The notes under the pieces: model-generated
Databases searched by the model: none
What the model was told of the DNA's origin: nothing
Seen by the model: the letters and a program-made list of their open reading frames with translations, nothing else
Shown here: piece by piece, positions 1 to 64,000 of the stretch
Layout: the number at the start of each line of letters is the position of its first letter
Position numbering within the stretch: position 1 is the stretch's first letter
Translations under genes and position numbers: made by a program
NCBI RefSeq assembly: GCF_007990265.1
Contig: NZ_BJWH01000005.1
Span: 124,001 to 188,000, forward strand
Length of the DNA stretch: 64,000 nucleotides
Direction of reading: 5' to 3'
From: Cellulomonas terrae
Lineage (GTDB): Bacteria > Actinomycetota > Actinomycetes > Actinomycetales > Cellulomonadaceae

Positions 1-1
1 G

Positions 2-499
2 CCGTTCGGTCCGTCGGTGGCCGCGGCGCTGTTCGCGTGGCGGGTGTTCGCCCGGGACCGTGACCTGTCCCCGGCGCGGCACTTCTGGCGCGGCTACCGG
101 CTCGACGTCCTCGACGTCCTGCGCTGGTGGGTCCCGACCCTGGCGGTCCTCGCGATCATCGCCGTCAACCTCACGCACCTGGGCGCGACGGGCCTGCCGC
201 CCGTCCTCGGCGTCGCGCTCGGGGCGGTCGCGCTGCTCGTCGTGCTGTGGTCCGGGCACGCTCTGGTGCTCAGTGCGCTGTTCTCGTTCCGCACCCGCGA
301 CGTGGCCCGCCTGGGCGCGTACTTCGTGGCGGGCAAGCCCCTGGTCACGCTCGGGTTCGTGTCGGTCCTCGTGCTCACCGCGGCGCTGACCTACGCGTCG
401 GACTGGCTCCTGGTCCTGCTCGCCGCGCCGCTGACCTACCTGTACGCGCGGACGGCCGCGCCGATGGTCGCGGCGGCCGAGGCCCAGTTCACAGCCTGA
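2..499 (+). CDS. YesL-family (DUF624) membrane protein, 3' part
   Basis: The gene is cut by the left edge; the reading frame is open from base 2 and 165 residues remain. The visible part begins PFGPSVAAALFAWRVF and continues with a charged stretch (DRDLSPARHFWRGYRLD) and about four hydrophobic segments. This layout matches the DUF624/YesL family of small membrane proteins, which often sit beside carbohydrate ABC transporters and glycoside hydrolases. Function is unknown; a role in sugar uptake is only inferred from such neighbourhoods. Its last 11 bases overlap the 3' end of the convergent oxidoreductase gene. Confidence 0.75.
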   Translation, partial: PFGPSVAAALFAWRVFARDRDLSPARHFWRGYRLDVLDVLRWWVPTLAVLAIIAVNLTHLGATGLPPVLGVALGAVALLVVLWSGHALVLSALFSFRTRDVARLGAYFVAGKPLVTLGFVSVLVLTAALTYASDWLLVLLAAPLTYLYARTAAPMVAAAEAQFTA

Positions 500-1487
500 C
501 CACCGTCTTGCCGGTCGTCTCGCCGCGCATCATCGCCAGGAACGCGTCGACCGCGTGGTCCAGGCCGTCGATGACCGTCTCGTCGTACGCGATCCGGCCG
601 GCGGCGAACCAACCCCGCATGTCCGCGAGGAACGCCGGGTAGTGCTGCAGGTGGTACGGGACGGTGAACCCGCGCAGGGTGAGGCCCTGCTGGATGATCC
701 GCGCCAGGTTCCGCGGTCCCGGCTGCGGGTGCTCGTCGTTGTACCCGGAGATCGCGCCGCACAGCGCGACCCGCCCGTCGCGCCGCAGGGCGCCGAGGGC
801 CGCCTCCAGGTGCGCGCCGCCGACGTTGTCGAAGTACACGTCGATCCCGTCCGGCGCGGCCGCGCGCAGCTGGCGGTACAGGTGACCGTCCTTGTAGTCG
901 AAGGCCGCGTCGAACCCGTACCGCTCCTGCACGAGCGCCACCTTCTCGGGCGACCCGGCCGAACCCACCACCCGCGACGCGCCCTTGAGCTTCGCGACCT
1001 GCCCGACCACCGACCCGACCGCGCCCGCCGCGCCGGAGACGAAGACGACCTCGCCGGGCTGCATCGACGCGATCTGGAGGAGCCCGAGGTGCGCGGTGAA
1101 CCCCGTCAGGCCGAGCACCCCGAGGTACGCCGACAGCGGGACACCGTCGTCGACCACGCGGAACTGGCCGGCGTCACCCTGCGCGACGTCGCGCCAGCCC
1201 AGGTCGTGGCTCACCGCAGCGCCGACGGGCACGTCCGCCGAGGTCGACGCCACCACCCGGCCGACCGCGCCGCCGGTCATCGTGGCGTCCAGCGCGAACG
1301 GCGGGACGTACGACTCGGCGTCGTTCATGCGGCCGCGCATGTACGGGTCGACCGAGAGGAACGCGTTGGCGACGCGCACCTGGTCCCCGTCCAGCTCGGG
1401 CAGGTCGACCGTGACGGTGCGGAAGTCCTCGGGCACCGGCCACCCTTGCGGCCGTCGGACGAGCTGGACCTGGGTGCTGGTGGTCAT
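489..1487 (-). CDS. NADP-dependent oxidoreductase, MDR superfamily (CurA-like)
   Basis: A 332-residue zinc-independent medium-chain reductase. The N-terminus has the pattern of the leukotriene B4 12-hydroxydehydrogenase/CurA group, including LSVDPYMRGRM at about residues 44-54. The Rossmann nucleotide site is FVSGAAGAVGSVVGQVAKLKG near the middle. Family members reduce alpha,beta-unsaturated carbonyls with NADPH in the cytosol; the substrate here cannot be read from sequence. The ATG start lies 19 bases after the stop of the GH67 gene on the same strand, so it may be the last gene of that transcript. It ends convergent with and overlapping the YesL-like gene. Confidence 0.88.
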   Translation of the reverse strand: MTTSTQVQLVRRPQGWPVPEDFRTVTVDLPELDGDQVRVANAFLSVDPYMRGRMNDAESYVPPFALDATMTGGAVGRVVASTSADVPVGAAVSHDLGWRDVAQGDAGQFRVVDDGVPLSAYLGVLGLTGFTAHLGLLQIASMQPGEVVFVSGAAGAVGSVVGQVAKLKGASRVVGSAGSPEKVALVQERYGFDAAFDYKDGHLYRQLRAAAPDGIDVYFDNVGGAHLEAALGALRRDGRVALCGAISGYNDEHPQPGPRNLARIIQQGLTLRGFTVPYHLQHYPAFLADMRGWFAAGRIAYDETVIDGLDHAVDAFLAMMRGETTGKTVVRL

Positions 1488-1506
1488 GCGTCGATGATGG
1501 TGCAGG

Positions 1507-3669
1507 TCAGTAGATCGTGCGCCCCGTCGCGTCCGGGACGCCCGACCGGCGGAAGAACGCCGACCGCAGCTGGTCGCGCCACTCGCGGGCGCTGCGCTCC
1601 TGCTCGGCGAGCCGCTCGGTCACGCGGTCGAAGACGGCCTCCGGGACACGACCGTCCAGGGACGCCCACGCGGCAGCCATCCGCACCACGTCGTCGTACC
1701 CGTCCGCGTGCGTGTCGTAGACGTGCTGGATGACGGTCGACCCGCTGTGCAGCACGTGCGTCCACGGGACGTGGTGGAAGAACAGCAGCAGCTCGTCGGG
1801 GCAGGTCTCGACCGACTCGTAGACGTCCCGCCAGGGCGGGGGGTACTGACCGGTGAACCCGGTGCCCGTCGCGCGCGTGCGGTCGACGCCGATGCCGTCG
1901 CGGTCGGCGAAGTGGTACGTGCCCCACGCGGTGTACTCGTAGCCGTCCACGTCGGGGCCGTAGTGATGACCTGGGCGCACCATGAACCCGACGCCGAGCG
2001 GGGCCGTGTACTTCTCGTAGGTGCGCCAGGAGTCGTCGAGCACGGCGTGCACCGCGGACCGCACGGTCGGGTCGTCGCCGAACGTGAGCCCGATCCATTC
2101 GTCGAGGACCGCGAGCGGGTCCTCCTCGCCCCACGCGAGCCGCGCGAACGCGTAGAGGTTCGCCTGCGCGAGGGGGTGGCCGGTCCAGAACTCGTCGTCG
2201 CCGACGTTGGAGACCGCGACGATCCCCCCGGACGGCGGCACGGGGTCGTCCCTGTGGTGGACCGTTCCCGCGCGCAGTCCGGCCGCGACGTACCCCACCG
2301 AGCGCCCGTCGGCAGCGATCGGGAACCGCAGGATCTCGTCCCACTGCGGCGCGAGGTAGACGGCGTGCTGCTGCTGCCCCGTGTACTCCTGCGTCACCTG
2401 GAGCTCGACGGCCAGCCGCGTCCGGGGCATCGCGGCGATGACGGGGGAGACGGGCTCGCGCGTCTGGAAGTCCATCGGTCCGTACTTGACCTGGAGGACG
2501 ACGTTGTCGTCGAACCGGCCGTCCAGGGGCGTGAAGTGGTCGTACGCGGCCCTCGCGCGATCGGTGCTGCGGTCGCGCCAGTCCTGGTGGTGGTCGTAGA
2601 CGAAGGCCCGCCAGAAGACGGTGCCGCCGAACGGTGCCAGCGCCCGGGCCAGGACGTTCGCCCCGTCGGCGTGGTCCCGGCCGTACGCGAACGGTCCCGG
2701 CTGGCCCTCGGAGTCCGCCTTGACGACGAACCCGCCGAAGTCCGGGATCGACTCGTAGACGCGTGCGGCCGCGTCGGCCCACCACCGCTGCACGTCGGGG
2801 TCGAGCGGGTCGGCCGTCGTCAGTCCACCGAGTGACAGCGGTGCCGCGAAGCTGACCGACAGGTACACGCGGATCCCGTGCGGCCGGAACACGTCCGCGA
2901 GCCGGGCGACGTCGGCGACGTGGTCCGTGAGCAGCGTGGCCTCGGCGGCGTGCACGTTGACGTTGTTCAGCCCGACGGCGTTGATCCCGACCGACCCGAG
3001 CAGCCGCGCGTACTGCCCGACCCGCGCCAGGTCGTCGCGCACCCGCCCCTCGGACCAGAAGATCGAGCCGCCCGCGTACCCGCGCTCGACCTGGCCCATG
3101 ACCGGATGGACGACGGTGTTGTCCCAGTGGTCGAGCATCCGGATCCTGTTCAGGGGCCCGTCCCAGTGCAGCTCACCCTCGGGGGCCGTGAACGCGGACT
3201 CCCCACGGCGTACCAGGGAGTGCATCCCGGAGAGCAGCCCGGCGGCCCCGTCGGCCATCACGACGGTGGTACCGCCGACCCGGATCGCCTGGAACGCACC
3301 CGGGCCTGTCGTCGTCCACCGGAGGATCGTGAAGCGCTCGCCGAGCACCGAAGCGATCGCGGGAAGGTACGGATCGTGCCGTTCCGGGGTGCCGGGACGG
3401 GGCACCAGCCGCGTGGCGAGGCTGCCGGCCACCGCCACGCTGGGCCCGATCGCGAGCACCACGTCCTGCGACTGCGCGACCTCGGCCGTCACGGACTGTG
3501 CTCGGGTCGTCGTCAGGCTGCCACCGAACCGTCGCGTGGCGGCGGCGACCTCGGCGATCACCGTCTCGGCGACCGGGCCGTCGTCCGGTCCGACCGCGAC
3601 CAGCACGCGCCGCGACCCGAGCGCCCGGAACGCCTCGTCGGGCAGCCACAGGGGGTGCACGCCGGTCAC
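1507..3669 (-). CDS. GH67 alpha-glucuronidase
   Basis: A 720-residue GH67 enzyme that removes (4-O-methyl-)glucuronic acid from the ends of xylo-oligosaccharides. The N-terminal third is the family's accessory domain, followed by a TIM barrel with the known acidic residues in place: Glu321 in [10 protein letters not shown] (general acid), and Asp400 in [10 protein letters not shown] and Glu428 in TQEYTGQQQ (the pair serving as general base). Length is typical for the family. No signal peptide is visible, so it should act in the cytosol on imported aldouronic acids. The GTG start at 3669 overlaps the stop of the upstream mannonate-dehydratase-like gene by four bases (GTGA), indicating translational coupling in a glucuronate operon. 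Confidence 0.95.
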
Positions 3670-4949
3670 CAGTCGTGCACCGTGCCGTCCTTGAGCCGGT
3701 TGAACGGCAGGTACGCCTGCGCGTACGGGTACCGCGCGGCGGCCTCGTCGTCGTAGGTGACGCCGAGCCCGTTCTCGGAACCGGGGTGGAGGTAGCCGTC
3801 CTCGAACGTGAACGTCTGCCGGAACACCTCGTTCGTCCGGGCGCCGTGCTGCATGTACTCCTGGATGCCGAAGTTGTGGATCGCCAGGTCCAGGTGCAGC
3901 GCGGCGGCCATGCCGACGGGGGAGATGTCGGTCGGTCCGTGGATGCCGGACTTGATCTGGTACTGCGCGGCGAAGTCGAGGATCCTGCGCAGCGCGCTGA
4001 TGCCGCCCGTGTGCGTCACGGCGGACCGCACGTAGTCGACGAGCTGCTCGCGGACCAGCGTCTGGTAGTCCCACACCGTGTTGAACACCTCGCCGATGGC
4101 CAGCGGTGTGGTGGTGTGCTGCCGGACCAGGCGCAGCGCCTCCTGGTTCTCCGCGGGCGTGCAGTCCTCCAGCCAGAACAGGTCGTAGGGTTCGAGGTCC
4201 TTGCCCAGGCGTGCGGCCTGGATCGGGGTCATCCGGTGATGGCCGTCGTGCAGCAGCGGGACCTCGGGCCCGAACTCGCTGCGGACCGCCTCGAACACGG
4301 TCGGGATGTGCCGCAGGTACGCGCGGGTGTCCCAGTCCTCCTCGGCCGGCAGGGGAGCGCGCTGCGCGGGCTCGTAGTCGTAGCGGCCCGACGACGACGG
4401 CTGTGCGGCCACCCCGTAGACGGCGTCGATGCCCGGCACGGACGTCTGGACCCGGATCGAGCGGAAGCCCTGCTCCTGGTGGTCCCGGATGGAGTCGAAC
4501 AGCTCGGGCAGGTCCCGCCCGCTCGCGTGCCCGTAGGCCATGATCCCGGTCCGGCTGGCGCCGCCGAGCAGCTGGTACAGCGGCATCCCGGCGACCTTCG
4601 CCTTGATGTCCCACAGCGCGACGTCGACGGCAGCGATCGCGGCCATGGTCACGGGGCCACGCCGCCAGTACGCCGACCGGTAGAGGAACTGCCACGTGTC
4701 CTCGATGCGGTGCGCGTCCCTTCCGAGCAGCAGCGGCACCACGTGGTCGGACAGGTACGACGCCACCGACAGCTCGCGACCGTTCAGCGTCGCGTCCCCC
4801 AGGCCGACGACCCCGTCCTCGGTGGTGAGCCTCAGCGTCACGAAGTTGCGGTCCGGGCTGGTGACGAGGACCTCCGCCGACCGGATCGCGGAGCCGTGCC
4901 CGGTCGGCGCCAGGTCGCCCGGCGCGGTGTCGGGGTGGTGCGTCGGCAT
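3666..4949 (-). CDS. D-mannonate dehydratase-type enolase-superfamily enzyme (ManD/RspA)
   Basis: A 427-residue acid-sugar dehydratase of the mandelate racemase/enolase superfamily. The metal ligands are visible in order as [17 protein letters not shown] and IGEVFN, and a downstream His occurs in [12 protein letters not shown]. The family dehydrates D-mannonate (or D-gluconate) to a 2-keto-3-deoxy acid; ManD and RspA-type members cannot be told apart by eye. The neighbour GH67 releases glucuronate, whose breakdown passes through mannonate, so ManD activity fits. The start ATG at 4949 is preceded by GGAG about seven bases upstream; more upstream in-frame starts run into the intergenic operator region and were rejected. 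Confidence 0.88.
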
Positions 4950-5045
4950 GCCTGCTCCGTCCCGCCGACGACCTCGTCGGCGCTGCTCTGGTCCCTGGCG
5001 CAGCTCTGCGCGCGGGTCCACCGTAGGCGCACCGAGGACCGGAGA

Positions 5046-5055
5046 CAAACGTTTG
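5046..5055. promoter_or_regulatory. Palindromic operator candidate, LacI type
   Basis: The 10-bp perfect palindrome CAAACGTTTG lies between the divergent mannonate-dehydratase-like gene (start 4949) and the LacI regulator gene (start 5143). It has the central CG that LacI-family operators normally carry and stands out as AT-rich against its surroundings. It could serve both the hydrolase operon and autoregulation. This is an inference from position and symmetry. Confidence 0.5.
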
Positions 5056-5142
5056 CCGATGGTTGCCAAGCGCCGGGTTGGCGGCCACGATAGGACCGCG
5101 TCGGGCCGGCCGGCCCGTCGTCCGACAGCTCGACGAGGACCG

Positions 5143-6147
5143 ATGACCAGGCCACCCACCCTCCGGGACGTCGCGGCCGCCAGCGGCGTGGCCATCTCGA
5201 CCGCCTCCCGCGCGCTCACCAAGCCCGGCCGCGTCAACGAGCGCACCGCGACGCGCGTCCGCGAGGCCGCGCGCCAGCTCGGCTACGCACCGAGCCCGAC
5301 CGGCCGGGCGCTGAGCTCCGGCCGAACCCGCATGGTCGCCCTGCTCGTCCCCGACGTCACCAACCCCTACTTCTTCGGCATCGTCCGCGGCACCGCCGCC
5401 CGGCTCCGAGCCGACGGCTACGTGCACGTGCTGGTCGACGCCGAGGAGTCGGTCGAGGCGGAGGAACGCGCTCTGCGCGCACTGCGGCCCACCGTCGACG
5501 GAGCCGTGCTGGCCGCCTCCCGGCTGGACGACGACCGCCTGGAAGCCTGGTCGCACGAGTTCCCGATGGTCACGGTGAACCGCCCCGTGCCCGACCAGTC
5601 GGGCGTGCTCGTCGACACGGCGGGCGGCACGGGCCAGGCGCTCGCCCACCTGGCCTCCCTCGGGCACCGTCGCGTCGCCTACGCGGGCGGCCCGCGCGCG
5701 TCCTGGTCCGACCGCCGCCGGCGCGCCGTCCTGCGCACCGCGGCCAAGCGGCTGGGCGTCGAGGTCGTCTTCCTCGGTCCGTTCGTCCCGCGCCGCGAGG
5801 ACGGGGCGGCCGCCGCGGACGCCGTCCTGCACGCCGACGTCACCGCCGTGCTGGCCTTCGACGACCTGCTCGCGTTCGGCATCCTCGACCGGCTGGCCGA
5901 GCGCGGGGTCGACGTCCCCGGCGCGATGAGCGTCGTGGGCTGCGACGACGTCTTCGGCGCCGACCTGGTCCGCCCCGGCCTGACCACGATCGCGGCCCCG
6001 CTGGAGCGCGCCGGCCACGCGGCCGCCGACCTCCTCCTGGCGCGACTCGATCCCACCCACCCCGGCGGCACGGTCACGGTCGAGCTCCCCACCCACCTGG
6101 TGGTCCGCGGCTCCACGGGCACGGCTCCGCTCCGCGTGGTCACCTGA
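5143..6147 (+). CDS. LacI-family transcriptional regulator
   Basis: A 334-residue LacI/GalR regulator. Residues 5-55 form the DNA-binding helix-turn-helix and hinge ([20 protein letters not shown]). The rest is a periplasmic-binding-protein-like sensor domain ([16 protein letters not shown], ending [20 protein letters not shown]). It is divergent from the glucuronate module, so it most likely controls that module in response to a sugar acid or aldouronic acid; the ligand is not known. The ATG at 5143 is chosen because the helix-turn-helix begins a few residues later; the frame is open further upstream, but that stretch covers the operator and divergent promoter region. Confidence 0.9.
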
Positions 6148-6174
6148 CACGCTCGAACCGCGCCTCCGCCGCCC

Positions 6175-6223
6175 CGAGGTCGGCAGTGTGGGACGAGAGC
6201 GTGCGTTGCGACTGCCGACCTCG
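6175..6223. repeat. Intergenic palindromic element, copy A
   Basis: Two perfect 13-base inverted arms (6175-6187 and 6211-6223, CGAGGTCGGCAGT) enclose a 23-base loop. The words CGAGAGCGTGC (6194-6204), GTTGCGACTGCCG (6205-6217) and CTCGTCGC (6220-6227) recur in the same order, on the other strand, in the palindrome at 51391-51456. The pair looks like members of a dispersed repeat family. No poly-T follows, so a simple terminator is not the best reading. Confidence 0.6.
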
Positions 6224-6328
6224 TCGCCACGTGCCGTCCTCGCGCCAGGCCCGCATGGCCGGGCGGATGTCCCTGGTCCCGCACCGGCCGAGGTTGCGCG
6301 CTCGCGTGCTGGCCGCCACGGTGGCACG

Positions 6329-6808
6329 GTGACCATCTCCGACGTCGACCTGGCCCACCTCGCCCGTGCCGTCGAGCTCGCCCGCGAGGCGCTCGACGAC
6401 GGCGACGAACCGTACGGCTCCGTCCTGGTCGACGCCGCCGGCCAGGTCCGGTTCGAGGACCGCAACCGCGTCAAGGACGGCGACGAGACCCGTCACCCCG
6501 AGCTCGAGATCGCCCGCTGGTCCGCGAACCACCTCACGCCGGCCGAGCGCGCGGCGTCCACCGTCTACACCTCGGGCGAGCACTGCCCGATGTGCGCCGC
6601 GGCCCACGCCTGGGTCGGTCTGGGCCGGATCGTGTACGCGACGTCCTCGGCGCAGACCGGTGCGTGGCTGGCGGAGTGGGGCATCCCCGCCGCACCGGTG
6701 GCACCTCTCCCGATCACCACGGTCGCACCGGGCATCCCCGTCGACGGACCGGTCCCCGAGCTCGCCGACGAGGTCCGCGAGCTCCAGCGCCGCCGGTTCG
6801 GGCTCTGA
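6329..6808 (+). CDS. Nucleoside/cytosine deaminase family protein
   Basis: A 159-residue zinc-dependent deaminase. The zinc and catalytic signature is split as usual: HPELE (His ligand plus catalytic Glu, with Pro where Ala is commoner) and, about 30 residues on, HCPMCAAA (the two Cys ligands). The family deaminates free bases or nucleosides such as cytosine, guanine or adenosine; the substrate is not evident. The GTG at 6329 places the first helix (LAHLARAVELAREAL) near the N-terminus as in relatives; an upstream in-frame ATG at 6188 would run through the palindromic element and was rejected. Confidence 0.82.
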   Translation: MTISDVDLAHLARAVELAREALDDGDEPYGSVLVDAAGQVRFEDRNRVKDGDETRHPELEIARWSANHLTPAERAASTVYTSGEHCPMCAAAHAWVGLGRIVYATSSAQTGAWLAEWGIPAAPVAPLPITTVAPGIPVDGPVPELADEVRELQRRRFGL

Positions 6809-6845
6809 TCAGGCGCCGTCGACCACGTCGTCGTCCGGGCCCCGG

Positions 6846-8885
6846 TCACACGGTCTCCGCGACCCCGTTCAGCGCGGCCAGCAGGCCCGGTCCGTGCCGT
6901 TCCAGCTTGGTCGCGCCGACCCCGCTGATCCCACCGAGCGCCTCGAGCGACGTCGGCCGCTGCGTCACGACCTCGCGCAGCGTCGCGTCGTGGAAGACCA
7001 CGTACGCGGGCACGCCCTGCTCCTTGGCGACCCCTGCGCGCCAGGCCCGGAGCACCTCGAACAGCTCGACGTCGTCGCCGGTCAGGTCCGCTGCTGCGGT
7101 GGCCCGCGCGCCGCGCGAGCCGCGGGACCGGACGACCCTCTCGGTCTCCCGACGCAGCCGTACCTCGCGCGCGCCGCGCAGCACGTCCGCGCTGTCGGGC
7201 GCCAGCCGCAGGGTGCCGTAGCCGTCGGTGTCCACGCCGAGCAGCTCCATCGCCAGGAGCTGCCGGACGACCCCGCGCCACTCCCCGTCGGACAGGTCCT
7301 GTCCGACCCCGAAGGTCGAGAGCGACTCGTGCCCCAGCTGGGTGATCCGCGGAGTGACCTTGCCGCGCAGGATGTCGACCAGGTGGCCGACGCCGTACCG
7401 CTGCCCGCGCTGCTCCAGCCGGACGACCGTCGAGAGCAGCTTCTGCGCCGCGACGGTGCCGTCCCACGACTCGGGCGGCGTCAGGCAGGTGTCGCAGTTG
7501 CCGCACGGCTCGGACGGCTGGCCGAAGTAGTTGAGCAGCTGGACCCGGCGGCACGACACGGTCTCGCAGAGCGCGAGCATCGCGTCGAGGTGCGCGGTCA
7601 GCCGGCGCTTGTGGGCCGCGTCGCCCTCGGACGTGTCGATCATCCGCCGCTGCTGGACCACGTCGGCGAGACCGTACGCGAGCCACGCGGTGGACGGCAG
7701 CCCGTCGCGCCCCGCGCGACCGGTCTCCTGGTAGTAGCCCTCGACGGACTTCGGCAGGTCGAGGTGGGCGACGAACCGCACGTCGGGCTTGTCGATGCCC
7801 ATCCCGAACGCGATCGTCGCCACCATCACGATGCCGTCCTCACGCAGGAACCGTGACTGGTTCCGCGCCCGCACCTGCCGGTCGAGGCCGGCGTGGTACG
7901 GCAGCGCGGTCACGCCGCGCTCCACCAGGAACTGCGCCGTCTGCTCGACCGAGTTCCGCGAGAGGCAGTAGACGATGCCGGCGTCCCCCTCGTGCTCGGT
8001 GCGCAGGAGGTTGAGCAGCTGGTCCCGCGGCTTGTCCTTGGGGGCGATCCGGTACTGGATGTTGGGCCGGTCGAAGCTCGCGACGAAGTGCTTCGCCTCC
8101 CCGAGCTGCAGCCGCTGCGCGATCTCCGCGTGGGTCTGCTCGGTCGCGGTGGCCGTCAGGGCGATCCGGGGGACCTCGGGCCAGCGCTCGTGCAGCATCG
8201 AGAGCTGCAGGTAGTCGGGCCGGAAGTCGTGCCCCCACTGGGAGACGCAGTGCGCCTCGTCGATGGCGAACAGGGCGACCGTGCCGCGGTCCAGCAGCTC
8301 GACGGTCTCCGGCACCCGCAGACGCTCGGGCGCCAGGTAGAGCAGGTCCAGCTCACTGGCGAGGTAGGCGTCCTCGACCTTCCGGCGCTCGAACGACTGC
8401 TGCGTCGAGTTGAGGAACCCGGCCCGCACGCCGAGCGCGGACAGGGCGTCGACCTGGTCCTGCATGAGGGCGATCAGCGGCGAGACGACCACCCCGGTGC
8501 CCTCCCTGACCAGGGCGGGGACCTGGTAGCACAGGGACTTGCCGCCGCCGGTCGGCATGAGCACCAGGGCGTCGCCGCCGCGGACGACCGTGTCGATGAT
8601 CTCGGCCTGCTCACCGCGGAAGGCGTCGTACCCCCAGACGCTGTGCAGCACCTCCGCCGCGGCGGCCAGCGCGGCCTCCGGGTCGAGCGTCTGCGCCACC
8701 TGGCGGGGGATGTCCGGGCGGGCCGCGGGGGCGCGTCGGGGCACACCGGACCGGTCACGACGCTCCGCCGCGGGCAGCGCGCGCGGGTCGTCGTGCTCCG
8801 GCGGCGGTGCGTCGTAGAACGGGTCGAACGGCGGCTCCTCGTCGAGAGGCCAGTCCGGCACGTCGCTGCTCCACCCGTCAGTCAC
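6846..8885 (-). CDS. recQ: ATP-dependent DNA helicase RecQ
   Basis: A 679-residue RecQ helicase that unwinds DNA 3'-to-5' during recombination and repair. Visible in order are the Walker A motif [12 protein letters not shown], the DEAH box [14 protein letters not shown], motif [14 protein letters not shown], the zinc-binding Cys cluster (CRRVQLL...EPCGNCDTC) and a C-terminal HRDC domain over roughly the last 75 residues. The N-terminal 70 residues are acidic and proline-rich and look disordered. The GTG start at 8885 is favoured; a longer frame extends upstream into the promoter region of the divergent SDR gene. Confidence 0.96.
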
Positions 8886-9079
8886 GCGGCACACCCTACG
8901 TCGCACCGCTGACGCGGGACGGCCCCCCATCCACAGGCGCTGCGCCGGGCGACCACGCCCTCGGTGCCGTCCGCGCAGGCCACGGCAGCACTGAAGACAT
9001 GGTCGGCCCGCGGGACACCCGGAACGGACCCGTGTCGGCGACGCGCGCGACCTCGTGCGCTCTCCGTAGGGTGTTCCCC

Positions 9080-9874
9080 ATGGCAACCGCACTCATCACC
9101 GGCGCGTCCGCAGGCCTGGGCCTGGAGTTCGCCTGGCAGCTGGCCACGGCCAAGCACGACGTCGTCCTGGTCGCCCGCGACGAGGAGCGGCTGACCCGTC
9201 TCGCCGCCCAGCTCGAGGCCGCCGCGGGCATCCGCGCCGAGGTGCTCGTCGCCGACCTGTCGGTCCGCGCCGACGTCGAGCGCGTCGCCGACCGCCTGCG
9301 CGCCACCGAGCGCCCGGTCGGCCTGCTGGTGAACAACGCGGGCGTCGGCCTCAACCAGCGCTTCGTCCCCGGCGACCTGGCCCGCGAGGAGACCGCGCTC
9401 GCGCTCATGGTCACCGCGGTGATGGTCCTCTCGCACGCCGCAGCGGGCGCCATGGTGCCGCGCGGCCGCGGGGCGATCCTCAACGTCTCGTCCGTCGCCG
9501 CGCTGCTGACGTCCGGCACGTACTCGGCGCACAAGGCGTGGGTCCGCGTGTTCACCGAGAGCCTCGCGGTCGAGCTGCGCGACACGGGCGTCACGGCGAC
9601 CGCACTGAACCCCGGGTTCGTGCACACCGAGTTCCACGAGCGCGGCGAGATCGACATGACCGCGTACCCCGAGATCGCGTGGCTGAACGCCGAGGACGTC
9701 GTCGCGACGGCCCTCGCCGACGTCCGCCGGGGCGCGGTCCTGTCGACCCCGAGCCTGCGCTACCGGGCGCTGTCCGCGGCCGCCCGGCTGGCCCCGCGCT
9801 CCGCCGTCCGGGCGTTCGGTCGCTACCGCCGGGCCTACCAGGGCCAGGACACGGACGCCCCGACCATCGGCTGA
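9080..9874 (+). CDS. Short-chain dehydrogenase/reductase (SDR)
   Basis: A 264-residue classical SDR. It shows the cofactor motif [12 protein letters not shown] at the N-terminus, VNNAGVG, the catalytic Ser in LNVSSVAA and the YSAHK active-site pair. Family enzymes use NAD(P)H on alcohols, ketones or lipid-linked substrates; the substrate is unknown. The hexamer TAGGGT (9067-9072) ends seven bases before the ATG, the position of a -10 element for a leaderless transcript, and there is no clear ribosome binding site. Confidence 0.9.
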
Positions 9875-9904
9875 CGTCGGCCGGCTCCCGGTAGCCTGGC
9901 GGCC

Positions 9905-10480
9905 GTGACCCACGACCTCTCCCCGACGCCCCGCGAGCAGCTGCTCGACCTCATCACGACCCTCGCGGTCGTCCACGGGAAGGTCACGCTGTCGTCGGGC
10001 CGCGAGGCCGACTACTACGTGGACCTGCGGCGCGTCACGCTGCACCACCGCGCCGCCCCGCTGATCGGTCACCTGCTGCTGGACCGGCTGGAGGAGGTCG
10101 GCCTCGGCACCGCGGAGATCGACGCCGTCGGTGGGCTGACGCTCGGCGCGGACCCCGTCGCGACCGCCCTCCTGCACGCTGCCGCCTCCCGTGGTCAGGA
10201 CCTCGACGCGTTCGTCGTCCGCAAGGAGGCCAAGGCGCACGGGATGCAGCGTCGCGTCGAGGGCCCGGACATCGCCGGCCGCAAGGTCGTGATCCTGGAG
10301 GACACGTCGACCACGGGCGGCTCGCCCATCGCCGCGATCGAGGCGGCGCGCGAGGCCGGCGCCGAGGTGCTGGGCGCCGCCGTGATCGTGGACCGCGCGA
10401 CGGGGGCGCAGGCCAAGATCGAGGCGCTCGGCGTCCCGTACCACTACCTGTTCAGCCTGTCCGACCTCGGCCTGGCGTGA
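9905..10480 (+). CDS. pyrE: Orotate phosphoribosyltransferase
   Basis: A 191-residue PyrE, which joins orotate to PRPP to give OMP in pyrimidine synthesis. The PRPP loop is VVILEDTSTTGGSPIAAIEA; the orotate/dimer loop region is VVRKEAKAHGMQRRVEGP. The GTG start at 9905 has no clear ribosome binding site, and TAGCCT (9892-9897) ends seven bases before it, again fitting a leaderless message. It is followed after seven bases by the DUF3137 gene, so the two may be cotranscribed. Confidence 0.95.
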   Translation: MTHDLSPTPREQLLDLITTLAVVHGKVTLSSGREADYYVDLRRVTLHHRAAPLIGHLLLDRLEEVGLGTAEIDAVGGLTLGADPVATALLHAAASRGQDLDAFVVRKEAKAHGMQRRVEGPDIAGRKVVILEDTSTTGGSPIAAIEAAREAGAEVLGAAVIVDRATGAQAKIEALGVPYHYLFSLSDLGLA

Positions 10481-10487
10481 CCCGACC

Positions 10488-11198
10488 GTGGGCGACGGTC
10501 TGTTCGGTGTCCTGGTCGTCCTCGGCCTGGTCGTCACGCTGGGCCTGTTCGTCGCCGGGCTGTGGGTGCAGAAGAAGCGCCACGAGCGGTTCGCGGCCTG
10601 GGCGCTGCGCCACGGCTGGACGTACGCCCGTGCGGACCACGCGCTGGTCGAGATCTCCCGCGGGCAGCCGTTCGGCCAGGGCGGTGCGCGGCGCGCGACC
10701 GAGGTCCTGCGGGGCACCTACGACGGGCGGGCCGCCCTCTCGTTCAGCTACCAGTGGACCACCGGGAGCGGGAAGAACCGCAGCACGCACCACGCGCACA
10801 TCGTGGCGCTCGCGCTGCCGACGTACCTGCCGACCGTCGAGGTGACGCCCGAGGGGATCGGTGCCCGGCTGGCCAAGCTCGTCGGCGCCCAGGACGTGCA
10901 GCTCGAGTCCGAGGCGTTCAACCGGGCGTACCGGGTGGCGGCGACGGACCAGCGGACCGGGCACGCGATCCTGCACCCGCGGCTCATGGAGCGGCTGCTG
11001 CGCGGCGACGCGGTGGGCAGCGCCTGGCGCATCGATGGCACGTGGATCCTCTCGTGGGAGCCCGGCACCACGGACCTCGACCGGCTGGCGTCCCGGCTCG
11101 GTCTGCTCTCCGCCGTCGTCCGGTCGGTCCCGCGGCACGTCTGGCAGGACCACGGCTACGACCCCGCCCCGACCACGATCGGGCAGCAGGACGCCTGA
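10488..11198 (+). CDS. DUF3137-like membrane-anchored protein
   Basis: A 236-residue protein with one N-terminal hydrophobic segment (about residues 5-27, GVLVVLGLVVTLGLFVAGLWV). A soluble domain follows with the DUF3137-like elements: an early Gly-rich region, then GTYDGRAALSFSYQW, and later HPRLMERLL. The family has no assigned reaction. Genes of this type often lie beside lemA, as here, where lemA starts 57 bases downstream, which supports a joint envelope-related role. The GTG start lies seven bases after pyrE. Confidence 0.7.
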   Translation: MGDGLFGVLVVLGLVVTLGLFVAGLWVQKKRHERFAAWALRHGWTYARADHALVEISRGQPFGQGGARRATEVLRGTYDGRAALSFSYQWTTGSGKNRSTHHAHIVALALPTYLPTVEVTPEGIGARLAKLVGAQDVQLESEAFNRAYRVAATDQRTGHAILHPRLMERLLRGDAVGSAWRIDGTWILSWEPGTTDLDRLASRLGLLSAVVRSVPRHVWQDHGYDPAPTTIGQQDA

Positions 11199-11255
11199 TC
11201 GTCGCCGTCCGACGCTACGATCGGCTGAACCGCCCTGTCTGCGAGAGGCCCTGCT

Positions 11256-11825
11256 GTGACCGCTGGTGTCATCGTCCTGATCGTCATCGCCGTGATCGTC
11301 GTGATCGCTCTCATCTGGGGTGTCGCGACGTACAACGGCTTCGTCCGCCTGCGGAACCTGGTGCAGGAGGCGTGGCGCCAGATCGACGTCGAGCTGCACC
11401 GCCGCCACGACCTGATCCCGAACCTGGTCGAGACCGTCAAGGGCTACGCCGCCCACGAGCGCGGGGTGTTCGACGAGGTCGCCCGGGCTCGCGCCGCCGC
11501 CGCCGGACCGGCCTCCGGACCCGCGGAGCAGGCGGCCCAGGAGAACCAGCTGACGCAGGCCCTCGGCCGGCTGTTCGCGGTGGCGGAGGCCTACCCGGTG
11601 CTGCGAGCGAGCGAGAACTTCCAGCAGCTCCAGGCGGAGCTGACCAACACGGAGGACCGGATCGCGGCGGGCCGCCGGTTCTACAACGCGAACGTCCGCG
11701 AGCTGAACACGAAGGTCGAGACCTTCCCGCCGAACATCATCGCGAAGGCGTTCCACATCGAGCGCGCCGAGTACTTCGAGGTCGAGGAGCCGAGCGTCCG
11801 CGCCGCCCCCGAGGTCAGCTTCTAG
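11256..11825 (+). CDS. lemA: LemA family protein
   Basis: A 189-residue LemA protein. It has one N-terminal membrane helix (IVLIVIAVIVVIALIWGVATY) and then the family's helical core, with the hallmark VQEAWRQIDVELHRRHDLIPNLVETVKGYAAHE. LemA proteins are membrane-anchored with an unknown biochemical role and often sit with DUF3137 or TPM-domain partners. The stop codon shares the tetranucleotide CTAG (11822-11825) with the stop of the convergent HAD gene, so there is no room for a terminator between them. Confidence 0.93.
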   Translation: MTAGVIVLIVIAVIVVIALIWGVATYNGFVRLRNLVQEAWRQIDVELHRRHDLIPNLVETVKGYAAHERGVFDEVARARAAAAGPASGPAEQAAQENQLTQALGRLFAVAEAYPVLRASENFQQLQAELTNTEDRIAAGRRFYNANVRELNTKVETFPPNIIAKAFHIERAEYFEVEEPSVRAAPEVSF

Positions 11826-12607
11826 ACGCGACCGACCAGGTCCTGGACCGAGTCCAGGATCTCGGTCGGGCGGAACGGGAAGCGCTCCACGTCCGCCAGC
11901 CGGGTGGACCCGGACAGGACCAGGAACGTCCTCAGCCCGGCCTCGATGCCGGCGACGACGTCGGTGTCCATCCGGTCACCGACCATGACGGTGGTCTCCG
12001 AGTGCGCGTCGATGCGGTTGAGCGCCGAGCGGATCATCATCGGGTTGGGCTTGCCGACGAAGTACGGCTGACGACCGGTCGCTGCACTGATCATCGCGGC
12101 GACCGCGCCGGTGGCCGGGAGGTCACCGTCGGCGGAGGGGCCGGTGACGTCGGGGTTGGTGGCGATGAATCGGGCACCGGCCTGGATCAGCCGGATGGCC
12201 TGTGTGATGGCCTCGAACGAGTAGGTGCGTGTCTCGCCCAGGACGACGAAGTCCGGCTGTGCCGCGGTCAGGGTGTAGCCGGCCTCGTACAGGGCGGTCG
12301 TCAGCCCCGCCTCGCCGATCACGTACGCGGAACCGCCCGGCATCTGGTCGGTGAGGAACTGCGCGGTGGCCAGCGCGGAGGTCCAGATGGCGTCCTCGGG
12401 CACGTCGATGCCCGACGCCGCGAGCCGGGCACGCAGGTCCCGCGTCGTGAAGATCGAGTTGTTGGTGAGGATCAGGAACGGACGGTCCCCGTCGCGGAGG
12501 GCCTTGACGAACTCCGCGGCACCGGGCAGCGCGGTCCCCTCGTGCACGAGGACGCCGTCCATGTCCGACAGCCACGAGCGGATCTCGCGCGGGCCGTGGT
12601 GCGTCAC
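11822..12607 (-). CDS. HAD-IIA family hydrolase (NagD-like)
   Basis: A 261-residue HAD-superfamily phosphatase of subclass IIA. Motif I is WLSDMDGVLVHEG (nucleophile plus acid Asp), motif II lies in LILTNNS, the Lys motif is in FVGKPNPMMIRSAL and motif IV is MVGDRMDTDVVAG. NagD-type enzymes dephosphorylate nucleotides or small sugar phosphates; the substrate is not known. The GTG start at 12607 overlaps the stop of the upstream DedA gene by four bases (GTGA), so the pair is probably cotranscribed. Confidence 0.9.
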   Translation of the reverse strand: MTHHGPREIRSWLSDMDGVLVHEGTALPGAAEFVKALRDGDRPFLILTNNSIFTTRDLRARLAASGIDVPEDAIWTSALATAQFLTDQMPGGSAYVIGEAGLTTALYEAGYTLTAAQPDFVVLGETRTYSFEAITQAIRLIQAGARFIATNPDVTGPSADGDLPATGAVAAMISAATGRQPYFVGKPNPMMIRSALNRIDAHSETTVMVGDRMDTDVVAGIEAGLRTFLVLSGSTRLADVERFPFRPTEILDSVQDLVGRV

Positions 12608-13338
12608 GCGCCGAAGGCCTTGCGCTCGACCTCGTCGCGCTCGGCCTGGTCGTCGTAGCGCTCGTCGCGTTCCTCGGGCTCGGCGCCCTTGCGGCGGGCC
12701 TTCCAGAGCTCGACGACGATGGGGATCACCGACAGGCCGACCACGACGATGAGGAGCGCCTCGATGTTCTCCTTGATGAACGTGAAGTTGCCCAGCCAGT
12801 ACCCGAGCAGGGTCACGCCGACGGCCCACAGCAGGGCCCCGACCACGTTGTAGGTGATGAAGTACCGGTAACGCATCCCGCCCACGCCGGCCGCGACCGG
12901 GGCGTAGGTGCGCACGATGGGCACGAACCGGGCGACGATGATCGTGCGGCCGCCGTACTTGTCGAAGTACGCGTAGGTCTGGTCGATGTACTTCTTCTTG
13001 AAGAAGCGCGAGTCCGGCTTGTTGAACACCTTCGGCCCGACGGTGCGTCCGATGAGGTACCCGGTCTGGTCGCCGAGGAACGCGGCGGCGAACAGGACCA
13101 GGCAGAGCACCCAGATGTTGATGTCGAGCGAGTCCTGCGCGACCAGGGCGCCCGCCGTGAACAGGAGCGAGTCGCCGGGGAGGATCGGGAACAGCAGACC
13201 CGTCTCGACGAAGATGACGAGCGCGATGCCGACGAGGGCGGCGGTCCCGAACGACTCGATCAGGTGGTCGGCGTTCAGGAAGTCGGGCCCGAGGGCCGCG
13301 AGGGGCCCGGCGGCCGTGAGGGCGGTCGTCATCAGCAT
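12604..13338 (-). CDS. DedA family membrane protein
   Basis: A 244-residue DedA/VTT-domain protein of the inner membrane. It has the family pattern FVETGLLFPILPGDSLLFTAGAL near the N-terminus and then the conserved block around FDKYGGRTIIVARFVPIVRTYAPVAAGVGGM. About five membrane segments are visible and the C-terminal 30 residues are highly charged. DedA proteins are linked to lipid scrambling and flux of undecaprenyl phosphate or polyamines. The first ATG (13338) is used; a second in-frame ATG at 13332 is equally possible. Confidence 0.92.
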   Translation of the reverse strand: MLMTTALTAAGPLAALGPDFLNADHLIESFGTAALVGIALVIFVETGLLFPILPGDSLLFTAGALVAQDSLDINIWVLCLVLFAAAFLGDQTGYLIGRTVGPKVFNKPDSRFFKKKYIDQTYAYFDKYGGRTIIVARFVPIVRTYAPVAAGVGGMRYRYFITYNVVGALLWAVGVTLLGYWLGNFTFIKENIEALLIVVVGLSVIPIVVELWKARRKGAEPEERDERYDDQAERDEVERKAFGA

Positions 13339-13422
13339 GTGCCCAGAGTACGGGGCTGCCGGTGAGCAGCCCGTGGCCGGGTTGTGCGGACCGTGTGCAC
13401 CGGCGTGCTGAACAATGGCGGC

Positions 13423-14427
13423 GTGCGGGCCACCGTGAAGGACGTCGCTGCCCGGGCAGGGGTGTCGCCGAAGACGGTCTCCAACGTCATCCACGGCGTC
13501 GTCTTCGTGCGCCCGGAGACGCGGGAGCGTGTCGAGCGCGCCCTCGCGGAGCTCGACTACGTGCCCAACCTCGGCGCGCGCGGGCTGCGCAACGGCCGGT
13601 ACGGACTGATCGCCCTGGCCCTGCCCGACCTGTCGACGGCGTTCTCCGCGGAGCTGGCGCACCACTTCGTCGAGGAGGCGCACTCGCGCGGCTGGTCCCT
13701 GCAGATCGAGGAGACCGCAGCGGAGCCGGGGCGCGAGCGCGACCTGCTGTCCCGCGCACGGTCGCACCTGCTCGACGGGCTCGTGCTCAACCCTGTCTCG
13801 CTGGAGGACTCGGCCGTGCCGGTGGTGCCGGGGCCGCTGCCGCCGACGGTGCTCATCGGCGAGGTCGTCCAGGACCGGGCGGACCACGTGGGCGTGGACA
13901 GCGTCGGTGCCTCGCGGGACGTGACGGAGCACCTCCTGGTGACGGGCCGGCGGCGGATCGCCGCCGTGGGGACCCCGCCGGTGGGCGTGGAGACGGCGGC
14001 GGCGCGGCAGCGCACGGAGGGGTACCGGGCGGCCCTGGCGGCTGCCGGTGTCGTGCACGACCCGGACCTCGAGATCCCGGTCCGGCACTGGACGACGGAG
14101 CAGGCGGTCGAGGCGACGCGGGCGCACCTGGTCCGCTTCCCGGCTCCCGACGCGTTCGTCTGCTTCACCGACTCCATGGCGTTCGGCGTGCTGAGCGTGC
14201 TGTGGGAGCGCGGGCTGCGGGTGCCGGACGACGTCGCGGTGGCCGGGTTCGACGACGTCGCGGGGGCCAGGTACGCGGTCCCGCCGCTGACCACGGTGGC
14301 GTTCGACCTCCGGGGCTACGCGGTCGCCGCGCTCGACCTGCTCACCGAGCGCATCGCGGACCCCGACCGGTCGCCGCGACAGCTGGTCTACCCGCACCAG
14401 GTCGTGGTCCGCGCCAGCACGGGCTGA
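13423..14427 (+). CDS. LacI-family regulator of the adjacent sugar transport operon
   Basis: A 334-residue LacI/GalR protein. The DNA-binding part (TVKDVAARAGVSPKTVSNVI) starts at residue 4 when the GTG at 13423 is used; a 13-codon upstream extension exists but adds nothing typical. The effector domain ends with VAVAGFDDVAGARYAVPPLTTV. It lies just upstream, on the same strand, of an ABC sugar importer and GH51 arabinofuranosidase, so arabino-oligosaccharide control is a fair inference. An inverted repeat overlapping the importer promoter (14474-14493) is a candidate target. Confidence 0.9.
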   Translation: MRATVKDVAARAGVSPKTVSNVIHGVVFVRPETRERVERALAELDYVPNLGARGLRNGRYGLIALALPDLSTAFSAELAHHFVEEAHSRGWSLQIEETAAEPGRERDLLSRARSHLLDGLVLNPVSLEDSAVPVVPGPLPPTVLIGEVVQDRADHVGVDSVGASRDVTEHLLVTGRRRIAAVGTPPVGVETAAARQRTEGYRAALAAAGVVHDPDLEIPVRHWTTEQAVEATRAHLVRFPAPDAFVCFTDSMAFGVLSVLWERGLRVPDDVAVAGFDDVAGARYAVPPLTTVAFDLRGYAVAALDLLTERIADPDRSPRQLVYPHQVVVRASTG

Positions 14428-14473
14428 CGTCCGCGCTGGTCACGGACCTGTTGACTGCAGTGTGAGCGCGTCG

Positions 14474-14503
14474 GTTGGCGAGCCCGTTCCAACGATGTAA
14501 TGA
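14474..14503 (+). promoter_or_regulatory. Promoter with overlapping inverted repeat before the sugar ABC operon
   Basis: A sigma70-like promoter is visible: TTGGCG (14475-14480), a 17-base spacer, then TAATGA (14498-14503). An inverted repeat GTTGG (14474-14478) / CCAAC (14489-14493) with a 10-base spacer overlaps the -35 box and the spacer, where a bound repressor would block polymerase. The transcript would start near 14510, about 70 bases before the binding-protein start codon. Confidence 0.55.
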
Positions 14504-14580
14504 TGCGAACCGGACACGGCGACGACGCCGGGCCGGCTACCGACGACGACGTCGGACGCGTCTCACGAAGGAGTGAGGGC

Positions 14581-15948
14581 ATGGCACTGCACCACCTCGC
14601 GCCCCGCCGCACCCCCGCCGGCGCGGCCCTCCCAGCCGGTCCGGGCCTCACCCGGCGACAGATGCTGATCGGGTCCCTCGCCACCGTCGGCGGCGTCGCG
14701 GCAGCCTCGGCGCTCGCCGGGTGCGCTCCGACGGCGTCGGCGAGCGGCCTGCACCAGCTCGCCTACTGGCACCTGCTCAGCGGCGGTGACGGCATCAACA
14801 TGGCCGGCCTCGTCGACCAGGTCAACGCCCTCGACCACGGCTACGAGGCCACCCAGACCGTGCTGGCCTGGGGGGCGCCGTACTACACCAAGCTGGCCAT
14901 GGCGAGCGTCGGCGGGCGGTCGCCGGACGTCGCGATCATGCACGCCTCACGCGTGGCAGGCTACGCCCCGGGCGGGCTGCTGGACCCGTGGGACCTCGAC
15001 CTCCTGGCCGAGCTCGGGGTGCAGGAGTCCGACTTCCTCGACCGCGTGTGGGCCAAGGGCGGGCTGGACGGCCAGCAGTACTCGATCGCCCTCGACTCGC
15101 ACCCGTTCATCATGATGTACAACCTCGACGTCGCCGAGCAGGCCGGGGTGCTCGGACCGGACGGCCAGCTGGCGCCGATCACCAGCCCCGACCAGTTCCT
15201 CGAGGTCGCCCGGGCCATGCAGGCGGTGACCGGCAAGCACGGGCTGTCGTACGGCTACCTGGGCGACGGCGCCCAGATGTGGCGGCTCTTCTACACGTTC
15301 TACAAGCAGCACGACGCCGACTTCGACCTGTCCGGCCTCACGGCGACGGTCGACGACGACGCCGCGGTCTCGTCGCTCGAGTTCATCCAGCAGCTCCTCG
15401 ACGGGACCATCTGCACACCGAACGGCGACTACGGCACCGCGGTCTCGGAGTTCATGTCCGGCGAGAGCGGGATGTTCTTCACCGGTGTCTGGGAGCTGCC
15501 GACCGCCAAGAACTCGGGCCTCGCGTTCGACGCCCAGCCCATCCCCACGCTGTTCGGGACGCCTGCCGCCTACGCCGACTCGCACGCGTTCACGCTGCCG
15601 CACCAGTCGAGCCCCGACCCCGAGCAGCGGCGGGCCAGCTACCGGTTCGTCGCCGACCTCCTGCAGAACTCGCTCGGCTGGGCCGAGGCGGGGCACATCC
15701 CCGGGTTCCAGCCCGTCGTGCAGAGCGCCGAGTACCAGGCGCTCGTCCCGCAGGCGCACTACGCGCCCGCCGCGGAGATCCTCAACTACGACCCGGAGGC
15801 GTGGTTCACGGGTTCCGGCAGCGACTTCCAGAACTACTTCCTGGAGACCGTGCAGGGCGTGTACCTGGACGGCGCCGACCCGGCCGAGGGCTTCGCCTCC
15901 TTCGTCCGCCGGGTGAACGTGCAGCTGGCCAAGCCGAACCCGGTGTGA
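14581..15948 (+). CDS. Sugar ABC transporter substrate-binding lipoprotein
   Basis: A 455-residue extracellular solute-binding protein of the family-1 (MalE-like) type. The leader carries a twin-arginine-like run (LTRRQMLIG), a hydrophobic stretch and the lipobox ALAGC near residue 44, so it should be a lipoprotein, possibly Tat-exported. The ATG at 14581 has AAGGAG (14568-14573) at good spacing. Two permease genes and a GH51 gene follow in the same direction, suggesting uptake of arabinoxylan- or arabinan-derived oligosaccharides. No ATPase gene is present, so a shared MsiK-type ATPase is probably used. Confidence 0.92.
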   Translation: MALHHLAPRRTPAGAALPAGPGLTRRQMLIGSLATVGGVAAASALAGCAPTASASGLHQLAYWHLLSGGDGINMAGLVDQVNALDHGYEATQTVLAWGAPYYTKLAMASVGGRSPDVAIMHASRVAGYAPGGLLDPWDLDLLAELGVQESDFLDRVWAKGGLDGQQYSIALDSHPFIMMYNLDVAEQAGVLGPDGQLAPITSPDQFLEVARAMQAVTGKHGLSYGYLGDGAQMWRLFYTFYKQHDADFDLSGLTATVDDDAAVSSLEFIQQLLDGTICTPNGDYGTAVSEFMSGESGMFFTGVWELPTAKNSGLAFDAQPIPTLFGTPAAYADSHAFTLPHQSSPDPEQRRASYRFVADLLQNSLGWAEAGHIPGFQPVVQSAEYQALVPQAHYAPAAEILNYDPEAWFTGSGSDFQNYFLETVQGVYLDGADPAEGFASFVRRVNVQLAKPNPV

Positions 15949-15964
15949 CCCGAAGGAGTTGAAC

Positions 15965-16918
15965 GTGTCCTCTGCAGCTCTCGACGCCTCGGCCACGGGC
16001 GCACCGCCTCGCACGACGTCAGCCGAGGAGGTGCGACGCGGCGAGAAGGAACGCAAGGCCCGCGACAACCGCATCGGCTGGGCGTTCGTCGCCCCGTTCG
16101 TGGTCGTCTTCGTGATGTTCCTCATCTGGCCGTTCGTGCACGGCTTCTACCTCAGCTTCACCGGCGAGAGCATCACCGGGGCCGGTGGCCAGCTCATCGG
16201 GTTCGACAACTACGCCGAGGCGCTGCGAGACCCCATCATGTGGCGCTCCCTGCTGAACACCCTGTGGTTCACGGTGCTGTCCACGGTCCCGCTGGTCCTG
16301 GTCGCGCTGGTCCTGGCGCTGCTGGTGCACCAGGGGCTGCCCGGGCAGTGGCTGTGGCGGCTCTCGTTCTTCATGCCGTTCCTGCTGGCGTCCACCGTCG
16401 CGGCCCAGATCTGGATCTGGATGTACAACCCGCAGCTCGGGCTCGTGAACTACATGCTCGGGGCCGTGGGCGTCGAGCCGATCGCCTGGTTGCAGGACCC
16501 GACGTGGGCGATGATCGCGGTCGTCGTCGAGACGCTGTGGTGGACTGTCGGGTTCAACTTCCTGCTCTACCTGACGGCCCTGCAGAACATCCCGGAGCAG
16601 CAGTTCGAGGCGTCCGCGCTGGACGGCGCCGGCCGCTGGCGGCAGCTGCGGTCGATCACGATCCCGCAGCTGGGGCCGACGACGGTGCTGATCGCGATCC
16701 TGCAGGTCCTGGCCTCGCTGAAGGTCTTCGACCAGATCTACATGATGACCCAGGGCGGACCCGGCGGCGTCACGCGGCCGACCGTGCAGTACATCTTCGA
16801 GGTCGGGTTCACCGGCTACCGGTTCGGCTACGCCTCGGCGATCGCCTACATCTTCTTCGCCATCATCGTCATCGTCGCGATCGGTCAGATGCGGTTGACG
16901 ACGAGGAGGAGCGCCTGA
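15965..16918 (+). CDS. Sugar ABC transporter permease (MalF/UgpA type)
   Basis: A 317-residue inner-membrane permease with six hydrophobic segments and the EAA loop (FEASALDGAGRWRQLRSITIPQLGP) that docks the ATPase. The first 35 residues are a polar cytoplasmic tail. The GTG at 15965 is chosen because AAGGAG (15953-15958) lies six bases upstream; an in-frame TTG at 15959 would touch that site. It starts 16 bases after the binding-protein stop, and its stop overlaps the next permease start by one base (TGATG). Confidence 0.93.
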   Translation: MSSAALDASATGAPPRTTSAEEVRRGEKERKARDNRIGWAFVAPFVVVFVMFLIWPFVHGFYLSFTGESITGAGGQLIGFDNYAEALRDPIMWRSLLNTLWFTVLSTVPLVLVALVLALLVHQGLPGQWLWRLSFFMPFLLASTVAAQIWIWMYNPQLGLVNYMLGAVGVEPIAWLQDPTWAMIAVVVETLWWTVGFNFLLYLTALQNIPEQQFEASALDGAGRWRQLRSITIPQLGPTTVLIAILQVLASLKVFDQIYMMTQGGPGGVTRPTVQYIFEVGFTGYRFGYASAIAYIFFAIIVIVAIGQMRLTTRRSA

Positions 16919-17841
16919 TGACCACCACCGTCACCCCCCAGCCCCAGGCCGTCGGCGCGGTGCACAGGCAGCGCGGTCGGTTCGCCGAGAAGGCCGGCCT
17001 GCGCATCGGGGAGCGCTTCGCGAGCCCCGGTCGCATCGGAGCGATCGTCGCCCTCGTCCTGCTCGCCGCGTTCTGGCTGCTGCCGTTCCTCTGGGCCGTG
17101 GTCACCTCGTTCAAGTCCGAGACGGCCGCCGCCGCGACACCGGTGTCCTGGGTGCCGTCCGACGGCTTCACCACCGACGCGTACACGAGAGTGCTGCGCG
17201 AGGGGAACATCCCGCTGTGGACCTGGAACAGCCTGATCACCACCGTCGCGATCACGCTGATCACCCTGGTGGTGACGGCGCTGGCCGCCTACGCGTTCTC
17301 GCGGCTGGACTTCACCGGGAGGCGCTGGCTGTTCTGGGGGATCATCGCGTCGATCATCATCCCGCCGCAGGTGCTGATCGTGCCCCTGTTCTACGAGATG
17401 CTCACGCTCAACCTCATCGACACCTACTGGGCGCTGATCCTGCCGCAGGTGGTCCACCCGGCCATGGTGTTCATCCTCAAGAAGTTCTTCGACCAGGTGC
17501 CCATCGAGCTCGAGGACGCCGCACGCATCGACGGCGCCGGTCGCCTGCGGGTGTTCTGGTCGATCGTGCTGCCGCTGTCGCGACCGATCCTGGCCGCCGT
17601 GTCGATGTTCGTGTTCATCGGGGCGTGGAACAACTTCCTGTGGCCGTTCATCGCGACGAGCGACGCGTCGCTGATGACCCTGCCGGTGGGCCTGCAGACG
17701 GTGAAGAGCGCCTACGGCCTGCAGTACGCGCAGGTCATGGCGTCGGCGGTGCTCGCCGCGCTCCCGCTCGTGGTGGTCTTCCTGTTCTTCCAGCGCCAGA
17801 TCATCAAGGGCTTCGCCACGACCGGCTTCGGCGGTCAGTAG
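16918..17841 (+). CDS. Sugar ABC transporter permease (MalG/UgpE type)
   Basis: A 307-residue second permease with six membrane segments and the EAA loop IELEDAARIDGAGRLRVFWSIVLPL. The C-terminal membrane segment and the tail (QIIKGFATTGFGGQ) are typical of CUT1-family permeases. The ATG overlaps the stop of the first permease by one base, so translation is coupled. It pairs with that permease to form the channel of the oligosaccharide importer. Confidence 0.94.
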   Translation: MTTTVTPQPQAVGAVHRQRGRFAEKAGLRIGERFASPGRIGAIVALVLLAAFWLLPFLWAVVTSFKSETAAAATPVSWVPSDGFTTDAYTRVLREGNIPLWTWNSLITTVAITLITLVVTALAAYAFSRLDFTGRRWLFWGIIASIIIPPQVLIVPLFYEMLTLNLIDTYWALILPQVVHPAMVFILKKFFDQVPIELEDAARIDGAGRLRVFWSIVLPLSRPILAAVSMFVFIGAWNNFLWPFIATSDASLMTLPVGLQTVKSAYGLQYAQVMASAVLAALPLVVVFLFFQRQIIKGFATTGFGGQ

Positions 17842-17873
17842 CACCTGCACGACCCACCGATCGAAGGAGCTCC

Positions 17874-19409
17874 ATGTCCCGCGCACGCGTCACGCTCGAC
17901 CGCGACTTCGTCGTCGGGGCGGTTCCCCGGCGGATCTTCGGGTCGTTCGTCGAGCACATGGGCCGGTGCGTCTACACCGGCATCTACGAGCCCGGCCACC
18001 CGACGGCCGACGACCAGGGCTTCCGCCGCGACGTGCTGGACCTGGTCAAGGAGCTGGGTGCGACCGTCGTCCGGTACCCCGGGGGCAACTTCGTGTCGGG
18101 GTACGCGTGGGAGGACGGCGTCGGACCGGACCGGCCGCGACGGCTGGACGGCGCCTGGCACACCGTGGAGACGAACGCGTTCGGGCTGCACGAGTTCGTC
18201 GACTGGTCCCGCGTGGCCGGCGTCGAGGTCATGGAGGCCGTCAACCTGGGCACCCGGGGCGTCGAGGAGGCGCGCGCTCTCGTCGAGTACGCCAACCACC
18301 CGGGCGGCACCGAGCTGTCCGACCGGCGACGCAAGAACGGCCACGAGGACCCGTTCGACATCCGGCTGTGGTGCCTGGGCAACGAGATGGACGGTCCGTG
18401 GCAGATGGGCGCCAAGACCGCCGACGAGTACGGCCGGCTGGCGCAGGAGGCCGCGAAGGCCATGCGACTGGTGGACCCGCGGATCGAGCTGGTCGCGTGC
18501 GGCTCCTCCAACTCGGGCATGCCGACGTTCGGCGCGTGGGAGCAGACGGTGCTCGGGCACGCCTACGACCAGGTCGACTACGTCTCGCTGCACGCCTACT
18601 ACCAGGAGCACGACGGCGACCACGCGAGCTTCCTGGCCAGCGCGGTCGACATGGACTACTTCATCGAGTCCGTGGTGGCGACGGCCGACGCGGTGCGCGC
18701 GAAGGGCAAGCACAAGAAGCACATCGATCTCTCGTTCGACGAGTGGAACGTGTGGTACCAGTCCGGCCTCGACACCGAGGACCAGCCGCACGTCATCGAG
18801 AAGGCGGGCATCTGGAAGGAGCACCCGCGGATCATCGAGGACGAGTACTCGGTGACCGACGCCGTCGTCGTCGGCACGTTCCTCAACTCGCTGCTGCGGC
18901 ACGGCGACCGCGTGAAGATCGCCAACCAGGCGCAGCTCGTCAACGTCATCGCCCCCATCCGCTCGGAGGAGGGCGGCCCCGCGTGGCGGCAGTCGATCTT
19001 CTGGCCGTTCGCACGGACGGCGGCGCTCGCCCGCGGCGTGATCCTGCGGACCGCCGTGACCTCCGACCGCTACGACACCGCGCGGTTCGACGCGGTGGAC
19101 CTGGTCGACGTGTCGGCCACCTGGGACGAGGAGCGCGGCCGGGTCGCCCTGTTCCTCGCGCACCGGGGTCTCGACGAGGACGCGGAGGTGACGGTCGACC
19201 TGCGCGGCTGGACCGCGGGCCGGGTCACCCGCGCCGAGGTGCTGACCGTGCCCGAGGGCGGCGACCGGCACACGACGAACGCGCAGGACGCCCAGGACCG
19301 CGTCGGGCTGCGTCCGCTCGACGGGGTGCGGGCCGAGGGCGGCGCCGTGACGCTGGGGCTGCCCCCGCTGTCCTGGGCCGTGGTCGAGCTGGAGGTCGCG
19401 CTGGCCTAG
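17874..19409 (+). CDS. GH51 alpha-L-arabinofuranosidase
   Basis: A 511-residue GH51 enzyme that removes arabinofuranose side chains. The acid/base is Glu171 in WCLGNEMDGPW and the nucleophile is Glu290 in LSFDEWNVWY; the N-terminus (GSFVEHMGRCVYTGIYEPGH) and the C-terminal beta-sandwich are also typical. No signal peptide is present, so it is intracellular and acts on oligosaccharides taken up by the importer encoded just before it (32 bases away). The ATG at 17874 has AAGGAG at 17864-17869. Confidence 0.96.
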   Translation: MSRARVTLDRDFVVGAVPRRIFGSFVEHMGRCVYTGIYEPGHPTADDQGFRRDVLDLVKELGATVVRYPGGNFVSGYAWEDGVGPDRPRRLDGAWHTVETNAFGLHEFVDWSRVAGVEVMEAVNLGTRGVEEARALVEYANHPGGTELSDRRRKNGHEDPFDIRLWCLGNEMDGPWQMGAKTADEYGRLAQEAAKAMRLVDPRIELVACGSSNSGMPTFGAWEQTVLGHAYDQVDYVSLHAYYQEHDGDHASFLASAVDMDYFIESVVATADAVRAKGKHKKHIDLSFDEWNVWYQSGLDTEDQPHVIEKAGIWKEHPRIIEDEYSVTDAVVVGTFLNSLLRHGDRVKIANQAQLVNVIAPIRSEEGGPAWRQSIFWPFARTAALARGVILRTAVTSDRYDTARFDAVDLVDVSATWDEERGRVALFLAHRGLDEDAEVTVDLRGWTAGRVTRAEVLTVPEGGDRHTTNAQDAQDRVGLRPLDGVRAEGGAVTLGLPPLSWAVVELEVALA

Positions 19410-19410
19410 C

Positions 19411-20046
19411 GTGGCGCCCGTGGACGAGGAGCGCACGCAGGTCGGGGTCGGCCCGTGGCCGGGGGAGTGGCCGTCGGGTCAGCAGTACGACCCGGAGCTG
19501 CTCGCGCACGGGGACCGCCGCAACGTCGTCGACCGCTACCGGTACTGGACCCTCGAGGCGATCGTCGCCGACCTGGACACGCGCCGGCACTCGTTCCACG
19601 TGGCGATCGAGAACTGGGCGCACGACCTCAACATCGGGTCGGTCGTGCGCACCGCGAACGCGTTCCTGGCGGCGGAGGTGCACATCGTCGGCAACCGCCG
19701 CTGGAACCGGCGCGGTGCCATGGTCACCGACCGCTACCAGCACGTCCGGCACCACCCGACGGTCGAGGACCTGCTCACCTGGGCGGGCGAGCGCGACCTG
19801 CCGGTGCTCGGCGTGGACAACCTCCCCGGCTCCGTGGCTCTGGAGGGCTACCCCCTGCCGCGGGCCTGCGTCCTGCTGTTCGGCCAGGAGTCCGTGGGCC
19901 TCTCCGACGCCGCCCGCGACGCCGCCGTCGACGTCCTGCACATCGCCCAGTTCGGCTCGACCCGCTCCATCAACGCGGGCGCGGCCGCCGCGATCGCCAT
20001 GCACGCCTGGGTCGCGCGGCACGCCGCCCCCGGTGTCCAGGGGTAG
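19411..20046 (+). CDS. TrmH/SpoU-family RNA methyltransferase
   Basis: A 211-residue SPOUT-class methyltransferase that would use SAM to 2'-O-methylate rRNA or tRNA. Motif 1 is DLNIGSVVRTANAF, motif 2 LLFGQESVGLS and motif 3 FGSTRSINAGAAAAIAMHAW, which forms part of the knot and SAM site. No extra RNA-binding domain is visible, and the target base is unknown. Two GTG codons (19411 and 19420) could start translation; neither has a clear ribosome binding site. It begins one base after the GH51 stop but is probably unrelated in role. Confidence 0.88.
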   Translation: MAPVDEERTQVGVGPWPGEWPSGQQYDPELLAHGDRRNVVDRYRYWTLEAIVADLDTRRHSFHVAIENWAHDLNIGSVVRTANAFLAAEVHIVGNRRWNRRGAMVTDRYQHVRHHPTVEDLLTWAGERDLPVLGVDNLPGSVALEGYPLPRACVLLFGQESVGLSDAARDAAVDVLHIAQFGSTRSINAGAAAAIAMHAWVARHAAPGVQG

Positions 20047-20126
20047 AACGTCCCGGGCGTCGCCCCGCGCGGGCGTGCCAGAATCGATGCGATACCCCCT
20101 CCCTCTACGCGCAGGAGATGCTGCAG

Positions 20127-21152
20127 ATGGCCATCGCCACCCCCGAGGTCTACGCCGAGATGATCGACCGGGCGAAGGCGGGCAAGTTCGCCTACCCGGC
20201 CGTGAACGTCACGTCGTCCCAGAGCCTGACCGCCGCCCTGCAGGGCTTCGCCGAGGCGGAGTCCGACGGCATCATCCAGGTCTCCGTCGGCGGTGCCGAG
20301 TACGCCTCCGGCGCGACCGTCAAGGACCGCGTCGCCGGCTCGCTCGCGCTCGCGGCCTACGCGGCCGAGGTCGCCAAGGGCTACCCGGTGACCGTCGCGC
20401 TGCACACCGACCACTGCGCCAAGCAGAACCTCGACTCCTGGGTGCGGCCGCTGCTCGCGCTCGAGATCGAGCAGGTCAAGGCCGGCAAGCTCCCCACGTT
20501 CCAGTCGCACATGTGGGACGGCTCGTCCGTGCCGCTCGACGAGAACCTGGTCATCGCCGAGGAGCTCCTCGAGCTCTCGGTCGCCGCCCGGACGATCCTC
20601 GAGATCGAGGTCGGCGTCGTCGGTGGCGAGGAGGACGGCCACACGGCCGAGATCAACGACAAGCTGTACACGACCGTCGAGGACGGCCTGGCCACGGTCA
20701 AGGCGCTCGGCGCAGGCGAGAAGGGCCGCTACCTGACGGCCCTCACGTTCGGCAACGTGCACGGCGTGTACAAGCCGGGTGCGGTCAAGCTGCGCCCGTC
20801 GATCCTCGCGGAGATCCAGAAGGCCGTCGGTGACGCCATCGGCAAGGAGAACCCGTTCGACCTCGTGTTCCACGGTGGCTCCGGCTCGACCGAGGCCGAG
20901 ATCGCCGAGGCCGTCGACAACGGTGTCATCAAGATGAACATCGACACGGACACGCAGTACGCGTTCAGCCGTCCGGTGGCGGACCACTTCTTCCGCAACT
21001 ACGACGGCGTCCTCAAGGTGGACGGCGAGGTGGGCAACAAGAAGGCCTACGACCCGCGCGCCTGGGGCAAGCTCGCCGAGGCCGGCATGGCCCAGCGCAT
21101 CGCGGAGGCCGCGCGCCAGCTCCGCTCGGCCGGGCACACGCTCGGCGCCTGA
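20127..21152 (+). CDS. fba: Class II fructose-bisphosphate aldolase
   Basis: A 341-residue zinc-dependent aldolase of glycolysis and gluconeogenesis, which cleaves fructose-1,6-bisphosphate to dihydroxyacetone phosphate and glyceraldehyde-3-phosphate. The zinc/catalytic block is VALHTDHCAKQNL, with further ligands in FGNVHGVYK and the phosphate loop in FHGGSGSTEAEI. The ATG at 20127 is preferred because GCAGGAG (20111-20117) is nine bases upstream; the ATG at 20118 touches that site. A strong terminator follows directly. Confidence 0.96.
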   Translation: MAIATPEVYAEMIDRAKAGKFAYPAVNVTSSQSLTAALQGFAEAESDGIIQVSVGGAEYASGATVKDRVAGSLALAAYAAEVAKGYPVTVALHTDHCAKQNLDSWVRPLLALEIEQVKAGKLPTFQSHMWDGSSVPLDENLVIAEELLELSVAARTILEIEVGVVGGEEDGHTAEINDKLYTTVEDGLATVKALGAGEKGRYLTALTFGNVHGVYKPGAVKLRPSILAEIQKAVGDAIGKENPFDLVFHGGSGSTEAEIAEAVDNGVIKMNIDTDTQYAFSRPVADHFFRNYDGVLKVDGEVGNKKAYDPRAWGKLAEAGMAQRIAEAARQLRSAGHTLGA

Positions 21153-21163
21153 CCCCTGACAGT

Positions 21164-21195
21164 CGAAAGGCCCCCCGGTTCCGGGGGGCCTTTCG
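21164..21195. terminator. Rho-independent terminator shared by fba and the STAS gene
   Basis: A perfect 15-bp inverted repeat (CGAAAGGCCCCCCGG, 21164-21178, and its complement, 21181-21195) with a two-base centre. The arms end in AAA/TTT, so the hairpin has a short U tract on either strand. It lies exactly between the fba stop and the stop of the convergent STAS gene, so it can end both transcripts. Confidence 0.9.
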
Positions 21196-21615
21196 TCAGT
21201 TGGTGCTGTCTCCGACCGGTTGGAACTCGGACTCGTCCCCCTCGACGACGTCCAGGAGCTCACCGATCCGCGTCACCTCGAGCAGGAACCGCACGGTGGG
21301 CGGCACCCGCAGCAGGCGGACGCGGTGCTGGGACCGGATGGACAGACGGGCCAGGAACGCGACTCCCGACGAGTCCATGAACGTCACGTGGTGAGCGTCG
21401 ACCTCGATGGGCAGTCCCACCTGCTCCGCCTCCGCGGTCGCCTCCTGCAGCTCGGGGCCGAGGTCGGCGTCGACCTCGCCCGAGAGCACGATGCGTGTGG
21501 CGTCGGTCCCCACGATGACCTGCACCGCCCCCGGCTCTCCGACGACCCCTGCACCCTGGTCGGCCTGCGAGACGTCCGCAGGCCCGTCGGGGATCGTGCT
21601 GTTACCGTCGCGCAC
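21196..21615 (-). CDS. STAS-domain anti-sigma factor antagonist (first of two)
   Basis: A 139-residue protein with one STAS domain after a polar 30-residue N-terminus. The phosphorylatable Ser motif is visible as HVTFMDSSGVAFL, as in RsbV/SpoIIAA. Such proteins bind anti-sigma kinases when unphosphorylated and release the sigma factor. It is convergent with fba and divergent from the PP2C-phosphatase gene starting at 21701. The GTG start at 21615 has AGAGGAG a few bases upstream. Confidence 0.88.
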   Translation of the reverse strand: MRDGNSTIPDGPADVSQADQGAGVVGEPGAVQVIVGTDATRIVLSGEVDADLGPELQEATAEAEQVGLPIEVDAHHVTFMDSSGVAFLARLSIRSQHRVRLLRVPPTVRFLLEVTRIGELLDVVEGDESEFQPVGDSTN

Positions 21616-21700
21616 GGCGCTCCTCTCAGGTACTTCCGGCAGGCACGCGCCGCTTCTCGACGACCAGCCTGTTCGGAACGCTAGACGATCGGAGGTGGTG

Positions 21701-23821
21701 GTGGTCAACTCCCACGCCTCACCGCGCCCCGATCGGGCTCTCGCCGAGGTCCGCGACCGCGCCCTCAGAGCGACTTCCGTGCCGATGGCCCTGCTGGATG
21801 CGTCCGTCACGAACCTCCCCGTGATCTGGGTGAACGATGCGTTCGAGCGGGTGACCGGCTACGGCGTCGAGGAGGCGTTGCAGCGCCAGACGGCGATCCT
21901 GGACGACACCGCCCTGCAGCAGAGCGATCTCACCCGCCTGGAGGCCGGCCTGCGCGCCGGGCACGAGGTCGCCCACACGATCGTCCTGCGCCGTGCCGAC
22001 GGCACCCGGCTCGCCTGCCGCGCGCACCTCTCCCCGGTCCGCGCCGACGACGACGGACCCCCGACCCACTGGGTCGCCGCGCTCCAGGACCTCACGGAGC
22101 AGCTGTCGCACGACGCGGAGCAGGCCGCGATGGTGGAGACGGAACGCCGCGAGCGGCGCAGCCTCGGGCTCATCGCGCAGGTGTCGGACCTCCTCATGGA
22201 CGTCGACGACCCGCACGCCCTGCGCGAGATCGCGACGATCCTGCGCCGGGCCGTCGTCGGGTGGGCGGCGTTCTACCTCAACGACGGCGGCCTGCGCGTG
22301 GCCGACGGGATCGACGCGGGTCGCCCGCCGACCGGCAAGGGCTCGCGCCACGGGGAGGGTCCGACGGTGCGGGACGTCGCACCCGACCTCGTCCAGCAGC
22401 TCCTCGACGCCGAGACCGACCGGCCGGTCGAGGTGGCGCTCGGGAGCTTCTACGGTCCCGGGACGGCGTCCGCGTGGATCGCCCAGCAGGCGGAGGCGGG
22501 GCTGGGGGCAGCCCAGGACGGCACCGAGCGCTCCGTCCTCGTCTTCCCGCTGCCCGGTCGCCGCCGGGTGCTCGGGGTGCTCGTCGTGCACCCGCACGAC
22601 GGTCACGGCCTGCGGGACCTGGAGCCGTCCGTGCGCACGGTCCTGGACCTGACGGCGCGCCGGGTCGGGCTCGTCATCGACAACGCACGGCTCTACGACC
22701 GCGAGCACCGGCTGGCCGAGACGCTCCAGCGGGCGATGCTCCCCGAGCAGGCCGAGGTCGACGGCCTGGACGTGTGGACGTACTACGCGCCGAACTCGGA
22801 GAACGCTCAGGTGGGGGGCGACTGGTACGACGTGCTGCAGGTCAGCCCCGACGTGGTCGGCGTGGTCATCGGGGACGTCGTCGGGCACGACGTCGAGGCG
22901 GCCGCGTCGATGGGTCAGCTGCGCTCGGTGGTCCGCTCCTACATCTTCGACATCACGACGCCCGGCCCGGTGCTGGAGCGTGTCGACCAGCTCGTGGCAG
23001 GGATGCGGGTGCCGCGCCCGGCGGGTCTGGTGCTGTCGACCCTGACCCGGACCGACGACGTGTGGCGGCTGGAGTACTCCCGGGCGGGGCACCTCCCGGC
23101 GCTGCTCGTCCGCGCCGGAGGCGTCACGCTGCTCGACGCGGCGGGCGGTCCGCTGATCGGCTTCGGCGGGACGCCCCGGTCCACCGGGTCGGTCGACCTG
23201 GAGCCCGGCGACGTCGTCGTCTACTACACGGACGGCCTCATCGAGCGCCGCGACCGCGGCCTGCGCGACGGGCTCGGGGCCCTGTCGGCGGTGGCCGCGG
23301 CCGTCACGGCACGGGACGCGGCGGGCGTCGGCGAGGAGCTGCTGTCGCGGCTCGCGGACCACCCCGAGGACGATGTCGCCGTCGTCGTGGTGCGCGTGCC
23401 GTCCCCGCTGGACACGTCCGGGCGCACGCGCAGCCCTCGCCGGCGTCGCTGGTCGCTGCCGAGCGAGGCGGCGTCGATCGGGCGCGCGCGGCACGCGGTG
23501 GTGCGGACCTGCCAGGCGTGGGGGATCGAGGACGCGGCGAACGCCGAGCTCGTGGTCTCCGAGCTCGTCGCCAACGCCGTCCTGCACGGGTTCGGGCACG
23601 TGTCGCTGCAGCTCTACGACACGGGGGACGGCCTGCGCATCGAGGTCGAGGACGCCAACCCCGCGCCGCCGGTCACGACCGACGGGCACCCTGGCCGGGT
23701 GGGCGGCTTCGGCATGCAGATCGTCGAGCGCCTCGCGGACTGGGGCTGGCGGCAGTCCCGCGGCGGCAAGCTGGTGTGGGCGAAGGTGCGACCCGGCTCG
23801 CTGCCGGACGGCGGACGCTAG
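21701..23821 (+). CDS. PAS-GAF-PP2C (SpoIIE) phosphatase fused to an HATPase kinase-like domain
   Basis: About 706 residues with four domains: PAS (about 25-130, VIWVNDAFERVTGY), GAF (about 150-335), SpoIIE/PP2C phosphatase (about 340-565, with metal-site motifs VGGDWYD, IGDVVGHD and EDDVAVV) and an RsbW-like HATPase (about 583-697, N-box ELVVSELVANAVLHG, G-box GGFGMQIVERLADWG). It therefore combines both halves of a partner-switch: dephosphorylating and phosphorylating STAS antagonists. STAS genes flank it on both sides. The signal is unknown; no LOV-type Cys is seen in the PAS domain. Three consecutive GTG codons (21695, 21698, 21701) follow GGAGG; the last has the best spacing. Confidence 0.9.
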   Translation: MVNSHASPRPDRALAEVRDRALRATSVPMALLDASVTNLPVIWVNDAFERVTGYGVEEALQRQTAILDDTALQQSDLTRLEAGLRAGHEVAHTIVLRRADGTRLACRAHLSPVRADDDGPPTHWVAALQDLTEQLSHDAEQAAMVETERRERRSLGLIAQVSDLLMDVDDPHALREIATILRRAVVGWAAFYLNDGGLRVADGIDAGRPPTGKGSRHGEGPTVRDVAPDLVQQLLDAETDRPVEVALGSFYGPGTASAWIAQQAEAGLGAAQDGTERSVLVFPLPGRRRVLGVLVVHPHDGHGLRDLEPSVRTVLDLTARRVGLVIDNARLYDREHRLAETLQRAMLPEQAEVDGLDVWTYYAPNSENAQVGGDWYDVLQVSPDVVGVVIGDVVGHDVEAAASMGQLRSVVRSYIFDITTPGPVLERVDQLVAGMRVPRPAGLVLSTLTRTDDVWRLEYSRAGHLPALLVRAGGVTLLDAAGGPLIGFGGTPRSTGSVDLEPGDVVVYYTDGLIERRDRGLRDGLGALSAVAAAVTARDAAGVGEELLSRLADHPEDDVAVVVVRVPSPLDTSGRTRSPRRRRWSLPSEAASIGRARHAVVRTCQAWGIEDAANAELVVSELVANAVLHGFGHVSLQLYDTGDGLRIEVEDANPAPPVTTDGHPGRVGGFGMQIVERLADWGWRQSRGGKLVWAKVRPGSLPDGGR

Positions 23822-24189
23822 GCCGGGGCGGACGCGCCGTCGGGACGGCGGAAGTCCGTCTGCTCGACGCTCGACTCGCACCGGTGGTCCGCGTCGATGC
23901 GGAACAGGTCGAGGGCGCCGCAGATCTCGATGACGAACAGGTCCCGCGGGTCCGCGCCGCGCAGGACGGTCGCTCCGCCGCGCTTGCGACCGGCGTCGGC
24001 GAGCGAGATGAGGAAGGCCGCCCCGGTCGAGTCCATGAAGGTGACCCGGCACATGTCGATGACCACGAGCTGACGGCGAAGGCCCACGACGCGCGCGGCG
24101 ATCTCCGGGAACTGGTCACGCTCGGCCAGGTCCAGGTCGCCGGCGACGGTCAACGTCGTCGAGGTCGAGGACGTCGAGATCTCGATCAT
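23818..24189 (-). CDS. STAS-domain anti-sigma factor antagonist (second of two)
   Basis: A 123-residue single STAS domain protein with the phosphorylation motif VTFMDSTGAAFL. It converges on the phosphatase/kinase gene and the two share CTAG (23818-23821) as both stop codons. It resembles the other STAS protein at 21196-21615, but its target Ser is followed by Thr rather than Ser. The two may be alternative substrates of the protein encoded between them. Start ATG at 24189 with only a weak ribosome binding site. Confidence 0.87.
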   Translation of the reverse strand: MIEISTSSTSTTLTVAGDLDLAERDQFPEIAARVVGLRRQLVVIDMCRVTFMDSTGAAFLISLADAGRKRGGATVLRGADPRDLFVIEICGALDLFRIDADHRCESSVEQTDFRRPDGASAPA

Positions 24190-24297
24190 GGGCACCCTGT
24201 CTGCGGGGGGAGGTGCGTGCCGAACAGTGGTCCAGGTCGGCGGGACGACTGTAGTCGCGCTCCCAGCGCGTCGCACGCGGTGAGGGAGACTGGGTCC

Positions 24298-24726
24298 ATG
24301 AGCCACGAGAACCTGCTGGACGGTCCCGCCCCGACGCTGCTGCCCGCCGACGGCCCGGACGCCGACGCCCGCGCGGCACTGAGCAGCGGAGCCACCCCGC
24401 GGGAGGCGGTCGCCGCGGCTCCGGCGGCGTCGATCCTGTGGGCGCTGCTGGCCGAGAACGCCCTCGCCGACGACGGTGACCCGGTGGCCGCCTACGCCTA
24501 CGCGCGCACGGGCTACCACCGCGGTCTCGACGCGCTGCGCCGGGCCGGCTGGCGCGGTCGCGGGCCGATCCCCGCGGACCACGCGCCCAACGAGGGGTTC
24601 CTGCGGTCGCTGCTCGCGCTCGCGGAGGCCGCGGAGGCCATCGGCGAGTCCGAGGAGGCGACGCGGTGCGAGACGTTCCTCGTCGACAGCGGCACCTCGG
24701 TCACCGAGGTCGCCAACCTACGGTGA
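24298..24726 (+). CDS. DUF3151 family protein
   Basis: A 142-residue soluble helical protein with the actinobacterial DUF3151 pattern: a short N-terminal NLL..P.PTLLP segment, VAAAPAASILWALLAENAL, then RTGYHRGLDALRRAGWRGRGPIP and NEGFLRSLLALAEAAEAI. The family has no known function and is usually found near purine or central-metabolism genes, as here with fba upstream and purA downstream. Confidence 0.85.
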   Translation: MSHENLLDGPAPTLLPADGPDADARAALSSGATPREAVAAAPAASILWALLAENALADDGDPVAAYAYARTGYHRGLDALRRAGWRGRGPIPADHAPNEGFLRSLLALAEAAEAIGESEEATRCETFLVDSGTSVTEVANLR

Positions 24727-24819
24727 ACATGACCATCTCTTGACGGTCCGGTACCCTCTCGGAGGTACTGGGTCACTGCCGCCCGGTGCCCGCGCCCTCT
24801 CCACGGGCGCGCACCGTAG

Positions 24820-26701
<1,882 letters not shown>

Positions 26702-26720
26702 GCGAGCAGTATGTCGAGGG

Positions 26721-27983
26721 TCAGACCGTCGCGGCGAGGGGTGCCGGGACGGCGACCTCGAGCTCGGCGACCATCCGCTGACGGACCACCGCGACGGGGT
26801 AGGCGACGGCGACGAGACACAGGGCCGTCGCGCCGACGAAGACCGCCGGCAGCCCCCACTGCTCCGCGACGAGCCCGCCGAGCAGCGCCCCGATGGGCAT
26901 GAGCCCGTACGCCAGGGTCCGGCCGGCGCCCCCCACGCGGCCGAGCATCCCGGGCGCGACCATCCGCTGGCGCATCGACTGCGAGATCACGTTCCCGTTG
27001 GTGTTGGTGAACCCGAGCAGGAACACCGCGGTCGCGATGGCGGGCACGGTGGGCACGAGCACGGGGACCAGGAGCAGCAGGGTGTTCAGCGTCCAGCAGC
27101 CCAGCAGGAGCCGGACCTCGGGGATGCGGCGGCCGAGCGGCTCGGCGGTGAGCGAGCCGAGCACGGCACCCACCGCCAGCCCGGCGAGCACCAGCGGGTA
27201 GTGCGCGGGCTCGAGCCCGACGCGCGAGCCGGGACCGACCATCCAGAGCACGAACACCGCGAAGTAGCCGGTGTTCGCCAGGTTCAGCACGGAGCCCGCC
27301 ACGAGCAGCGGTCGCAGCACCGGGTGCCGGACGAGGAAGCCGACGCCCTCCCGGACCTCGGACGACGCCGAGCGTCGCTCCGTCGCGGCGTGCCGGTACG
27401 ACCCGGGGATGCGGGTGGCGATGAGCAGGAGCGCGAGCACGCCGAGCCCCGCGGGGAGCCCGAACAGCCACCCGGCGCCGAGGGCGAGCATCCCGCCGGC
27501 GACCGGTCCGCCGACGAACGCGGACATGACCTGCTGCGCGGCGAGCGTGCGGCCGTTGGCGGCGTCGAGGCGGGAGCGCGGCACGAGGTCGGGCACGAGC
27601 GCCGAGCCGGCGAGGTCGACGAAGACGTCGGTCACCCCGTAGAGCAGGACGATCACCGTCAGCGCGGGCATCGTCATCTGCCCCGATGCTGCCAGCCACA
27701 CCGCGACCGCGAGCAGGGTGGCACGGGCGGCGAGCGCGACGACCTGGGTGTCCTTCCGGTCGCGACGGTCGACCACCACGCCGGCGGCGAGCCCGAGCAC
27801 GAGCCAGGGGAGCCACGCGGCGGCGGTGAGCAGCGCGATCTGGGTGGGGGAGCGGGTCAGGGTGAGGGCGTAGAGGGGGACGCCGGTCTGCACGATGCCG
27901 TCGCCGAGGTTCGCCATCCCGGTGGCGGTGAGGTGGGCGGCGAACCTGCGACCGAGCGGCTTCCGCGTGGCGACCTCGGGCAT
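26721..27983 (-). CDS. MFS efflux transporter
   Basis: A 420-residue major facilitator with 12 hydrophobic segments and the motif A-like loop GVVVDRRDRKDTQVV between helices 2 and 3. It resembles the MFS_3/EntS-type exporters of drugs or siderophores rather than a sugar importer. It is divergent from an ArsR-like regulator gene with three tandem operator-like repeats in between, the usual layout of a regulated efflux pump. The substrate cannot be read from the sequence. Confidence 0.88.
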   Translation of the reverse strand: MPEVATRKPLGRRFAAHLTATGMANLGDGIVQTGVPLYALTLTRSPTQIALLTAAAWLPWLVLGLAAGVVVDRRDRKDTQVVALAARATLLAVAVWLAASGQMTMPALTVIVLLYGVTDVFVDLAGSALVPDLVPRSRLDAANGRTLAAQQVMSAFVGGPVAGGMLALGAGWLFGLPAGLGVLALLLIATRIPGSYRHAATERRSASSEVREGVGFLVRHPVLRPLLVAGSVLNLANTGYFAVFVLWMVGPGSRVGLEPAHYPLVLAGLAVGAVLGSLTAEPLGRRIPEVRLLLGCWTLNTLLLLVPVLVPTVPAIATAVFLLGFTNTNGNVISQSMRQRMVAPGMLGRVGGAGRTLAYGLMPIGALLGGLVAEQWGLPAVFVGATALCLVAVAYPVAVVRQRMVAELEVAVPAPLAATV

Positions 27984-28011
27984 GGCGTACCCCCGCTACG
28001 ATTGAAGAGGA

Positions 28012-28053
28012 AACTCTGCAAAGACAACTCTGCAAAGGTATCTCTGCGAATGA
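28012..28053. repeat. Three 14-bp tandem repeats, operator candidate
   Basis: The unit AACTCTGCAAAG plus two bases begins at 28012 and 28026 exactly, and a degenerate copy (ATCTCTGCGAAT) begins at 28040. The period is 14 bases throughout. The array fills the space between the divergent MFS and ArsR-like genes, is AT-rich against its surroundings, and runs into the arsR-like start codon at 28050. It is most likely the binding site of that regulator. Confidence 0.7.
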
Positions 28054-28646
28054 GCGAGAGCAAGCCCCTGCCGTTCCGGGCCCGCGCCATCGGCCCGGAG
28101 GAGCTCAAGGCGCTGGCGCACCCCCTGCGGATGGCGATGTACGACTACCTGTCCGAGCACGGCTCGGCCACCGCCAGCCAGCTCGGCCGGCACCTCGGGG
28201 AGAGCAGCGGGCAGACCAGCTACCACCTCCGGCAGCTCGAGAAGCACGGGTTCGTCGAGGACGACCCCGCCCACGAACGCGGCCGGGACCGGTGGTGGCG
28301 CACGGTTGGGTACAGCCTCGACGGCCGGGACATGCTCCGCGACCCCCGGACCGCGGACGCCGCCAAGGCGCTGCTGCAGGGGGTCGTCGCCGACCGCGCC
28401 CAGGTGCTCCAGCGATGGCTGACCACGGGGGACACCCCGGAGTGGGAGGCCGCGTCGCTCAACGACCGGACGACGGCGGACCTGACGCTCGAGGAGATGC
28501 AGGAGGTCGTGCTCGCGGTGCAGGAGGTCGTCGACGGCGCGGTCAAGCGGGCCAAGGAGCGCAAGGCCGCCGGCGAGACGGAGGGCCGCCGACGCGTGCG
28601 GATCTACGTCGACGCGCTCCCGCTCCCGCTCGACGATGACGCCTGA
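28050..28646 (+). CDS. ArsR-type winged-helix regulator
   Basis: A 198-residue regulator with an ArsR/HTH_20-like winged helix in residues 15-90 ([21 protein letters not shown], then [22 protein letters not shown]). No Cys metal site is present, so it senses something other than soft metals. The C-terminal half is helical and charged. It is divergent from the MFS pump gene and probably represses it. The ATG at 28050 lies inside the third copy of a 14-bp repeat, so binding would cover the translation start; a leaderless transcript is possible. Confidence 0.85.
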
Positions 28647-28751
28647 GTTGTGCAGATCGAAAGAATCGCGGATGTTTCAGGCGTGAGGTGATGGAATCCC
28701 CGGGCGAAGAGGTCCACGGTGGAAGGACTGGATCCTTTCTCGGAGGTCGTC

Positions 28752-30617
28752 ATGACGCTCGTCGAGCACTACCCCCTGCTCACCGTCCCGGCTGCACCCG
28801 GTGTGCACCGGCACCGGGCGCTGCACTCGTGGGTCGGGGCGGTCGCGGCACTCACGGAACCGGACGACGTCGTCTGGGTCGACGGTTCCGCCGAGCAGGC
28901 CGCCGCGCTCGTCGAGGGGATGGTCGAGGCGGGCACCCTCCTCCGGCTGAACGAGGAGCTCCGGCCTGGTTCGTACCTTGCGCGCTCCGACCCGTCCGAC
29001 GTCGCCCGCGTCGAGGACCGCACCTTCATCTGCTCGGTCGACCCCGACGACGCCGGCCCGACCAACCACTGGCGGGAGCCCCACGTCATGCGCGCCGAGC
29101 TGGCGGGCGTGTTCGCCGGGTCGATGCGCGGCCGGACCATGTACGTCGTCCCGTTCTCGATGGGCCCGCTCGGCGGACCGATCTCGCAGCTCGGCGTGCA
29201 GGTCACCGACTCCCCGTACGTCGTCGTGAGCATGCGCGTGATGACGAGGGTCGGCACCCCGGTGCTGGACCTGCTCGGCACCGACGGCGACTTCGTCCCG
29301 GCGGTCCACTCGGTCGGTGCCCCGCTCGAGCCCGACGAGAGCGACGTCCCGTGGCCGTGCAACGAGACGAAGTACATCGCGCACTTCCCCGAGACGCGGG
29401 AGATCTGGTCCTACGGGTCCGGCTACGGCGGCAACGCGCTGCTGGGCAAGAAGTGCTTCGCGCTGCGGATCGCGTCGGTCATGGCCCGCGACGAGGGCTG
29501 GTTCGCCGAGCACATGCTCGTGCTGCGCGTGACGTCGCCGGCGGGCCGGGTCTCGCACGTCGCGGCGGCGTTCCCGTCGGCGTGCGGGAAGACGAACCTC
29601 GCGATGCTCCAGCCCACGATCCCGGGCTGGAAGGTCGAGACCATCGGCGACGACATCGCGTGGCTGCGGCCCGGCGGCCCGGGCACCGACGGGCGGCTGC
29701 GGGCGATCAACCCCGAGGCGGGCTTCTTCGGCGTCGCACCGGGCACCGGCGAGGCGACCAACCCCGCCGCGATCGCGACCCTGGCGCACGACGTGATCTT
29801 CACCAACGTCGCGCTGACCGACGACGGAGACGTGTGGTGGGAAGGCCTGACCGAGACGCCGCCCGACCACCTCGTCGACTGGCGCGGGAACGACTGGACG
29901 CCGGCGTCCGAGACGCCGGCCGCCCACCCCAACAGCCGGTTCACGGTCGCTGCGGACCAGTGCCCGACCATCGCCGACTCCTGGGACTCGCCCGAGGGCG
30001 TGCCGATCGACGCGATCTGGTTCGGCGGGCGACGGGCCACGAACGTGCCGCTGGTCGCGCAGGCGCGGAGCTGGTCGCACGGCGTGTTCCTCGGCGCGAC
30101 GATCGCCTCCGAGCAGACCGCCGCCGCCGAGGGGCCCGTCGGCGCCCTGCGTCGCGACCCCTTCGCCATGCTCCCGTTCTGCGGCTACAACATGGCCGAC
30201 CACTGGGGCCACTGGCTCCGGCTCGGCGCGCAGCTGTCCGCACGCGGCATCCCGCTGCCGGCGATCTTCGGCGTCAACTGGTTCCGCAAGGGCGCGGACG
30301 GGTCCTACCTGTGGCCCGGGTTCGGGGAGAACGCCCGGGTACTGGCCTGGGCGCTGCAGCGGCTCGACGGGTCGGTGGAGGGGACCGACTCGCCGATCGG
30401 CGTGCTGCCCGCCGACGGCGAGCTCGACGTGAGCGGGCTCGAGCTGCCGCCGGGCACGCTGGAGCAGCTGCTCGCGGTCGACCCCGCTGCGTGGCTGGCG
30501 GAGTGCGACCTGACCGAGGAGTTCTTCGCGCAGTTCGGCGACCGTCTGCCGCTCGCGATGGTCGACGAGCTCGACGCCCTGCGGACCCGTCTGCAGGCCG
30601 CGGAGGCCGCCGGGTAG
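28752..30617 (+). CDS. pckG: Phosphoenolpyruvate carboxykinase (GTP)
   Basis: A 621-residue GTP-dependent PEPCK, which converts oxaloacetate to PEP in gluconeogenesis. Visible are [16 protein letters not shown] (substrate site), the P-loop with the reactive Cys ([13 protein letters not shown]), [12 protein letters not shown] and [22 protein letters not shown]. The ATG at 28752 has GGAGG (28742-28746) five bases away; an in-frame GTG at 28719 would add 11 residues without a typical sequence. It points to growth on organic acids or control of anaplerotic flux. Confidence 0.96.
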
Positions 30618-30628
30618 GCTCCCGGCAC

Positions 30629-31933
30629 GTGAAGATCCTCGTCGTCGGCACCGGTGCCCGTGAGCACGCGCTGGTGCGCGCGCTGTCCCTCGACCCCGCG
30701 GTGACCGCGCTGCACGCCGCACCGGGCAACCCCGGGATCGGGGCGCTCGCGACGCTGCACGCCGTCGACCAGCTGGACGGCGCCGCCGTGGCCGCGCTGG
30801 CCACGTCGCTGGACGCCGACCTCGTCGTCGTCGGCCCGGAGGCACCCCTGGTCGCGGGCGTCGCCGACGCGGTCCGGGCCGTCGGGATCCCCGTCTTCGG
30901 CCCGTCCGCGGCGGGCGCCCGGCTCGAGGGCTCCAAGGCGTTCGCCAAGGAGGTCATGGCCGCCGCCGGCGTGCCGACGGCCGAGCCGCGCGTGGCGACG
31001 ACGATCGAGGAGGCCGCCGCCGGGCTCGACGCGTTCGGCGCCCCCTACGTGGTCAAGGACGACGGCCTCGCCGCCGGCAAGGGCGTCGTCGTGACCCACG
31101 ACCGCGCCGAGGCCCTCGCCCACGCGCAGGCGTGCCTGGCCAAGCCCGGTGGTCGCCTCGTCGTCGAGGACTACCTCGACGGCCCCGAGATCTCGCTGTT
31201 CGTCCTGTCCGACGGGGTCGACGTCGTGCCGCTGGTCCCCGCACAGGACTTCAAGCGCGCGCTCGACGGCGACGAGGGCCCCAACACCGGCGGGATGGGT
31301 GCGTACTCGCCCCTGCCGTGGGCGCCCGCGGACCTGGTCGACGAGGTGGTCGAGCGCGTCGCGCGCCCGACGATCGCCGAGATGGCGCGCCGCGGCACCC
31401 CGTTCTCCGGCGTCCTCTACGTCGGGCTGGCACTGACGTCGTCCGGCCTGAAGGTCGTCGAGTTCAACGCCCGCTTCGGCGACCCCGAGACGCAGGTCGT
31501 GCTCGCCCGCCTGGAGACCCCGCTCGCCGCCGTCCTGCTCGCCACCGCGACGGGGACGCTCGGCACCCTGCCGCCCCTGCGGTGGCGCGACGACGCCGCG
31601 GTGACCGTCGTGATCGCCTCCGGCGGCTACCCCGGTGCGGTGCGGTCCGGTGACCCGATCACCGGCACCGAGGACGCCGACGCCCTGCCCGGGGTGCACG
31701 TCCTGCACGCCGGGACGGCGCTGCGGCTCAACGCGGCCGGCGACGACGACGACGCGATCGACGGCGCGCACCTGGTCTCCGCGGGCGGCCGCGTGCTGTC
31801 GGTGGTCGGGGTCGGCCCGGACCTCGCCGCCGCGCGGGCCGCCGCCTACGCGGGCGTCCACCAGATCGACCTGCCGCTCTCGCACTACCGCTCGGACATC
31901 GCCGCGGCGGTGGCCGACCTCCCGCTGGTCTAG
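30629..31933 (+). CDS. purD: Phosphoribosylamine-glycine ligase
   Basis: A 434-residue GAR synthetase (ATP-grasp), the second step of purine synthesis. Motifs seen: [17 protein letters not shown] at the N-terminus, [14 protein letters not shown], the ATP-grasp [15 protein letters not shown] and [22 protein letters not shown] (30615-30620) ends eight bases before the GTG start and no ribosome binding site is evident, so the message may be leaderless. The stop shares CTAG (31930-31933) with the convergent kinase gene. Confidence 0.96.
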
Positions 31934-32439
31934 CCGACCAGCGCCCGCACCTCGTCGGCCAGCGCCGCCGGGCTCCGGCCCGCGGTGTCGACGACGGTCG
32001 CCTCCGGCCAGGCGTCGAGGCTCCGCGACGCGACGTCGGACCAGGTCGGCTGCCGGTGCCCGGGGATGTCGGCCACCCGCTCCTCGACGCGGCGCCGGTG
32101 CTCGACGGGGTCGGAGCACACCACGTGGACCTCGACGATCCGCACGCCCGCCTCGTCGGCCACCCCCCGCCACCCCTCCTGGCTGGCGCGCACGGGGTTC
32201 ACGCAGTCCGCGACCACGGGCAGGCCGAGGCGCAGGTTGTCCAGCGCGACCCGTGCTCCTGCCGCGTACCCCGCCTCCGCGGCGTCGGGGACCGCCAGCG
32301 ACGACTGGACGATCGCCTGCTCGAGCGTGTCGATCCGCACGTGCACCGCGCGCGTCGCGCGGGCGAGCTCGCGCGCGAGCGTGGTCTTGCCGCTGCCGGG
32401 CAGACCGCCGAGGACCACCAGCACGGGTTTCTGGGTCAT
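31930..32439 (-). CDS. P-loop kinase-like protein (AAA_33 type)
   Basis: A 169-residue small ATPase. It begins with a hydrophobic strand and Walker A motif ([24 protein letters not shown]) and has a [13 protein letters not shown] segment and an Arg-rich lid ([13 protein letters not shown]). Such proteins resemble gluconate, adenylylsulfate or zeta-type kinases; the phosphate acceptor is unknown. In-frame ATGs at 32439, 32448 and 32451 are possible. It converges on purD with overlapping stop codons. Confidence 0.78.
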
Positions 32440-32457
32440 GGGTGCCATCATCGCCGG

Positions 32458-32868
32458 ATGAGCACAACCGAGACCTTCGTGTACGGCGGCGGCGAGTGGG
32501 GCGGCGACGCCGACGCCGTCCCCAGCCTGACCATCGAGGTGCAGGACGGTGACATCGCGACGGTCGAGTACCGCCCGGCGCCCGACGGGCTCGGCCGGTT
32601 CTACCTGGGCTTCCAGCCGCGGGACTTCTTCGACGACCCGGCCGAGAGCGATCCGGTCGACCTGGCGGCCGAGGCGGAGGCGTTCGCGGAGTGGTCGCTG
32701 CTGGTCGGCGCGGTCGACGTCGAGGCCAAGCACGTCCGGCGCCTGCTGGCCGAGGAGCACGTGGACGAGCCCGAGGACACGTTCGTCGAGGAGACCGTCG
32801 AGCGGCTGGTCCGGCTGGTCGGCCTCCCGATCCCGGAGGGGCTCGACGGCGGGGACGACCTGGTCTGA
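32458..32868 (+). CDS. Acidic protein of unknown function
   Basis: A 136-residue, strongly acidic protein I do not recognise. The first half is predicted beta-rich (ETFVYGGGEWGG, SLTIEVQDGDIATVEYRPA, GRFYLGFQPRDFF), the second half helical (LAAEAEAFAEWSLLVGAVDVEAKHVRRLLAEEH). There is no signal peptide or membrane segment. It lies 19 bases before purC in the same direction and is divergent from the kinase-like gene. CATCAT (32446-32451) ends six bases before the ATG. Confidence 0.7.
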   Translation: MSTTETFVYGGGEWGGDADAVPSLTIEVQDGDIATVEYRPAPDGLGRFYLGFQPRDFFDDPAESDPVDLAAEAEAFAEWSLLVGAVDVEAKHVRRLLAEEHVDEPEDTFVEETVERLVRLVGLPIPEGLDGGDDLV

Positions 32869-32887
32869 GTCCTGCACACTAGGGGCC

Positions 32888-33772
32888 GTGACTGCTGAGC
32901 TCCCTGGCTGGACCCACTCGTACTCCGGCAAGGTCCGCGACCTGTACGTGCCGACCGACCCGGCGCAGGGGGACGTCGTCCTCGTCGTCGCGAGCGACCG
33001 GATCTCCGCGTACGACCACGTGCTCGACCCCGGCATCCCCGGCAAGGGCGTCGTCCTCACCCAGCTGAGCCTGTGGTGGTTCGAGCAGCTCGCGGACCTG
33101 GTGCCCAACCACGTGGTGTCGACGGACGTCCCCGCGCAGGTGGCCGGCCGCGCGATGGTCTGCCGCCGCCTGGAGATGTTCCCCGTCGAGTGCGTCGCGC
33201 GCGGCTACCTCACCGGGTCCGGGCTCGCGGAGTACCGGGTGTCCGGCTCGGTCACCGGCATCGCGCTGCCGGCCGGGCTGGTGGACGGCTCGCGGCTGCC
33301 GGAGCCGATCTTCACGCCGGCCACGAAGGCCGAGCTGGGGGACCACGACGAGAACGTCCCGTTCGAGACCGTGGTCGGGACCGTCGGCGCCGGCACGGCG
33401 TCGACGCTGCGGGACCTGACCCTCGCTGTGTACGCGCGTGCCGAGGCGATCGCGCGCGAGCGGGGCGTGATCCTGGCGGACACCAAGCTCGAGTTCGGCA
33501 CCGACCCGACGACCGGCGCGATCACCCTGGGCGACGAGGTCCTCACCCCCGACTCCTCGCGGTTCTGGCCGGCGGACCTGTGGCAGCCCGGCCGGTCGCA
33601 GGCCAGCTTCGACAAGCAGTTCGTCCGCGACTGGCTGACGTCATCCGCCTCCGGGTGGGACCGGGCGGGCGACGCGCCGCCGCCGCGCCTGCCCGCGGAC
33701 GTCGTCGCGCGCACCCGGGACCGGTACCTCGACGCCTACGAGCGGCTCACGGGGGCGCCGCTCGCCGTGTGA
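32888..33772 (+). CDS. purC: SAICAR synthase (phosphoribosylaminoimidazole-succinocarboxamide synthase)
   Basis: A 294-residue PurC, which joins aspartate to CAIR with ATP in purine synthesis. Typical blocks are HSYSGKVRDLYV near the N-terminus, VASDRISAYDHVL, FPVECVARGYLTGSGLAEY and DTKLEFGTD, ending with DKQFVRDWL. The length matches the actinobacterial form. The GTG at 32888 has no good ribosome binding site; CACACT (32875-32880) is placed as a -10 for a leaderless start. Confidence 0.96.
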   Translation: MTAELPGWTHSYSGKVRDLYVPTDPAQGDVVLVVASDRISAYDHVLDPGIPGKGVVLTQLSLWWFEQLADLVPNHVVSTDVPAQVAGRAMVCRRLEMFPVECVARGYLTGSGLAEYRVSGSVTGIALPAGLVDGSRLPEPIFTPATKAELGDHDENVPFETVVGTVGAGTASTLRDLTLAVYARAEAIARERGVILADTKLEFGTDPTTGAITLGDEVLTPDSSRFWPADLWQPGRSQASFDKQFVRDWLTSSASGWDRAGDAPPPRLPADVVARTRDRYLDAYERLTGAPLAV

Positions 33773-33815
33773 CGCGTCGCTCACCTCGGACCACGGGACG
33801 GGCGGCGAGGAGAGG

Positions 33816-33829
33816 TTAGGCTTGCCTCA
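33816..33829. promoter_or_regulatory. DtxR/IdeR-type iron box
   Basis: TTAGGCTTGCCTCA is an imperfect palindrome close to the actinobacterial iron box (TTAGGTTAGGCTAACCTAA type; the AGGC/GCCT half-sites are intact). It overlaps TAGGCT (33817-33822), which can act as the -10 box, and lies 35 bases before the siderophore-binding protein start. Iron-loaded DtxR-family repressor would block transcription here. Confidence 0.72.
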
Positions 33830-33863
33830 TTCCACCGTCGCCCGACCGATTGGGAGCATCCCC

Positions 33864-34904
33864 GTGCGCATCGCCCGCCGCGCGGCAGCAGTGGCCTCCG
33901 CCACCGCCGTCGCGCTCACCCTCACCGCCTGCGCCGGGACGGCCGACGACCCTGCGGACGAGCCCACGCCGAGCGCGTCGGCGTCCGAGGACATCTTCCC
34001 CGTGTCGATCGACTCGACCCTCGGCACCGCGGAGATCGAGGCGAAGCCCGAACGCGTCGTGACCCTCGGCTGGGGTGCCGCGGACATCGCGCTCTCGCTG
34101 GGCACCGTGCCGGTCGGCATCGAGGAGGACACCTGGGGCGGCGACGCCGACGGGTACCAGCCGTGGTTCCGCGACGCGGTCGAGGACGAGGGCGCCGAGC
34201 TGCCCGAGACCATCGCGATGTACCCGGAGCTCGACGTCGACGCGATCGTCGCGCTCGAGCCCGACCTGGTGCTCGCCCCGCAGTCGGGCCTGGAGCAGGA
34301 CGTGTTCGACCAGCTCTCCGCGTTCGTCCCCGTGGTCGCCTACCCCGGTGAGCCCTGGCAGACGTCGCTCGAGGACCAGGTGACCATCACCGCCGAGGCG
34401 CTCGGCGTCCCGGAGAAGGCCGAGCCGCTGCTGGCGGAGCGCCAGGCCGCGATCGACGACGCCGCTGCGGACAACCCGGAGCTGTCCGGGCTGACGTTCG
34501 CCTACGTCTACGGCGGCGACCAGCCGGGCGCCCTGTCGGTGTACCTGCCCGGTGACCCGCGCGTCGAGCTCCTGACCGGCCTGGGCCTGGAGCTCGCGCC
34601 GTCCGTCTCGACGCTGTCGGCGTCACCGGGGACGTTCGTCAGCACGCTCGGCCTCGAGAACGCGGACCAGCTCGACGACGCGGAGCTGCTCTTCACCTGG
34701 TTCAACGACACCGACGAGCAGGCCGCGACCGAGGCCCAGCCGCTCTGGGCGCAGATCCCGGCGTTCGCGTCCGGTGCCTACGTCCCCATGATCGACAAGC
34801 AGCTCGGCATGGCCGTCTCCGTGGCCACGCCGCTGAGCGTGCCGTGGGCGATCGACGAGTACGTCCCCCTGATCACGGCCGGCGCCGAGAAGGTCCAGGG
34901 CTGA
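33864..34904 (+). CDS. Iron-siderophore ABC transporter substrate-binding lipoprotein
   Basis: A 346-residue FecB/FhuD-type binding protein. The signal peptide ends in a lipobox LTACAG near residue 23, followed by an acidic linker. The fold's landmarks are KPERVVTLGWGAADIALSLG, LEPDLVLAPQSG and the C-terminal IDEYVPLI. It captures ferric siderophores outside the cell and hands them to the two permeases encoded next. The GTG at 33864 has GGGAG eight bases upstream. The whole operon follows an iron box. Confidence 0.92.
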   Translation: MRIARRAAAVASATAVALTLTACAGTADDPADEPTPSASASEDIFPVSIDSTLGTAEIEAKPERVVTLGWGAADIALSLGTVPVGIEEDTWGGDADGYQPWFRDAVEDEGAELPETIAMYPELDVDAIVALEPDLVLAPQSGLEQDVFDQLSAFVPVVAYPGEPWQTSLEDQVTITAEALGVPEKAEPLLAERQAAIDDAAADNPELSGLTFAYVYGGDQPGALSVYLPGDPRVELLTGLGLELAPSVSTLSASPGTFVSTLGLENADQLDDAELLFTWFNDTDEQAATEAQPLWAQIPAFASGAYVPMIDKQLGMAVSVATPLSVPWAIDEYVPLITAGAEKVQG

Positions 34905-34923
34905 CGCTCCCTTCCTCCCCGCC

Positions 34924-35952
34924 GTGAGCACCGCAGTCGCCGAGGCCCCGCACGCCACCCGCGTGCGGGGCTCTCGCGCGCTCGTGCTCGGGCTGGTCGG
35001 CGCGGTCCTGCTGCTCGCGCTCGTCGCCGGGCTGAGCATCGCCGTCGGCGCCAAGCCCGTGCCGCTCGACGACGTGTGGTCCGCGTGGCGGCACCCGGAC
35101 GGGTCCTACGTGTCGACGGTCGTCGCGTCGCGCATCCCGCGCACGCAGCTCGGCCTGATCGTCGGCGCCGCGCTCGCCGTGGCGGGCGTCGTGATCCAGG
35201 GCCTGACCCGCAACCCTCTCGGAGACCCCGGCCTGCTCGGTGTGAACGCGGGGGCGTCCGCGTCGCTCGTCGTGACGGCCGCGGTGCTGGGCGGGGCGGC
35301 CGGCCGGACGGTCTGGGCCGCGGTCCCGGGCGCGCTGCTCGCGGCGGCCGCGGTGTACCTGATCGGTTCCGGGGGCCGACGCGCGACGCCCGTCCGGCTC
35401 GTCCTAGCCGGTGCGGCCGTCTCGGCGGTGCTGGTCGCGCTGGTCGAGGCCATCACCCTGGGCAACCCGGAGGTGTTCGACACCTATCGCTCCTGGGTGG
35501 TCGGTTCCCTGGCCGGGCGGCCCTCGTCGACGGTCGGCGCCGTCCTGCCGTTCGTCGTCGTCGGCCTCCTCCTGTGCCTGCTCCTCGCGCGGCCTCTCAA
35601 CGCGCTCGCGCTCGGCGACGAGACCGCGACCTCGCTGGGGCTGCGCGCCGGCCGGACCCGGTTGGTCGGTGCCGCCGGGGCGACCCTGCTGTGCGCCGCC
35701 GCCGTGGCCGCCGTCGGGCCCATCGCCTTCGTCGGGCTGGCCGTCCCGCACGTCGTGCGCTCGTTCACCGGCTCCGACCACCGCTGGCTCCTGCCGTACT
35801 GCCTGGTGCTCGGACCGGTCCTCCTGCTCGCCGCCGACGTCGTCGGTCGCGTCGTCGCCCGGCCCGGAGAGCTGCCCGTCGGGGCCGTGACCGCGTTCGT
35901 CGGCGCGCCGTTCCTCATCCTGGCCGTCCGCCGAGGACGGGTGGGGCTGTGA
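34924..35952 (+). CDS. FecCD-family siderophore permease 1
   Basis: A 342-residue permease with about nine to ten membrane segments and the conserved RIPRTQLGLIVGAALAVAGVVIQGLTRNPLGDPGLLGVNAGA block. The later motif GPIAFVGLAVPHVVRSFTGSDHRWLLP is the ATPase-docking region. It forms the channel with the second FecCD permease. The GTG start is 19 bases after the binding-protein stop. Confidence 0.94.
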   Translation: MSTAVAEAPHATRVRGSRALVLGLVGAVLLLALVAGLSIAVGAKPVPLDDVWSAWRHPDGSYVSTVVASRIPRTQLGLIVGAALAVAGVVIQGLTRNPLGDPGLLGVNAGASASLVVTAAVLGGAAGRTVWAAVPGALLAAAAVYLIGSGGRRATPVRLVLAGAAVSAVLVALVEAITLGNPEVFDTYRSWVVGSLAGRPSSTVGAVLPFVVVGLLLCLLLARPLNALALGDETATSLGLRAGRTRLVGAAGATLLCAAAVAAVGPIAFVGLAVPHVVRSFTGSDHRWLLPYCLVLGPVLLLAADVVGRVVARPGELPVGAVTAFVGAPFLILAVRRGRVGL

Positions 35953-36001
35953 GCGGGCCGGAGGGCGGGGTCGCCCACGGGTCCGCGACCGGGAGAGCAC
36001 G

Positions 36002-37030
36002 GTGACCGCGGTCCTGACCCTCGGTCCGGCCGTCGCCGTGCGCTGGCGGCGTCGGCCCGTCGTCGTCTGCATCGTCGCGCTGACGATCGTGCTGGTCACG
36101 ATGCTGGTGACGCTCTCCGCCGGCCGGCTCGGCATCCCGCTGTCCGAGCTGCCGGGCGTCATCGCCGGCACCGGGTCGCGCGCGCAGGAGTGGGTGCTGT
36201 GGACCAACCGCCTTCCCCGGCTCCTCGTCGCCGCGGCGGCCGGCGCGGCGTTCGCGGTCTCCGGGGCGATGTTCCAGTCCGTCACGCGCAACCCGTTGGG
36301 CAGCCCCGACGTCATCGGCCTCGGCGCAGGCGCCGCAGCGGGTGCGGCGGCGGCCGCGCTCGTCTGGCCCGGGCTGGTGCCGGTCCCGGTCGGTGCGCTG
36401 GCCGGCGCCGGCCTCGCGATCGGCGCGGTCTACCTCGGCTCGGGGGCGGGGTTCCGGGCACCCCTGCGGATGGTCGTCGTCGGCATCGCCGTCGGCGCGA
36501 TGTCGATGGCGTTCGTGCAGCTCGCCCTCGCCCGGGCGACGCGCGAGGACGCGCAGGTCGTCGCCGCGTACCTCAACGGCAGCCTCGCGGCGCGCGCCTG
36601 GTCGGACGTGGTCCTCATCGTGGTCGCGCTCGTCGTGCTGCTGCCCGTCGCGCTCGCCCTGACCCGGCCCATGCAGCTGGTCGAGATGGGCGACGAGGTC
36701 GCCGTCGCGGTCGGGGTCCCCGCGGACCGCGTGCGCACCTGGGCCGTCGTCGTCGGTGTGCTGCTCACCGCGGCGGCCGTCACCGTGAGCGGGCCGATCG
36801 CGTTCGTCGCCCTGACCGCCCCGCAGATCGCCCGCAGGCTCACCCGGTCGACGGGACCCGGGATGGTGGCCGCCGCGTGCTGCGGTGCCGCGGTGCTCGT
36901 CGTCGCCGACCTGGTCGCCCAGTACGCCGTGCCGGGCATCGTCTACCCCGTGGGCGTCGTCACCGCCGCGCTCGGTGGTGTGTACCTCGCGTTCCTGCTG
37001 GTCCGCGAGTGGAGGAGGAGCCCCGCGTGA
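36002..37030 (+). CDS. FecCD-family siderophore permease 2
   Basis: A 342-residue partner permease of the same family, with RLPRLLVAAAAGAAFAVSGAMFQSVTRNPLGSPDVIGLGAGA and GPIAFVALTAPQIARRLTRS. Sequence differs clearly from permease 1, as expected for the heterodimeric FecC/FecD type. The start follows the first permease by 49 bases, and its stop overlaps the ATPase start by four bases (GTGA). Confidence 0.94.
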   Translation: MTAVLTLGPAVAVRWRRRPVVVCIVALTIVLVTMLVTLSAGRLGIPLSELPGVIAGTGSRAQEWVLWTNRLPRLLVAAAAGAAFAVSGAMFQSVTRNPLGSPDVIGLGAGAAAGAAAAALVWPGLVPVPVGALAGAGLAIGAVYLGSGAGFRAPLRMVVVGIAVGAMSMAFVQLALARATREDAQVVAAYLNGSLAARAWSDVVLIVVALVVLLPVALALTRPMQLVEMGDEVAVAVGVPADRVRTWAVVVGVLLTAAAVTVSGPIAFVALTAPQIARRLTRSTGPGMVAAACCGAAVLVVADLVAQYAVPGIVYPVGVVTAALGGVYLAFLLVREWRRSPA

Positions 37031-37833
37031 ACGGTCCGCCGCTCGAGGCCGAGGGCCTGACCCTCGCGTACGACCAGCTCGTCGTCGCCCAGGACCTGTC
37101 CGTGCAGATCCCGCGCGCCTCGTTCACCGTGATCATCGGGCCGAACGGGTGCGGGAAGTCGACGCTCCTGCGCGCGCTCGGCCGCACCCTGAAGCCGCGG
37201 GCCGGTCGCGTCCTGCTCGACGGCGAACCCATCGCCGCCCTGAGGAGCAAGGACGTGGCCCGCCGGCTCGCGCTGCTGCCGCAGAGCCCCGTCGCGCCCG
37301 AGTCGATCACCGTCGGCGACCTCGTCGCCCGTGGCCGCTACCCGCACCAGGGCATCCTGCGGCAGTGGTCCGCCGCGGACGCCCGGGCCGTCGCGGACGC
37401 CCTCGACGCCACCGAGGTCGCCGACCTGCGCGACCGGTACGTCGCCGAGCTGTCCGGCGGCCAGCGGCAGCGCGTGTGGCTCGCGATGGCGCTCGCCCAG
37501 CAGACCGACCTGCTGCTCCTCGACGAGCCGACGACGTTCCTCGACATCGCGCACCAGTTCGAGGTCATGGACCTGTGCGCCCGGCTGCACGAAGAGGGCC
37601 GCACGCTCGTCGCGGTCCTGCACGACCTCAACCAGGCCGCCCGGTACGCCACGCACCTCGTCGCGATGAAGGCCGGGGTCGTCGTCGCCGAGGGTCCGCC
37701 GTCCGACGTCGTGACCGAGCCGCTGGTGCGCGAGGTGTTCGGGCTCGCCTGCCGGGTGGTGCCGGACCCGGAGACCGGGACGCCGATGGTCGTGCCCGCC
37801 CGCCGCGACGCGCACGTGCGGCACCTGCCCTAG
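37027..37833 (+). CDS. Iron-siderophore ABC transporter ATPase (FecE/FepC type)
   Basis: A 268-residue ABC ATPase with Walker A GPNGCGKSTLLRAL, signature LSGGQRQRVWLAMALAQQ, Walker B LLLLDEPTTFLD and switch His in VLHDLNQAARYA. It powers the importer encoded by the three genes before it. The GTG start overlaps the previous stop by four bases. Only seven bases separate its stop from that of the convergent nuclease gene. Confidence 0.95.
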   Translation: MNGPPLEAEGLTLAYDQLVVAQDLSVQIPRASFTVIIGPNGCGKSTLLRALGRTLKPRAGRVLLDGEPIAALRSKDVARRLALLPQSPVAPESITVGDLVARGRYPHQGILRQWSAADARAVADALDATEVADLRDRYVAELSGGQRQRVWLAMALAQQTDLLLLDEPTTFLDIAHQFEVMDLCARLHEEGRTLVAVLHDLNQAARYATHLVAMKAGVVVAEGPPSDVVTEPLVREVFGLACRVVPDPETGTPMVVPARRDAHVRHLP

Positions 37834-37840
37834 GAGCGCG

Positions 37841-38635
37841 TCAGAGCCGGACCTGCTCCAGGGTGGTCAGCGGCACCCAGCGGTCGCCGTCCGCCCGGGC
37901 GCCGACGGGCACGAGCACGTCGGCGTCGACCAGCGGCCCCAGGTCGATCCCGGTCAGCGACTCGACGTCGACGACGGGCACCTGGAACGTGCGGAAGGCG
38001 CCGAGCGGGGGGACCTCGGCCTGGAGGCTTCGCACGAAGGGCGTCTGGTCCAGCACGAACCCGGCCGCGCGCAGGTCACCGGACGACGCCCACGCGGCGA
38101 CCTTCCAGAACCTCCGCGGGATCTGGACGCCACGGTAGACCGGGTCGTCGTCGGCGAGGACCGGTCCGGTGAACACCGACACCCGGTGACCGAGCGTCCG
38201 GGCGTACTCGAGCACGTGGTCCTCGAGACCCACCCAGAGCAGCTCGCCCTGGTTGAACGCGGACGCCTGCGGGGCGGCGTTCGGGTACGCGAACGTGTCG
38301 AAGTTCGCCCGTCGAGCGGTCACGAGGTCGCCCCAGACTGGGTCACGACGGCGCACCAGGTGGCCCCGGTCGAGGTCGTTGCGCGCGTACAGCTCCGGAC
38401 CGGCCTGCTCGTCGGCGGGCACGCGCGGGTCGAGGTGCCAGTCGTCGCCGCGCTCCAGGTTCACCAGCTGAGCGCCGTCGATGTTGACCGCGGTCGCCGC
38501 GGCGAGCCGGCGCTCCGGGTCGAGCAGCACCGTGAAGTGCGTGGACGGGAGGTCGCGGACGGCCTGCGCAGGGACCGGGAGCGGAACCGGCGGGCCGAGG
38601 AAGGTCGGGTCGTAACCGCCGTCTACGTTGCTCAC
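37841..38635 (-). CDS. DNA/RNA non-specific endonuclease (NUC1 family)
   Basis: A 264-residue beta-beta-alpha-metal nuclease. The active-site signature DRGHLVRRRDPVWG (catalytic His after DRG) is clear, with a magnesium-ligand Asn expected further on in SAFNQGELLWVGLEDHV. There is no signal peptide, unlike secreted members, so it may act in the cell or leave by another route. The GTG start at 38635 directly abuts the ATG of the divergent amidohydrolase gene at 38636, leaving no untranslated space. Confidence 0.88.
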   Translation of the reverse strand: MSNVDGGYDPTFLGPPVPLPVPAQAVRDLPSTHFTVLLDPERRLAAATAVNIDGAQLVNLERGDDWHLDPRVPADEQAGPELYARNDLDRGHLVRRRDPVWGDLVTARRANFDTFAYPNAAPQASAFNQGELLWVGLEDHVLEYARTLGHRVSVFTGPVLADDDPVYRGVQIPRRFWKVAAWASSGDLRAAGFVLDQTPFVRSLQAEVPPLGAFRTFQVPVVDVESLTGIDLGPLVDADVLVPVGARADGDRWVPLTTLEQVRL

Positions 38636-40096
38636 ATGCGGACCGTACCGACCACCTCCGACCTCCTGCTGCGCGACGCCCGCCTGGTGGACGGCGGGGC
38701 GCCCGTGGACGTCCTCGTGCGCGCCGGACGCGTCGCCGCCGTGGGACCCGGGCTCGTCCACGACGGTCCGCAGGTGGAGCTCGACGGCCGCTGGGTCATG
38801 CCCGGCCTCTGGGACGCGCACGTGCACCTGACCCAGTGGGCGTTGGCCCGCCGGCGGCTGGACGTGTCCGGGGCGACGTCCGCCGCGCACGCCGTCGCGC
38901 TCGTCGCCGCCGCGCCCGCTCCACCCCCGGGCACGGCCCTCGTCGGCTTCGGGTTCCGCGACGGGCTCTGGCCCGACGTACCGACCGCCGAGCTGCTCGA
39001 CGCGGCCGTCGGCGACCGCCCCGTCGTCCTCGTCTCCGGCGACCTGCACTGCGCGTGGGTCTCGACGGCTGGGCTGCGGTTCCTCGGCGTCGGCGCGCAC
39101 CCCACCGGTCTCCTCCGGGAGTCCGAGTGGCTCCCGCTGCAGGGCGTCGTCGACCACGTCCCCGACGGCGTCGCCGACGCGCTCGTCGACGACGCCTCCG
39201 CAGCGGCCGCCGCCCGCGGGGTCGTCGGCGTGGTCGACCTGGAGATCGCCGACAACCTGGCCGTCTGGCGCCGGCGGACCGCCGCCCGACCCGGCCGGCT
39301 GCGCGTGCGCGCGGGCGTCTGGGAGGAGTTCCTCGACCGTGTCGTCCGCGAGGACCTGCACACCGGCGACGTCATCGGCGGGCTCGTCACGCAGGGACCG
39401 CTGAAGGTCATCACCGACGGCTCGCTGAACACCCGCACCGCGTACTGCCACGACCCGTACGCCGACCTGACCGGCCCGAACGCCCACGGCGTCCTGGCGG
39501 TGCCCCCGTCCCGGCTCGCGCCCCTCATGGCGCACGCCACCCGGCACGGCCTGCGCTGCGCGATCCACGCGATCGGCGACGCCGCGAACGCGCTCGCGCT
39601 CGACGCCTTCGCGGAGTCCGGAGCGGCCGGGTCCGTCGAGCACGCGCAGCTCGTGTCCTGGGCGGACGTCGAGCGGTTCGTGTCGCTCGGAGTGGTCGCC
39701 AGCGTGCAGCCCGAGCACGCCATGGACGACCGCGACGTCGCCGACCGGTACTGGCCCGGTCGCACCGACCGCGCGTTCGCGTTCGGGTCCCTGCACCGCG
39801 CCGGCGTCCGGCTGGCCCTCGGGTCCGACGCACCCGTCGCGCCCCTCGACCCGTGGGTCGCCGTCGACGCCGCCGTCAGCAGGTCCCGTGACGGCCGCCC
39901 GGCGTGGCACCCCGAGCAGGCGATCGACCGTCGGGCCGCGCTGGAGTCCTCCGTCGACGACCGTGGCCTGACCCCGACGGTCGGGGCGCCCGCCGACCTC
40001 GTCGTCCTCGACGCCGACCCGCTCACCGCCCCGCTGCGGGGGATGCCGGTGGCGGGCACGCTGGTGGCCGGCGGCTGGACCCACCGCGCGTTCTAG
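38636..40096 (+). CDS. Amidohydrolase, YtcJ-like (Amidohydro_3)
   Basis: A 486-residue metal-dependent hydrolase of the amidohydrolase superfamily. It shows the first metal site WDAHVHLTQWA, then KVITDGSLNTRTAY, IHAIGDAANALALDAF, the substrate block SVQPEHAMDDRD and the last Asp in LALGSDAPVAPLDPW. Relatives act on N-acyl or formamide-type bonds; the true substrate is unknown. The start codon touches the start codon of the divergent nuclease gene, so any ribosome binding site would lie within that gene's coding strand. Confidence 0.88.
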   Translation: MRTVPTTSDLLLRDARLVDGGAPVDVLVRAGRVAAVGPGLVHDGPQVELDGRWVMPGLWDAHVHLTQWALARRRLDVSGATSAAHAVALVAAAPAPPPGTALVGFGFRDGLWPDVPTAELLDAAVGDRPVVLVSGDLHCAWVSTAGLRFLGVGAHPTGLLRESEWLPLQGVVDHVPDGVADALVDDASAAAAARGVVGVVDLEIADNLAVWRRRTAARPGRLRVRAGVWEEFLDRVVREDLHTGDVIGGLVTQGPLKVITDGSLNTRTAYCHDPYADLTGPNAHGVLAVPPSRLAPLMAHATRHGLRCAIHAIGDAANALALDAFAESGAAGSVEHAQLVSWADVERFVSLGVVASVQPEHAMDDRDVADRYWPGRTDRAFAFGSLHRAGVRLALGSDAPVAPLDPWVAVDAAVSRSRDGRPAWHPEQAIDRRAALESSVDDRGLTPTVGAPADLVVLDADPLTAPLRGMPVAGTLVAGGWTHRAF

Positions 40097-40121
40097 CCTG
40101 CCCACGCCGCGCACAGAGCTG

Positions 40122-40170
40122 CTCGTGTGAAGAGTTCGTCGTGCCCAGCGGAACGAACTCTTCACGCGAG
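40122..40170. repeat. Intergenic inverted repeat with 18-base arms
   Basis: Arms 40122-40139 and 40153-40170 are complementary at 17 of 18 positions, including a 13-base perfect core (GTGAAGAGTTCGT), around a 13-base loop. It lies 26 bases after the amidohydrolase stop and ends 38 bases before the alcohol dehydrogenase start. It could act as a factor-independent terminator, although no T-run follows, or be another dispersed palindrome. Its sequence differs from the pair at 6.2 and 51.4 kb. Confidence 0.65.
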
Positions 40171-40207
40171 CGAGTGTCGCGACGTCGTCGCGGCCGCGTC
40201 AGCGAGG

Positions 40208-41251
40208 ATGAGTGTCGTGCGTGCCGTCGTGATCCCCGAGTTCGGCGTCCTCCCGACCGTCCGCGAGGTCCCGGCACCGACGTGCCCCGACGACGGCGTC
40301 GTCCTGCGGGTGACCGCCACCGGCGTCTGCCGCTCCGACTGGCACGGCTGGCAGGGGCACGACGACGACATCACGCTCCCGCACGTGCCGGGCCACGAGC
40401 TGGCGGGGGTCGTCGTCGAGGTCGGTCCGCTGGTCCGCTCGTGGGGCATCGGCGACGAGGTCACCGTGCCGTTCGTGTGCGCGTGCGGTGCCTGCGCGGC
40501 GTGCCTCGCGGGGGAGCAGCAGGTGTGCGAGCGGCAGCGCCAACCGGGGTTCACCGACGACGGCTCGTTCGCCGAGCTCGTCGCCCTCCACCACGCCGAC
40601 GTCAACCTGGTCCGGCTCCCACCCGGCATGTCCGCGGTGACCGCCGCGGGGCTGGGCTGCCGGTTCGCGACCGCCTACCGGGCCGTCACCGTGCACGGGC
40701 GCGTCGGTGCGGGGGACTGGGTCGCGGTGCACGGCTGCGGGGGCGTCGGGCTGTCGGCGGTGATGGTGGCCGTCGCCGCCGGTGCCCGGGTCGTCGCGGT
40801 CGACGTGTCACCGGTCGCCCGCGACGCAGCACGCGAGATCGGAGCCGCCGTCGTCCTGGACGGCACCGGCGACGTCGCCGAGCAGGTCCACCGGGCGACG
40901 GGCGGCGGTGCGGCCGTCTCGCTCGACACTCTGGGCAGCCGCGCGACCGCGACCGCGTCGATCCTGTCGCTGCGCCGCCGCGGCCGGCACGTGCAGGTGG
41001 GCCTCCTGCTCGGTGCCGACACCGCCCCGCCGCTGCCCATGGGCCGGGTGATCGGGTGGGAGCTCGAGGTCTACGGCAGCCACGGCATGGCCGCCCACGA
41101 GTACCCCGCGATGCTCGCGCGCATCGCGTCCGGCGAGCTCGACCCGTCCCGGCTGGTCGGGCGCACGGTCGGCCTCGACGAGGCACCGGCCGCGCTCGCG
41201 GCCCTGGGCGACGGGTCGGGCGGCCCGGGGATGACGGTCGTCGTCCCCTGA
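40208..41251 (+). CDS. Zinc-dependent alcohol dehydrogenase
   Basis: A 347-residue medium-chain dehydrogenase. The catalytic zinc site is CRSDWHGW plus GHELAGVV, the structural zinc is bound by four Cys in CACGACAACLAGEQQVC, and the Rossmann motif is VHGCGGVGLSAVMVAVAAGA. It should oxidise an alcohol or polyol with NAD(P); the substrate is not known. The ATG at 40208 is used, but the GTG at 40217 has better spacing from the GCGAGG site and may be the real start. Confidence 0.92.
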   Translation: MSVVRAVVIPEFGVLPTVREVPAPTCPDDGVVLRVTATGVCRSDWHGWQGHDDDITLPHVPGHELAGVVVEVGPLVRSWGIGDEVTVPFVCACGACAACLAGEQQVCERQRQPGFTDDGSFAELVALHHADVNLVRLPPGMSAVTAAGLGCRFATAYRAVTVHGRVGAGDWVAVHGCGGVGLSAVMVAVAAGARVVAVDVSPVARDAAREIGAAVVLDGTGDVAEQVHRATGGGAAVSLDTLGSRATATASILSLRRRGRHVQVGLLLGADTAPPLPMGRVIGWELEVYGSHGMAAHEYPAMLARIASGELDPSRLVGRTVGLDEAPAALAALGDGSGGPGMTVVVP

Positions 41252-41260
41252 GACCCGACC

Positions 41261-42208
41261 TCAGGTGACGTCGGCAGGCTCCGTCACGCGCTCGTCCGCC
41301 GCCGCCGCGTCCGCCGACCGCCGCCGCGCCGCCCCCCACTGCGTCAGGCCGACACCGGCGAGCACGATCGCGCCACCCACCGGCTCGTACCAGTGCAGAC
41401 CCTCGTCCAGCACGAGGACGCCCAGCGTCGTCGAGACGAGCGGGATGACGTAGGTGACGCTCGCCGTGACGGTGGCGCCGGCGCCCGCCAGGACGCGCCA
41501 GAACAGCACGTACGCGAGCCCGGTCCCGCCCAGGCCGAGCGCGAGCAGGGCCAGGGCCGGCGCCGGGGCGACCGGTCCGACGAGCGGCGTGGAGACTGCG
41601 AACGGCAGGATCACCAGGGCGCCGACGGCCAGCTGCACGGCCGGCAGGGCGACGTTGGAGAGGCCGGTGCTGGTCAGCCGGCGCCGGCTCCACGCGTTCC
41701 CGAGGCCGTAGCAGAACGTGGCACCGAGCAGCATCAGGCCGCCGACCAGGTCGATGGCGCCGGTGTTCCAGACGCCCAGCAGGACGGCGATGCCGCCGAA
41801 GCCCAGCACCAGCCCGCCGACCTGCACCCGATCGGGCCGCTCGCTGGGCAGCAGGAGCGCGACGAACACGGCGGTGAACAGGGGAGTGGTCGCGTTCACG
41901 AGGCCCGCGAGGACGGACGTCACCCGCTGCTCGGCCAGCGCGAAGAGCACGAACGGGATCGCCGTCATGATCGCGCCGACCATCACGAAGTCGCCGATCC
42001 GGCGGCGCTCGACCCGCACGCGCTCGCGGCGGATCAGCAGGATGACGGCGAGCAGCGCGAACCCGATCGCGATCCGGCCGAACGCCACCTGGGTCGGCGC
42101 GAACGTCTGCAGCGCCAGGGCGATGAACAGGAAGCTGCACCCCCACAGGACCGCGAGCAGCAGGTAGGGGCCGATCCAGCCGCGGGTGGCGGGGGCCGCA
42201 GGAGTCAT
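41261..42208 (-). CDS. EamA/DMT-family transporter
   Basis: A 315-residue drug/metabolite-type transporter with ten hydrophobic segments arranged as two EamA repeats. The N-terminal repeat starts WIGPYLLLAVLWGCSFLFIALAL and the second contains LGGTGLAYVLFWRVL and TASVTYVIPLVSTTLGVLVLDE. Such proteins export amino acids or metabolites. The ATG at 42208 follows GGAT-type weak signals. It is convergent with the alcohol dehydrogenase gene. Confidence 0.9.
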   Translation of the reverse strand: MTPAAPATRGWIGPYLLLAVLWGCSFLFIALALQTFAPTQVAFGRIAIGFALLAVILLIRRERVRVERRRIGDFVMVGAIMTAIPFVLFALAEQRVTSVLAGLVNATTPLFTAVFVALLLPSERPDRVQVGGLVLGFGGIAVLLGVWNTGAIDLVGGLMLLGATFCYGLGNAWSRRRLTSTGLSNVALPAVQLAVGALVILPFAVSTPLVGPVAPAPALALLALGLGGTGLAYVLFWRVLAGAGATVTASVTYVIPLVSTTLGVLVLDEGLHWYEPVGGAIVLAGVGLTQWGAARRRSADAAAADERVTEPADVT

Positions 42209-42381
42209 CCGCGCATCATGCCTCCGACCACCGACACGGACCCCATCCAGCGCCCTCGATCCGGTCGCAACCGCCATGAACCGACGCCAGGGTCGTGAGC
42301 GGGGGATCCTCCGATGGATGGTCGCGCGGAGCCCGACCTCGGGTAGCGGGACCTCCCGGCGCCGCTCGGGTGGCCGGGCCC

Positions 42382-42416
42382 TTGTCCTCATAGGTCGGCA
42401 CGCGATATATATCGCG
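42382..42416 (+). promoter_or_regulatory. padR promoter with a 16-bp perfect palindrome
   Basis: CGCGATATATATCGCG (42401-42416) is a perfect palindrome that ends one base before the padR ATG. Its AT core is placed as a -10 element, with TTGTCC (42382-42387) about 18 bases upstream as a -35. There is no room for a ribosome binding site, so the transcript is probably leaderless. PadR-family operators are palindromes with ATAT-rich cores, so autoregulation is likely. Confidence 0.75.
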
Positions 42417-42417
42417 C

Positions 42418-42765
42418 ATGGCGTTCCGGATGAGCGAGCAGGCGTACTACGTGCTCCTGTCGTTGGCCGAGGAGCCCCGCCACGGCTACGGAGTCGTGCA
42501 GGCGGTCAAGGACCTGTCGGACGACCGCGTCCGGCTCGGCGCGGGCACGCTCTACGGCATCCTCGACCGGCTGGTGGAAGCGGGTTACGCGGAGGCGTCG
42601 GGCGAGGTCGTCGTCGACGGCCGGCTGCGTCGCTACTACCGGCTGACGCGCGACGGGATGGCGGCCCTCGCCGCCGAGACCGCCCGCCTGACGGACCTCG
42701 CCTCGCTCGCGCGGCGCGTGCTCGCGGCCCGCCCGACGACGCGTCCCGCCCTCGGGTCGGCCTGA
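42418..42765 (+). CDS. PadR-family transcriptional regulator
   Basis: A 115-residue PadR (subfamily 1) repressor. The winged helix is seen in YYVLLSLAEEPRHGYGVVQAV and LGAGTLYGILDRLVEAGYAEA, then YYRLTRDGMAALAAE and a short dimerisation helix. It is the first gene of a three-gene run: its stop overlaps the next start by one base (TGATG) and that gene overlaps the third by four. It likely represses the run in response to an envelope or drug signal. Confidence 0.93.
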   Translation: MAFRMSEQAYYVLLSLAEEPRHGYGVVQAVKDLSDDRVRLGAGTLYGILDRLVEAGYAEASGEVVVDGRLRRYYRLTRDGMAALAAETARLTDLASLARRVLAARPTTRPALGSA

Positions 42766-43862
42766 TGCGCAGCCTGGACCGGTCCGCGGCGTTCTGGCTG
42801 CGTGCCTACACACCGGCCTGGCGGGCACGGCGTGCCGACGAGGTCACGGCCGTGCTGGTCGACCTCGCACCCGACGGCGCCCGTAGCCTCGACCTCCGGA
42901 CGGTGCTCGGTCTGCTGCGCGGTGGCGTGGCGACGCGCTGGCGCCAGACCCCGCCGCTGCGCGTCTACCTGCCGTACCGGTTGCTCGACGTCCGTGTGCC
43001 GCCGCAGTACCGGGAGTGGGTGCGTCAGGACATCGCCTCGCCGGGTGCCCTGCGCCGCAACCTGACCGGTCGCCTCTGGCTCTTCGTCCTCCCGCTCTGG
43101 AACGCGCTGGCGTCTGACACCCGTGGCGACACCCTGGCGATGTGGACGGTCCTGACGATCGCACTCACGGCCACCCTGCTGTGCGTCCGCCCGGGCTCCG
43201 TCGTGCGGCGCAGGCTGCAGCGCCATGCCCGCACATCGCCCCCGGTCGTCGGCTCGTGGGTCTGGGTGCGGACGTCCCGCGCACGGGTGGCCGCCGAGCC
43301 GGGTGCCCAGGCGCTGGTGCTCCTGCTGACGGTCGGCGCGGTGGCGTGGTCGACCGCCGCCGTCCTCGCCCCGACGCGCCTCGGATCGGTGCCGTGCGAC
43401 GCCGCCGGTGCGCTGGCGTGCTCGGAGCTCGTCGTCGTCCCGCGGGACCACACCGCGCTGATCACCGCCCCGCTGACGGCTGCCCTGCTCGCGGGCGTCG
43501 GCCTGGCGGTCGCCGTCCGGCGACGCCTTGCCCGGCACCTCGCCGACCGCCCGGAGCAGCCCGCCCGCCAGCTCGTGGGACTCGCGCCGCACGCCGGCCC
43601 GGGCCTCGCCCTGTGGGTCGGGCTCATCCTCGCGGGGGCGACGGCGGAGGCGACGGGGACATGGGCCCTCTCGCTCTCCGCACTCGCGGCACCGGCGTGC
43701 CTGCTGCTCCTGCCCACGGCCGCGGTCCTCTGGCTCCTGGCACGCACGACGCCCGGCTGCGCGTTCGTCGACCTGCGGCACGTGGCCTGGACGGGCCGCC
43801 CCGTCGAGGTCGACCGGTACGACACCGACCTGATCCCTGCTGCCGACCTGGTGAGGCGATGA
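42765..43862 (+). CDS. PadR-linked membrane protein 1 (unknown function)
   Basis: A 365-residue protein with a soluble N-terminal domain of about 100 residues (SAAFWLRAYTPAWRARRADEVTAVLVDLAPDG, then YREWVRQD) and about six hydrophobic segments, with a polar C-terminus ([19 protein letters not shown]). The N-terminal motif is shared with the next gene product and recalls the small helical domains of PadR-associated sensor proteins. I do not recognise a catalytic site. Translation is coupled to padR through a one-base overlap. Confidence 0.75.
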   Translation: MRSLDRSAAFWLRAYTPAWRARRADEVTAVLVDLAPDGARSLDLRTVLGLLRGGVATRWRQTPPLRVYLPYRLLDVRVPPQYREWVRQDIASPGALRRNLTGRLWLFVLPLWNALASDTRGDTLAMWTVLTIALTATLLCVRPGSVVRRRLQRHARTSPPVVGSWVWVRTSRARVAAEPGAQALVLLLTVGAVAWSTAAVLAPTRLGSVPCDAAGALACSELVVVPRDHTALITAPLTAALLAGVGLAVAVRRRLARHLADRPEQPARQLVGLAPHAGPGLALWVGLILAGATAEATGTWALSLSALAAPACLLLLPTAAVLWLLARTTPGCAFVDLRHVAWTGRPVEVDRYDTDLIPAADLVRR

Positions 43863-44968
43863 CCACCGACCCCCGCTTCGAGCGCTCCGCCCGCTTCTGG
43901 CTCCGCGCCTACCCGCGCCGCTGGCGGCTGCGGCGGGCCGACGAGATGGTCGCGCTGCTCGCCGACCTCGCCGCCCCGGGAGCGACGCGCGTCGACGTGC
44001 GGACGGCTGCGGGGCTCGTCCGGTCGGGGTGGGCGACGCGGGCGCGGACCCGGCCGCCGCTGCGGCACGCGCTCGCGTACCGGCTGTTCGACCGTCGCGT
44101 CCCGGCCCGCTACCGCGGGTGGGTCCGTGACGACCTGGAGGGTGCCTCCGCGCCGCTGCGGGTCGTGGGCAGCGTGGTGCTCGTGCTCGTGGCCGTCTCT
44201 GTGCTGCTCCCGCTGGCGACCGGCGACCGGCCGCACGCGCCGTCGTGGTCCGCCGTGGTGGTCGCCCTGGGGATGTCCGTCGGCCTCCTGTCCCGCGGCC
44301 GCCGGCAGCTGCAGAAGCAGTCACGCAAGCACCTCGTGCCCGACGGGGGTGAGGAGGTCACTGCCGACACCCTCCTGTTCGGGTGGGTGATGCGCGACCG
44401 GCTGACCGCACGCGGGACCGCGGGGATCCTGACGGTCGCCGTGGGGGTCGTCGGGCTGGGGGCCGTGGCGGCGTGCCTGGCGGCGCCGACCAGGCTCGCT
44501 GCGGCGGCGTGCGGCGACGCTTGCGTCGGGACCGTCACCGTCGCGCGCTCCGGCATCTCGCCCGCGCTGCTGGTGGCGCTCGCCGGAGCCCTGGCGGTGG
44601 GGGTGCTCGGCTCGCTGCTCGCCCGCCGCCGGCTGCGACGCCTGGTCCCCGTCCGGCCCGCGCAGCACGCCCGGCGCCTCGTCCGGCCGACCCCGCGGCA
44701 CCGCATGCTGCTCGTCACGCTGAGCGGCTGCATCCTCGGTGTCGCCTGGGTGGAGGGCACCGGGCGCGCGGACCTGTTCTTCTCCGTCGGGGTCGCGGCG
44801 GGTGCGCTCCTCGTGCTGCCGGCGCTCCTGGTGGTCTGGCGCACGTCGTGGAGAGGCCCGGCCGACCTGGCCCTCGTCGACGCCCTGCGGATCGCGTTCC
44901 GGGGCCGGCAGTCGCGCGTCGACACCTTCCAGGAGGGCCTCGTCCCCGCCCTCGTCGCCACCGACTGA
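43859..44968 (+). CDS. PadR-linked membrane protein 2, paralogue of the preceding gene product
   Basis: A 369-residue protein built like its neighbour: N-terminal SARFWLRAYPRRWRLRRADEMVALLADLAAPG, YRGWVRDD at about residue 82, six hydrophobic segments and an acidic tail ending in VDTFQEGLVPALVATD. Both also share ADLALVDALR / CAFVDLRHVAW-type segments before the tail. The genes overlap by four bases (ATGA), so the proteins may form a heteromer. Function unknown; not a recognised transporter or enzyme. Confidence 0.75.
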   Translation: MTTDPRFERSARFWLRAYPRRWRLRRADEMVALLADLAAPGATRVDVRTAAGLVRSGWATRARTRPPLRHALAYRLFDRRVPARYRGWVRDDLEGASAPLRVVGSVVLVLVAVSVLLPLATGDRPHAPSWSAVVVALGMSVGLLSRGRRQLQKQSRKHLVPDGGEEVTADTLLFGWVMRDRLTARGTAGILTVAVGVVGLGAVAACLAAPTRLAAAACGDACVGTVTVARSGISPALLVALAGALAVGVLGSLLARRRLRRLVPVRPAQHARRLVRPTPRHRMLLVTLSGCILGVAWVEGTGRADLFFSVGVAAGALLVLPALLVVWRTSWRGPADLALVDALRIAFRGRQSRVDTFQEGLVPALVATD

Positions 44969-44999
44969 GCAGGTGCGCGGGACGCCTCGAACCACTCGC

Positions 45000-45005
45000 T
45001 AGAAT
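45000..45005 (+). promoter_or_regulatory. Possible -10 element for purS-purQ
   Basis: TAGAAT fits a -10 box 43 bases before the purS start; no convincing -35 is visible. It would give a leader of about 37 bases. CTGGAG (45036-45041) ahead of the GTG is the probable ribosome binding site. Confidence 0.4.
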
Positions 45006-45048
45006 CGCCGCGACCCCCCACCGCCGCGCGAACACCTGGAGCCCTTTC

Positions 45049-45303
45049 GTGGGACGAGTCGTCGTCGATGTCATGCCGAAGCCCGAGATCCTCGACCCGC
45101 AGGGCAAGGCCGTCGCCGGCGCCCTGCCGCGGCTCGGGTTCGGGCAGTTCGCGTCCGTCCGTCAGGGCAAGCGGTTCGAGCTCGAGGTCGACGGGCCGGT
45201 GACCGAGGAGATCCTCGCCGCGGCCCGTGAGGCCGGCGAGCACGTGCTGTCCAACCCGGTGATCGAGGACGTGGTCGCGGTCTACGAGGACACCCAGGCA
45301 TGA
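45049..45303 (+). CDS. purS: Phosphoribosylformylglycinamidine synthase subunit PurS
   Basis: An 84-residue PurS, the small structural subunit of the three-part FGAM synthase (PurS-PurQ-PurL). It shows [28 protein letters not shown] and the C-terminal [15 protein letters not shown] typical of the family. It bridges PurQ and PurL in the complex. Its stop overlaps the purQ start by four bases (ATGA). purL is not in this window: the next gene is an acetyltransferase. Confidence 0.95.
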
Positions 45304-45995
45304 CGAGGATCGGTGTCGTGACCTTCCCCGGCACGCTCGACGACCGCGACGCAGCCCGCGCGGTCCGCCTCGCGGGCGCCGAGCCGGTCTCCCTCTGGCA
45401 CGGCGACGCGGACCTGCACGGGGTCGACGCGGTCGTCCTGCCCGGCGGCTTCTCCTACGGCGACTACCTGCGTGCGGGTGCCATCAGCCGGTTCGCGCCG
45501 GTCATGGGGGAGATCATCGACGCTGCGCACAAGGGCCTGCCGGTGCTCGGCATCTGCAACGGCTTCCAGGTCCTCACGGAGGCGCACCTGCTGCCGGGCT
45601 CGATGATCAAGAACGACCACCTGCACTTCGTGTGCCGTGAGCAGGTCCTGTCGGTCGACAACGTCGACACGGCCTGGACCCGCGACTACACGGCGGGGGA
45701 GCACATCACGATCCCGCTGAAGAACCAGGACGGCCAGTACGTCGCCGACGAGCACACGCTCGACGAGCTGGAGGGCGAGGGCCGCGTGGTCTTCCGCTAC
45801 CAGGGCTGGAACCCGAACGGGTCCCGCCGCGGCATCGCCGGCATCGCGAACGCGGCGGGCAACGTCGTCGGTCTCATGCCGCACCCCGAGCACGCCGTCG
45901 AGCCGGGCTTCGGTCCGGACGGCGCCCAGGGCCCCCGCACCGGGACGGACGGGCTGCGGTTCTTCACGTCGGTCCTGCACGCGCTCGTCGGCTGA
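45300..45995 (+). CDS. purQ: Phosphoribosylformylglycinamidine synthase subunit PurQ
   Basis: A 231-residue class I glutamine amidotransferase that supplies ammonia to FGAM synthase. The nucleophile is Cys86 in [13 protein letters not shown], and the His-Glu part of the triad is [30 protein letters not shown] opens the fold. It is translationally coupled to purS. Confidence 0.96.
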
Positions 45996-46002
45996 CCGCC
46001 GG

Positions 46003-46995
46003 ATGAGCGTCGAGCTCGTCGTCGTCGGCTGGGACGACCCGGAGGCTGCGCGGCTGCGGGCCGCCCAGCAGGCCGAGCTCCTCGACCGCTACGGCGAGGA
46101 GGACATCGGTCACGCGATGACCGGCGAGGACATCGTCTCGGTGGTCCTCGTGCGCGTCGACGGCGAGGCGGTCGCGACGGGTGCGCTCCGCTCGCTGGCC
46201 GAGGACCCGGCCTACGACGCGGTCCCGCCGGGCACGGGCGAGGTCAAGCGCATGTACGTGCTCCCCGGGCACCGTGGCCGCGGCTACTCCCGGCTGGTCC
46301 TCGCCGAGCTCGAACGGCTGGCGGTGGTCGAGCACGACTGGCGCCGGCTGATCCTGGAGACGGGTCCGCTGCAGCCGGAGGCCATCGGCCTGTACCTGCG
46401 GGCGGGCTTCCTCCCGATCGAGAACTACGGCGAGTACGTCGGCGTCGCGGACTCGCGCTGCTTCGCCAAGGAGCTCTACCCGACGGCTCGCGAGCCCCGC
46501 ACGGGCGAGCGACCCACGGTCACGCTCACGCGCACGGAGTGGTCGGACCCGGTCGCGGTGGCGCTGCGGTACGCGATGTGGCTCGACATCGAGGTGCGGT
46601 ACCCGGAGATCGCCGCGAGCACGCCGGGGGGGTTCGAGGCCGACGACCCCCAGCAGGGTGTCGGCGCCCTGACCACCGTCATCGCCTGGGTCGACGGCCA
46701 GCCGGTCGGCTGCGCGACCCTGCGCGCCGCGCGGGACGGCTACCCCGCGGGGTCGGCCGAGCTGAAGAAGGTCTGGGTCGACGAGGCCGCGCGCGGGTCC
46801 GGGGCGGCCCGCGCCCTGCTCGCCGCGCTCGAGGACGACGCACGCGAGCGCGGGCTGACCAGCGTGGTCCTGCAGACGGGGATCCGCCAGCCCGAGGCGG
46901 TCACGCTCTACCTGTCGGCGGGCTACCGACCGGTGGTGCCCTTCTTCGACTTCGCGGGCGACTTCCTGTCGCTCTGGATGGCCAAGGACGTCTGA
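46003..46995 (+). CDS. Tandem GNAT acetyltransferase (two domains)
   Basis: A 330-residue protein with two GNAT folds in one chain. The first acetyl-CoA loop is KRMYVLPGHRGRGYSRLVLAELERLA (about residues 82-107) and the second KKVWVDEAARGSGAARALLAALEDDA (about 255-280). Each is followed by an LILETG/VVLQTG strand and a GLYLRAGF/TLYLSAGY helix, as in small-molecule or amino-acid acetylases. Substrate unknown. Its last 73 bases overlap the TfoX-like gene on the other strand. Confidence 0.88.
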   Translation: MSVELVVVGWDDPEAARLRAAQQAELLDRYGEEDIGHAMTGEDIVSVVLVRVDGEAVATGALRSLAEDPAYDAVPPGTGEVKRMYVLPGHRGRGYSRLVLAELERLAVVEHDWRRLILETGPLQPEAIGLYLRAGFLPIENYGEYVGVADSRCFAKELYPTAREPRTGERPTVTLTRTEWSDPVAVALRYAMWLDIEVRYPEIAASTPGGFEADDPQQGVGALTTVIAWVDGQPVGCATLRAARDGYPAGSAELKKVWVDEAARGSGAARALLAALEDDARERGLTSVVLQTGIRQPEAVTLYLSAGYRPVVPFFDFAGDFLSLWMAKDV

Positions 46996-47300
46996 GCGCG
47001 GGTCCGGGCGACCTCGGCGAACCGCATCCACTCGTCCTCCAGCGACGCCGGCAGGGCGACCCAGTCGTAGAAGTACCGGTCGCCGTCGCCGGGCGCCCAC
47101 ACGGTCGCTCCCGGCAGGGCCAGCGCCTCGGCGTGCTCCGCCGTGTCCCGGCCGAGCTTGACCGCGAGCCGGTCCCCGCCGACGTGCGCGGCGAACATCG
47201 TCGACCCGACCTTGAGGATCGGCCGCCCCATCATCTGCGCGTGCGTGGCACCCCGGGCGACCAGGTCGTCGGCCATTGCCTCGTAGTCGCTCCCCGTCAT
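46923..47300 (-). CDS. TfoX N-terminal domain protein
   Basis: A 125-residue protein resembling the TfoX/Sxy N-terminal domain: MMGRPILKVGSTMFAAHVGGDRLAVKLG and later YFYDWVALPASLEDEWMRFAEVA. In proteobacteria TfoX-type proteins influence competence; single-domain actinobacterial forms have no set role. The last 24 residues lie antisense to the end of the acetyltransferase gene, where the sequence loses the family pattern (SDRKSPAKSKKGTTGR), so the tail may be non-essential. Confidence 0.72.
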   Translation of the reverse strand: MTGSDYEAMADDLVARGATHAQMMGRPILKVGSTMFAAHVGGDRLAVKLGRDTAEHAEALALPGATVWAPGDGDRYFYDWVALPASLEDEWMRFAEVARTRAQTSLAIQSDRKSPAKSKKGTTGR

Positions 47301-47389
47301 CCCCCGAGCATGCAGCACCCGTCCGACACGCCTACGGTGGCCGGACCCGCGGTCAGCAGCCCCGCGGGTGCGCAGGTCGAGGAGGACGC

Positions 47390-47872
47390 ATGACGCACGA
47401 CGACGACATCGCCACGGTGGCCGGTCTCATCAAGGACGCGAAGATCGCGATGCTGACGACGGTCGGCGCGGACGGCTCGCTGGTCAGCCGGCCCATGGGG
47501 GTGCAGGACGTCGACTTCGACGGGGACCTCTGGTTCTTCGCGGACGCCGACAGCCACAAGGTGCACGAGATCGAGGCGGGCAGCCCGGCGAACGCGGCCT
47601 TCGCCGACGCGACCGCGTGGGTCTCGGTCTCGGGCCCGGCCGAGGTGGTCCGCGACGTGGCCAAGAACCGCGAGCTGTGGGGCGCGACGGCCGAGGCGTG
47701 GTTCCCCGACGGACCCGAGACCCCCGGCCTGGTGCTCGTCGTGCTGCACGGGCGGACGGCCGAGTACTGGCACGCCAAGGGTGGCCGCCTGACGACGGCG
47801 TTCAGCCTGGTCAAGGCCAAGGTCACCGGTGAGCGCTACGACGGCGGCGAGAACGAGACGGTGCAGCTCTAG
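47390..47872 (+). CDS. Pyridoxamine 5'-phosphate oxidase-fold protein (general stress type)
   Basis: A 160-residue split-barrel protein of the group often named general stress protein 26. The fold is seen in IAMLTTVGADGSLVSRPMGVQDVDFDGDLWFFADADS and VSVSGPAEVVRD. Members bind flavin or F420 and reduce or sense small molecules; the ligand is not known. GGAGG (47381-47385) precedes the ATG at 47390. The stop shares CTAG (47869-47872) with the convergent metZ gene. Confidence 0.87.
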   Translation: MTHDDDIATVAGLIKDAKIAMLTTVGADGSLVSRPMGVQDVDFDGDLWFFADADSHKVHEIEAGSPANAAFADATAWVSVSGPAEVVRDVAKNRELWGATAEAWFPDGPETPGLVLVVLHGRTAEYWHAKGGRLTTAFSLVKAKVTGERYDGGENETVQL

Positions 47873-49128
47873 CCCGCGAGCGTCCCGAGGGCCTGCGCGA
47901 GGTCGTCGATGAGGTCCGCCGGGTCCTCGAGCCCCACGGACAGCCGCACGGTCGACTCGGCGATCCCGACCGCCGCGCGGCCCTCGGGACCGAGCTTGCG
48001 GTGCGTCGTGGTGGCCGGGTGCGTGACCAGGGACTTGGCGTCGCCGAGGTTGTTGGAGATGTCGACGACCCGCAGCGCGTCCAGGAAGCCGAAGGCGACC
48101 TTCTTGGTCACGTCGGGGGTCGCGCCCTCGGGCACGGCCAGGTTGAACGTGACGACGGTCCCGCCTCCGGACTGCTGCGCGAGCGCGAGCGCGTGCTGCG
48201 GGTGCGACGGCAGGTACGGGTAGCGCACGAGCGAGACCCCGGGCTGCTGCTCGATCCAGGTCGCGACCTGCAGGGCCGACGCGGTCTGGTGGCGCACCCG
48301 CAGCGACAGCGTCTCCAGGCCCTTGAGCAGCACCCACGCGTTGAACGCCGACAGCGACGGGCCGGTGTTGCGGATGAGGGTCTGCACCGGACCGTGCACG
48401 TACTCCTCCGTGCCGAGGATCGCGCCGCCGAGCACCCGGCCCTGCCCGTCGATGTGCTTGGTCGCGGAGTACACGACGACGTCCGCGCCGAAGTCCAGCG
48501 GCCGGGACAGCACGGGGGTGGCGAAGACGTTGTCGACGATGACCGTCGCCCCGGCGGCGTGCGCGAGCCGGGTCACGGCCGCGATGTCGACGAGGTCCTG
48601 CATCGGGTTGGACGGCGTCTCGAAGAAGACCACGTCGGCCGGCGTGGACAGGGCCGCCTCCCACTGGTCGAGCTCGTGGCCGTCGACGTAGTCGGTGCGC
48701 ACGCCCCACTTGGCCAGGATCTCCTCGAAGATCACGACCGTGGACCCGAACAGCGCGCGGGCGGAGACGATGCGGGAGCCGGACTCGACCAGCGCCGCGA
48801 TCGCGGTGAACACCGCGGACATGCCCGACGCGGTGGCGACGGCCGCCTCGGCGCCCTCGAGCAGGCGCAGGCGCTCCTCGAAGGTGGACACGGTGGGGTT
48901 GTTGTACCGGGAGTACAGGAACCGGTCGGTGTCACCGGCGAACGCGGCCTCGGCCTCGGCGGCACCGCCGTAGACGAACCCCTGCGTGAGGAAGAGCGCC
49001 TCGGACGTCTCCTGGAACTGGCTGCGGACCAGGCCGCCGCGCACCGCGAGCGTGTCGGGGCGCAGGTCCGCACGGGGGGTGCGACGGTCGTCCCAGTCGT
49101 TCGGACCGGGGACGCGTCCGGCGCTCAC
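47869..49128 (-). CDS. metZ: O-succinylhomoserine/O-acetylhomoserine sulfhydrylase
   Basis: A 419-residue PLP enzyme of the Cys/Met metabolism family that makes homocysteine directly from an acylated homoserine and sulfide. The PLP lysine is Lys224 in VVYSATKHIDGQGR; YSRYNNPTVSTFEERLRLLEGAEA and SNNLGDAKSLVTHPATTTH are also diagnostic. The GTG start overlaps the rhodanese stop by four bases (GTGA). The pair lies behind a SAM-I riboswitch, as expected for methionine synthesis. Confidence 0.93.
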   Translation of the reverse strand: MSAGRVPGPNDWDDRRTPRADLRPDTLAVRGGLVRSQFQETSEALFLTQGFVYGGAAEAEAAFAGDTDRFLYSRYNNPTVSTFEERLRLLEGAEAAVATASGMSAVFTAIAALVESGSRIVSARALFGSTVVIFEEILAKWGVRTDYVDGHELDQWEAALSTPADVVFFETPSNPMQDLVDIAAVTRLAHAAGATVIVDNVFATPVLSRPLDFGADVVVYSATKHIDGQGRVLGGAILGTEEYVHGPVQTLIRNTGPSLSAFNAWVLLKGLETLSLRVRHQTASALQVATWIEQQPGVSLVRYPYLPSHPQHALALAQQSGGGTVVTFNLAVPEGATPDVTKKVAFGFLDALRVVDISNNLGDAKSLVTHPATTTHRKLGPEGRAAVGIAESTVRLSVGLEDPADLIDDLAQALGTLAG

Positions 49129-49538
49129 GCCTGCCGCCAGGGCAGACCGGCGGCGCGCCAGCCGGAGTGGCCACGGTGCCCGTCGGGACCCACGTCGCCC
49201 TCGAAGCCCTCCAGCACGTTGTACGCCGGACCGAGGCCCGCGGCGGTGGCGGCCTGCGCGGCCGCGATCGAGCGCACGCCCGAGCGGCAGAGGAACACGA
49301 CCGGCCGGCCGGCCGTGACGCCCGCCTCGGTGAGCTGCTTGAGGAACTGCGGGTTCGGGCGTCCCGACGGGTAGGAGACCCACTCGACCAGGGCGGCGCG
49401 CCCGTCGATCGGGGCGGAGTCGGGGATGCCGACGTAGCGCCACTCGGCGTCGGTCCGGACGTCCACGAGCACGGCGCTCTGGTCGGACGTCAGGAGGTCC
49501 CAGGCCTGCTGGGGGGTCAGGTCGCCGGCGTAGCTCAT
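49125..49538 (-). CDS. Rhodanese-like domain protein (sulfur carrier)
   Basis: A 137-residue single rhodanese domain. The active-site loop is FLCRSGVRSIAAA, with the persulfide-bearing Cys, and the fold starts with LTPQQAWDLLTSDQSAVLVDVRTDAEW. It probably carries or delivers sulfane sulfur near the homocysteine-forming MetZ with which it is translationally coupled. Its ATG (49538) overlaps the stop of a 19-codon leader ORF by four bases, so its translation may depend on that leader and on the SAM-I riboswitch. Confidence 0.9.
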   Translation of the reverse strand: MSYAGDLTPQQAWDLLTSDQSAVLVDVRTDAEWRYVGIPDSAPIDGRAALVEWVSYPSGRPNPQFLKQLTEAGVTAGRPVVFLCRSGVRSIAAAQAATAAGLGPAYNVLEGFEGDVGPDGHRGHSGWRAAGLPWRQA

Positions 49539-49594
49539 ACGGGCCTCGTCTCGTGGGTGGTGGCGCGCCTGCGTTCGATCGGTCGGGCCGTCAT
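49535..49594 (-). CDS. Leader peptide ORF (19 codons) after the SAM-I aptamer
   Basis: A small ORF encoding MTARPIERRRATTHETRPV. GGAGG (49599-49603) sits four bases before its ATG and shares two G's with the 3' strand of the SAM-I aptamer's P1 stem (49602-49606). Its TGA overlaps the rhodanese ATG (ATGA). When SAM folds the aptamer, the ribosome site is partly paired; when it is absent, translation of the leader could carry ribosomes onto the rhodanese and metZ genes. The peptide is basic and has no Met or Cys codon run, so attenuation by stalling is unlikely. Confidence 0.68.
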   Translation of the reverse strand: MTARPIERRRATTHETRPV

Positions 49595-49601
49595 GTCGCC
49601 T

Positions 49602-49696
49602 CCATCGGTCCTGGCGGTAGCACCCTCGGCCGGGCACAGGGTGCCCGCGGGTTGCTGCGGCGTCGTCGAGCCAGATCTCTCAGCCGCTCTGGATGG
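49602..49696 (-). promoter_or_regulatory. SAM-I (S-box) riboswitch aptamer
   Basis: Read on the minus strand, the region has the S-box core in order: CCATCCAGAGCGGCTGAGAG, ATCTGGCTCGACGACGCCGC, AGCAACC, a variable GC hairpin, then GGTGCTACCGCC and AGGACCGATGG. The P1 closing stem is CCATC/GATGG. The GAC-GA internal loop corresponds to the kink-turn and GCAACC/GGTGC to the SAM core. It lies upstream of the rhodanese-metZ pair and senses S-adenosylmethionine to shut methionine synthesis. No terminator hairpin follows, so control is probably of translation. Confidence 0.9.
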
Positions 49697-49703
49697 TGCG
49701 GCG

Positions 49704-49733
49704 ATGCTACGCGCGGCGACGCCCGCGCTCCAA
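49704..49733 (-). promoter_or_regulatory. Promoter of the SAM-I/leader/rhodanese/metZ transcript
   Basis: On the minus strand TTGGAG (49728-49733), an 18-base spacer and TAGCAT (49704-49709) form a -35/-10 pair. Transcription would begin near 49697, right at the first base of the SAM-I aptamer, which supports both calls. Confidence 0.6.
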
Positions 49734-49779
49734 GTGGTGGACAAGGCGTCCCGTCAGGCGAGACGGTTCGCGTGCCGCG

Positions 49780-49809
49780 TTGACAGGTCCCCGGACGTGC
49801 CGGGACCCT
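49780..49809 (+). promoter_or_regulatory. Promoter of the SAM-IV/aminotransferase transcript
   Basis: TTGACA (49780-49785) is a consensus -35. GACCCT (49804-49809), 18 bases on, is a weak -10. The predicted start near 49816 is at the first base of the SAM-IV aptamer. The two divergent promoters in this region have about 46 bases between their -35 boxes. Confidence 0.55.
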
Positions 49810-49816
49810 CGTCACA

Positions 49817-49933
49817 GGTCATGAGCGCCAGCGTCAAGCCCCGGCTCGCTGGCCGGCAACCCTCCTCCGCGGTGGGGTGCCCCGGGTGACGACCTGGCCG
49901 CGCCCCGCCCGGGTCGCGGCAAGCGCGGGGTTC
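49817..49933 (+). promoter_or_regulatory. SAM-IV riboswitch aptamer
   Basis: The sequence follows the actinobacterial SAM-IV consensus closely: GGTCATGAGCGCCAGCG, TCAAGCCCCGGCTCGCTGGC, CGGCAACCCTCC, a CGCGGTGGGGTGCCCCGGG block and GTGACGACC closing P1, then a downstream hairpin and GCGGCAAGCGCGGGGT forming the extra pseudoknot that marks SAM-IV. It lies 43 bases before a class V aminotransferase gene. A hairpin between GTCC (49947-49950) and GGAC (49968-49971) could mask the GGAGGA ribosome site (49965-49970), suggesting translational control. Confidence 0.88.
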
Positions 49934-49975
49934 CACCGCAGGCGGTGTCCCCCCGGAACGTGTCGGAGGACCATC

Positions 49976-51370
49976 ATGACCGTCATCGCCGAGCGCCCCT
50001 CGTGTGCCTCCGTCGACGAGGTGGGCGCCCTGCTCCCGGTCGTCGGCGGCACCACCACCGTCCCGCTGGTCGACGGCACGCAGCGCGTCTACGCCAACCT
50101 GGACTACGCCGCCAGCGCCCCGGCGCTCGAGGCCGTCGCCGCCCGCGTGACGGAGGTGCTGCCGCTGTACGCGTCCGTGCACCGCGGCGCCGGGTACCTG
50201 TCGCAGGTGTCGACGGCCCTGTACGAGTCGGCCCGCCAGACCGTCGCCCGGTTCGTCGACGCGCGTCCCGACGACGTCGCGATCATCACGCGCAACACCA
50301 CCGACTCGCTCAACCTCCTGGCGGGCGTGGTCCCCGACGGTGGCCGGGTCCTCGTCCTGGACGTCGAGCACCACGCCAACCTCCTGCCCTGGGTGCAGTC
50401 GAGCGAGCGGCACGGCAACCGCACGACGATCCTGCCGATCGCACGGACGGTCGCCGAGACGCTGGACGCGCTGCGCGCCGAGCTCGCCCGGCAGCCGTAC
50501 GCGCTGGTCACCGTCACCGGCGCGTCCAACGTGACCGGCGAGGCGCTGCCGATCGACCAGGTCGTCGCGCTCGCCCACGCCGAGGGTGCCCGCGTGGCGG
50601 TCGACGGCGCGCAGCTGGTCCCGCACCGCGGCTTCTCGCTGACGAGCACGGACGCCGACTACGTCGCGTTCTCCGGCCACAAGACGTACGCACCGTTCGG
50701 TGCGGGGGCCCTCGTCGGCCGTCGCGACTGGCTGGACACGGGCACGCCGTACCTCGCCGGCGGTGGCGCGGTGCGCGACGTGCGCGCCGACCGGACCGTC
50801 TGGCAGCCCGCGCCGGCGCGCCACGAGGCCGGGTCGCCCAACGTCATCGGCGCCATCGCGCTGGCGGAGGCGTGCGACCAGCTCGCCGCGCTCCCGGCCG
50901 GCGCCCTGGCGGCGCACGAGGAGGCGCTCCGGGAGCGGCTCGTCGCCGGGCTGTCGGCCATCGACGGCGTCGAGGTCGCGCGCATCTGGCCCGACTCGGA
51001 GGCGCCCGTCGGTGTCCTCACGTTCACGGTGCCCGACCACGACCCCGGCCTCGTCGCGGCGTACCTCGCGGCCGAGCACGGCATCGGGGTCCGCGACGGT
51101 CGCTTCTGCGCGCACCCGCTCCTGGCGCACCTCGGCGCGTCCGGCGGGGCCATCCGCGCGTCCGTCGGTGTCGGCACGACGAGCGAGGCCGTCGACCGCC
51201 TGGTCGTCGCGCTCACGCAGTACCTGTCGACGGGCCCCGCCGTCCGCTACGAGGTCGTCGACGGCTGCTGGGCGGTCGTCGAGGACACCCGACCCCTCCT
51301 CGCGGTCCACGGCCTGAACCACCTGGCGGCGACGGCCGCAGCAGCCTGCGGCCCCGCCCTGGACGACTGA
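49976..51370 (+). CDS. Class V aminotransferase (cysteine desulfurase-like fold)
   Basis: A 464-residue PLP enzyme. The PLP lysine is Lys236 in VAFSGHKTYAPFGAGALVG; the fold shows NLDYAASAPALEAV near the N-terminus, RNTTDSLNLLAG, DVEHHANLLPW and GVRDGRFCAHPLLAHLG. It resembles cysteine desulfurases, but the usual catalytic-Cys loop is not clear, so it could be a selenocysteine lyase-like or other C-S/aminotransferase enzyme. The SAM-IV riboswitch in front ties it to sulfur amino-acid metabolism. ATG at 49976 follows GGAGGA (49965-49970). Confidence 0.87.
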   Translation: MTVIAERPSCASVDEVGALLPVVGGTTTVPLVDGTQRVYANLDYAASAPALEAVAARVTEVLPLYASVHRGAGYLSQVSTALYESARQTVARFVDARPDDVAIITRNTTDSLNLLAGVVPDGGRVLVLDVEHHANLLPWVQSSERHGNRTTILPIARTVAETLDALRAELARQPYALVTVTGASNVTGEALPIDQVVALAHAEGARVAVDGAQLVPHRGFSLTSTDADYVAFSGHKTYAPFGAGALVGRRDWLDTGTPYLAGGGAVRDVRADRTVWQPAPARHEAGSPNVIGAIALAEACDQLAALPAGALAAHEEALRERLVAGLSAIDGVEVARIWPDSEAPVGVLTFTVPDHDPGLVAAYLAAEHGIGVRDGRFCAHPLLAHLGASGGAIRASVGVGTTSEAVDRLVVALTQYLSTGPAVRYEVVDGCWAVVEDTRPLLAVHGLNHLAATAAAACGPALDD

Positions 51371-51390
51371 CCGCCGGGTCACAGCCGCGC

Positions 51391-51456
51391 GAGAACGTGA
51401 CTCTGCGACGAGCGCGGCAGTCGCAACTGCCCCGCTCGTCGCGAAGGCACGCTCTC
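51391..51456. repeat. Intergenic palindromic element, copy B
   Basis: A 17-base inner stem (51405-51421 with 51426-51442, one mismatch, loop CGCA) is flanked by outer 9-base arms (51391-51399 GAGAACGTG and 51448-51456, one mismatch). It shares the words CGAGAGCGTGC, GTTGCGACTGCCG and CTCGTCGC, in that order on the minus strand, with the element at 6175-6227. It lies 20 bases after the aminotransferase stop and could also end that transcript. Confidence 0.65.
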
Positions 51457-51572
51457 GGCGAGTGCATCCCGCGGGCGGGTTCCGGACGAAGGGGACACAG
51501 GGCGTCCTCCCGGGTGCCCGCGCGGTGCGGCGCACAGGCGTCGGCCGCGACCGTCGTCCGTAGGAGCCCACC

Positions 51573-52217
51573 ATGAGGATCCGTCGCACGCTCTCCGCCC
51601 TCGTCGCCACCGGTGTCGTCGCCGGCGCGGGACTCGCCCTCGCGCCCGCCGCGACCGCGGCCCCACCCACCGGGACGTCCAGCCTCGCCGCCCTGCTCGC
51701 CTCCGACGGCGACACGTTCGACCGCAGCTGGCGGGACTTCGACATCCTCGACCAGGCGGTCGGCGCGGTGCTCGCCGCCAAGCCGGGCAGCCCGGTCGCG
51801 GTCCTGGCCGACGGGACCGTCCCGCTCACCGCGTTCGTCCCGACGGACCGCGCGTTCCAGGTGCTGGCCAAGGACCTGACCCACCGCTGGTACGGCACCG
51901 AGCAGGAGGTCCTCACGGCGCTCGCGGGCGCGGTCGGCATCGACGCGATCGAGCAGGTGCTGCTCTACCACGTGGTCCCCGGCGCGACGATCGACTCCGG
52001 CACGGCGCTGGCCAGCGACAACGCGGTGCTGACCACCGCCCAGGGCGGCACGTTCACCGTCGACGTCCTGTCGAAGCGCTGGGGCATCGTGCAGCTGCGG
52101 GACCAGGACCGCAACGACCTCAACCCGTTCCTCGTCCCCGGCAAGCTCGACCTGAACAAGGGCAACGTGCAGATCGCGCACGCCATCACGTTCGTCCTGC
52201 GCCCCGCGGACCTCTGA
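51573..52217 (+). CDS. Secreted fasciclin-domain protein
   Basis: A 214-residue exported protein. The Sec signal peptide covers about residues 1-30 (RIRRTLSALVATGVVAGAGLALAPAATA, cleavage after ATA). The rest is one FAS1 domain: LTAFVPTDRAFQVLAKDL, IEQVLLYHVVPGATI and the C-terminal GNVQIAHAITFVLRPADL. FAS1 domains mediate adhesion. No wall anchor is visible, so it is probably released. TAGGAG (51561-51566) precedes the ATG. Confidence 0.92.
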   Translation: MRIRRTLSALVATGVVAGAGLALAPAATAAPPTGTSSLAALLASDGDTFDRSWRDFDILDQAVGAVLAAKPGSPVAVLADGTVPLTAFVPTDRAFQVLAKDLTHRWYGTEQEVLTALAGAVGIDAIEQVLLYHVVPGATIDSGTALASDNAVLTTAQGGTFTVDVLSKRWGIVQLRDQDRNDLNPFLVPGKLDLNKGNVQIAHAITFVLRPADL

Positions 52218-52252
52218 GCGTCCCGAGGGTCGGGTCGTGCCAGGATCGGCGG

Positions 52253-52831
52253 ATGCTGCACGACCTGACCCTCGAGGGCCACGGCACCCGGCTGGTCCCG
52301 CTGGCCGACGAGCACGCCGAGCCGCTCTCCGCGTTCGTCGACGACTGCCTGTGGGCGGGGATGTCGTCGCCGACCCCCGGCTCCCCGGCGGCGATGCGCT
52401 CCGAGATCCGCACGGCGGATGCGGCGCCCGGCCGGCTGGCGTTCGCCGTGGTCGACGCCGGGACCGGGGTCGTGCGGGGATCGACCTCGTTCTACGACCT
52501 CGACCTGCGCATCGGCCGCGTCGAGATCGGCCACACGTTCTACGATCCCCGCTGGTGGGGCACGACCAACAACCCGTCGTGCAAGCTCCTGCTCCTCACG
52601 CACGCGTTCGAGACGTGGGGCTGCGCTCGCGTCGCGTTCCGTGCCGACGCCCGCAACGCCCGCTCGATCGCGGCGATCCGCCGCCTCGGCGCGGTGCCGG
52701 AGGGCGTCCTGCGCAGCCACCGGCTGGCCCCGGACGGCAGCCGCGGCGACAGCGCGTACTTCTCGATCCTCCCCGACGAGTGGCCCGCCGTCCGTGCCGG
52801 GCTGGAAGCGCGGCTCAGCGCAGCGGGGTGA
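52253..52831 (+). CDS. GNAT N-acetyltransferase (RimJ/RimL type)
   Basis: A 192-residue acetyltransferase with EGHGTRLVPLADEHAEPLSAF, EIGHTFYDPRWWGTTNNPSCKLLLLTHAFE (acetyl-CoA region) and VAFRADARNARSIAAIRRLGAVPEGVLRSHR. The pattern differs from a strict GNAT loop (RWWGTTNNP replaces the usual R/QxxGxG/A), as in the RimL-like branch. Substrate unknown. Its 3' end overlaps the MaoC gene by 17 bases on the opposite strand. CAGGAT (52241-52246) ends six bases before the ATG. Confidence 0.86.
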   Translation: MLHDLTLEGHGTRLVPLADEHAEPLSAFVDDCLWAGMSSPTPGSPAAMRSEIRTADAAPGRLAFAVVDAGTGVVRGSTSFYDLDLRIGRVEIGHTFYDPRWWGTTNNPSCKLLLLTHAFETWGCARVAFRADARNARSIAAIRRLGAVPEGVLRSHRLAPDGSRGDSAYFSILPDEWPAVRAGLEARLSAAG

Positions 52832-53681
52832 CCGACCCGGTCAGGTGCGGCTTGCCGGAGCGGGCGTCCCAGCCGGCGAACGTGAACCCGTCGTCGGCGC
52901 GCGCGACCCGCACGGTGACGGTCCCCGGCAGGAGCACCGGCTTCACGAACTCGACCGCCCACTCGAACGCGTCCCCGCGCCGGGCGCCCACGTCGGCGAG
53001 CGCCCGCGACGCCGTGTACATGCCGTGCGCGATGGCCCGCGGGAAGCCGAGCGCCTTCGCCGACAGCGCGGTCAGGTGGATCGGGTTCCGGTCGCCGGAC
53101 ACCGCCGCGTACCGGCGCCCGGTGTCGCCGTCGAGCGTCCAGCGTCCGGTGGGCGTCGGCGGGGCGAAGGTCTCCGACGACTCGTCGACCGACCCGGCGA
53201 GGAAGATCCCCCGCGCGAGGTACGTGGACACCCCGCGCCAGGCGACCGAACCGTCGACGGACACCTCCGTCACCAGGTCCACCTGGGTACCGGACCGGTG
53301 CGGCCGCAGGTCGGTGGCGGTGGCGCGGACGTCGAGGTCGTCGGTGAGCAGGACCGGTCGCTGCTGCGTGACGCGGTTGGCCACGTGGACCAGGCCGACG
53401 AGCGGCAGCGGGAAGTCGCTGCGGACCATCAGGGCGGTGGCCACCGGGAACGCCAGGACGTGCACGAACCCGGCGGGGAGCACGTCGGACGCGGACTCCC
53501 CGAGCAGGTGCTGGTAGTCCGTCAGGTGCTCGGAGGACGCCCGCACCCCACGGACGACGTACTCGACGTCGGGCAGCACGGTCGGCCCGGAGCGCACGCG
53601 CCGCGCGAGCGAGAGCCCGGCGCCGCGGGCGAACAGCCCGCCGAGGCCCGGCACCTCGGGCAGCACGACCGTCGACGTCAT
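52815..53681 (-). CDS. MaoC-like hotdog dehydratase
   Basis: A 288-residue protein with two hotdog-fold halves. The C-terminal MaoC domain carries the hydratase motif, YAAVSGDRNPIHLTALSAKALGFPRAIAHGMYTAS, with the catalytic Asp and His. The N-terminal half is the degenerate partner. It hydrates enoyl-CoA or enoyl-ACP (or dehydrates the reverse). It is the last of three coupled genes (thiolase, FabG, MaoC), overlapping the FabG stop by four bases (ATGA). Together they cover the keto-reduction and hydration steps of a fatty-acyl cycle. Confidence 0.9.
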   Translation of the reverse strand: MTSTVVLPEVPGLGGLFARGAGLSLARRVRSGPTVLPDVEYVVRGVRASSEHLTDYQHLLGESASDVLPAGFVHVLAFPVATALMVRSDFPLPLVGLVHVANRVTQQRPVLLTDDLDVRATATDLRPHRSGTQVDLVTEVSVDGSVAWRGVSTYLARGIFLAGSVDESSETFAPPTPTGRWTLDGDTGRRYAAVSGDRNPIHLTALSAKALGFPRAIAHGMYTASRALADVGARRGDAFEWAVEFVKPVLLPGTVTVRVARADDGFTFAGWDARSGKPHLTGSVTPLR

Positions 53682-55021
53682 GCGCCCACCATGTTCTGCC
53701 CGCACACGCGCAGGACGCGTCCGACCACGCCGCCGGCCGCGGGGGAGGCCAGGAACGCCACGGTCTCGGCGACGTCCACGGGCTGCCCGCCCTGCTGCAG
53801 CGAGTTGAGCCGACGGGCGACCTGCCGCGTGACGGCGGGGATGCGCGCGGTCATCTCGGTCTCGATGAACCCGGGAGCGACCGCGTTCGCGGTCCCGCCG
53901 AACGCCTCGAGCAGCGGTGCGGTCGCCCGGACCATGCCGATGACCCCGCCCTTCGACGCCGCGTAGTTGGTCTGTCCGCGGTTGCCGGCGATGCCCGACG
54001 TCGACGCGAGCGACACGATCCGCGGCGCGTCCGTGAAGTCGCCGGAGGTCAGCAGCGCCTCGTTGATGCGCAGCTGCGACGCGATGTTCACCGCGAGGAC
54101 GGAGTCCCACTTGTCGGGGCTCATGTTCGCGAGCAGCTTGTCGCGCGTGATCCCGGCGTTGTGCACGACGATGTCGAGCCGCCCGTGCCGCTGCAGCGCG
54201 TGCTCCAGGATGCGGGCGCCGGCGTCGTCGGCCGTGACGTCGAGCTGCAGCGCGGTCCCGCGGACGCGGTTGGCGACGGTGACCAGCTGCTCCCCGGCGG
54301 CGGGGACGTCGACCGCGACCACGGTGGCTCCGTCGCGGGCGAGCGTGTCGGCGATCGACGCGCCGATGCCGCGGGCCGCTCCCGTGACGACGGCGACGCG
54401 GCCGGCCAACGGCGCGGCCCAGTCTCCGGGCAGCGTGCCGGCCGCCGAGTCGACGGCGAGCAGCTGCCCGTCGACGAACGCGGACTTGGTGGACAGGAAG
54501 AACCGCAGGGCACCGAGCACGGAGGGGGCGGTGACCGGGACGTCCTCGGCCAGCACGACGCCGTTGCCGGTCGACCCGCCGCGCAGCTCCTTGGCCAGCG
54601 ACCGCAGCAGCCCGTCGACGCCCTGCCGTGCGGCGGCGACCGCGGGGGCGTCGTCGGCCCGCGAGGCGCGGGAGACGGTGACGACGCGGGCGCCCTTCGG
54701 CAGCTCCTTGAGCACGGCGCCGGCGGCCAGCACCGGCTCGGAGAGCTGGTCGGGGTGCGTCAGCTCCGTGAGGGCGAGGACGACCGCGGAGTACCGCGTG
54801 CCGGGGGTCGCGTGCCGGTGCACGTCGAGGTCCCAGTCGGAGGACAGGAACCCGGCCAGCGCGTCGGACTCCGGTCCGCGTCCGAGCACCAGCGCCGCGC
54901 CCTGCAGGAGCGGCTGGCCGGGCTCGTAGCGACGCAGCGGAGCGGGCTGGGGCAGCCCGAGCTGCTTCGCGACCTTCTTGGTGAAGCCGCTGTTGACCAG
55001 GTTCAGGTAGGTGTCGCTCAT
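53678..55021 (-). CDS. Long-form 3-oxoacyl reductase (FabG4-like)
   Basis: A 447-residue SDR, nearly twice the usual FabG length. The C-terminal half (from about residue 205) is the active domain: VAVVTGAARGIGASIADTLA, VHNAGITRDKLLANM, Ser in VSLASTSG and YAASK. The N-terminal 200 residues form a degenerate flavodoxin-like domain (LGRGPESDALAGFL, VVTVSRAS). This build is that of high-molecular-weight FabG4. It lies between the thiolase (two bases downstream of its stop) and MaoC. Confidence 0.93.
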   Translation of the reverse strand: MSDTYLNLVNSGFTKKVAKQLGLPQPAPLRRYEPGQPLLQGAALVLGRGPESDALAGFLSSDWDLDVHRHATPGTRYSAVVLALTELTHPDQLSEPVLAAGAVLKELPKGARVVTVSRASRADDAPAVAAARQGVDGLLRSLAKELRGGSTGNGVVLAEDVPVTAPSVLGALRFFLSTKSAFVDGQLLAVDSAAGTLPGDWAAPLAGRVAVVTGAARGIGASIADTLARDGATVVAVDVPAAGEQLVTVANRVRGTALQLDVTADDAGARILEHALQRHGRLDIVVHNAGITRDKLLANMSPDKWDSVLAVNIASQLRINEALLTSGDFTDAPRIVSLASTSGIAGNRGQTNYAASKGGVIGMVRATAPLLEAFGGTANAVAPGFIETEMTARIPAVTRQVARRLNSLQQGGQPVDVAETVAFLASPAAGGVVGRVLRVCGQNMVGA

Positions 55022-55023
55022 GG

Positions 55024-56349
55024 TCAGGCCGCCTCGAGGATCGCGGTGAGGCCCAGCCCGCCGGCTGCGCACACGGACACGAGCGCCCGGACGGGCTTGT
55101 CGGAGCCGGACTCGGTCTTGCGACGGTGCAGCTCCTTGCTGATCGTCGCGACGATCCGCCCGCCGGTCGCGGCGAACGGGTGGCCCGCGGCCAGCGACGA
55201 CCCGTGCACGTTGAGCTTCGCGCGGTCGACGGTGCCGAACGCGCCGTCGAGGCCCAGCCGGGTCCGCCCGAACTCCTCGGACTCCCACGCGGCCAGCGTC
55301 GTCAGCACGGTCGCCGCGAAGGCCTCGTGGATCTCGACGTAGTCGAGGTCGTCCAGCGTCAGCCCGTTGCGGGCCAGCAGGCGCGGTACCGCGAACGCGG
55401 GGGCCATGAGCAGGCCGTCGTCGCCGTGCACGAAGTCGACCGCGCCGGCCTCGGCGTCGACCACCGAGGCGAGCGGGACCAGGTCGTGCGCCGCAGCCCA
55501 CTCCGCCGAGCCGAGCAGCACCGCGGAGGCGCCGTCGGACAGCGGCGTCGAGTTCCCGGCCGTCATCGTCGCGGGGGTGTCCAGCCCGAGCCCGAACGCC
55601 GGCTTGAGCTTCGCAAGCTTCTCCAGCGAGGAGTCGGCGCGCAGGTTGGCGTCACGCGTCAGGCCGCGGAACGGGGTGACCAGGTCGTCGAAGAACCCGG
55701 AGTCGTAGGCCGCGGCGAGCCGCTGGTGGCTGGCCAGCGCGATCTCGTCCTGCGCGGCCTGCGTGATCTCCCACTGGGCGGTCGTGAGCGCCTGGTGCTC
55801 GCCCATCGACAGGTGCGTGCGCGGCTCACCGGTGTTCGGCGCGACGGGCGCGAGGTCCTTCGGGCGGATCGTCGCGACGGCGGCGAGCTTCTGCCCGACG
55901 GTCTTCGCCCGCGACAGGTCGAGGAGCGCGCGGCGCAGCCGGTTGCTCACGGCGATGGGGGCGTCCGACGTGGAGTCGACGCCGCCGGCGATCGCGGACT
56001 CGAGCTGACCGAGGCGGATCTTGTTGCTCAGCGAGACGACGGTCTCCAGACCGGTCGCGCAGGCCTGCTGCACGTCGTACGCGGGGGTCTCGGCCGACAG
56101 GGCCGACCCGAGGACGGCCTCGCGGGTGAGGTTGAAGTCCTTGCTGTGCTTGAGCACGGCACCCGCGGCGACCTCGCCGATGCGCTCGCCCTGCAGGCCG
56201 TACCGGGCGACGAGCCCGTCGATCGCCGCGGTGAGCATGTCCTGGTTGCTGGCCCGCACGTAGGGGCCGCCGGCGCGGGCGAAGGGGATCCGGTTGCCGC
56301 CGAGCACGTAGGCCTTGCGGATCTCGGGTGTGGGGGTGGGGCGTGCCAT
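55024..56349 (-). CDS. Acetyl-CoA acyltransferase (thiolase)
   Basis: A 441-residue thiolase. The nucleophile Cys97 is in VQQACATGLETV, His341 in VEIHEAFAATV, and the second Cys427 in VCAAGGLGLTAIL. GNSTPLSDGASAVLLGS is also typical. The length and N-terminus fit the FadI/acetyl-CoA acyltransferase branch rather than small AtoB types. It is the first gene of the thiolase-FabG-MaoC run, divergent from a TetR regulator. It either cleaves 3-ketoacyl-CoA in beta-oxidation or primes a synthetic cycle. Confidence 0.93.
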   Translation of the reverse strand: MARPTPTPEIRKAYVLGGNRIPFARAGGPYVRASNQDMLTAAIDGLVARYGLQGERIGEVAAGAVLKHSKDFNLTREAVLGSALSAETPAYDVQQACATGLETVVSLSNKIRLGQLESAIAGGVDSTSDAPIAVSNRLRRALLDLSRAKTVGQKLAAVATIRPKDLAPVAPNTGEPRTHLSMGEHQALTTAQWEITQAAQDEIALASHQRLAAAYDSGFFDDLVTPFRGLTRDANLRADSSLEKLAKLKPAFGLGLDTPATMTAGNSTPLSDGASAVLLGSAEWAAAHDLVPLASVVDAEAGAVDFVHGDDGLLMAPAFAVPRLLARNGLTLDDLDYVEIHEAFAATVLTTLAAWESEEFGRTRLGLDGAFGTVDRAKLNVHGSSLAAGHPFAATGGRIVATISKELHRRKTESGSDKPVRALVSVCAAGGLGLTAILEAA

Positions 56350-56453
56350 GGGCGCGTTCCTCTCGCATCGTCGTCGAGCGCAGGGGTGTCGAGCACGGTG
56401 CGCTCGAAGTGACGTGGTGTCCGAAACCCACAGTACCTGATACCTTCGGTCTC

Positions 56454-57287
56454 GTGAGCCCTGTCACACCGGGTCCGTCGAAGGCGACGGCCCTCACGCT
56501 GCTGAACTCCGAGGTCGGTCGTCCGCGACCGGCCCTTCCGACGCCCCCCGCGACCAGACGCCCTGCCGAGGACGCGTTCGCGGCCGACGGCCGGTCCACC
56601 CGCTGGGCCGACCACCGCGAGGCCCGCCGCGCCGAGCTGGTCCGCATCGCGCGCCGCACCGTCCACCACAAGGGACCCGACGTCTCGATGGAGGAGATCG
56701 CGGCCGCCGCGGGCACCTCCAAGTCGATCGTCTACCGGTACTTCGCGGACAAGACCGGCCTGCAGATCGCCGTCGCCGAGGCCGTCGTGCTGCAGATCCA
56801 GGGGGCGCTGGAGGGCGTCCTGCGGATCGCGCCGACCCCCCGCGACGGTCTGCGGGCCATGGTCGCGGTGTACCTCGAGATGATCGAGTCGTCGCCCAAC
56901 GTCTACGCGTTCGTGACGCGCAACGGGTCCGTGGAGTCGGGCGGGCCGCTCGGGCACTTCCTCGACTCGGTCACCGCGCTCGTCGCGGCGCCGTTCGCCC
57001 GTGGCTTGACCGAGGAGCACGAGGGCAGGCGCACGGCACGCAGGCCCGAGGCGTCGGAAGAGGACGACAGCGCTCTGGCGGCGCGCGTCGCGCTGGCCGA
57101 GTCCTGGGCCGCCGGCGCCGTCGGCTTCGTGCGCGGCTCCGGCGAGTGGTGGCTGGCCCACCGCGAGGAGCCCGCCAGCCCGGACCGCGAAGAGCTCACC
57201 GCCCAGGTCGCCGCATGGCTCTGGGCCGGACCCGTCGGGCTGCTCGCCCGTGACCGCAACCGCACCACTCCGGAGGAGTCCCGATGA
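56454..57287 (+). CDS. TetR-family regulator
   Basis: A 277-residue TetR protein. The DNA-binding helix-turn-helix (VSMEEIAAAAGTSKSIVYRYFADKTGLQIAV) starts near residue 80, after a long basic, proline-rich N-terminal extension unusual for the family. It lies between the divergent thiolase operon and the acyl-CoA dehydrogenase gene that it overlaps by four bases (ATGA), so it probably controls both in response to an acyl-CoA. The GTG at 56454 follows GATACC (56439-56444), compatible with a leaderless start. Confidence 0.88.
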   Translation: MSPVTPGPSKATALTLLNSEVGRPRPALPTPPATRRPAEDAFAADGRSTRWADHREARRAELVRIARRTVHHKGPDVSMEEIAAAAGTSKSIVYRYFADKTGLQIAVAEAVVLQIQGALEGVLRIAPTPRDGLRAMVAVYLEMIESSPNVYAFVTRNGSVESGGPLGHFLDSVTALVAAPFARGLTEEHEGRRTARRPEASEEDDSALAARVALAESWAAGAVGFVRGSGEWWLAHREEPASPDREELTAQVAAWLWAGPVGLLARDRNRTTPEESR

Positions 57288-59356
57288 CCACCACCAGCAC
57301 GCGCCCCACCGTCGAGGCGCCCGAGGCCGGCGACCCCCGCCTCGACGCCGACGTCACCAACGTCGACATCGCGCACCTGCAGCAGGTCCTGCTCGGGCAC
57401 TACCCGGAGCTCCGCCTGGCCGCTCGCAAGCTCATGGCCGACGAGCGGTTCCACCGGATCGAGGGCCAGTCGCTCGCCGACCACCGCGAGCGCGTCCTCG
57501 GCCAGCTCCGCCTGCTCGCCGCCGAGGGCGACGTGCACCGCTCGTTCCCGAAGCGGTTCGGCGGCCACGAGGACCACGGCGGCTTCCTGGCCCGGTTCGA
57601 GGAGCTCACGCACGCGGACCCGTCGCTGCAGATCAAGTCGGGGGTGCAGTGGGGGCTGTTCGCCTCGGCGATCTACCACCTGGGCACCGAGCGCAACCAC
57701 GACGAGTTCCTCGCGGACGCGCTGTCGGTCGCGGTGCCGGGCGCGTTCGCGATGACGGAGACGGGCCACGGCTCGGACGTCGCCGCCATCGGCACCACCG
57801 CCACGTACGACCCGGCCACGCAGGAGTTCGTCATCCACACGCCGTTCCGCGCGGCCTGGAAGGACTACCTCGGCAACGCCGGCGTCCACGGTACGGCCGC
57901 CACCGTGTTCGCCCGGCTGATCACCGCGGGCACCGACCACGGCGTGCACGCGTTCTACGTGCCGATCCGCGACGAGGCCACGATGGAGTTCCTCCCGGGC
58001 GTCGGCGGTGAGGACGACGGGCTCAAGGGTGGCCTGAACGGCATCGACAACGGGCGGCTCTGGTTCGACCAGGTCCGGGTCCCGCGCACGAACCTGCTCA
58101 ACCGGTACGGCGACGTCGCCGAGGACGGCACCTACTCGTCGCCCATCGCGAGCCCGGGCCGCCGGTTCTTCACGATGCTCGGCACGCTCGTGCAGGGTCG
58201 CGTCTCGCTCGACGGTGCCGCGGTCACGGCCGCCCGCATCGGCCTGACCATCGCGATCACGTACGGCAACCAGCGCCGGCAGTTCAACGGCGCGTCGCCC
58301 ACCGACGAGGTCGTCATCCTCGACTACGCCGAGCACCAGCGCCGCCTGCTCCCGCTGCTCGCGGAGACGTACGCCGCCGGGTTCGCGCACGAGGACCTGC
58401 TCGCGGCGTTCGACGACGTGTTCTCCGGCCGCAACGACACCCCGGAGACGCGCGAGGACCTCGAGACGCTCGCGGCGGCGCTCAAGCCGGCGTCGACGTG
58501 GCACGCGCTGAACACGCTCCAGGTCGCCCGCGAGGCGTGCGGTGGGGCGGGCTTCCTCGCGGAGAACCGGATCACGGGGCTGCGCGCCGACATGGACGTG
58601 TACGCGACGTTCGAGGGCGACAACACCGTCCTGCTGCAGCTCGTCGGGAAGCGCCTGCTCACCGACTACGCGAAGGGCTTCAAGCACCTCGACGCGACGA
58701 AGGTCGCCCGCATGGTGGCCGAGCGTGCGTCCGACGCGGCCCGGTACCGCACACCGTTGCACCGCGCCGTGCAGACCATCGCCGACGTCGGCGACCCGCG
58801 CCGCTCGGCCGGTCAGCTGCGCGAGACGGCCACGCAGCGCGAGCTGCTGGTGGACCGCGTCGAGACGATGGTCGAGGAGGTCGCCCAGGCCCTGCGCCCG
58901 GCGCAGAAGGCCGACCCCGCGACCGCGGCGGCCCTGTTCAACGCCCACCAGCATGAGCTCATCGCCGCGGCCCGCGCGCACGCCGAGCTGGTCCAGTGGG
59001 AGTCGTTCACGGCCGCGCTGGAGCGCGTCACGGACCCCGGCACCCGCCAGATCCTCACCTGGGTGCGGGACCTGTTCGGGCTCACCGTCATCGAGCGCAA
59101 CCTCACCTGGTACCTGCTGAACGGCCGGCTGTCGGCCGGGCGTGCTCGCACCGTCACGTCGTACATCGACCGGCTGCTGGCTCGCCTGCGCCCGCACGCT
59201 CAGTCCCTGGTCGACGCGTTCGGCTACGAGCAGGCGCACCTGCGCGCACCGATCGCGTCGGGCGCGGAGCAGGCCCGGCAGGACGAGGCCCGCGCCTACT
59301 ACCGGGCGCAGCGCGCGTCCGGCGATGCCCCCGTCCCGGAGAAGCACAAGCGCTGA
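57284..59356 (+). CDS. Acyl-CoA dehydrogenase/oxidase family protein
   Basis: A 690-residue flavoprotein. The FAD/substrate segments are AFAMTETGHGSDVAAIGTTATYD, FTMLGTLVQGRVSLDGAAVT and NRITGLRADMDVYATFEGDNTVLLQLVGKRLL. The length and two helical C-terminal domains match acyl-CoA oxidase-like proteins rather than the 380-residue dehydrogenases. It oxidises acyl-CoA to enoyl-CoA, the first step of beta-oxidation, feeding the MaoC, FabG and thiolase encoded next door. Coupled to the TetR gene. Confidence 0.92.
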   Translation: MTTTSTRPTVEAPEAGDPRLDADVTNVDIAHLQQVLLGHYPELRLAARKLMADERFHRIEGQSLADHRERVLGQLRLLAAEGDVHRSFPKRFGGHEDHGGFLARFEELTHADPSLQIKSGVQWGLFASAIYHLGTERNHDEFLADALSVAVPGAFAMTETGHGSDVAAIGTTATYDPATQEFVIHTPFRAAWKDYLGNAGVHGTAATVFARLITAGTDHGVHAFYVPIRDEATMEFLPGVGGEDDGLKGGLNGIDNGRLWFDQVRVPRTNLLNRYGDVAEDGTYSSPIASPGRRFFTMLGTLVQGRVSLDGAAVTAARIGLTIAITYGNQRRQFNGASPTDEVVILDYAEHQRRLLPLLAETYAAGFAHEDLLAAFDDVFSGRNDTPETREDLETLAAALKPASTWHALNTLQVAREACGGAGFLAENRITGLRADMDVYATFEGDNTVLLQLVGKRLLTDYAKGFKHLDATKVARMVAERASDAARYRTPLHRAVQTIADVGDPRRSAGQLRETATQRELLVDRVETMVEEVAQALRPAQKADPATAAALFNAHQHELIAAARAHAELVQWESFTAALERVTDPGTRQILTWVRDLFGLTVIERNLTWYLLNGRLSAGRARTVTSYIDRLLARLRPHAQSLVDAFGYEQAHLRAPIASGAEQARQDEARAYYRAQRASGDAPVPEKHKR

Positions 59357-59417
59357 CCCCCCGACCGCGCGCCGATCCGGCGCGCCGACCCGCCGCCACA
59401 CCCCCCGGGCGGTGGGT

Positions 59418-59460
59418 GCTCGGCCCGCCTCCTGCGCACCTCGCACGAGGCGGGCCGAGC
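59418..59460. terminator. Hairpin terminator between convergent operons
   Basis: Perfect 14-base arms (GCTCGGCCCGCCTC, 59418-59431, and its complement at 59447-59460) enclose a 15-base loop. It stands 61 bases after the acyl-CoA dehydrogenase stop and ends five bases before the stop of the convergent lipoprotein gene. There is no T-run, which is common for actinobacterial hairpin terminators. Confidence 0.7.
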
Positions 59461-59464
59461 CTCG

Positions 59465-60178
59465 TCAGGGGTTGCAGCGCTCGCGGATCATCTCGATGGC
59501 GTCGACGTCGGGCCGCCAAGGCTCCAGGTTCCAGGTGGCCTTGTCCGGGGCGCCGAGCTCGTGGCACTCGAGCTGCGCCTTCATGCCGGGGGTGTCGGCG
59601 TCGGGTGCGAGGGCGACGACCTGTGCCCATAGGCCCTCCTGCGCGGCCTGCCCGCGGGCGCGGGCCCACGCGCTGGGCGTGACGGCGAGCGAGCGCCCGC
59701 CCTCGTTCTCCCCCCAGACGGCGCTCTCGACCGCGACGGTCGTGAACCAGAGGTCGGCGGCGTCGCCGAGCCGGACGACCTCGGGTCGCACCTGGACCAG
59801 CCCGGTACCCCACGGGTCGGTCGTCAGACCGGCGACGAACACGCCGGAGCCGTCGCGGATCGCGGCGGTCCCGTCGGACAGCGCGGTGATCGTCAACCCC
59901 TCGGGCGTCGCGACCAGCGCGTCGCCGGGGACGGCGGCGCGGGCGGAGCCGTCCGGGTCGACCGCCACCGCGAGACCGGGCACGGAGACGGTGAGCGTCA
60001 CGGCACCGGAGGTCACGGGCGTGCCGGTCGCGCGGATCGCAGCGGGGTCCGTCGGGTCCACGGTCGGGGTCGGCGTGGCCGACGGGGACGGCGCCGGCGA
60101 GGGCTCGGGCGGGTCCGGGCTGCAGCCCACGAGCACGAGTGCGAGCAGCGCCGCGACCAGGGCTGCTCGTGTCCTCAC
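59465..60178 (-). CDS. DUF2599 lipoprotein
   Basis: A 237-residue exported lipoprotein. The signal peptide ends in the lipobox LVGCS near residue 19, followed by a Pro/Ser/Thr-rich linker. The C-terminal third has the DUF2599 signature: WGENEGGRSLAVTPSAWAR, VVALAPDADTPGMKAQLECHELGAPDKATWNLEPWRP and a final CNP. The function of this domain is unknown. The GTG start overlaps the GH13 stop by four bases, so it belongs to the glycan operon. Confidence 0.87.
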   Translation of the reverse strand: MRTRAALVAALLALVLVGCSPDPPEPSPAPSPSATPTPTVDPTDPAAIRATGTPVTSGAVTLTVSVPGLAVAVDPDGSARAAVPGDALVATPEGLTITALSDGTAAIRDGSGVFVAGLTTDPWGTGLVQVRPEVVRLGDAADLWFTTVAVESAVWGENEGGRSLAVTPSAWARARGQAAQEGLWAQVVALAPDADTPGMKAQLECHELGAPDKATWNLEPWRPDVDAIEMIRERCNP

Positions 60179-61650
60179 GCTGCGAAACGTACCGGCCCGT
60201 CCGTCAGCCAGGCGCACTCCGCAGGTGTGACGATCGTCGGGTCCGCGCCGGCGCCGCTGCGCGCGACCACCGCCGTCCCGGGCGGGAGGCGCCACGGGCG
60301 GGACGACGTGTTGAGCGCGACGAGCGCGTCGCCGCGGCGGCCGACGAGCACCCCGGGCCGGGCGTCCTCCCAGGACAGGTCCTCCGACGTCCACAGCCAG
60401 CGGCGTGCGGCGAGCGCCCGGTGCAGCACCGACCACGCCGACGCGGGGTCGGTCTCCTGCCGCTCGCGGGCGTACTCGGGCCAGGTCGCGGGGACCGGCA
60501 GCCACGGCGTGCCCGTCGTGAACCCGGCGCCGGGTCCCGACGTCCACGGCAGCGGCACGCGCGCGCCGTCGCGGTTGGGCAGCTGGCCACCGGACCGCAG
60601 GGACTGCGGGTCCTGCCACCGCTCCGGGGGTACGTCGGCGTCGGGCAGGCCCAGCTCGTCGCCGGCGTACAGGTAGAACGCGCCGGGCAGGGCGAGCAGG
60701 AACAGGTGCAGGGCGAGGGCGCGCTCGGGTCCGAGGCGCGTCGCGACCCGGGCGATGTCGTGGTTGCCAGCCACCCAGGCGGGCAGGGCACCGACCGCGC
60801 GGTGGGCGGCGAGCTGGGCGTCGACCGTCCGGCGCAGGGCCGCGGCGGACCAGGGTGTGCGCAGGACGTCGAACGCGAAGGCCTGGCCCAGCTCGTCGGC
60901 GCGGGCGAAGGCCGCGGTGCGCTCGGGCGGTCCCCAGGCCTCCGCGACTGCGGGCGCGTCGCCCAGCACGTGCCTCCACGAGCGGTAGATGTCGTGCACC
61001 TCGTCGCGGTCCCAGTGCGGGTGCGGGACGCCCGGGCGCACCTCGCCGTACGCGGGGTCCTTCGCCAGCCCACCGGCCACGTCCACCCGGAACCCGTCGA
61101 CGCCGCGCCCCAGCCAGAACCGCAGCGTGTCCGCGAAGTCGGCCCGCACCACCGGGTGCGCCCAGTTCAGGTCCGGCTGCTCGGGGGCGAACAGGTGCAG
61201 GTACCAGTCGCCGTCGGGGAGCGGCGACCAGGCGGGCCCGCCGAACATCGACCGCCAGCCGGTGGGCCGGGAGCGGATGTGGAACAGCTCCCGCTCGGGT
61301 CCGCCGGCGCGCGCGGCGACGAACCACGGGTGCTGGTCGGACACGTGGTTCGGGACCAGGTCCATGAGCACCCGCAGCCCGCGCTCGTGCGCCTCGGCGA
61401 GGAACGCGTCGAACGCGGCGAGGTCCCCGAAGAGCGGGTCGATGTCGCGGTGGTCGGCCACGTCGTACCCGTGGTCAGCCTGCGGCGAGCGGTACACCGG
61501 CGTGAGCCACACCGCGTCGACGCCCAGGCGAGCGACGGCGTCGAGCCCGGCGGTCAGACCCGCCAGGTCACCGACGCCGTCGCCGTCCCCGTCCAGGAAG
61601 GACCGGACGTACACCTGGTAGACGACGGCACCGCGCCACCAGGGGCTCAC
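60175..61650 (-). CDS. GH13 alpha-glucosidase-type enzyme
   Basis: A 491-residue GH13 barrel enzyme. The N-terminus (WWRGAVVYQVYVRSFLDGDGDGVGDLAGL) is that of alpha-glucosidases and oligo-1,6-glucosidases. Nucleophile Asp190 is in GFRVDVAGG, acid/base Glu237 in AVAEAWGPP and the third acid Asp298 in VAGNHDIARV. No signal peptide is present, so it acts inside the cell. It has GTGA overlaps at both ends, to the GH39 gene and to the lipoprotein gene. Confidence 0.94.
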   Translation of the reverse strand: MSPWWRGAVVYQVYVRSFLDGDGDGVGDLAGLTAGLDAVARLGVDAVWLTPVYRSPQADHGYDVADHRDIDPLFGDLAAFDAFLAEAHERGLRVLMDLVPNHVSDQHPWFVAARAGGPERELFHIRSRPTGWRSMFGGPAWSPLPDGDWYLHLFAPEQPDLNWAHPVVRADFADTLRFWLGRGVDGFRVDVAGGLAKDPAYGEVRPGVPHPHWDRDEVHDIYRSWRHVLGDAPAVAEAWGPPERTAAFARADELGQAFAFDVLRTPWSAAALRRTVDAQLAAHRAVGALPAWVAGNHDIARVATRLGPERALALHLFLLALPGAFYLYAGDELGLPDADVPPERWQDPQSLRSGGQLPNRDGARVPLPWTSGPGAGFTTGTPWLPVPATWPEYARERQETDPASAWSVLHRALAARRWLWTSEDLSWEDARPGVLVGRRGDALVALNTSSRPWRLPPGTAVVARSGAGADPTIVTPAECAWLTDGPVRFAA

Positions 61651-63452
61651 CCCGCGTGCACCGCGCGGACCAGCTCGACCAGCACGATCGACGGGTTCGG
61701 CAGGTCGACGTCGATCGTCGACCCGTCGAGCGGGCGCTCCGTGACGGCGAGCCGGTCGGCGGCCCGCAGGCTCGCCCACTGCTCGTCGGTCGGCCAGTCG
61801 GCACCGTCCGACATCGACGACCACACGGCCGCGATGTTCGAGTGCTCGGCGTCGACCCTCGACTCGCGCACGGTCCAGTCGCCGTCGGGCAGACCGTCGA
61901 GCACCACCCGGGCGGTGCGGGCCAGCGCCGTCGAGCCGTCCACCAGCCCCTGGTCGAGCGTGCCGTTCCAGAGCGCGATCGCGATGCGGTCCTCGTCGCG
62001 CGACGCCCACACCTCGACCAGGCTGTCCGCACCGTCGCCGGTCACGGTCGCCGCGACCTCGTCGCGACCCAGCTGCTCCAGCAGCCACAGCGCCCACCAC
62101 CGCGGCTTGCGCAGCTCGCCGACGGTCCGCAGCCCGAACCCGCCGTGCAGGAGGCGCGGCGGTCGGCCGAGCTCCTCGAACTGGTCGGAGACCACCCAGT
62201 AGGACAGCGCGTCGATCCGCCCGGCCGCCGACCGCATCCCGCGGACCAGGAAGGCCGCGGAGAACACGCCGTCGTTGGCGTTGCCGAAGTGCGTCGGGCT
62301 CACGCCCCACTCGGTCCACCAGATCTGCGCGTCCTCGCGCCCGTGCCGCGCGAGCGTCGCCCGCACGTCCAGGGGAGCGTTGCCGTAGGTGTGCGTCGAC
62401 ACGAAGTCGACGGGTGCGCCGGACGACGCGACGTGCTCCAGGAGCCCGTCCACCCACCCGGCCGCCGCGGTCGACGGACCGCCCACGACGAGCCGGTCGT
62501 CCACCGCGCGGACCGCGTTCACGGTGACGTCGTACAGGCGCCAGAACTCCTCGCGCGTGCCGGACCAGAAGACCTCGAGGTTCGGCTCGTTCCACACCTC
62601 GAACGACCACCGGTCGCGGACCTCGTCGAGGCCGTACCGCCGGACCAGGTGCGCGACGAGGTCGGTGATCAGCGCGCCCCACCGGTCCCAGTCCTTCGGC
62701 GGGGACACGATCGCGCCGTAGTCGAACACGGTCACGTCCGGGTCCGACGCCAGGTCGCGCGGCATGTAGGACAGCTCGACGACGGGACGCAGGCCGAGGG
62801 CCAGGAGCGCGTCGTACGTCGCGTCGACACCCGAGAAGTCGTGCACGGGCTCGCCGTCGACCTCGCGGTAGACGCCGAGGTCGTCGCAGAGGATCGCGTG
62901 CGCCCGGACCGTGGCCACACCGAGCTCGTCGTGCGCCGCCCGCAGCGCCGACGTGAGGTCCGCGGAGATGCTCTGCCCGCCGACCGTCTCGTCGCTCAGC
63001 AGGAGGCTGAGGTGCTCCGAGCCGATCATCGGCCGCCAGGGCCGGGGCAGCTCGCGGACCACGGTGGCGACGTCCACCAGGACCTCGACGCCCGCGTCAC
63101 CGGAGGGCAGCGAGGCCGCGACGACCTCGTCACCCGCCGGACCGGTCACGTCGACGTCGGTGACCGTGGCGACGGCGTAGCGGTACGGCACGCCCGGCTC
63201 GCCGGTGGTGTCGGCGTACGGCCCGTGCGGGACCGCCAGCACGTCGCCGCCCTGGTGGTCCAGCGGCTTCCCGTCGCGGACGACCTGGTACCCGACCGCG
63301 CCGTCGACCGGCTCCCAGTGCAGGGTCACCTGCCCCACCCCCGGCGCGGCGTACAGCCCCGCCGGGGGTGCGAGCACCGGGATCTGCCCGGCCGCGGCGG
63401 TGTCCGAGCGACGCCCGATCCTGTTCTCCCAGTCCGTGCGCGCCTCGGTCAC
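61647..63452 (-). CDS. GH39 beta-xylosidase-like enzyme
   Basis: A 601-residue protein with an N-terminal fibronectin-III-like part (about 25-105, VTLHWEPVDGAVGYQVVRDG), a GH39 barrel and a C-terminal beta domain. The acid/base is Glu289 in FEVWNEPNLEVF and the nucleophile Glu381 in WWTEWGVSP. GH39 members are xylosidases or related alpha-iduronidase-like enzymes. There is no signal peptide. It overlaps its neighbours by four bases at both ends. Confidence 0.92.
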   Translation of the reverse strand: MTEARTDWENRIGRRSDTAAAGQIPVLAPPAGLYAAPGVGQVTLHWEPVDGAVGYQVVRDGKPLDHQGGDVLAVPHGPYADTTGEPGVPYRYAVATVTDVDVTGPAGDEVVAASLPSGDAGVEVLVDVATVVRELPRPWRPMIGSEHLSLLLSDETVGGQSISADLTSALRAAHDELGVATVRAHAILCDDLGVYREVDGEPVHDFSGVDATYDALLALGLRPVVELSYMPRDLASDPDVTVFDYGAIVSPPKDWDRWGALITDLVAHLVRRYGLDEVRDRWSFEVWNEPNLEVFWSGTREEFWRLYDVTVNAVRAVDDRLVVGGPSTAAAGWVDGLLEHVASSGAPVDFVSTHTYGNAPLDVRATLARHGREDAQIWWTEWGVSPTHFGNANDGVFSAAFLVRGMRSAAGRIDALSYWVVSDQFEELGRPPRLLHGGFGLRTVGELRKPRWWALWLLEQLGRDEVAATVTGDGADSLVEVWASRDEDRIAIALWNGTLDQGLVDGSTALARTARVVLDGLPDGDWTVRESRVDAEHSNIAAVWSSMSDGADWPTDEQWASLRAADRLAVTERPLDGSTIDVDLPNPSIVLVELVRAVHAG

Positions 63453-64000
63453 TTGATCACCCCCGCGCTGAACTCCTCCTGGCCGATGAGCGGCCGCAGG
63501 ACCTTCTCCACCTGGCGGGTGCCGAACGACTCGTGCAGGACGCCGCCGCCCAGCACGTTGCCCAGCGCGCCCAGGACCATGCCCTGGTCGAGCGACAGGT
63601 ACCGGTCCGCCTGCGTGTTGGAGCGGACCGCGACGGAGTCGTAGAACCCGCCGTCGCCGTACGCGCCGAGGACCGTCTCGATGTTGCGGAGGTTCTGCAC
63701 GGCCTCGCGCGGTGCGTACGGCAGCGCGAGGAAGGACGCGTGCGGGGTCACGACGCCGTCACCGAACGTCGGCGTCGGGTTGGTCGCAGGGCGGCAGCCC
63801 TCGTAGCCCGCGTCCACGTTCGTCTTCTCCGCGTCCGAGGGGTACCCGGTCGGGTCCATGCCGATCGCGTCGACGCCGTAGACGGCGTACGAGGCGAACG
63901 GGTCGCTCGCGGGGGAGAAGCCCCAGTAGCCGTAGCCGGCCTCGACCATGCCGTGCTCGATGTGCGCGCGGACGGCGAGCGGGTGGTTGACACCCCAGCT
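63449..64000 (-). CDS. Glycoamylase-like (PF10091) protein, C-terminal part
   Basis: Only the last 183 residues are inside the window; the frame stays open to base 64000. The stretch GYGYWGFSPASDPFASYAVYGVDAIGMDP, then VVTPHASFLALPY and YLSLDQGMVLGALGNVL, is the signature of the glycoamylase/GH144-type (alpha/alpha)6 family, which includes endo-beta-1,2-glucanases. It is the first visible gene of the four-gene glycan operon and overlaps the GH39 start by four bases. Substrate is not certain. Confidence 0.85.
   Translation of the reverse strand, partial: SWGVNHPLAVRAHIEHGMVEAGYGYWGFSPASDPFASYAVYGVDAIGMDPTGYPSDAEKTNVDAGYEGCRPATNPTPTFGDGVVTPHASFLALPYAPREAVQNLRNIETVLGAYGDGGFYDSVAVRSNTQADRYLSLDQGMVLGALGNVLGGGVLHESFGTRQVEKVLRPLIGQEEFSAGVIK

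Follow-up and report, generated by a model that had tools for sequence, protein, structure and literature searches.

We propose that a short intergenic region of Cellulomonas terrae holds a conserved divergent module, in which riboswitches of two different SAM classes, acting independently at high SAM, would lower two operons that together probably channel sulfur into homocysteine. One operon encodes a rhodanese-like sulfurtransferase and MetZ, and lies behind a SAM-I (S-box) aptamer; the other begins with a SufS-like enzyme, and lies behind a SAM-IV aptamer. Both elements look like translational OFF switches that use different platforms, and we infer that both RNAs bind SAM and that binding turns expression down. 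Taken as a whole, this two-switch reading is the best explanation that we can offer for the locus, and we think it probably right.

Two SAM aptamers between divergent sulfur operons

The window analyzed is a stretch of 64,000 nucleotides. A cmscan search of its whole length against Rfam, at the Rfam gathering cut-offs, returned two matches only, each full-length to its model: SAM-IV on the plus strand (106.6 bits, cut-off 38, E 1.3e-18) and SAM-I on the minus strand (53.3 bits, cut-off 44.4, E 1.9e-9). They lie 117 bp apart on opposite strands and point away from each other (Table 1). The original prediction of two aptamers of differing SAM class between two divergent operons is hence upheld, neither score falling below its threshold, and the limits that it gave (49602-49696 and 49817-49933) are at most 3 nt off those of Rfam. 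Three features described below, namely the translational platforms, the remnant leader ORF and the conserved element between the promoters, go beyond that prediction. The SAM-I class is marked by a pseudoknot between the P2 loop and J3/4; by eye, the P2 loop CUGGC of the window aptamer can pair with GCCAG at 49615-49611 on the minus strand, and in the SAM-I of a Cellulosimicrobium locus (L227) the loop reads GUGGC and its partner GCCAC. SAM-IV has an additional pseudoknot between the P3 loop and the 3' tail, which CCGCG and CGCGG can form here, again by eye.

Table 1. Features of the divergent SAM-I/SAM-IV locus (window coordinates).
Feature	Position	Strand	Basis or detail
MetZ, O-succinylhomoserine sulfhydrylase	47869..49128	-	TIGR01325, 600.9 bits, cut-off 510.05; 4-nt overlap with rhodanese stop
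Rhodanese-like sulfurtransferase	49125..49538	-	PF00581, E 4.7e-11
19-codon leader ORF (MTARPIERRRATTHETRPV, then stop), in-frame DUF1737 remnant	49535..49594	-	alignment with intact gene
Shine-Dalgarno GGAGG in SAM-I P1 3' strand	49599..49603	-	sequence
SAM-I (S-box) aptamer, RF00162	49599..49699	-	covariance score
SAM-I P1 5' strand, CCAUC	49692..49696	-	pairs with GAUGG 49606-49602
Putative SAM-I transcript promoter, TTGGAG-18-TAGCAT	49704..49733	-	hexamers 49733-49728 / 49709-49704
GTCCCG-N5-CGAGAC element, candidate regulator site	49748..49764	+	15 nt upstream of SAM-IV -35
Putative SAM-IV transcript promoter, TTGACA-18-GACCCT	49780..49809	+	hexamers 49780-49785 / 49804-49809
SAM-IV aptamer, RF00634	49817..49931	+	covariance score
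SAM-IV pseudoknot tail, CGCGG	49924..49928	+	pairs with P3 loop CCGCG 49867-49871, by eye
Alternative ON-state hairpin, predicted	49926..49955	+	CGGGG 49926-49930 with CCCCG 49951-49955
SD-masking OFF-state helix, predicted	49947..49971	+	GUCCCCC 49947-49953 with GGAGGAC 49965-49971, one mismatch
SufS-like class V PLP enzyme (cysteine desulfurase relative)	49976..51370	+	family scans, alignment

The gene calls made at the outset, namely rhodanese, MetZ and a class V aminotransferase fold on the plus strand, all hold under family scans. Against the SufS model (TIGR01979) the plus-strand enzyme scores 284.1 bits, below the cut-off of 475.1, and a canonical SufS encoded elsewhere in the same genome exceeds it at 551.6 bits. 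The likeness of the enzyme to SufS rests on sequence alignment and active-site residues: most of its sequence can be aligned with cysteine desulfurases of solved structure, and it keeps in place the Cys (RDGRFCAHP for RAGHHCAQP) and the Lys (SGHK) that we take to be the active-site and PLP residues, respectively. Of the roles first proposed for the two operons, that of making homocysteine stands with MetZ, and that of a separate second pathway has to be corrected. Because the plus-strand gene is a SufS-like cysteine desulfurase relative in which both residues are kept, a single sulfur route is likelier than two unrelated pathways. Judging from families and neighbourhood, cysteine desulfurase, rhodanese and MetZ could pass the sulfur of cysteine to O-succinylhomoserine.

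In all, the genome has two aptamers of each class, SAM-I and SAM-IV, and the window locus is the only one with both. The second SAM-I (L114 / L002, G000:C28:47056-47151) ends its P1 with GGAG and is followed by a 21-codon ORF that shares a GTGA overlap with the next start; from its translation, the gene behind it appears to be metF. The second SAM-IV (L004 / L115, G000:C3:243725-243844) scores 77 bits and precedes a frame whose translation reads as a luciferase-like monooxygenase.

Conservation of the divergent pair

In a sample of 200 genomes of the Cellulomonadaceae, SAM-I is found in 181 and SAM-IV in 179, and both classes occur together in 175, a figure obtained from the genomes listed as lacking a match, on the assumption that one unlisted SAM-IV miss is G154. 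Looking in related genomes for the same head-to-head pair, as had been suggested with the original prediction, finds it widely: at least 49 SAM-I/SAM-IV pairs lie no more than 5 kb apart among the matches listed, and all 49 are divergent. This count is a lower bound, because the listing from which the pairs were drawn gave 150 matches per aptamer family (112 and 141 genomes). The two switches are separated by 97-165 bp in 31 of these pairs and by 318-1457 bp in the other 18, and in each of six wider gaps inspected, other open frames lie between the switches. Seventeen of the listed pairs (L097-L113) have 725-1457 bp between the switches and are still divergent. The pair can be recognized by its sequence pattern in four more genomes of the family (G057, G083, G093 and G127). 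A strict version of the close-pair pattern matches 20 of 396 genomes of the order, and five of those matches fall outside the family. One neighbour was scanned in four of these five loci (L131-L135), and proved to be a family 5 solute-binding protein in L131 (SAM-I side) and L132 (SAM-IV side), a rhodanese in L133 (SAM-I side), and a periplasmic binding protein in L135 (SAM-IV side). Since these neighbours include solute-binding proteins, the arrangement is not bound to one gene set.

An independent sample consisted of the best 80 of 242 relatives of the plus-strand protein, mostly from Cellulomonas, plus Oerskovia, Sanguibacter, Cellulosimicrobium, Timonella and others. SAM-IV stands upstream of the gene in all 80, and a divergent SAM-I scores over the cut-off in 58, within 200 bp in 48 of them. 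Eight of the 22 loci lacking a SAM-I call have the exact SAM-I 5' end in place, and a re-scan at a lower threshold of five of the 22 (one among those eight) returned a divergent SAM-I in every case, at 37.7-44.2 bits and at a distance from SAM-IV of 109-160 bp in four loci and 768 bp in the fifth; inspection by eye of four of these loci showed, in each, an SD-bearing P1 end ahead of the rhodanese frame. Further copies of either class occur nearby in some genomes: in G014, G037, G054 and G068, two SAM-I aptamers share a strand and are separated by about 1 kb, and a second SAM-IV (L210:328-441, 111.8 bits, minus strand) lies about 1.9 kb from the SAM-IV ahead of the SufS-like gene.

The strongest competitor to a module is plain co-location, in which two separate SAM-repressed units have nothing in common except the intergenic region. 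The coexistence of both classes in most genomes of the family speaks for it, as do the 18 wider separations and the open frames found within six of them; against it stand divergence without exception among the 49 listed pairs, close spacing in 31 of them, and gene sets that are plausibly linked. We regard co-location as a serious contender on which we would nonetheless not bet.

A predicted strand exchange in the SAM-IV leader

For the SAM-IV leader we propose a concrete translational platform; the available text of PMC6890682 contains neither the term "expression platform" nor "Shine-Dalgarno". Without SAM, the pseudoknot strand at the end of the aptamer would pair with a C-rich strand downstream, and the Shine-Dalgarno sequence (SD) of the SufS-like gene would be left free. 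With SAM, the pseudoknot strand would join the P3 loop, and the C-rich strand so freed could cover the SD. The first of these helices (the tail helix) and the second (the SD helix) were scored in 44 distinct leaders of the 49, with start codons located by the SGHK/AGHK motif (found in 49/49 leaders; a DYAA-type motif gave 22/49), and duplex energies were computed for 41, the long leaders L070, L074 and L075 having been dropped.

The tail helix scores 13.84, compared with 12.20 +/- 0.39 when tails are swapped between species (0/300 as high) and 10.21 +/- 0.49 in shuffled spacers (0/200), and its duplex energy of -8.90 is likewise reached by none of 300 swaps (-8.04 +/- 0.17). The SD helix scores 10.86, which no shuffled spacer attains (8.42 +/- 0.72, 0/200) and which 24 of 300 swapped pairs equal (10.05 +/- 0.53); its duplex energy, -12.90, is reached in 35 of 300 swaps (-12.47 +/- 0.35) and in 0 of 300 shuffled spacers. 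Because swaps between species reach its score, the support for the SD-masking helix is one of composition more than of covariation. The partners of the tail and of the SD overlap in 37 of 41 leaders, and shuffles overlap in 30.8 +/- 2.5, with 1 of 300 as high. From these comparisons the predicted tail helix is well supported, and the putative SD-masking step moderately so.

When the tail was folded by itself, in 22 of the 49 leaders, with the pseudoknot strand blocked, the SD was predicted to become less accessible (by more than 0.1) in 12 leaders and more accessible by that margin in none, with little change in 10; many free tails already have a poorly accessible SD, and such tail-only thermodynamics are by themselves too weak to prove a switch. 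The minimum-energy fold of the whole leader (z -1.57) pairs the start codon with the 5' end, and the switch is not apparent in it. In that fold, GGUCAUGA at 49817-49824 and UCAUGACC at 49974-49981, at the start codon, form a perfect complement of 8 nt, which we take to be due to chance because, by eye, it is absent from relatives whose coding sequence begins ATGTCC or ATGTCT.

The SAM-IV leader might instead act on transcription, either through a terminator hairpin behind the pseudoknot strand or through a Rho site exposed by SAM. Transcription-level riboswitches are common elsewhere, and a G+C-rich hairpin does follow directly behind the aptamer. A scan of 49400-50100 on both strands, which requires a T run, found no terminator-like site, so that an intrinsic terminator is rejected, and the C-rich strand is able to pair with both the tail and the SD, as exchange at the level of translation would have it. 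We therefore hold control of transcription to be unlikely, if still worth weighing with regard to a Rho site, and retain translational masking of the SD as the preferred reading of this leader.

Riboswitch class and gene

Class and gene keep company among the 49 listed pairs: behind SAM-IV comes a frame bearing the SGHK/AGHK motif in all of them, behind SAM-I a rhodanese N-terminal motif in 47, and no swap of class between the two sides was seen. It seems that riboswitch class tracks the gene by descent, SAM-I with rhodanese-metZ and SAM-IV with the SufS-like enzyme. The original prediction had raised another reason for using two classes, namely that the sensors differ in their affinity for SAM, giving each operon a set point of its own. 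One class per operon would suit such tuning, but class follows the gene, and a SAM-IV stands alone before a cysteine desulfurase in Streptomyces lividans, according to the accessible part of PMC8079986. Since descent accounts for the choice of class on both counts, we find a difference in set points doubtful as the explanation. The locus is nevertheless a natural replicated experiment, in which many species carry two structurally different sensors of one metabolite within a short stretch of DNA, and tuned choice (by affinity, kinetics or platform) and inherited choice of class can be compared in it side by side within one cell.

A Shine-Dalgarno sequence within P1 of SAM-I, and an eroded gene behind it

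The 3' strand of the SAM-I P1 is GAUGGAGG, and the GGAGG within it is the SD of the next frame, whose ATG follows at 49594. The same layout, with an SD-like sequence at the end of the aptamer and an ATG or GTG 3-10 nt beyond it, is found in 47 of the 49 paired loci (in the other two, L069 and L072, the SD lies outside P1), in 13 of 15 other SAM-I loci and in the metF copy of the same genome; in G166 the start after SAM-I is GTG only, with no ATG. With SAM bound, P1 would fold, and because its 3' strand is the SD of the first frame, initiation would be blocked directly. In the minimum-energy fold of the whole leader (z +1.64), the switch is not apparent.

The frame that would be so controlled has 19 codons, and its TGA overlaps the ATG of the rhodanese gene (ATGA). 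In a near relative, L082, the same place is held by a 68-codon DUF1737 gene with both ends as in the window ORF, from which 49 of its codons are missing, in frame. Motifs of the DUF1737 type are present at 10 of the 49 paired loci; remnants are even shorter in G020 and G166, the frame is shifted in G188, and in most of the remaining loci, the first frame after SAM-I is the rhodanese itself. A frame-shifted DUF1737 gene lies between SAM-I and the rhodanese in L086. Because of the overlap of stop and start, the block would probably pass from the 19-codon ORF to rhodanese and metZ by translational coupling, and the start and stop of the ORF may have been kept because it is through the ORF that the riboswitch reaches the rhodanese. 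A GAGG lies 5 nt ahead of the rhodanese ATG, and independent initiation is hence also possible. That the ORF is instead a sensing leader peptide (an attenuator) would fit its length, its SD inside a riboswitch, its overlap with the next start and the similarly placed 21-codon ORF before metF, but we consider this very improbable and reject Cys or Met sensing, as it contains no Cys, has its only Met at the start, and matches both ends of the L082 gene with 49 codons missing. Taken as a remnant, the ORF illustrates how a gene may erode to a short frame and yet retain the start that the riboswitch controls and the stop that overlaps the next gene.

Promoters and the element between them

Each aptamer had been predicted to begin at the start given by its own promoter. 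Both pairs of hexamers are present with 18-nt spacers, and the starts predicted from them fall near the first bases of the aptamers; a strict sigma-70 consensus scan of 49400-50100 (9/12 matches) finds no promoter, so that the putative promoters rest on position and conservation. By eye, TTGAC stands ahead of SAM-IV in 31 of 31 close pairs.

Between the promoters lies the GTCCCG-N5-CGAGAC element, near -57 relative to the SAM-IV start. The motif (C/T)GAGAC, (C/T)GAGAT or CAAGAC occurs in 28 of the 31 close-pair spacers, against 4.4 +/- 1.9 in shuffles, and 27 of these 28 motifs lie 14-16 nt before the TTGAC of SAM-IV; in seven close pairs it is doubled, with the copies 21 bp apart. Among SAM-IV loci without a listed partner, (C/T)GAGAC in either orientation is found within 120 nt in 12 of 13 (shuffles 3.0 +/- 1.5), a set that is impure, since no fewer than two of the 13 (G011 and G127) have a divergent SAM-I 5' end; among SAM-I loci without a listed partner it is found in 6 of 15 (shuffles 2.8 +/- 1.5). 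The second SAM-IV of the C. terrae genome lacks the GAGAC motif in the 130 nt upstream, and GTCYCG-N4-6-CGAGAC has 23 strand-wise matches in that genome versus 7 for a reversed control; a regulon spanning the genome was weighed for this motif and set aside. The GAGAC-type element is put forward as a candidate regulator site, mainly of the SAM-IV promoter.

It is tempting to join all of these parts into a family-wide module. Riboswitches of two classes that sense the same ligand, two translational platforms and a regulator site between the promoters would then act jointly to keep in balance the enzymes that donate and accept sulfur for homocysteine synthesis. This fuller proposal is a tentative one, and we would give it somewhat less than an even chance.

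Relation to known systems

Many of the parts are already in print: the portions of PMC2258182 and PMC8079986 available to us describe both aptamer classes and the SAM-I platform, as well as a SAM-IV that precedes a cysteine desulfurase and a genome in which the two classes occur together. A literature search of limited depth found no conserved head-to-head pair of two SAM classes, and because of that depth, we regard the conserved two-class divergent pair as only provisionally new, with parts that are known.

The SAM-I half of the module is a known mechanism. SAM-I aptamers with the ribosome-binding site in the 3' side of P1 have been described as direct translation attenuation (Barrick and Breaker 2007, PMC2258182, in the part available), and there, as in the window, the SD forms part of P1; the window differs from those switches in that its SD serves a gene remnant overlapping the rhodanese start, and in that the switch faces a SAM-IV. 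The closest parallel to the SAM-IV half is Streptomyces lividans, in which, by the same accessible part of PMC8079986, SAM-IV precedes a cysteine desulfurase and SAM-I is also in the genome, before threonine-biosynthesis genes. Aptamer class, kind of gene and the presence of both SAM classes in the genome are thus alike, but in S. lividans the SAM-I lies at another genome site, and no head-to-head pair is described in that text. Finally, tandem or contiguous riboswitches, as presented in the accessible text of PMC12452182, also place several riboswitches in one intergenic region, where they control one gene or operon. The pair in the window shares with them the presence of more than one riboswitch in a single intergenic region, and differs in that its switches lie on opposite strands, each on a transcript of its own, instead of on one transcript serving one gene or operon.
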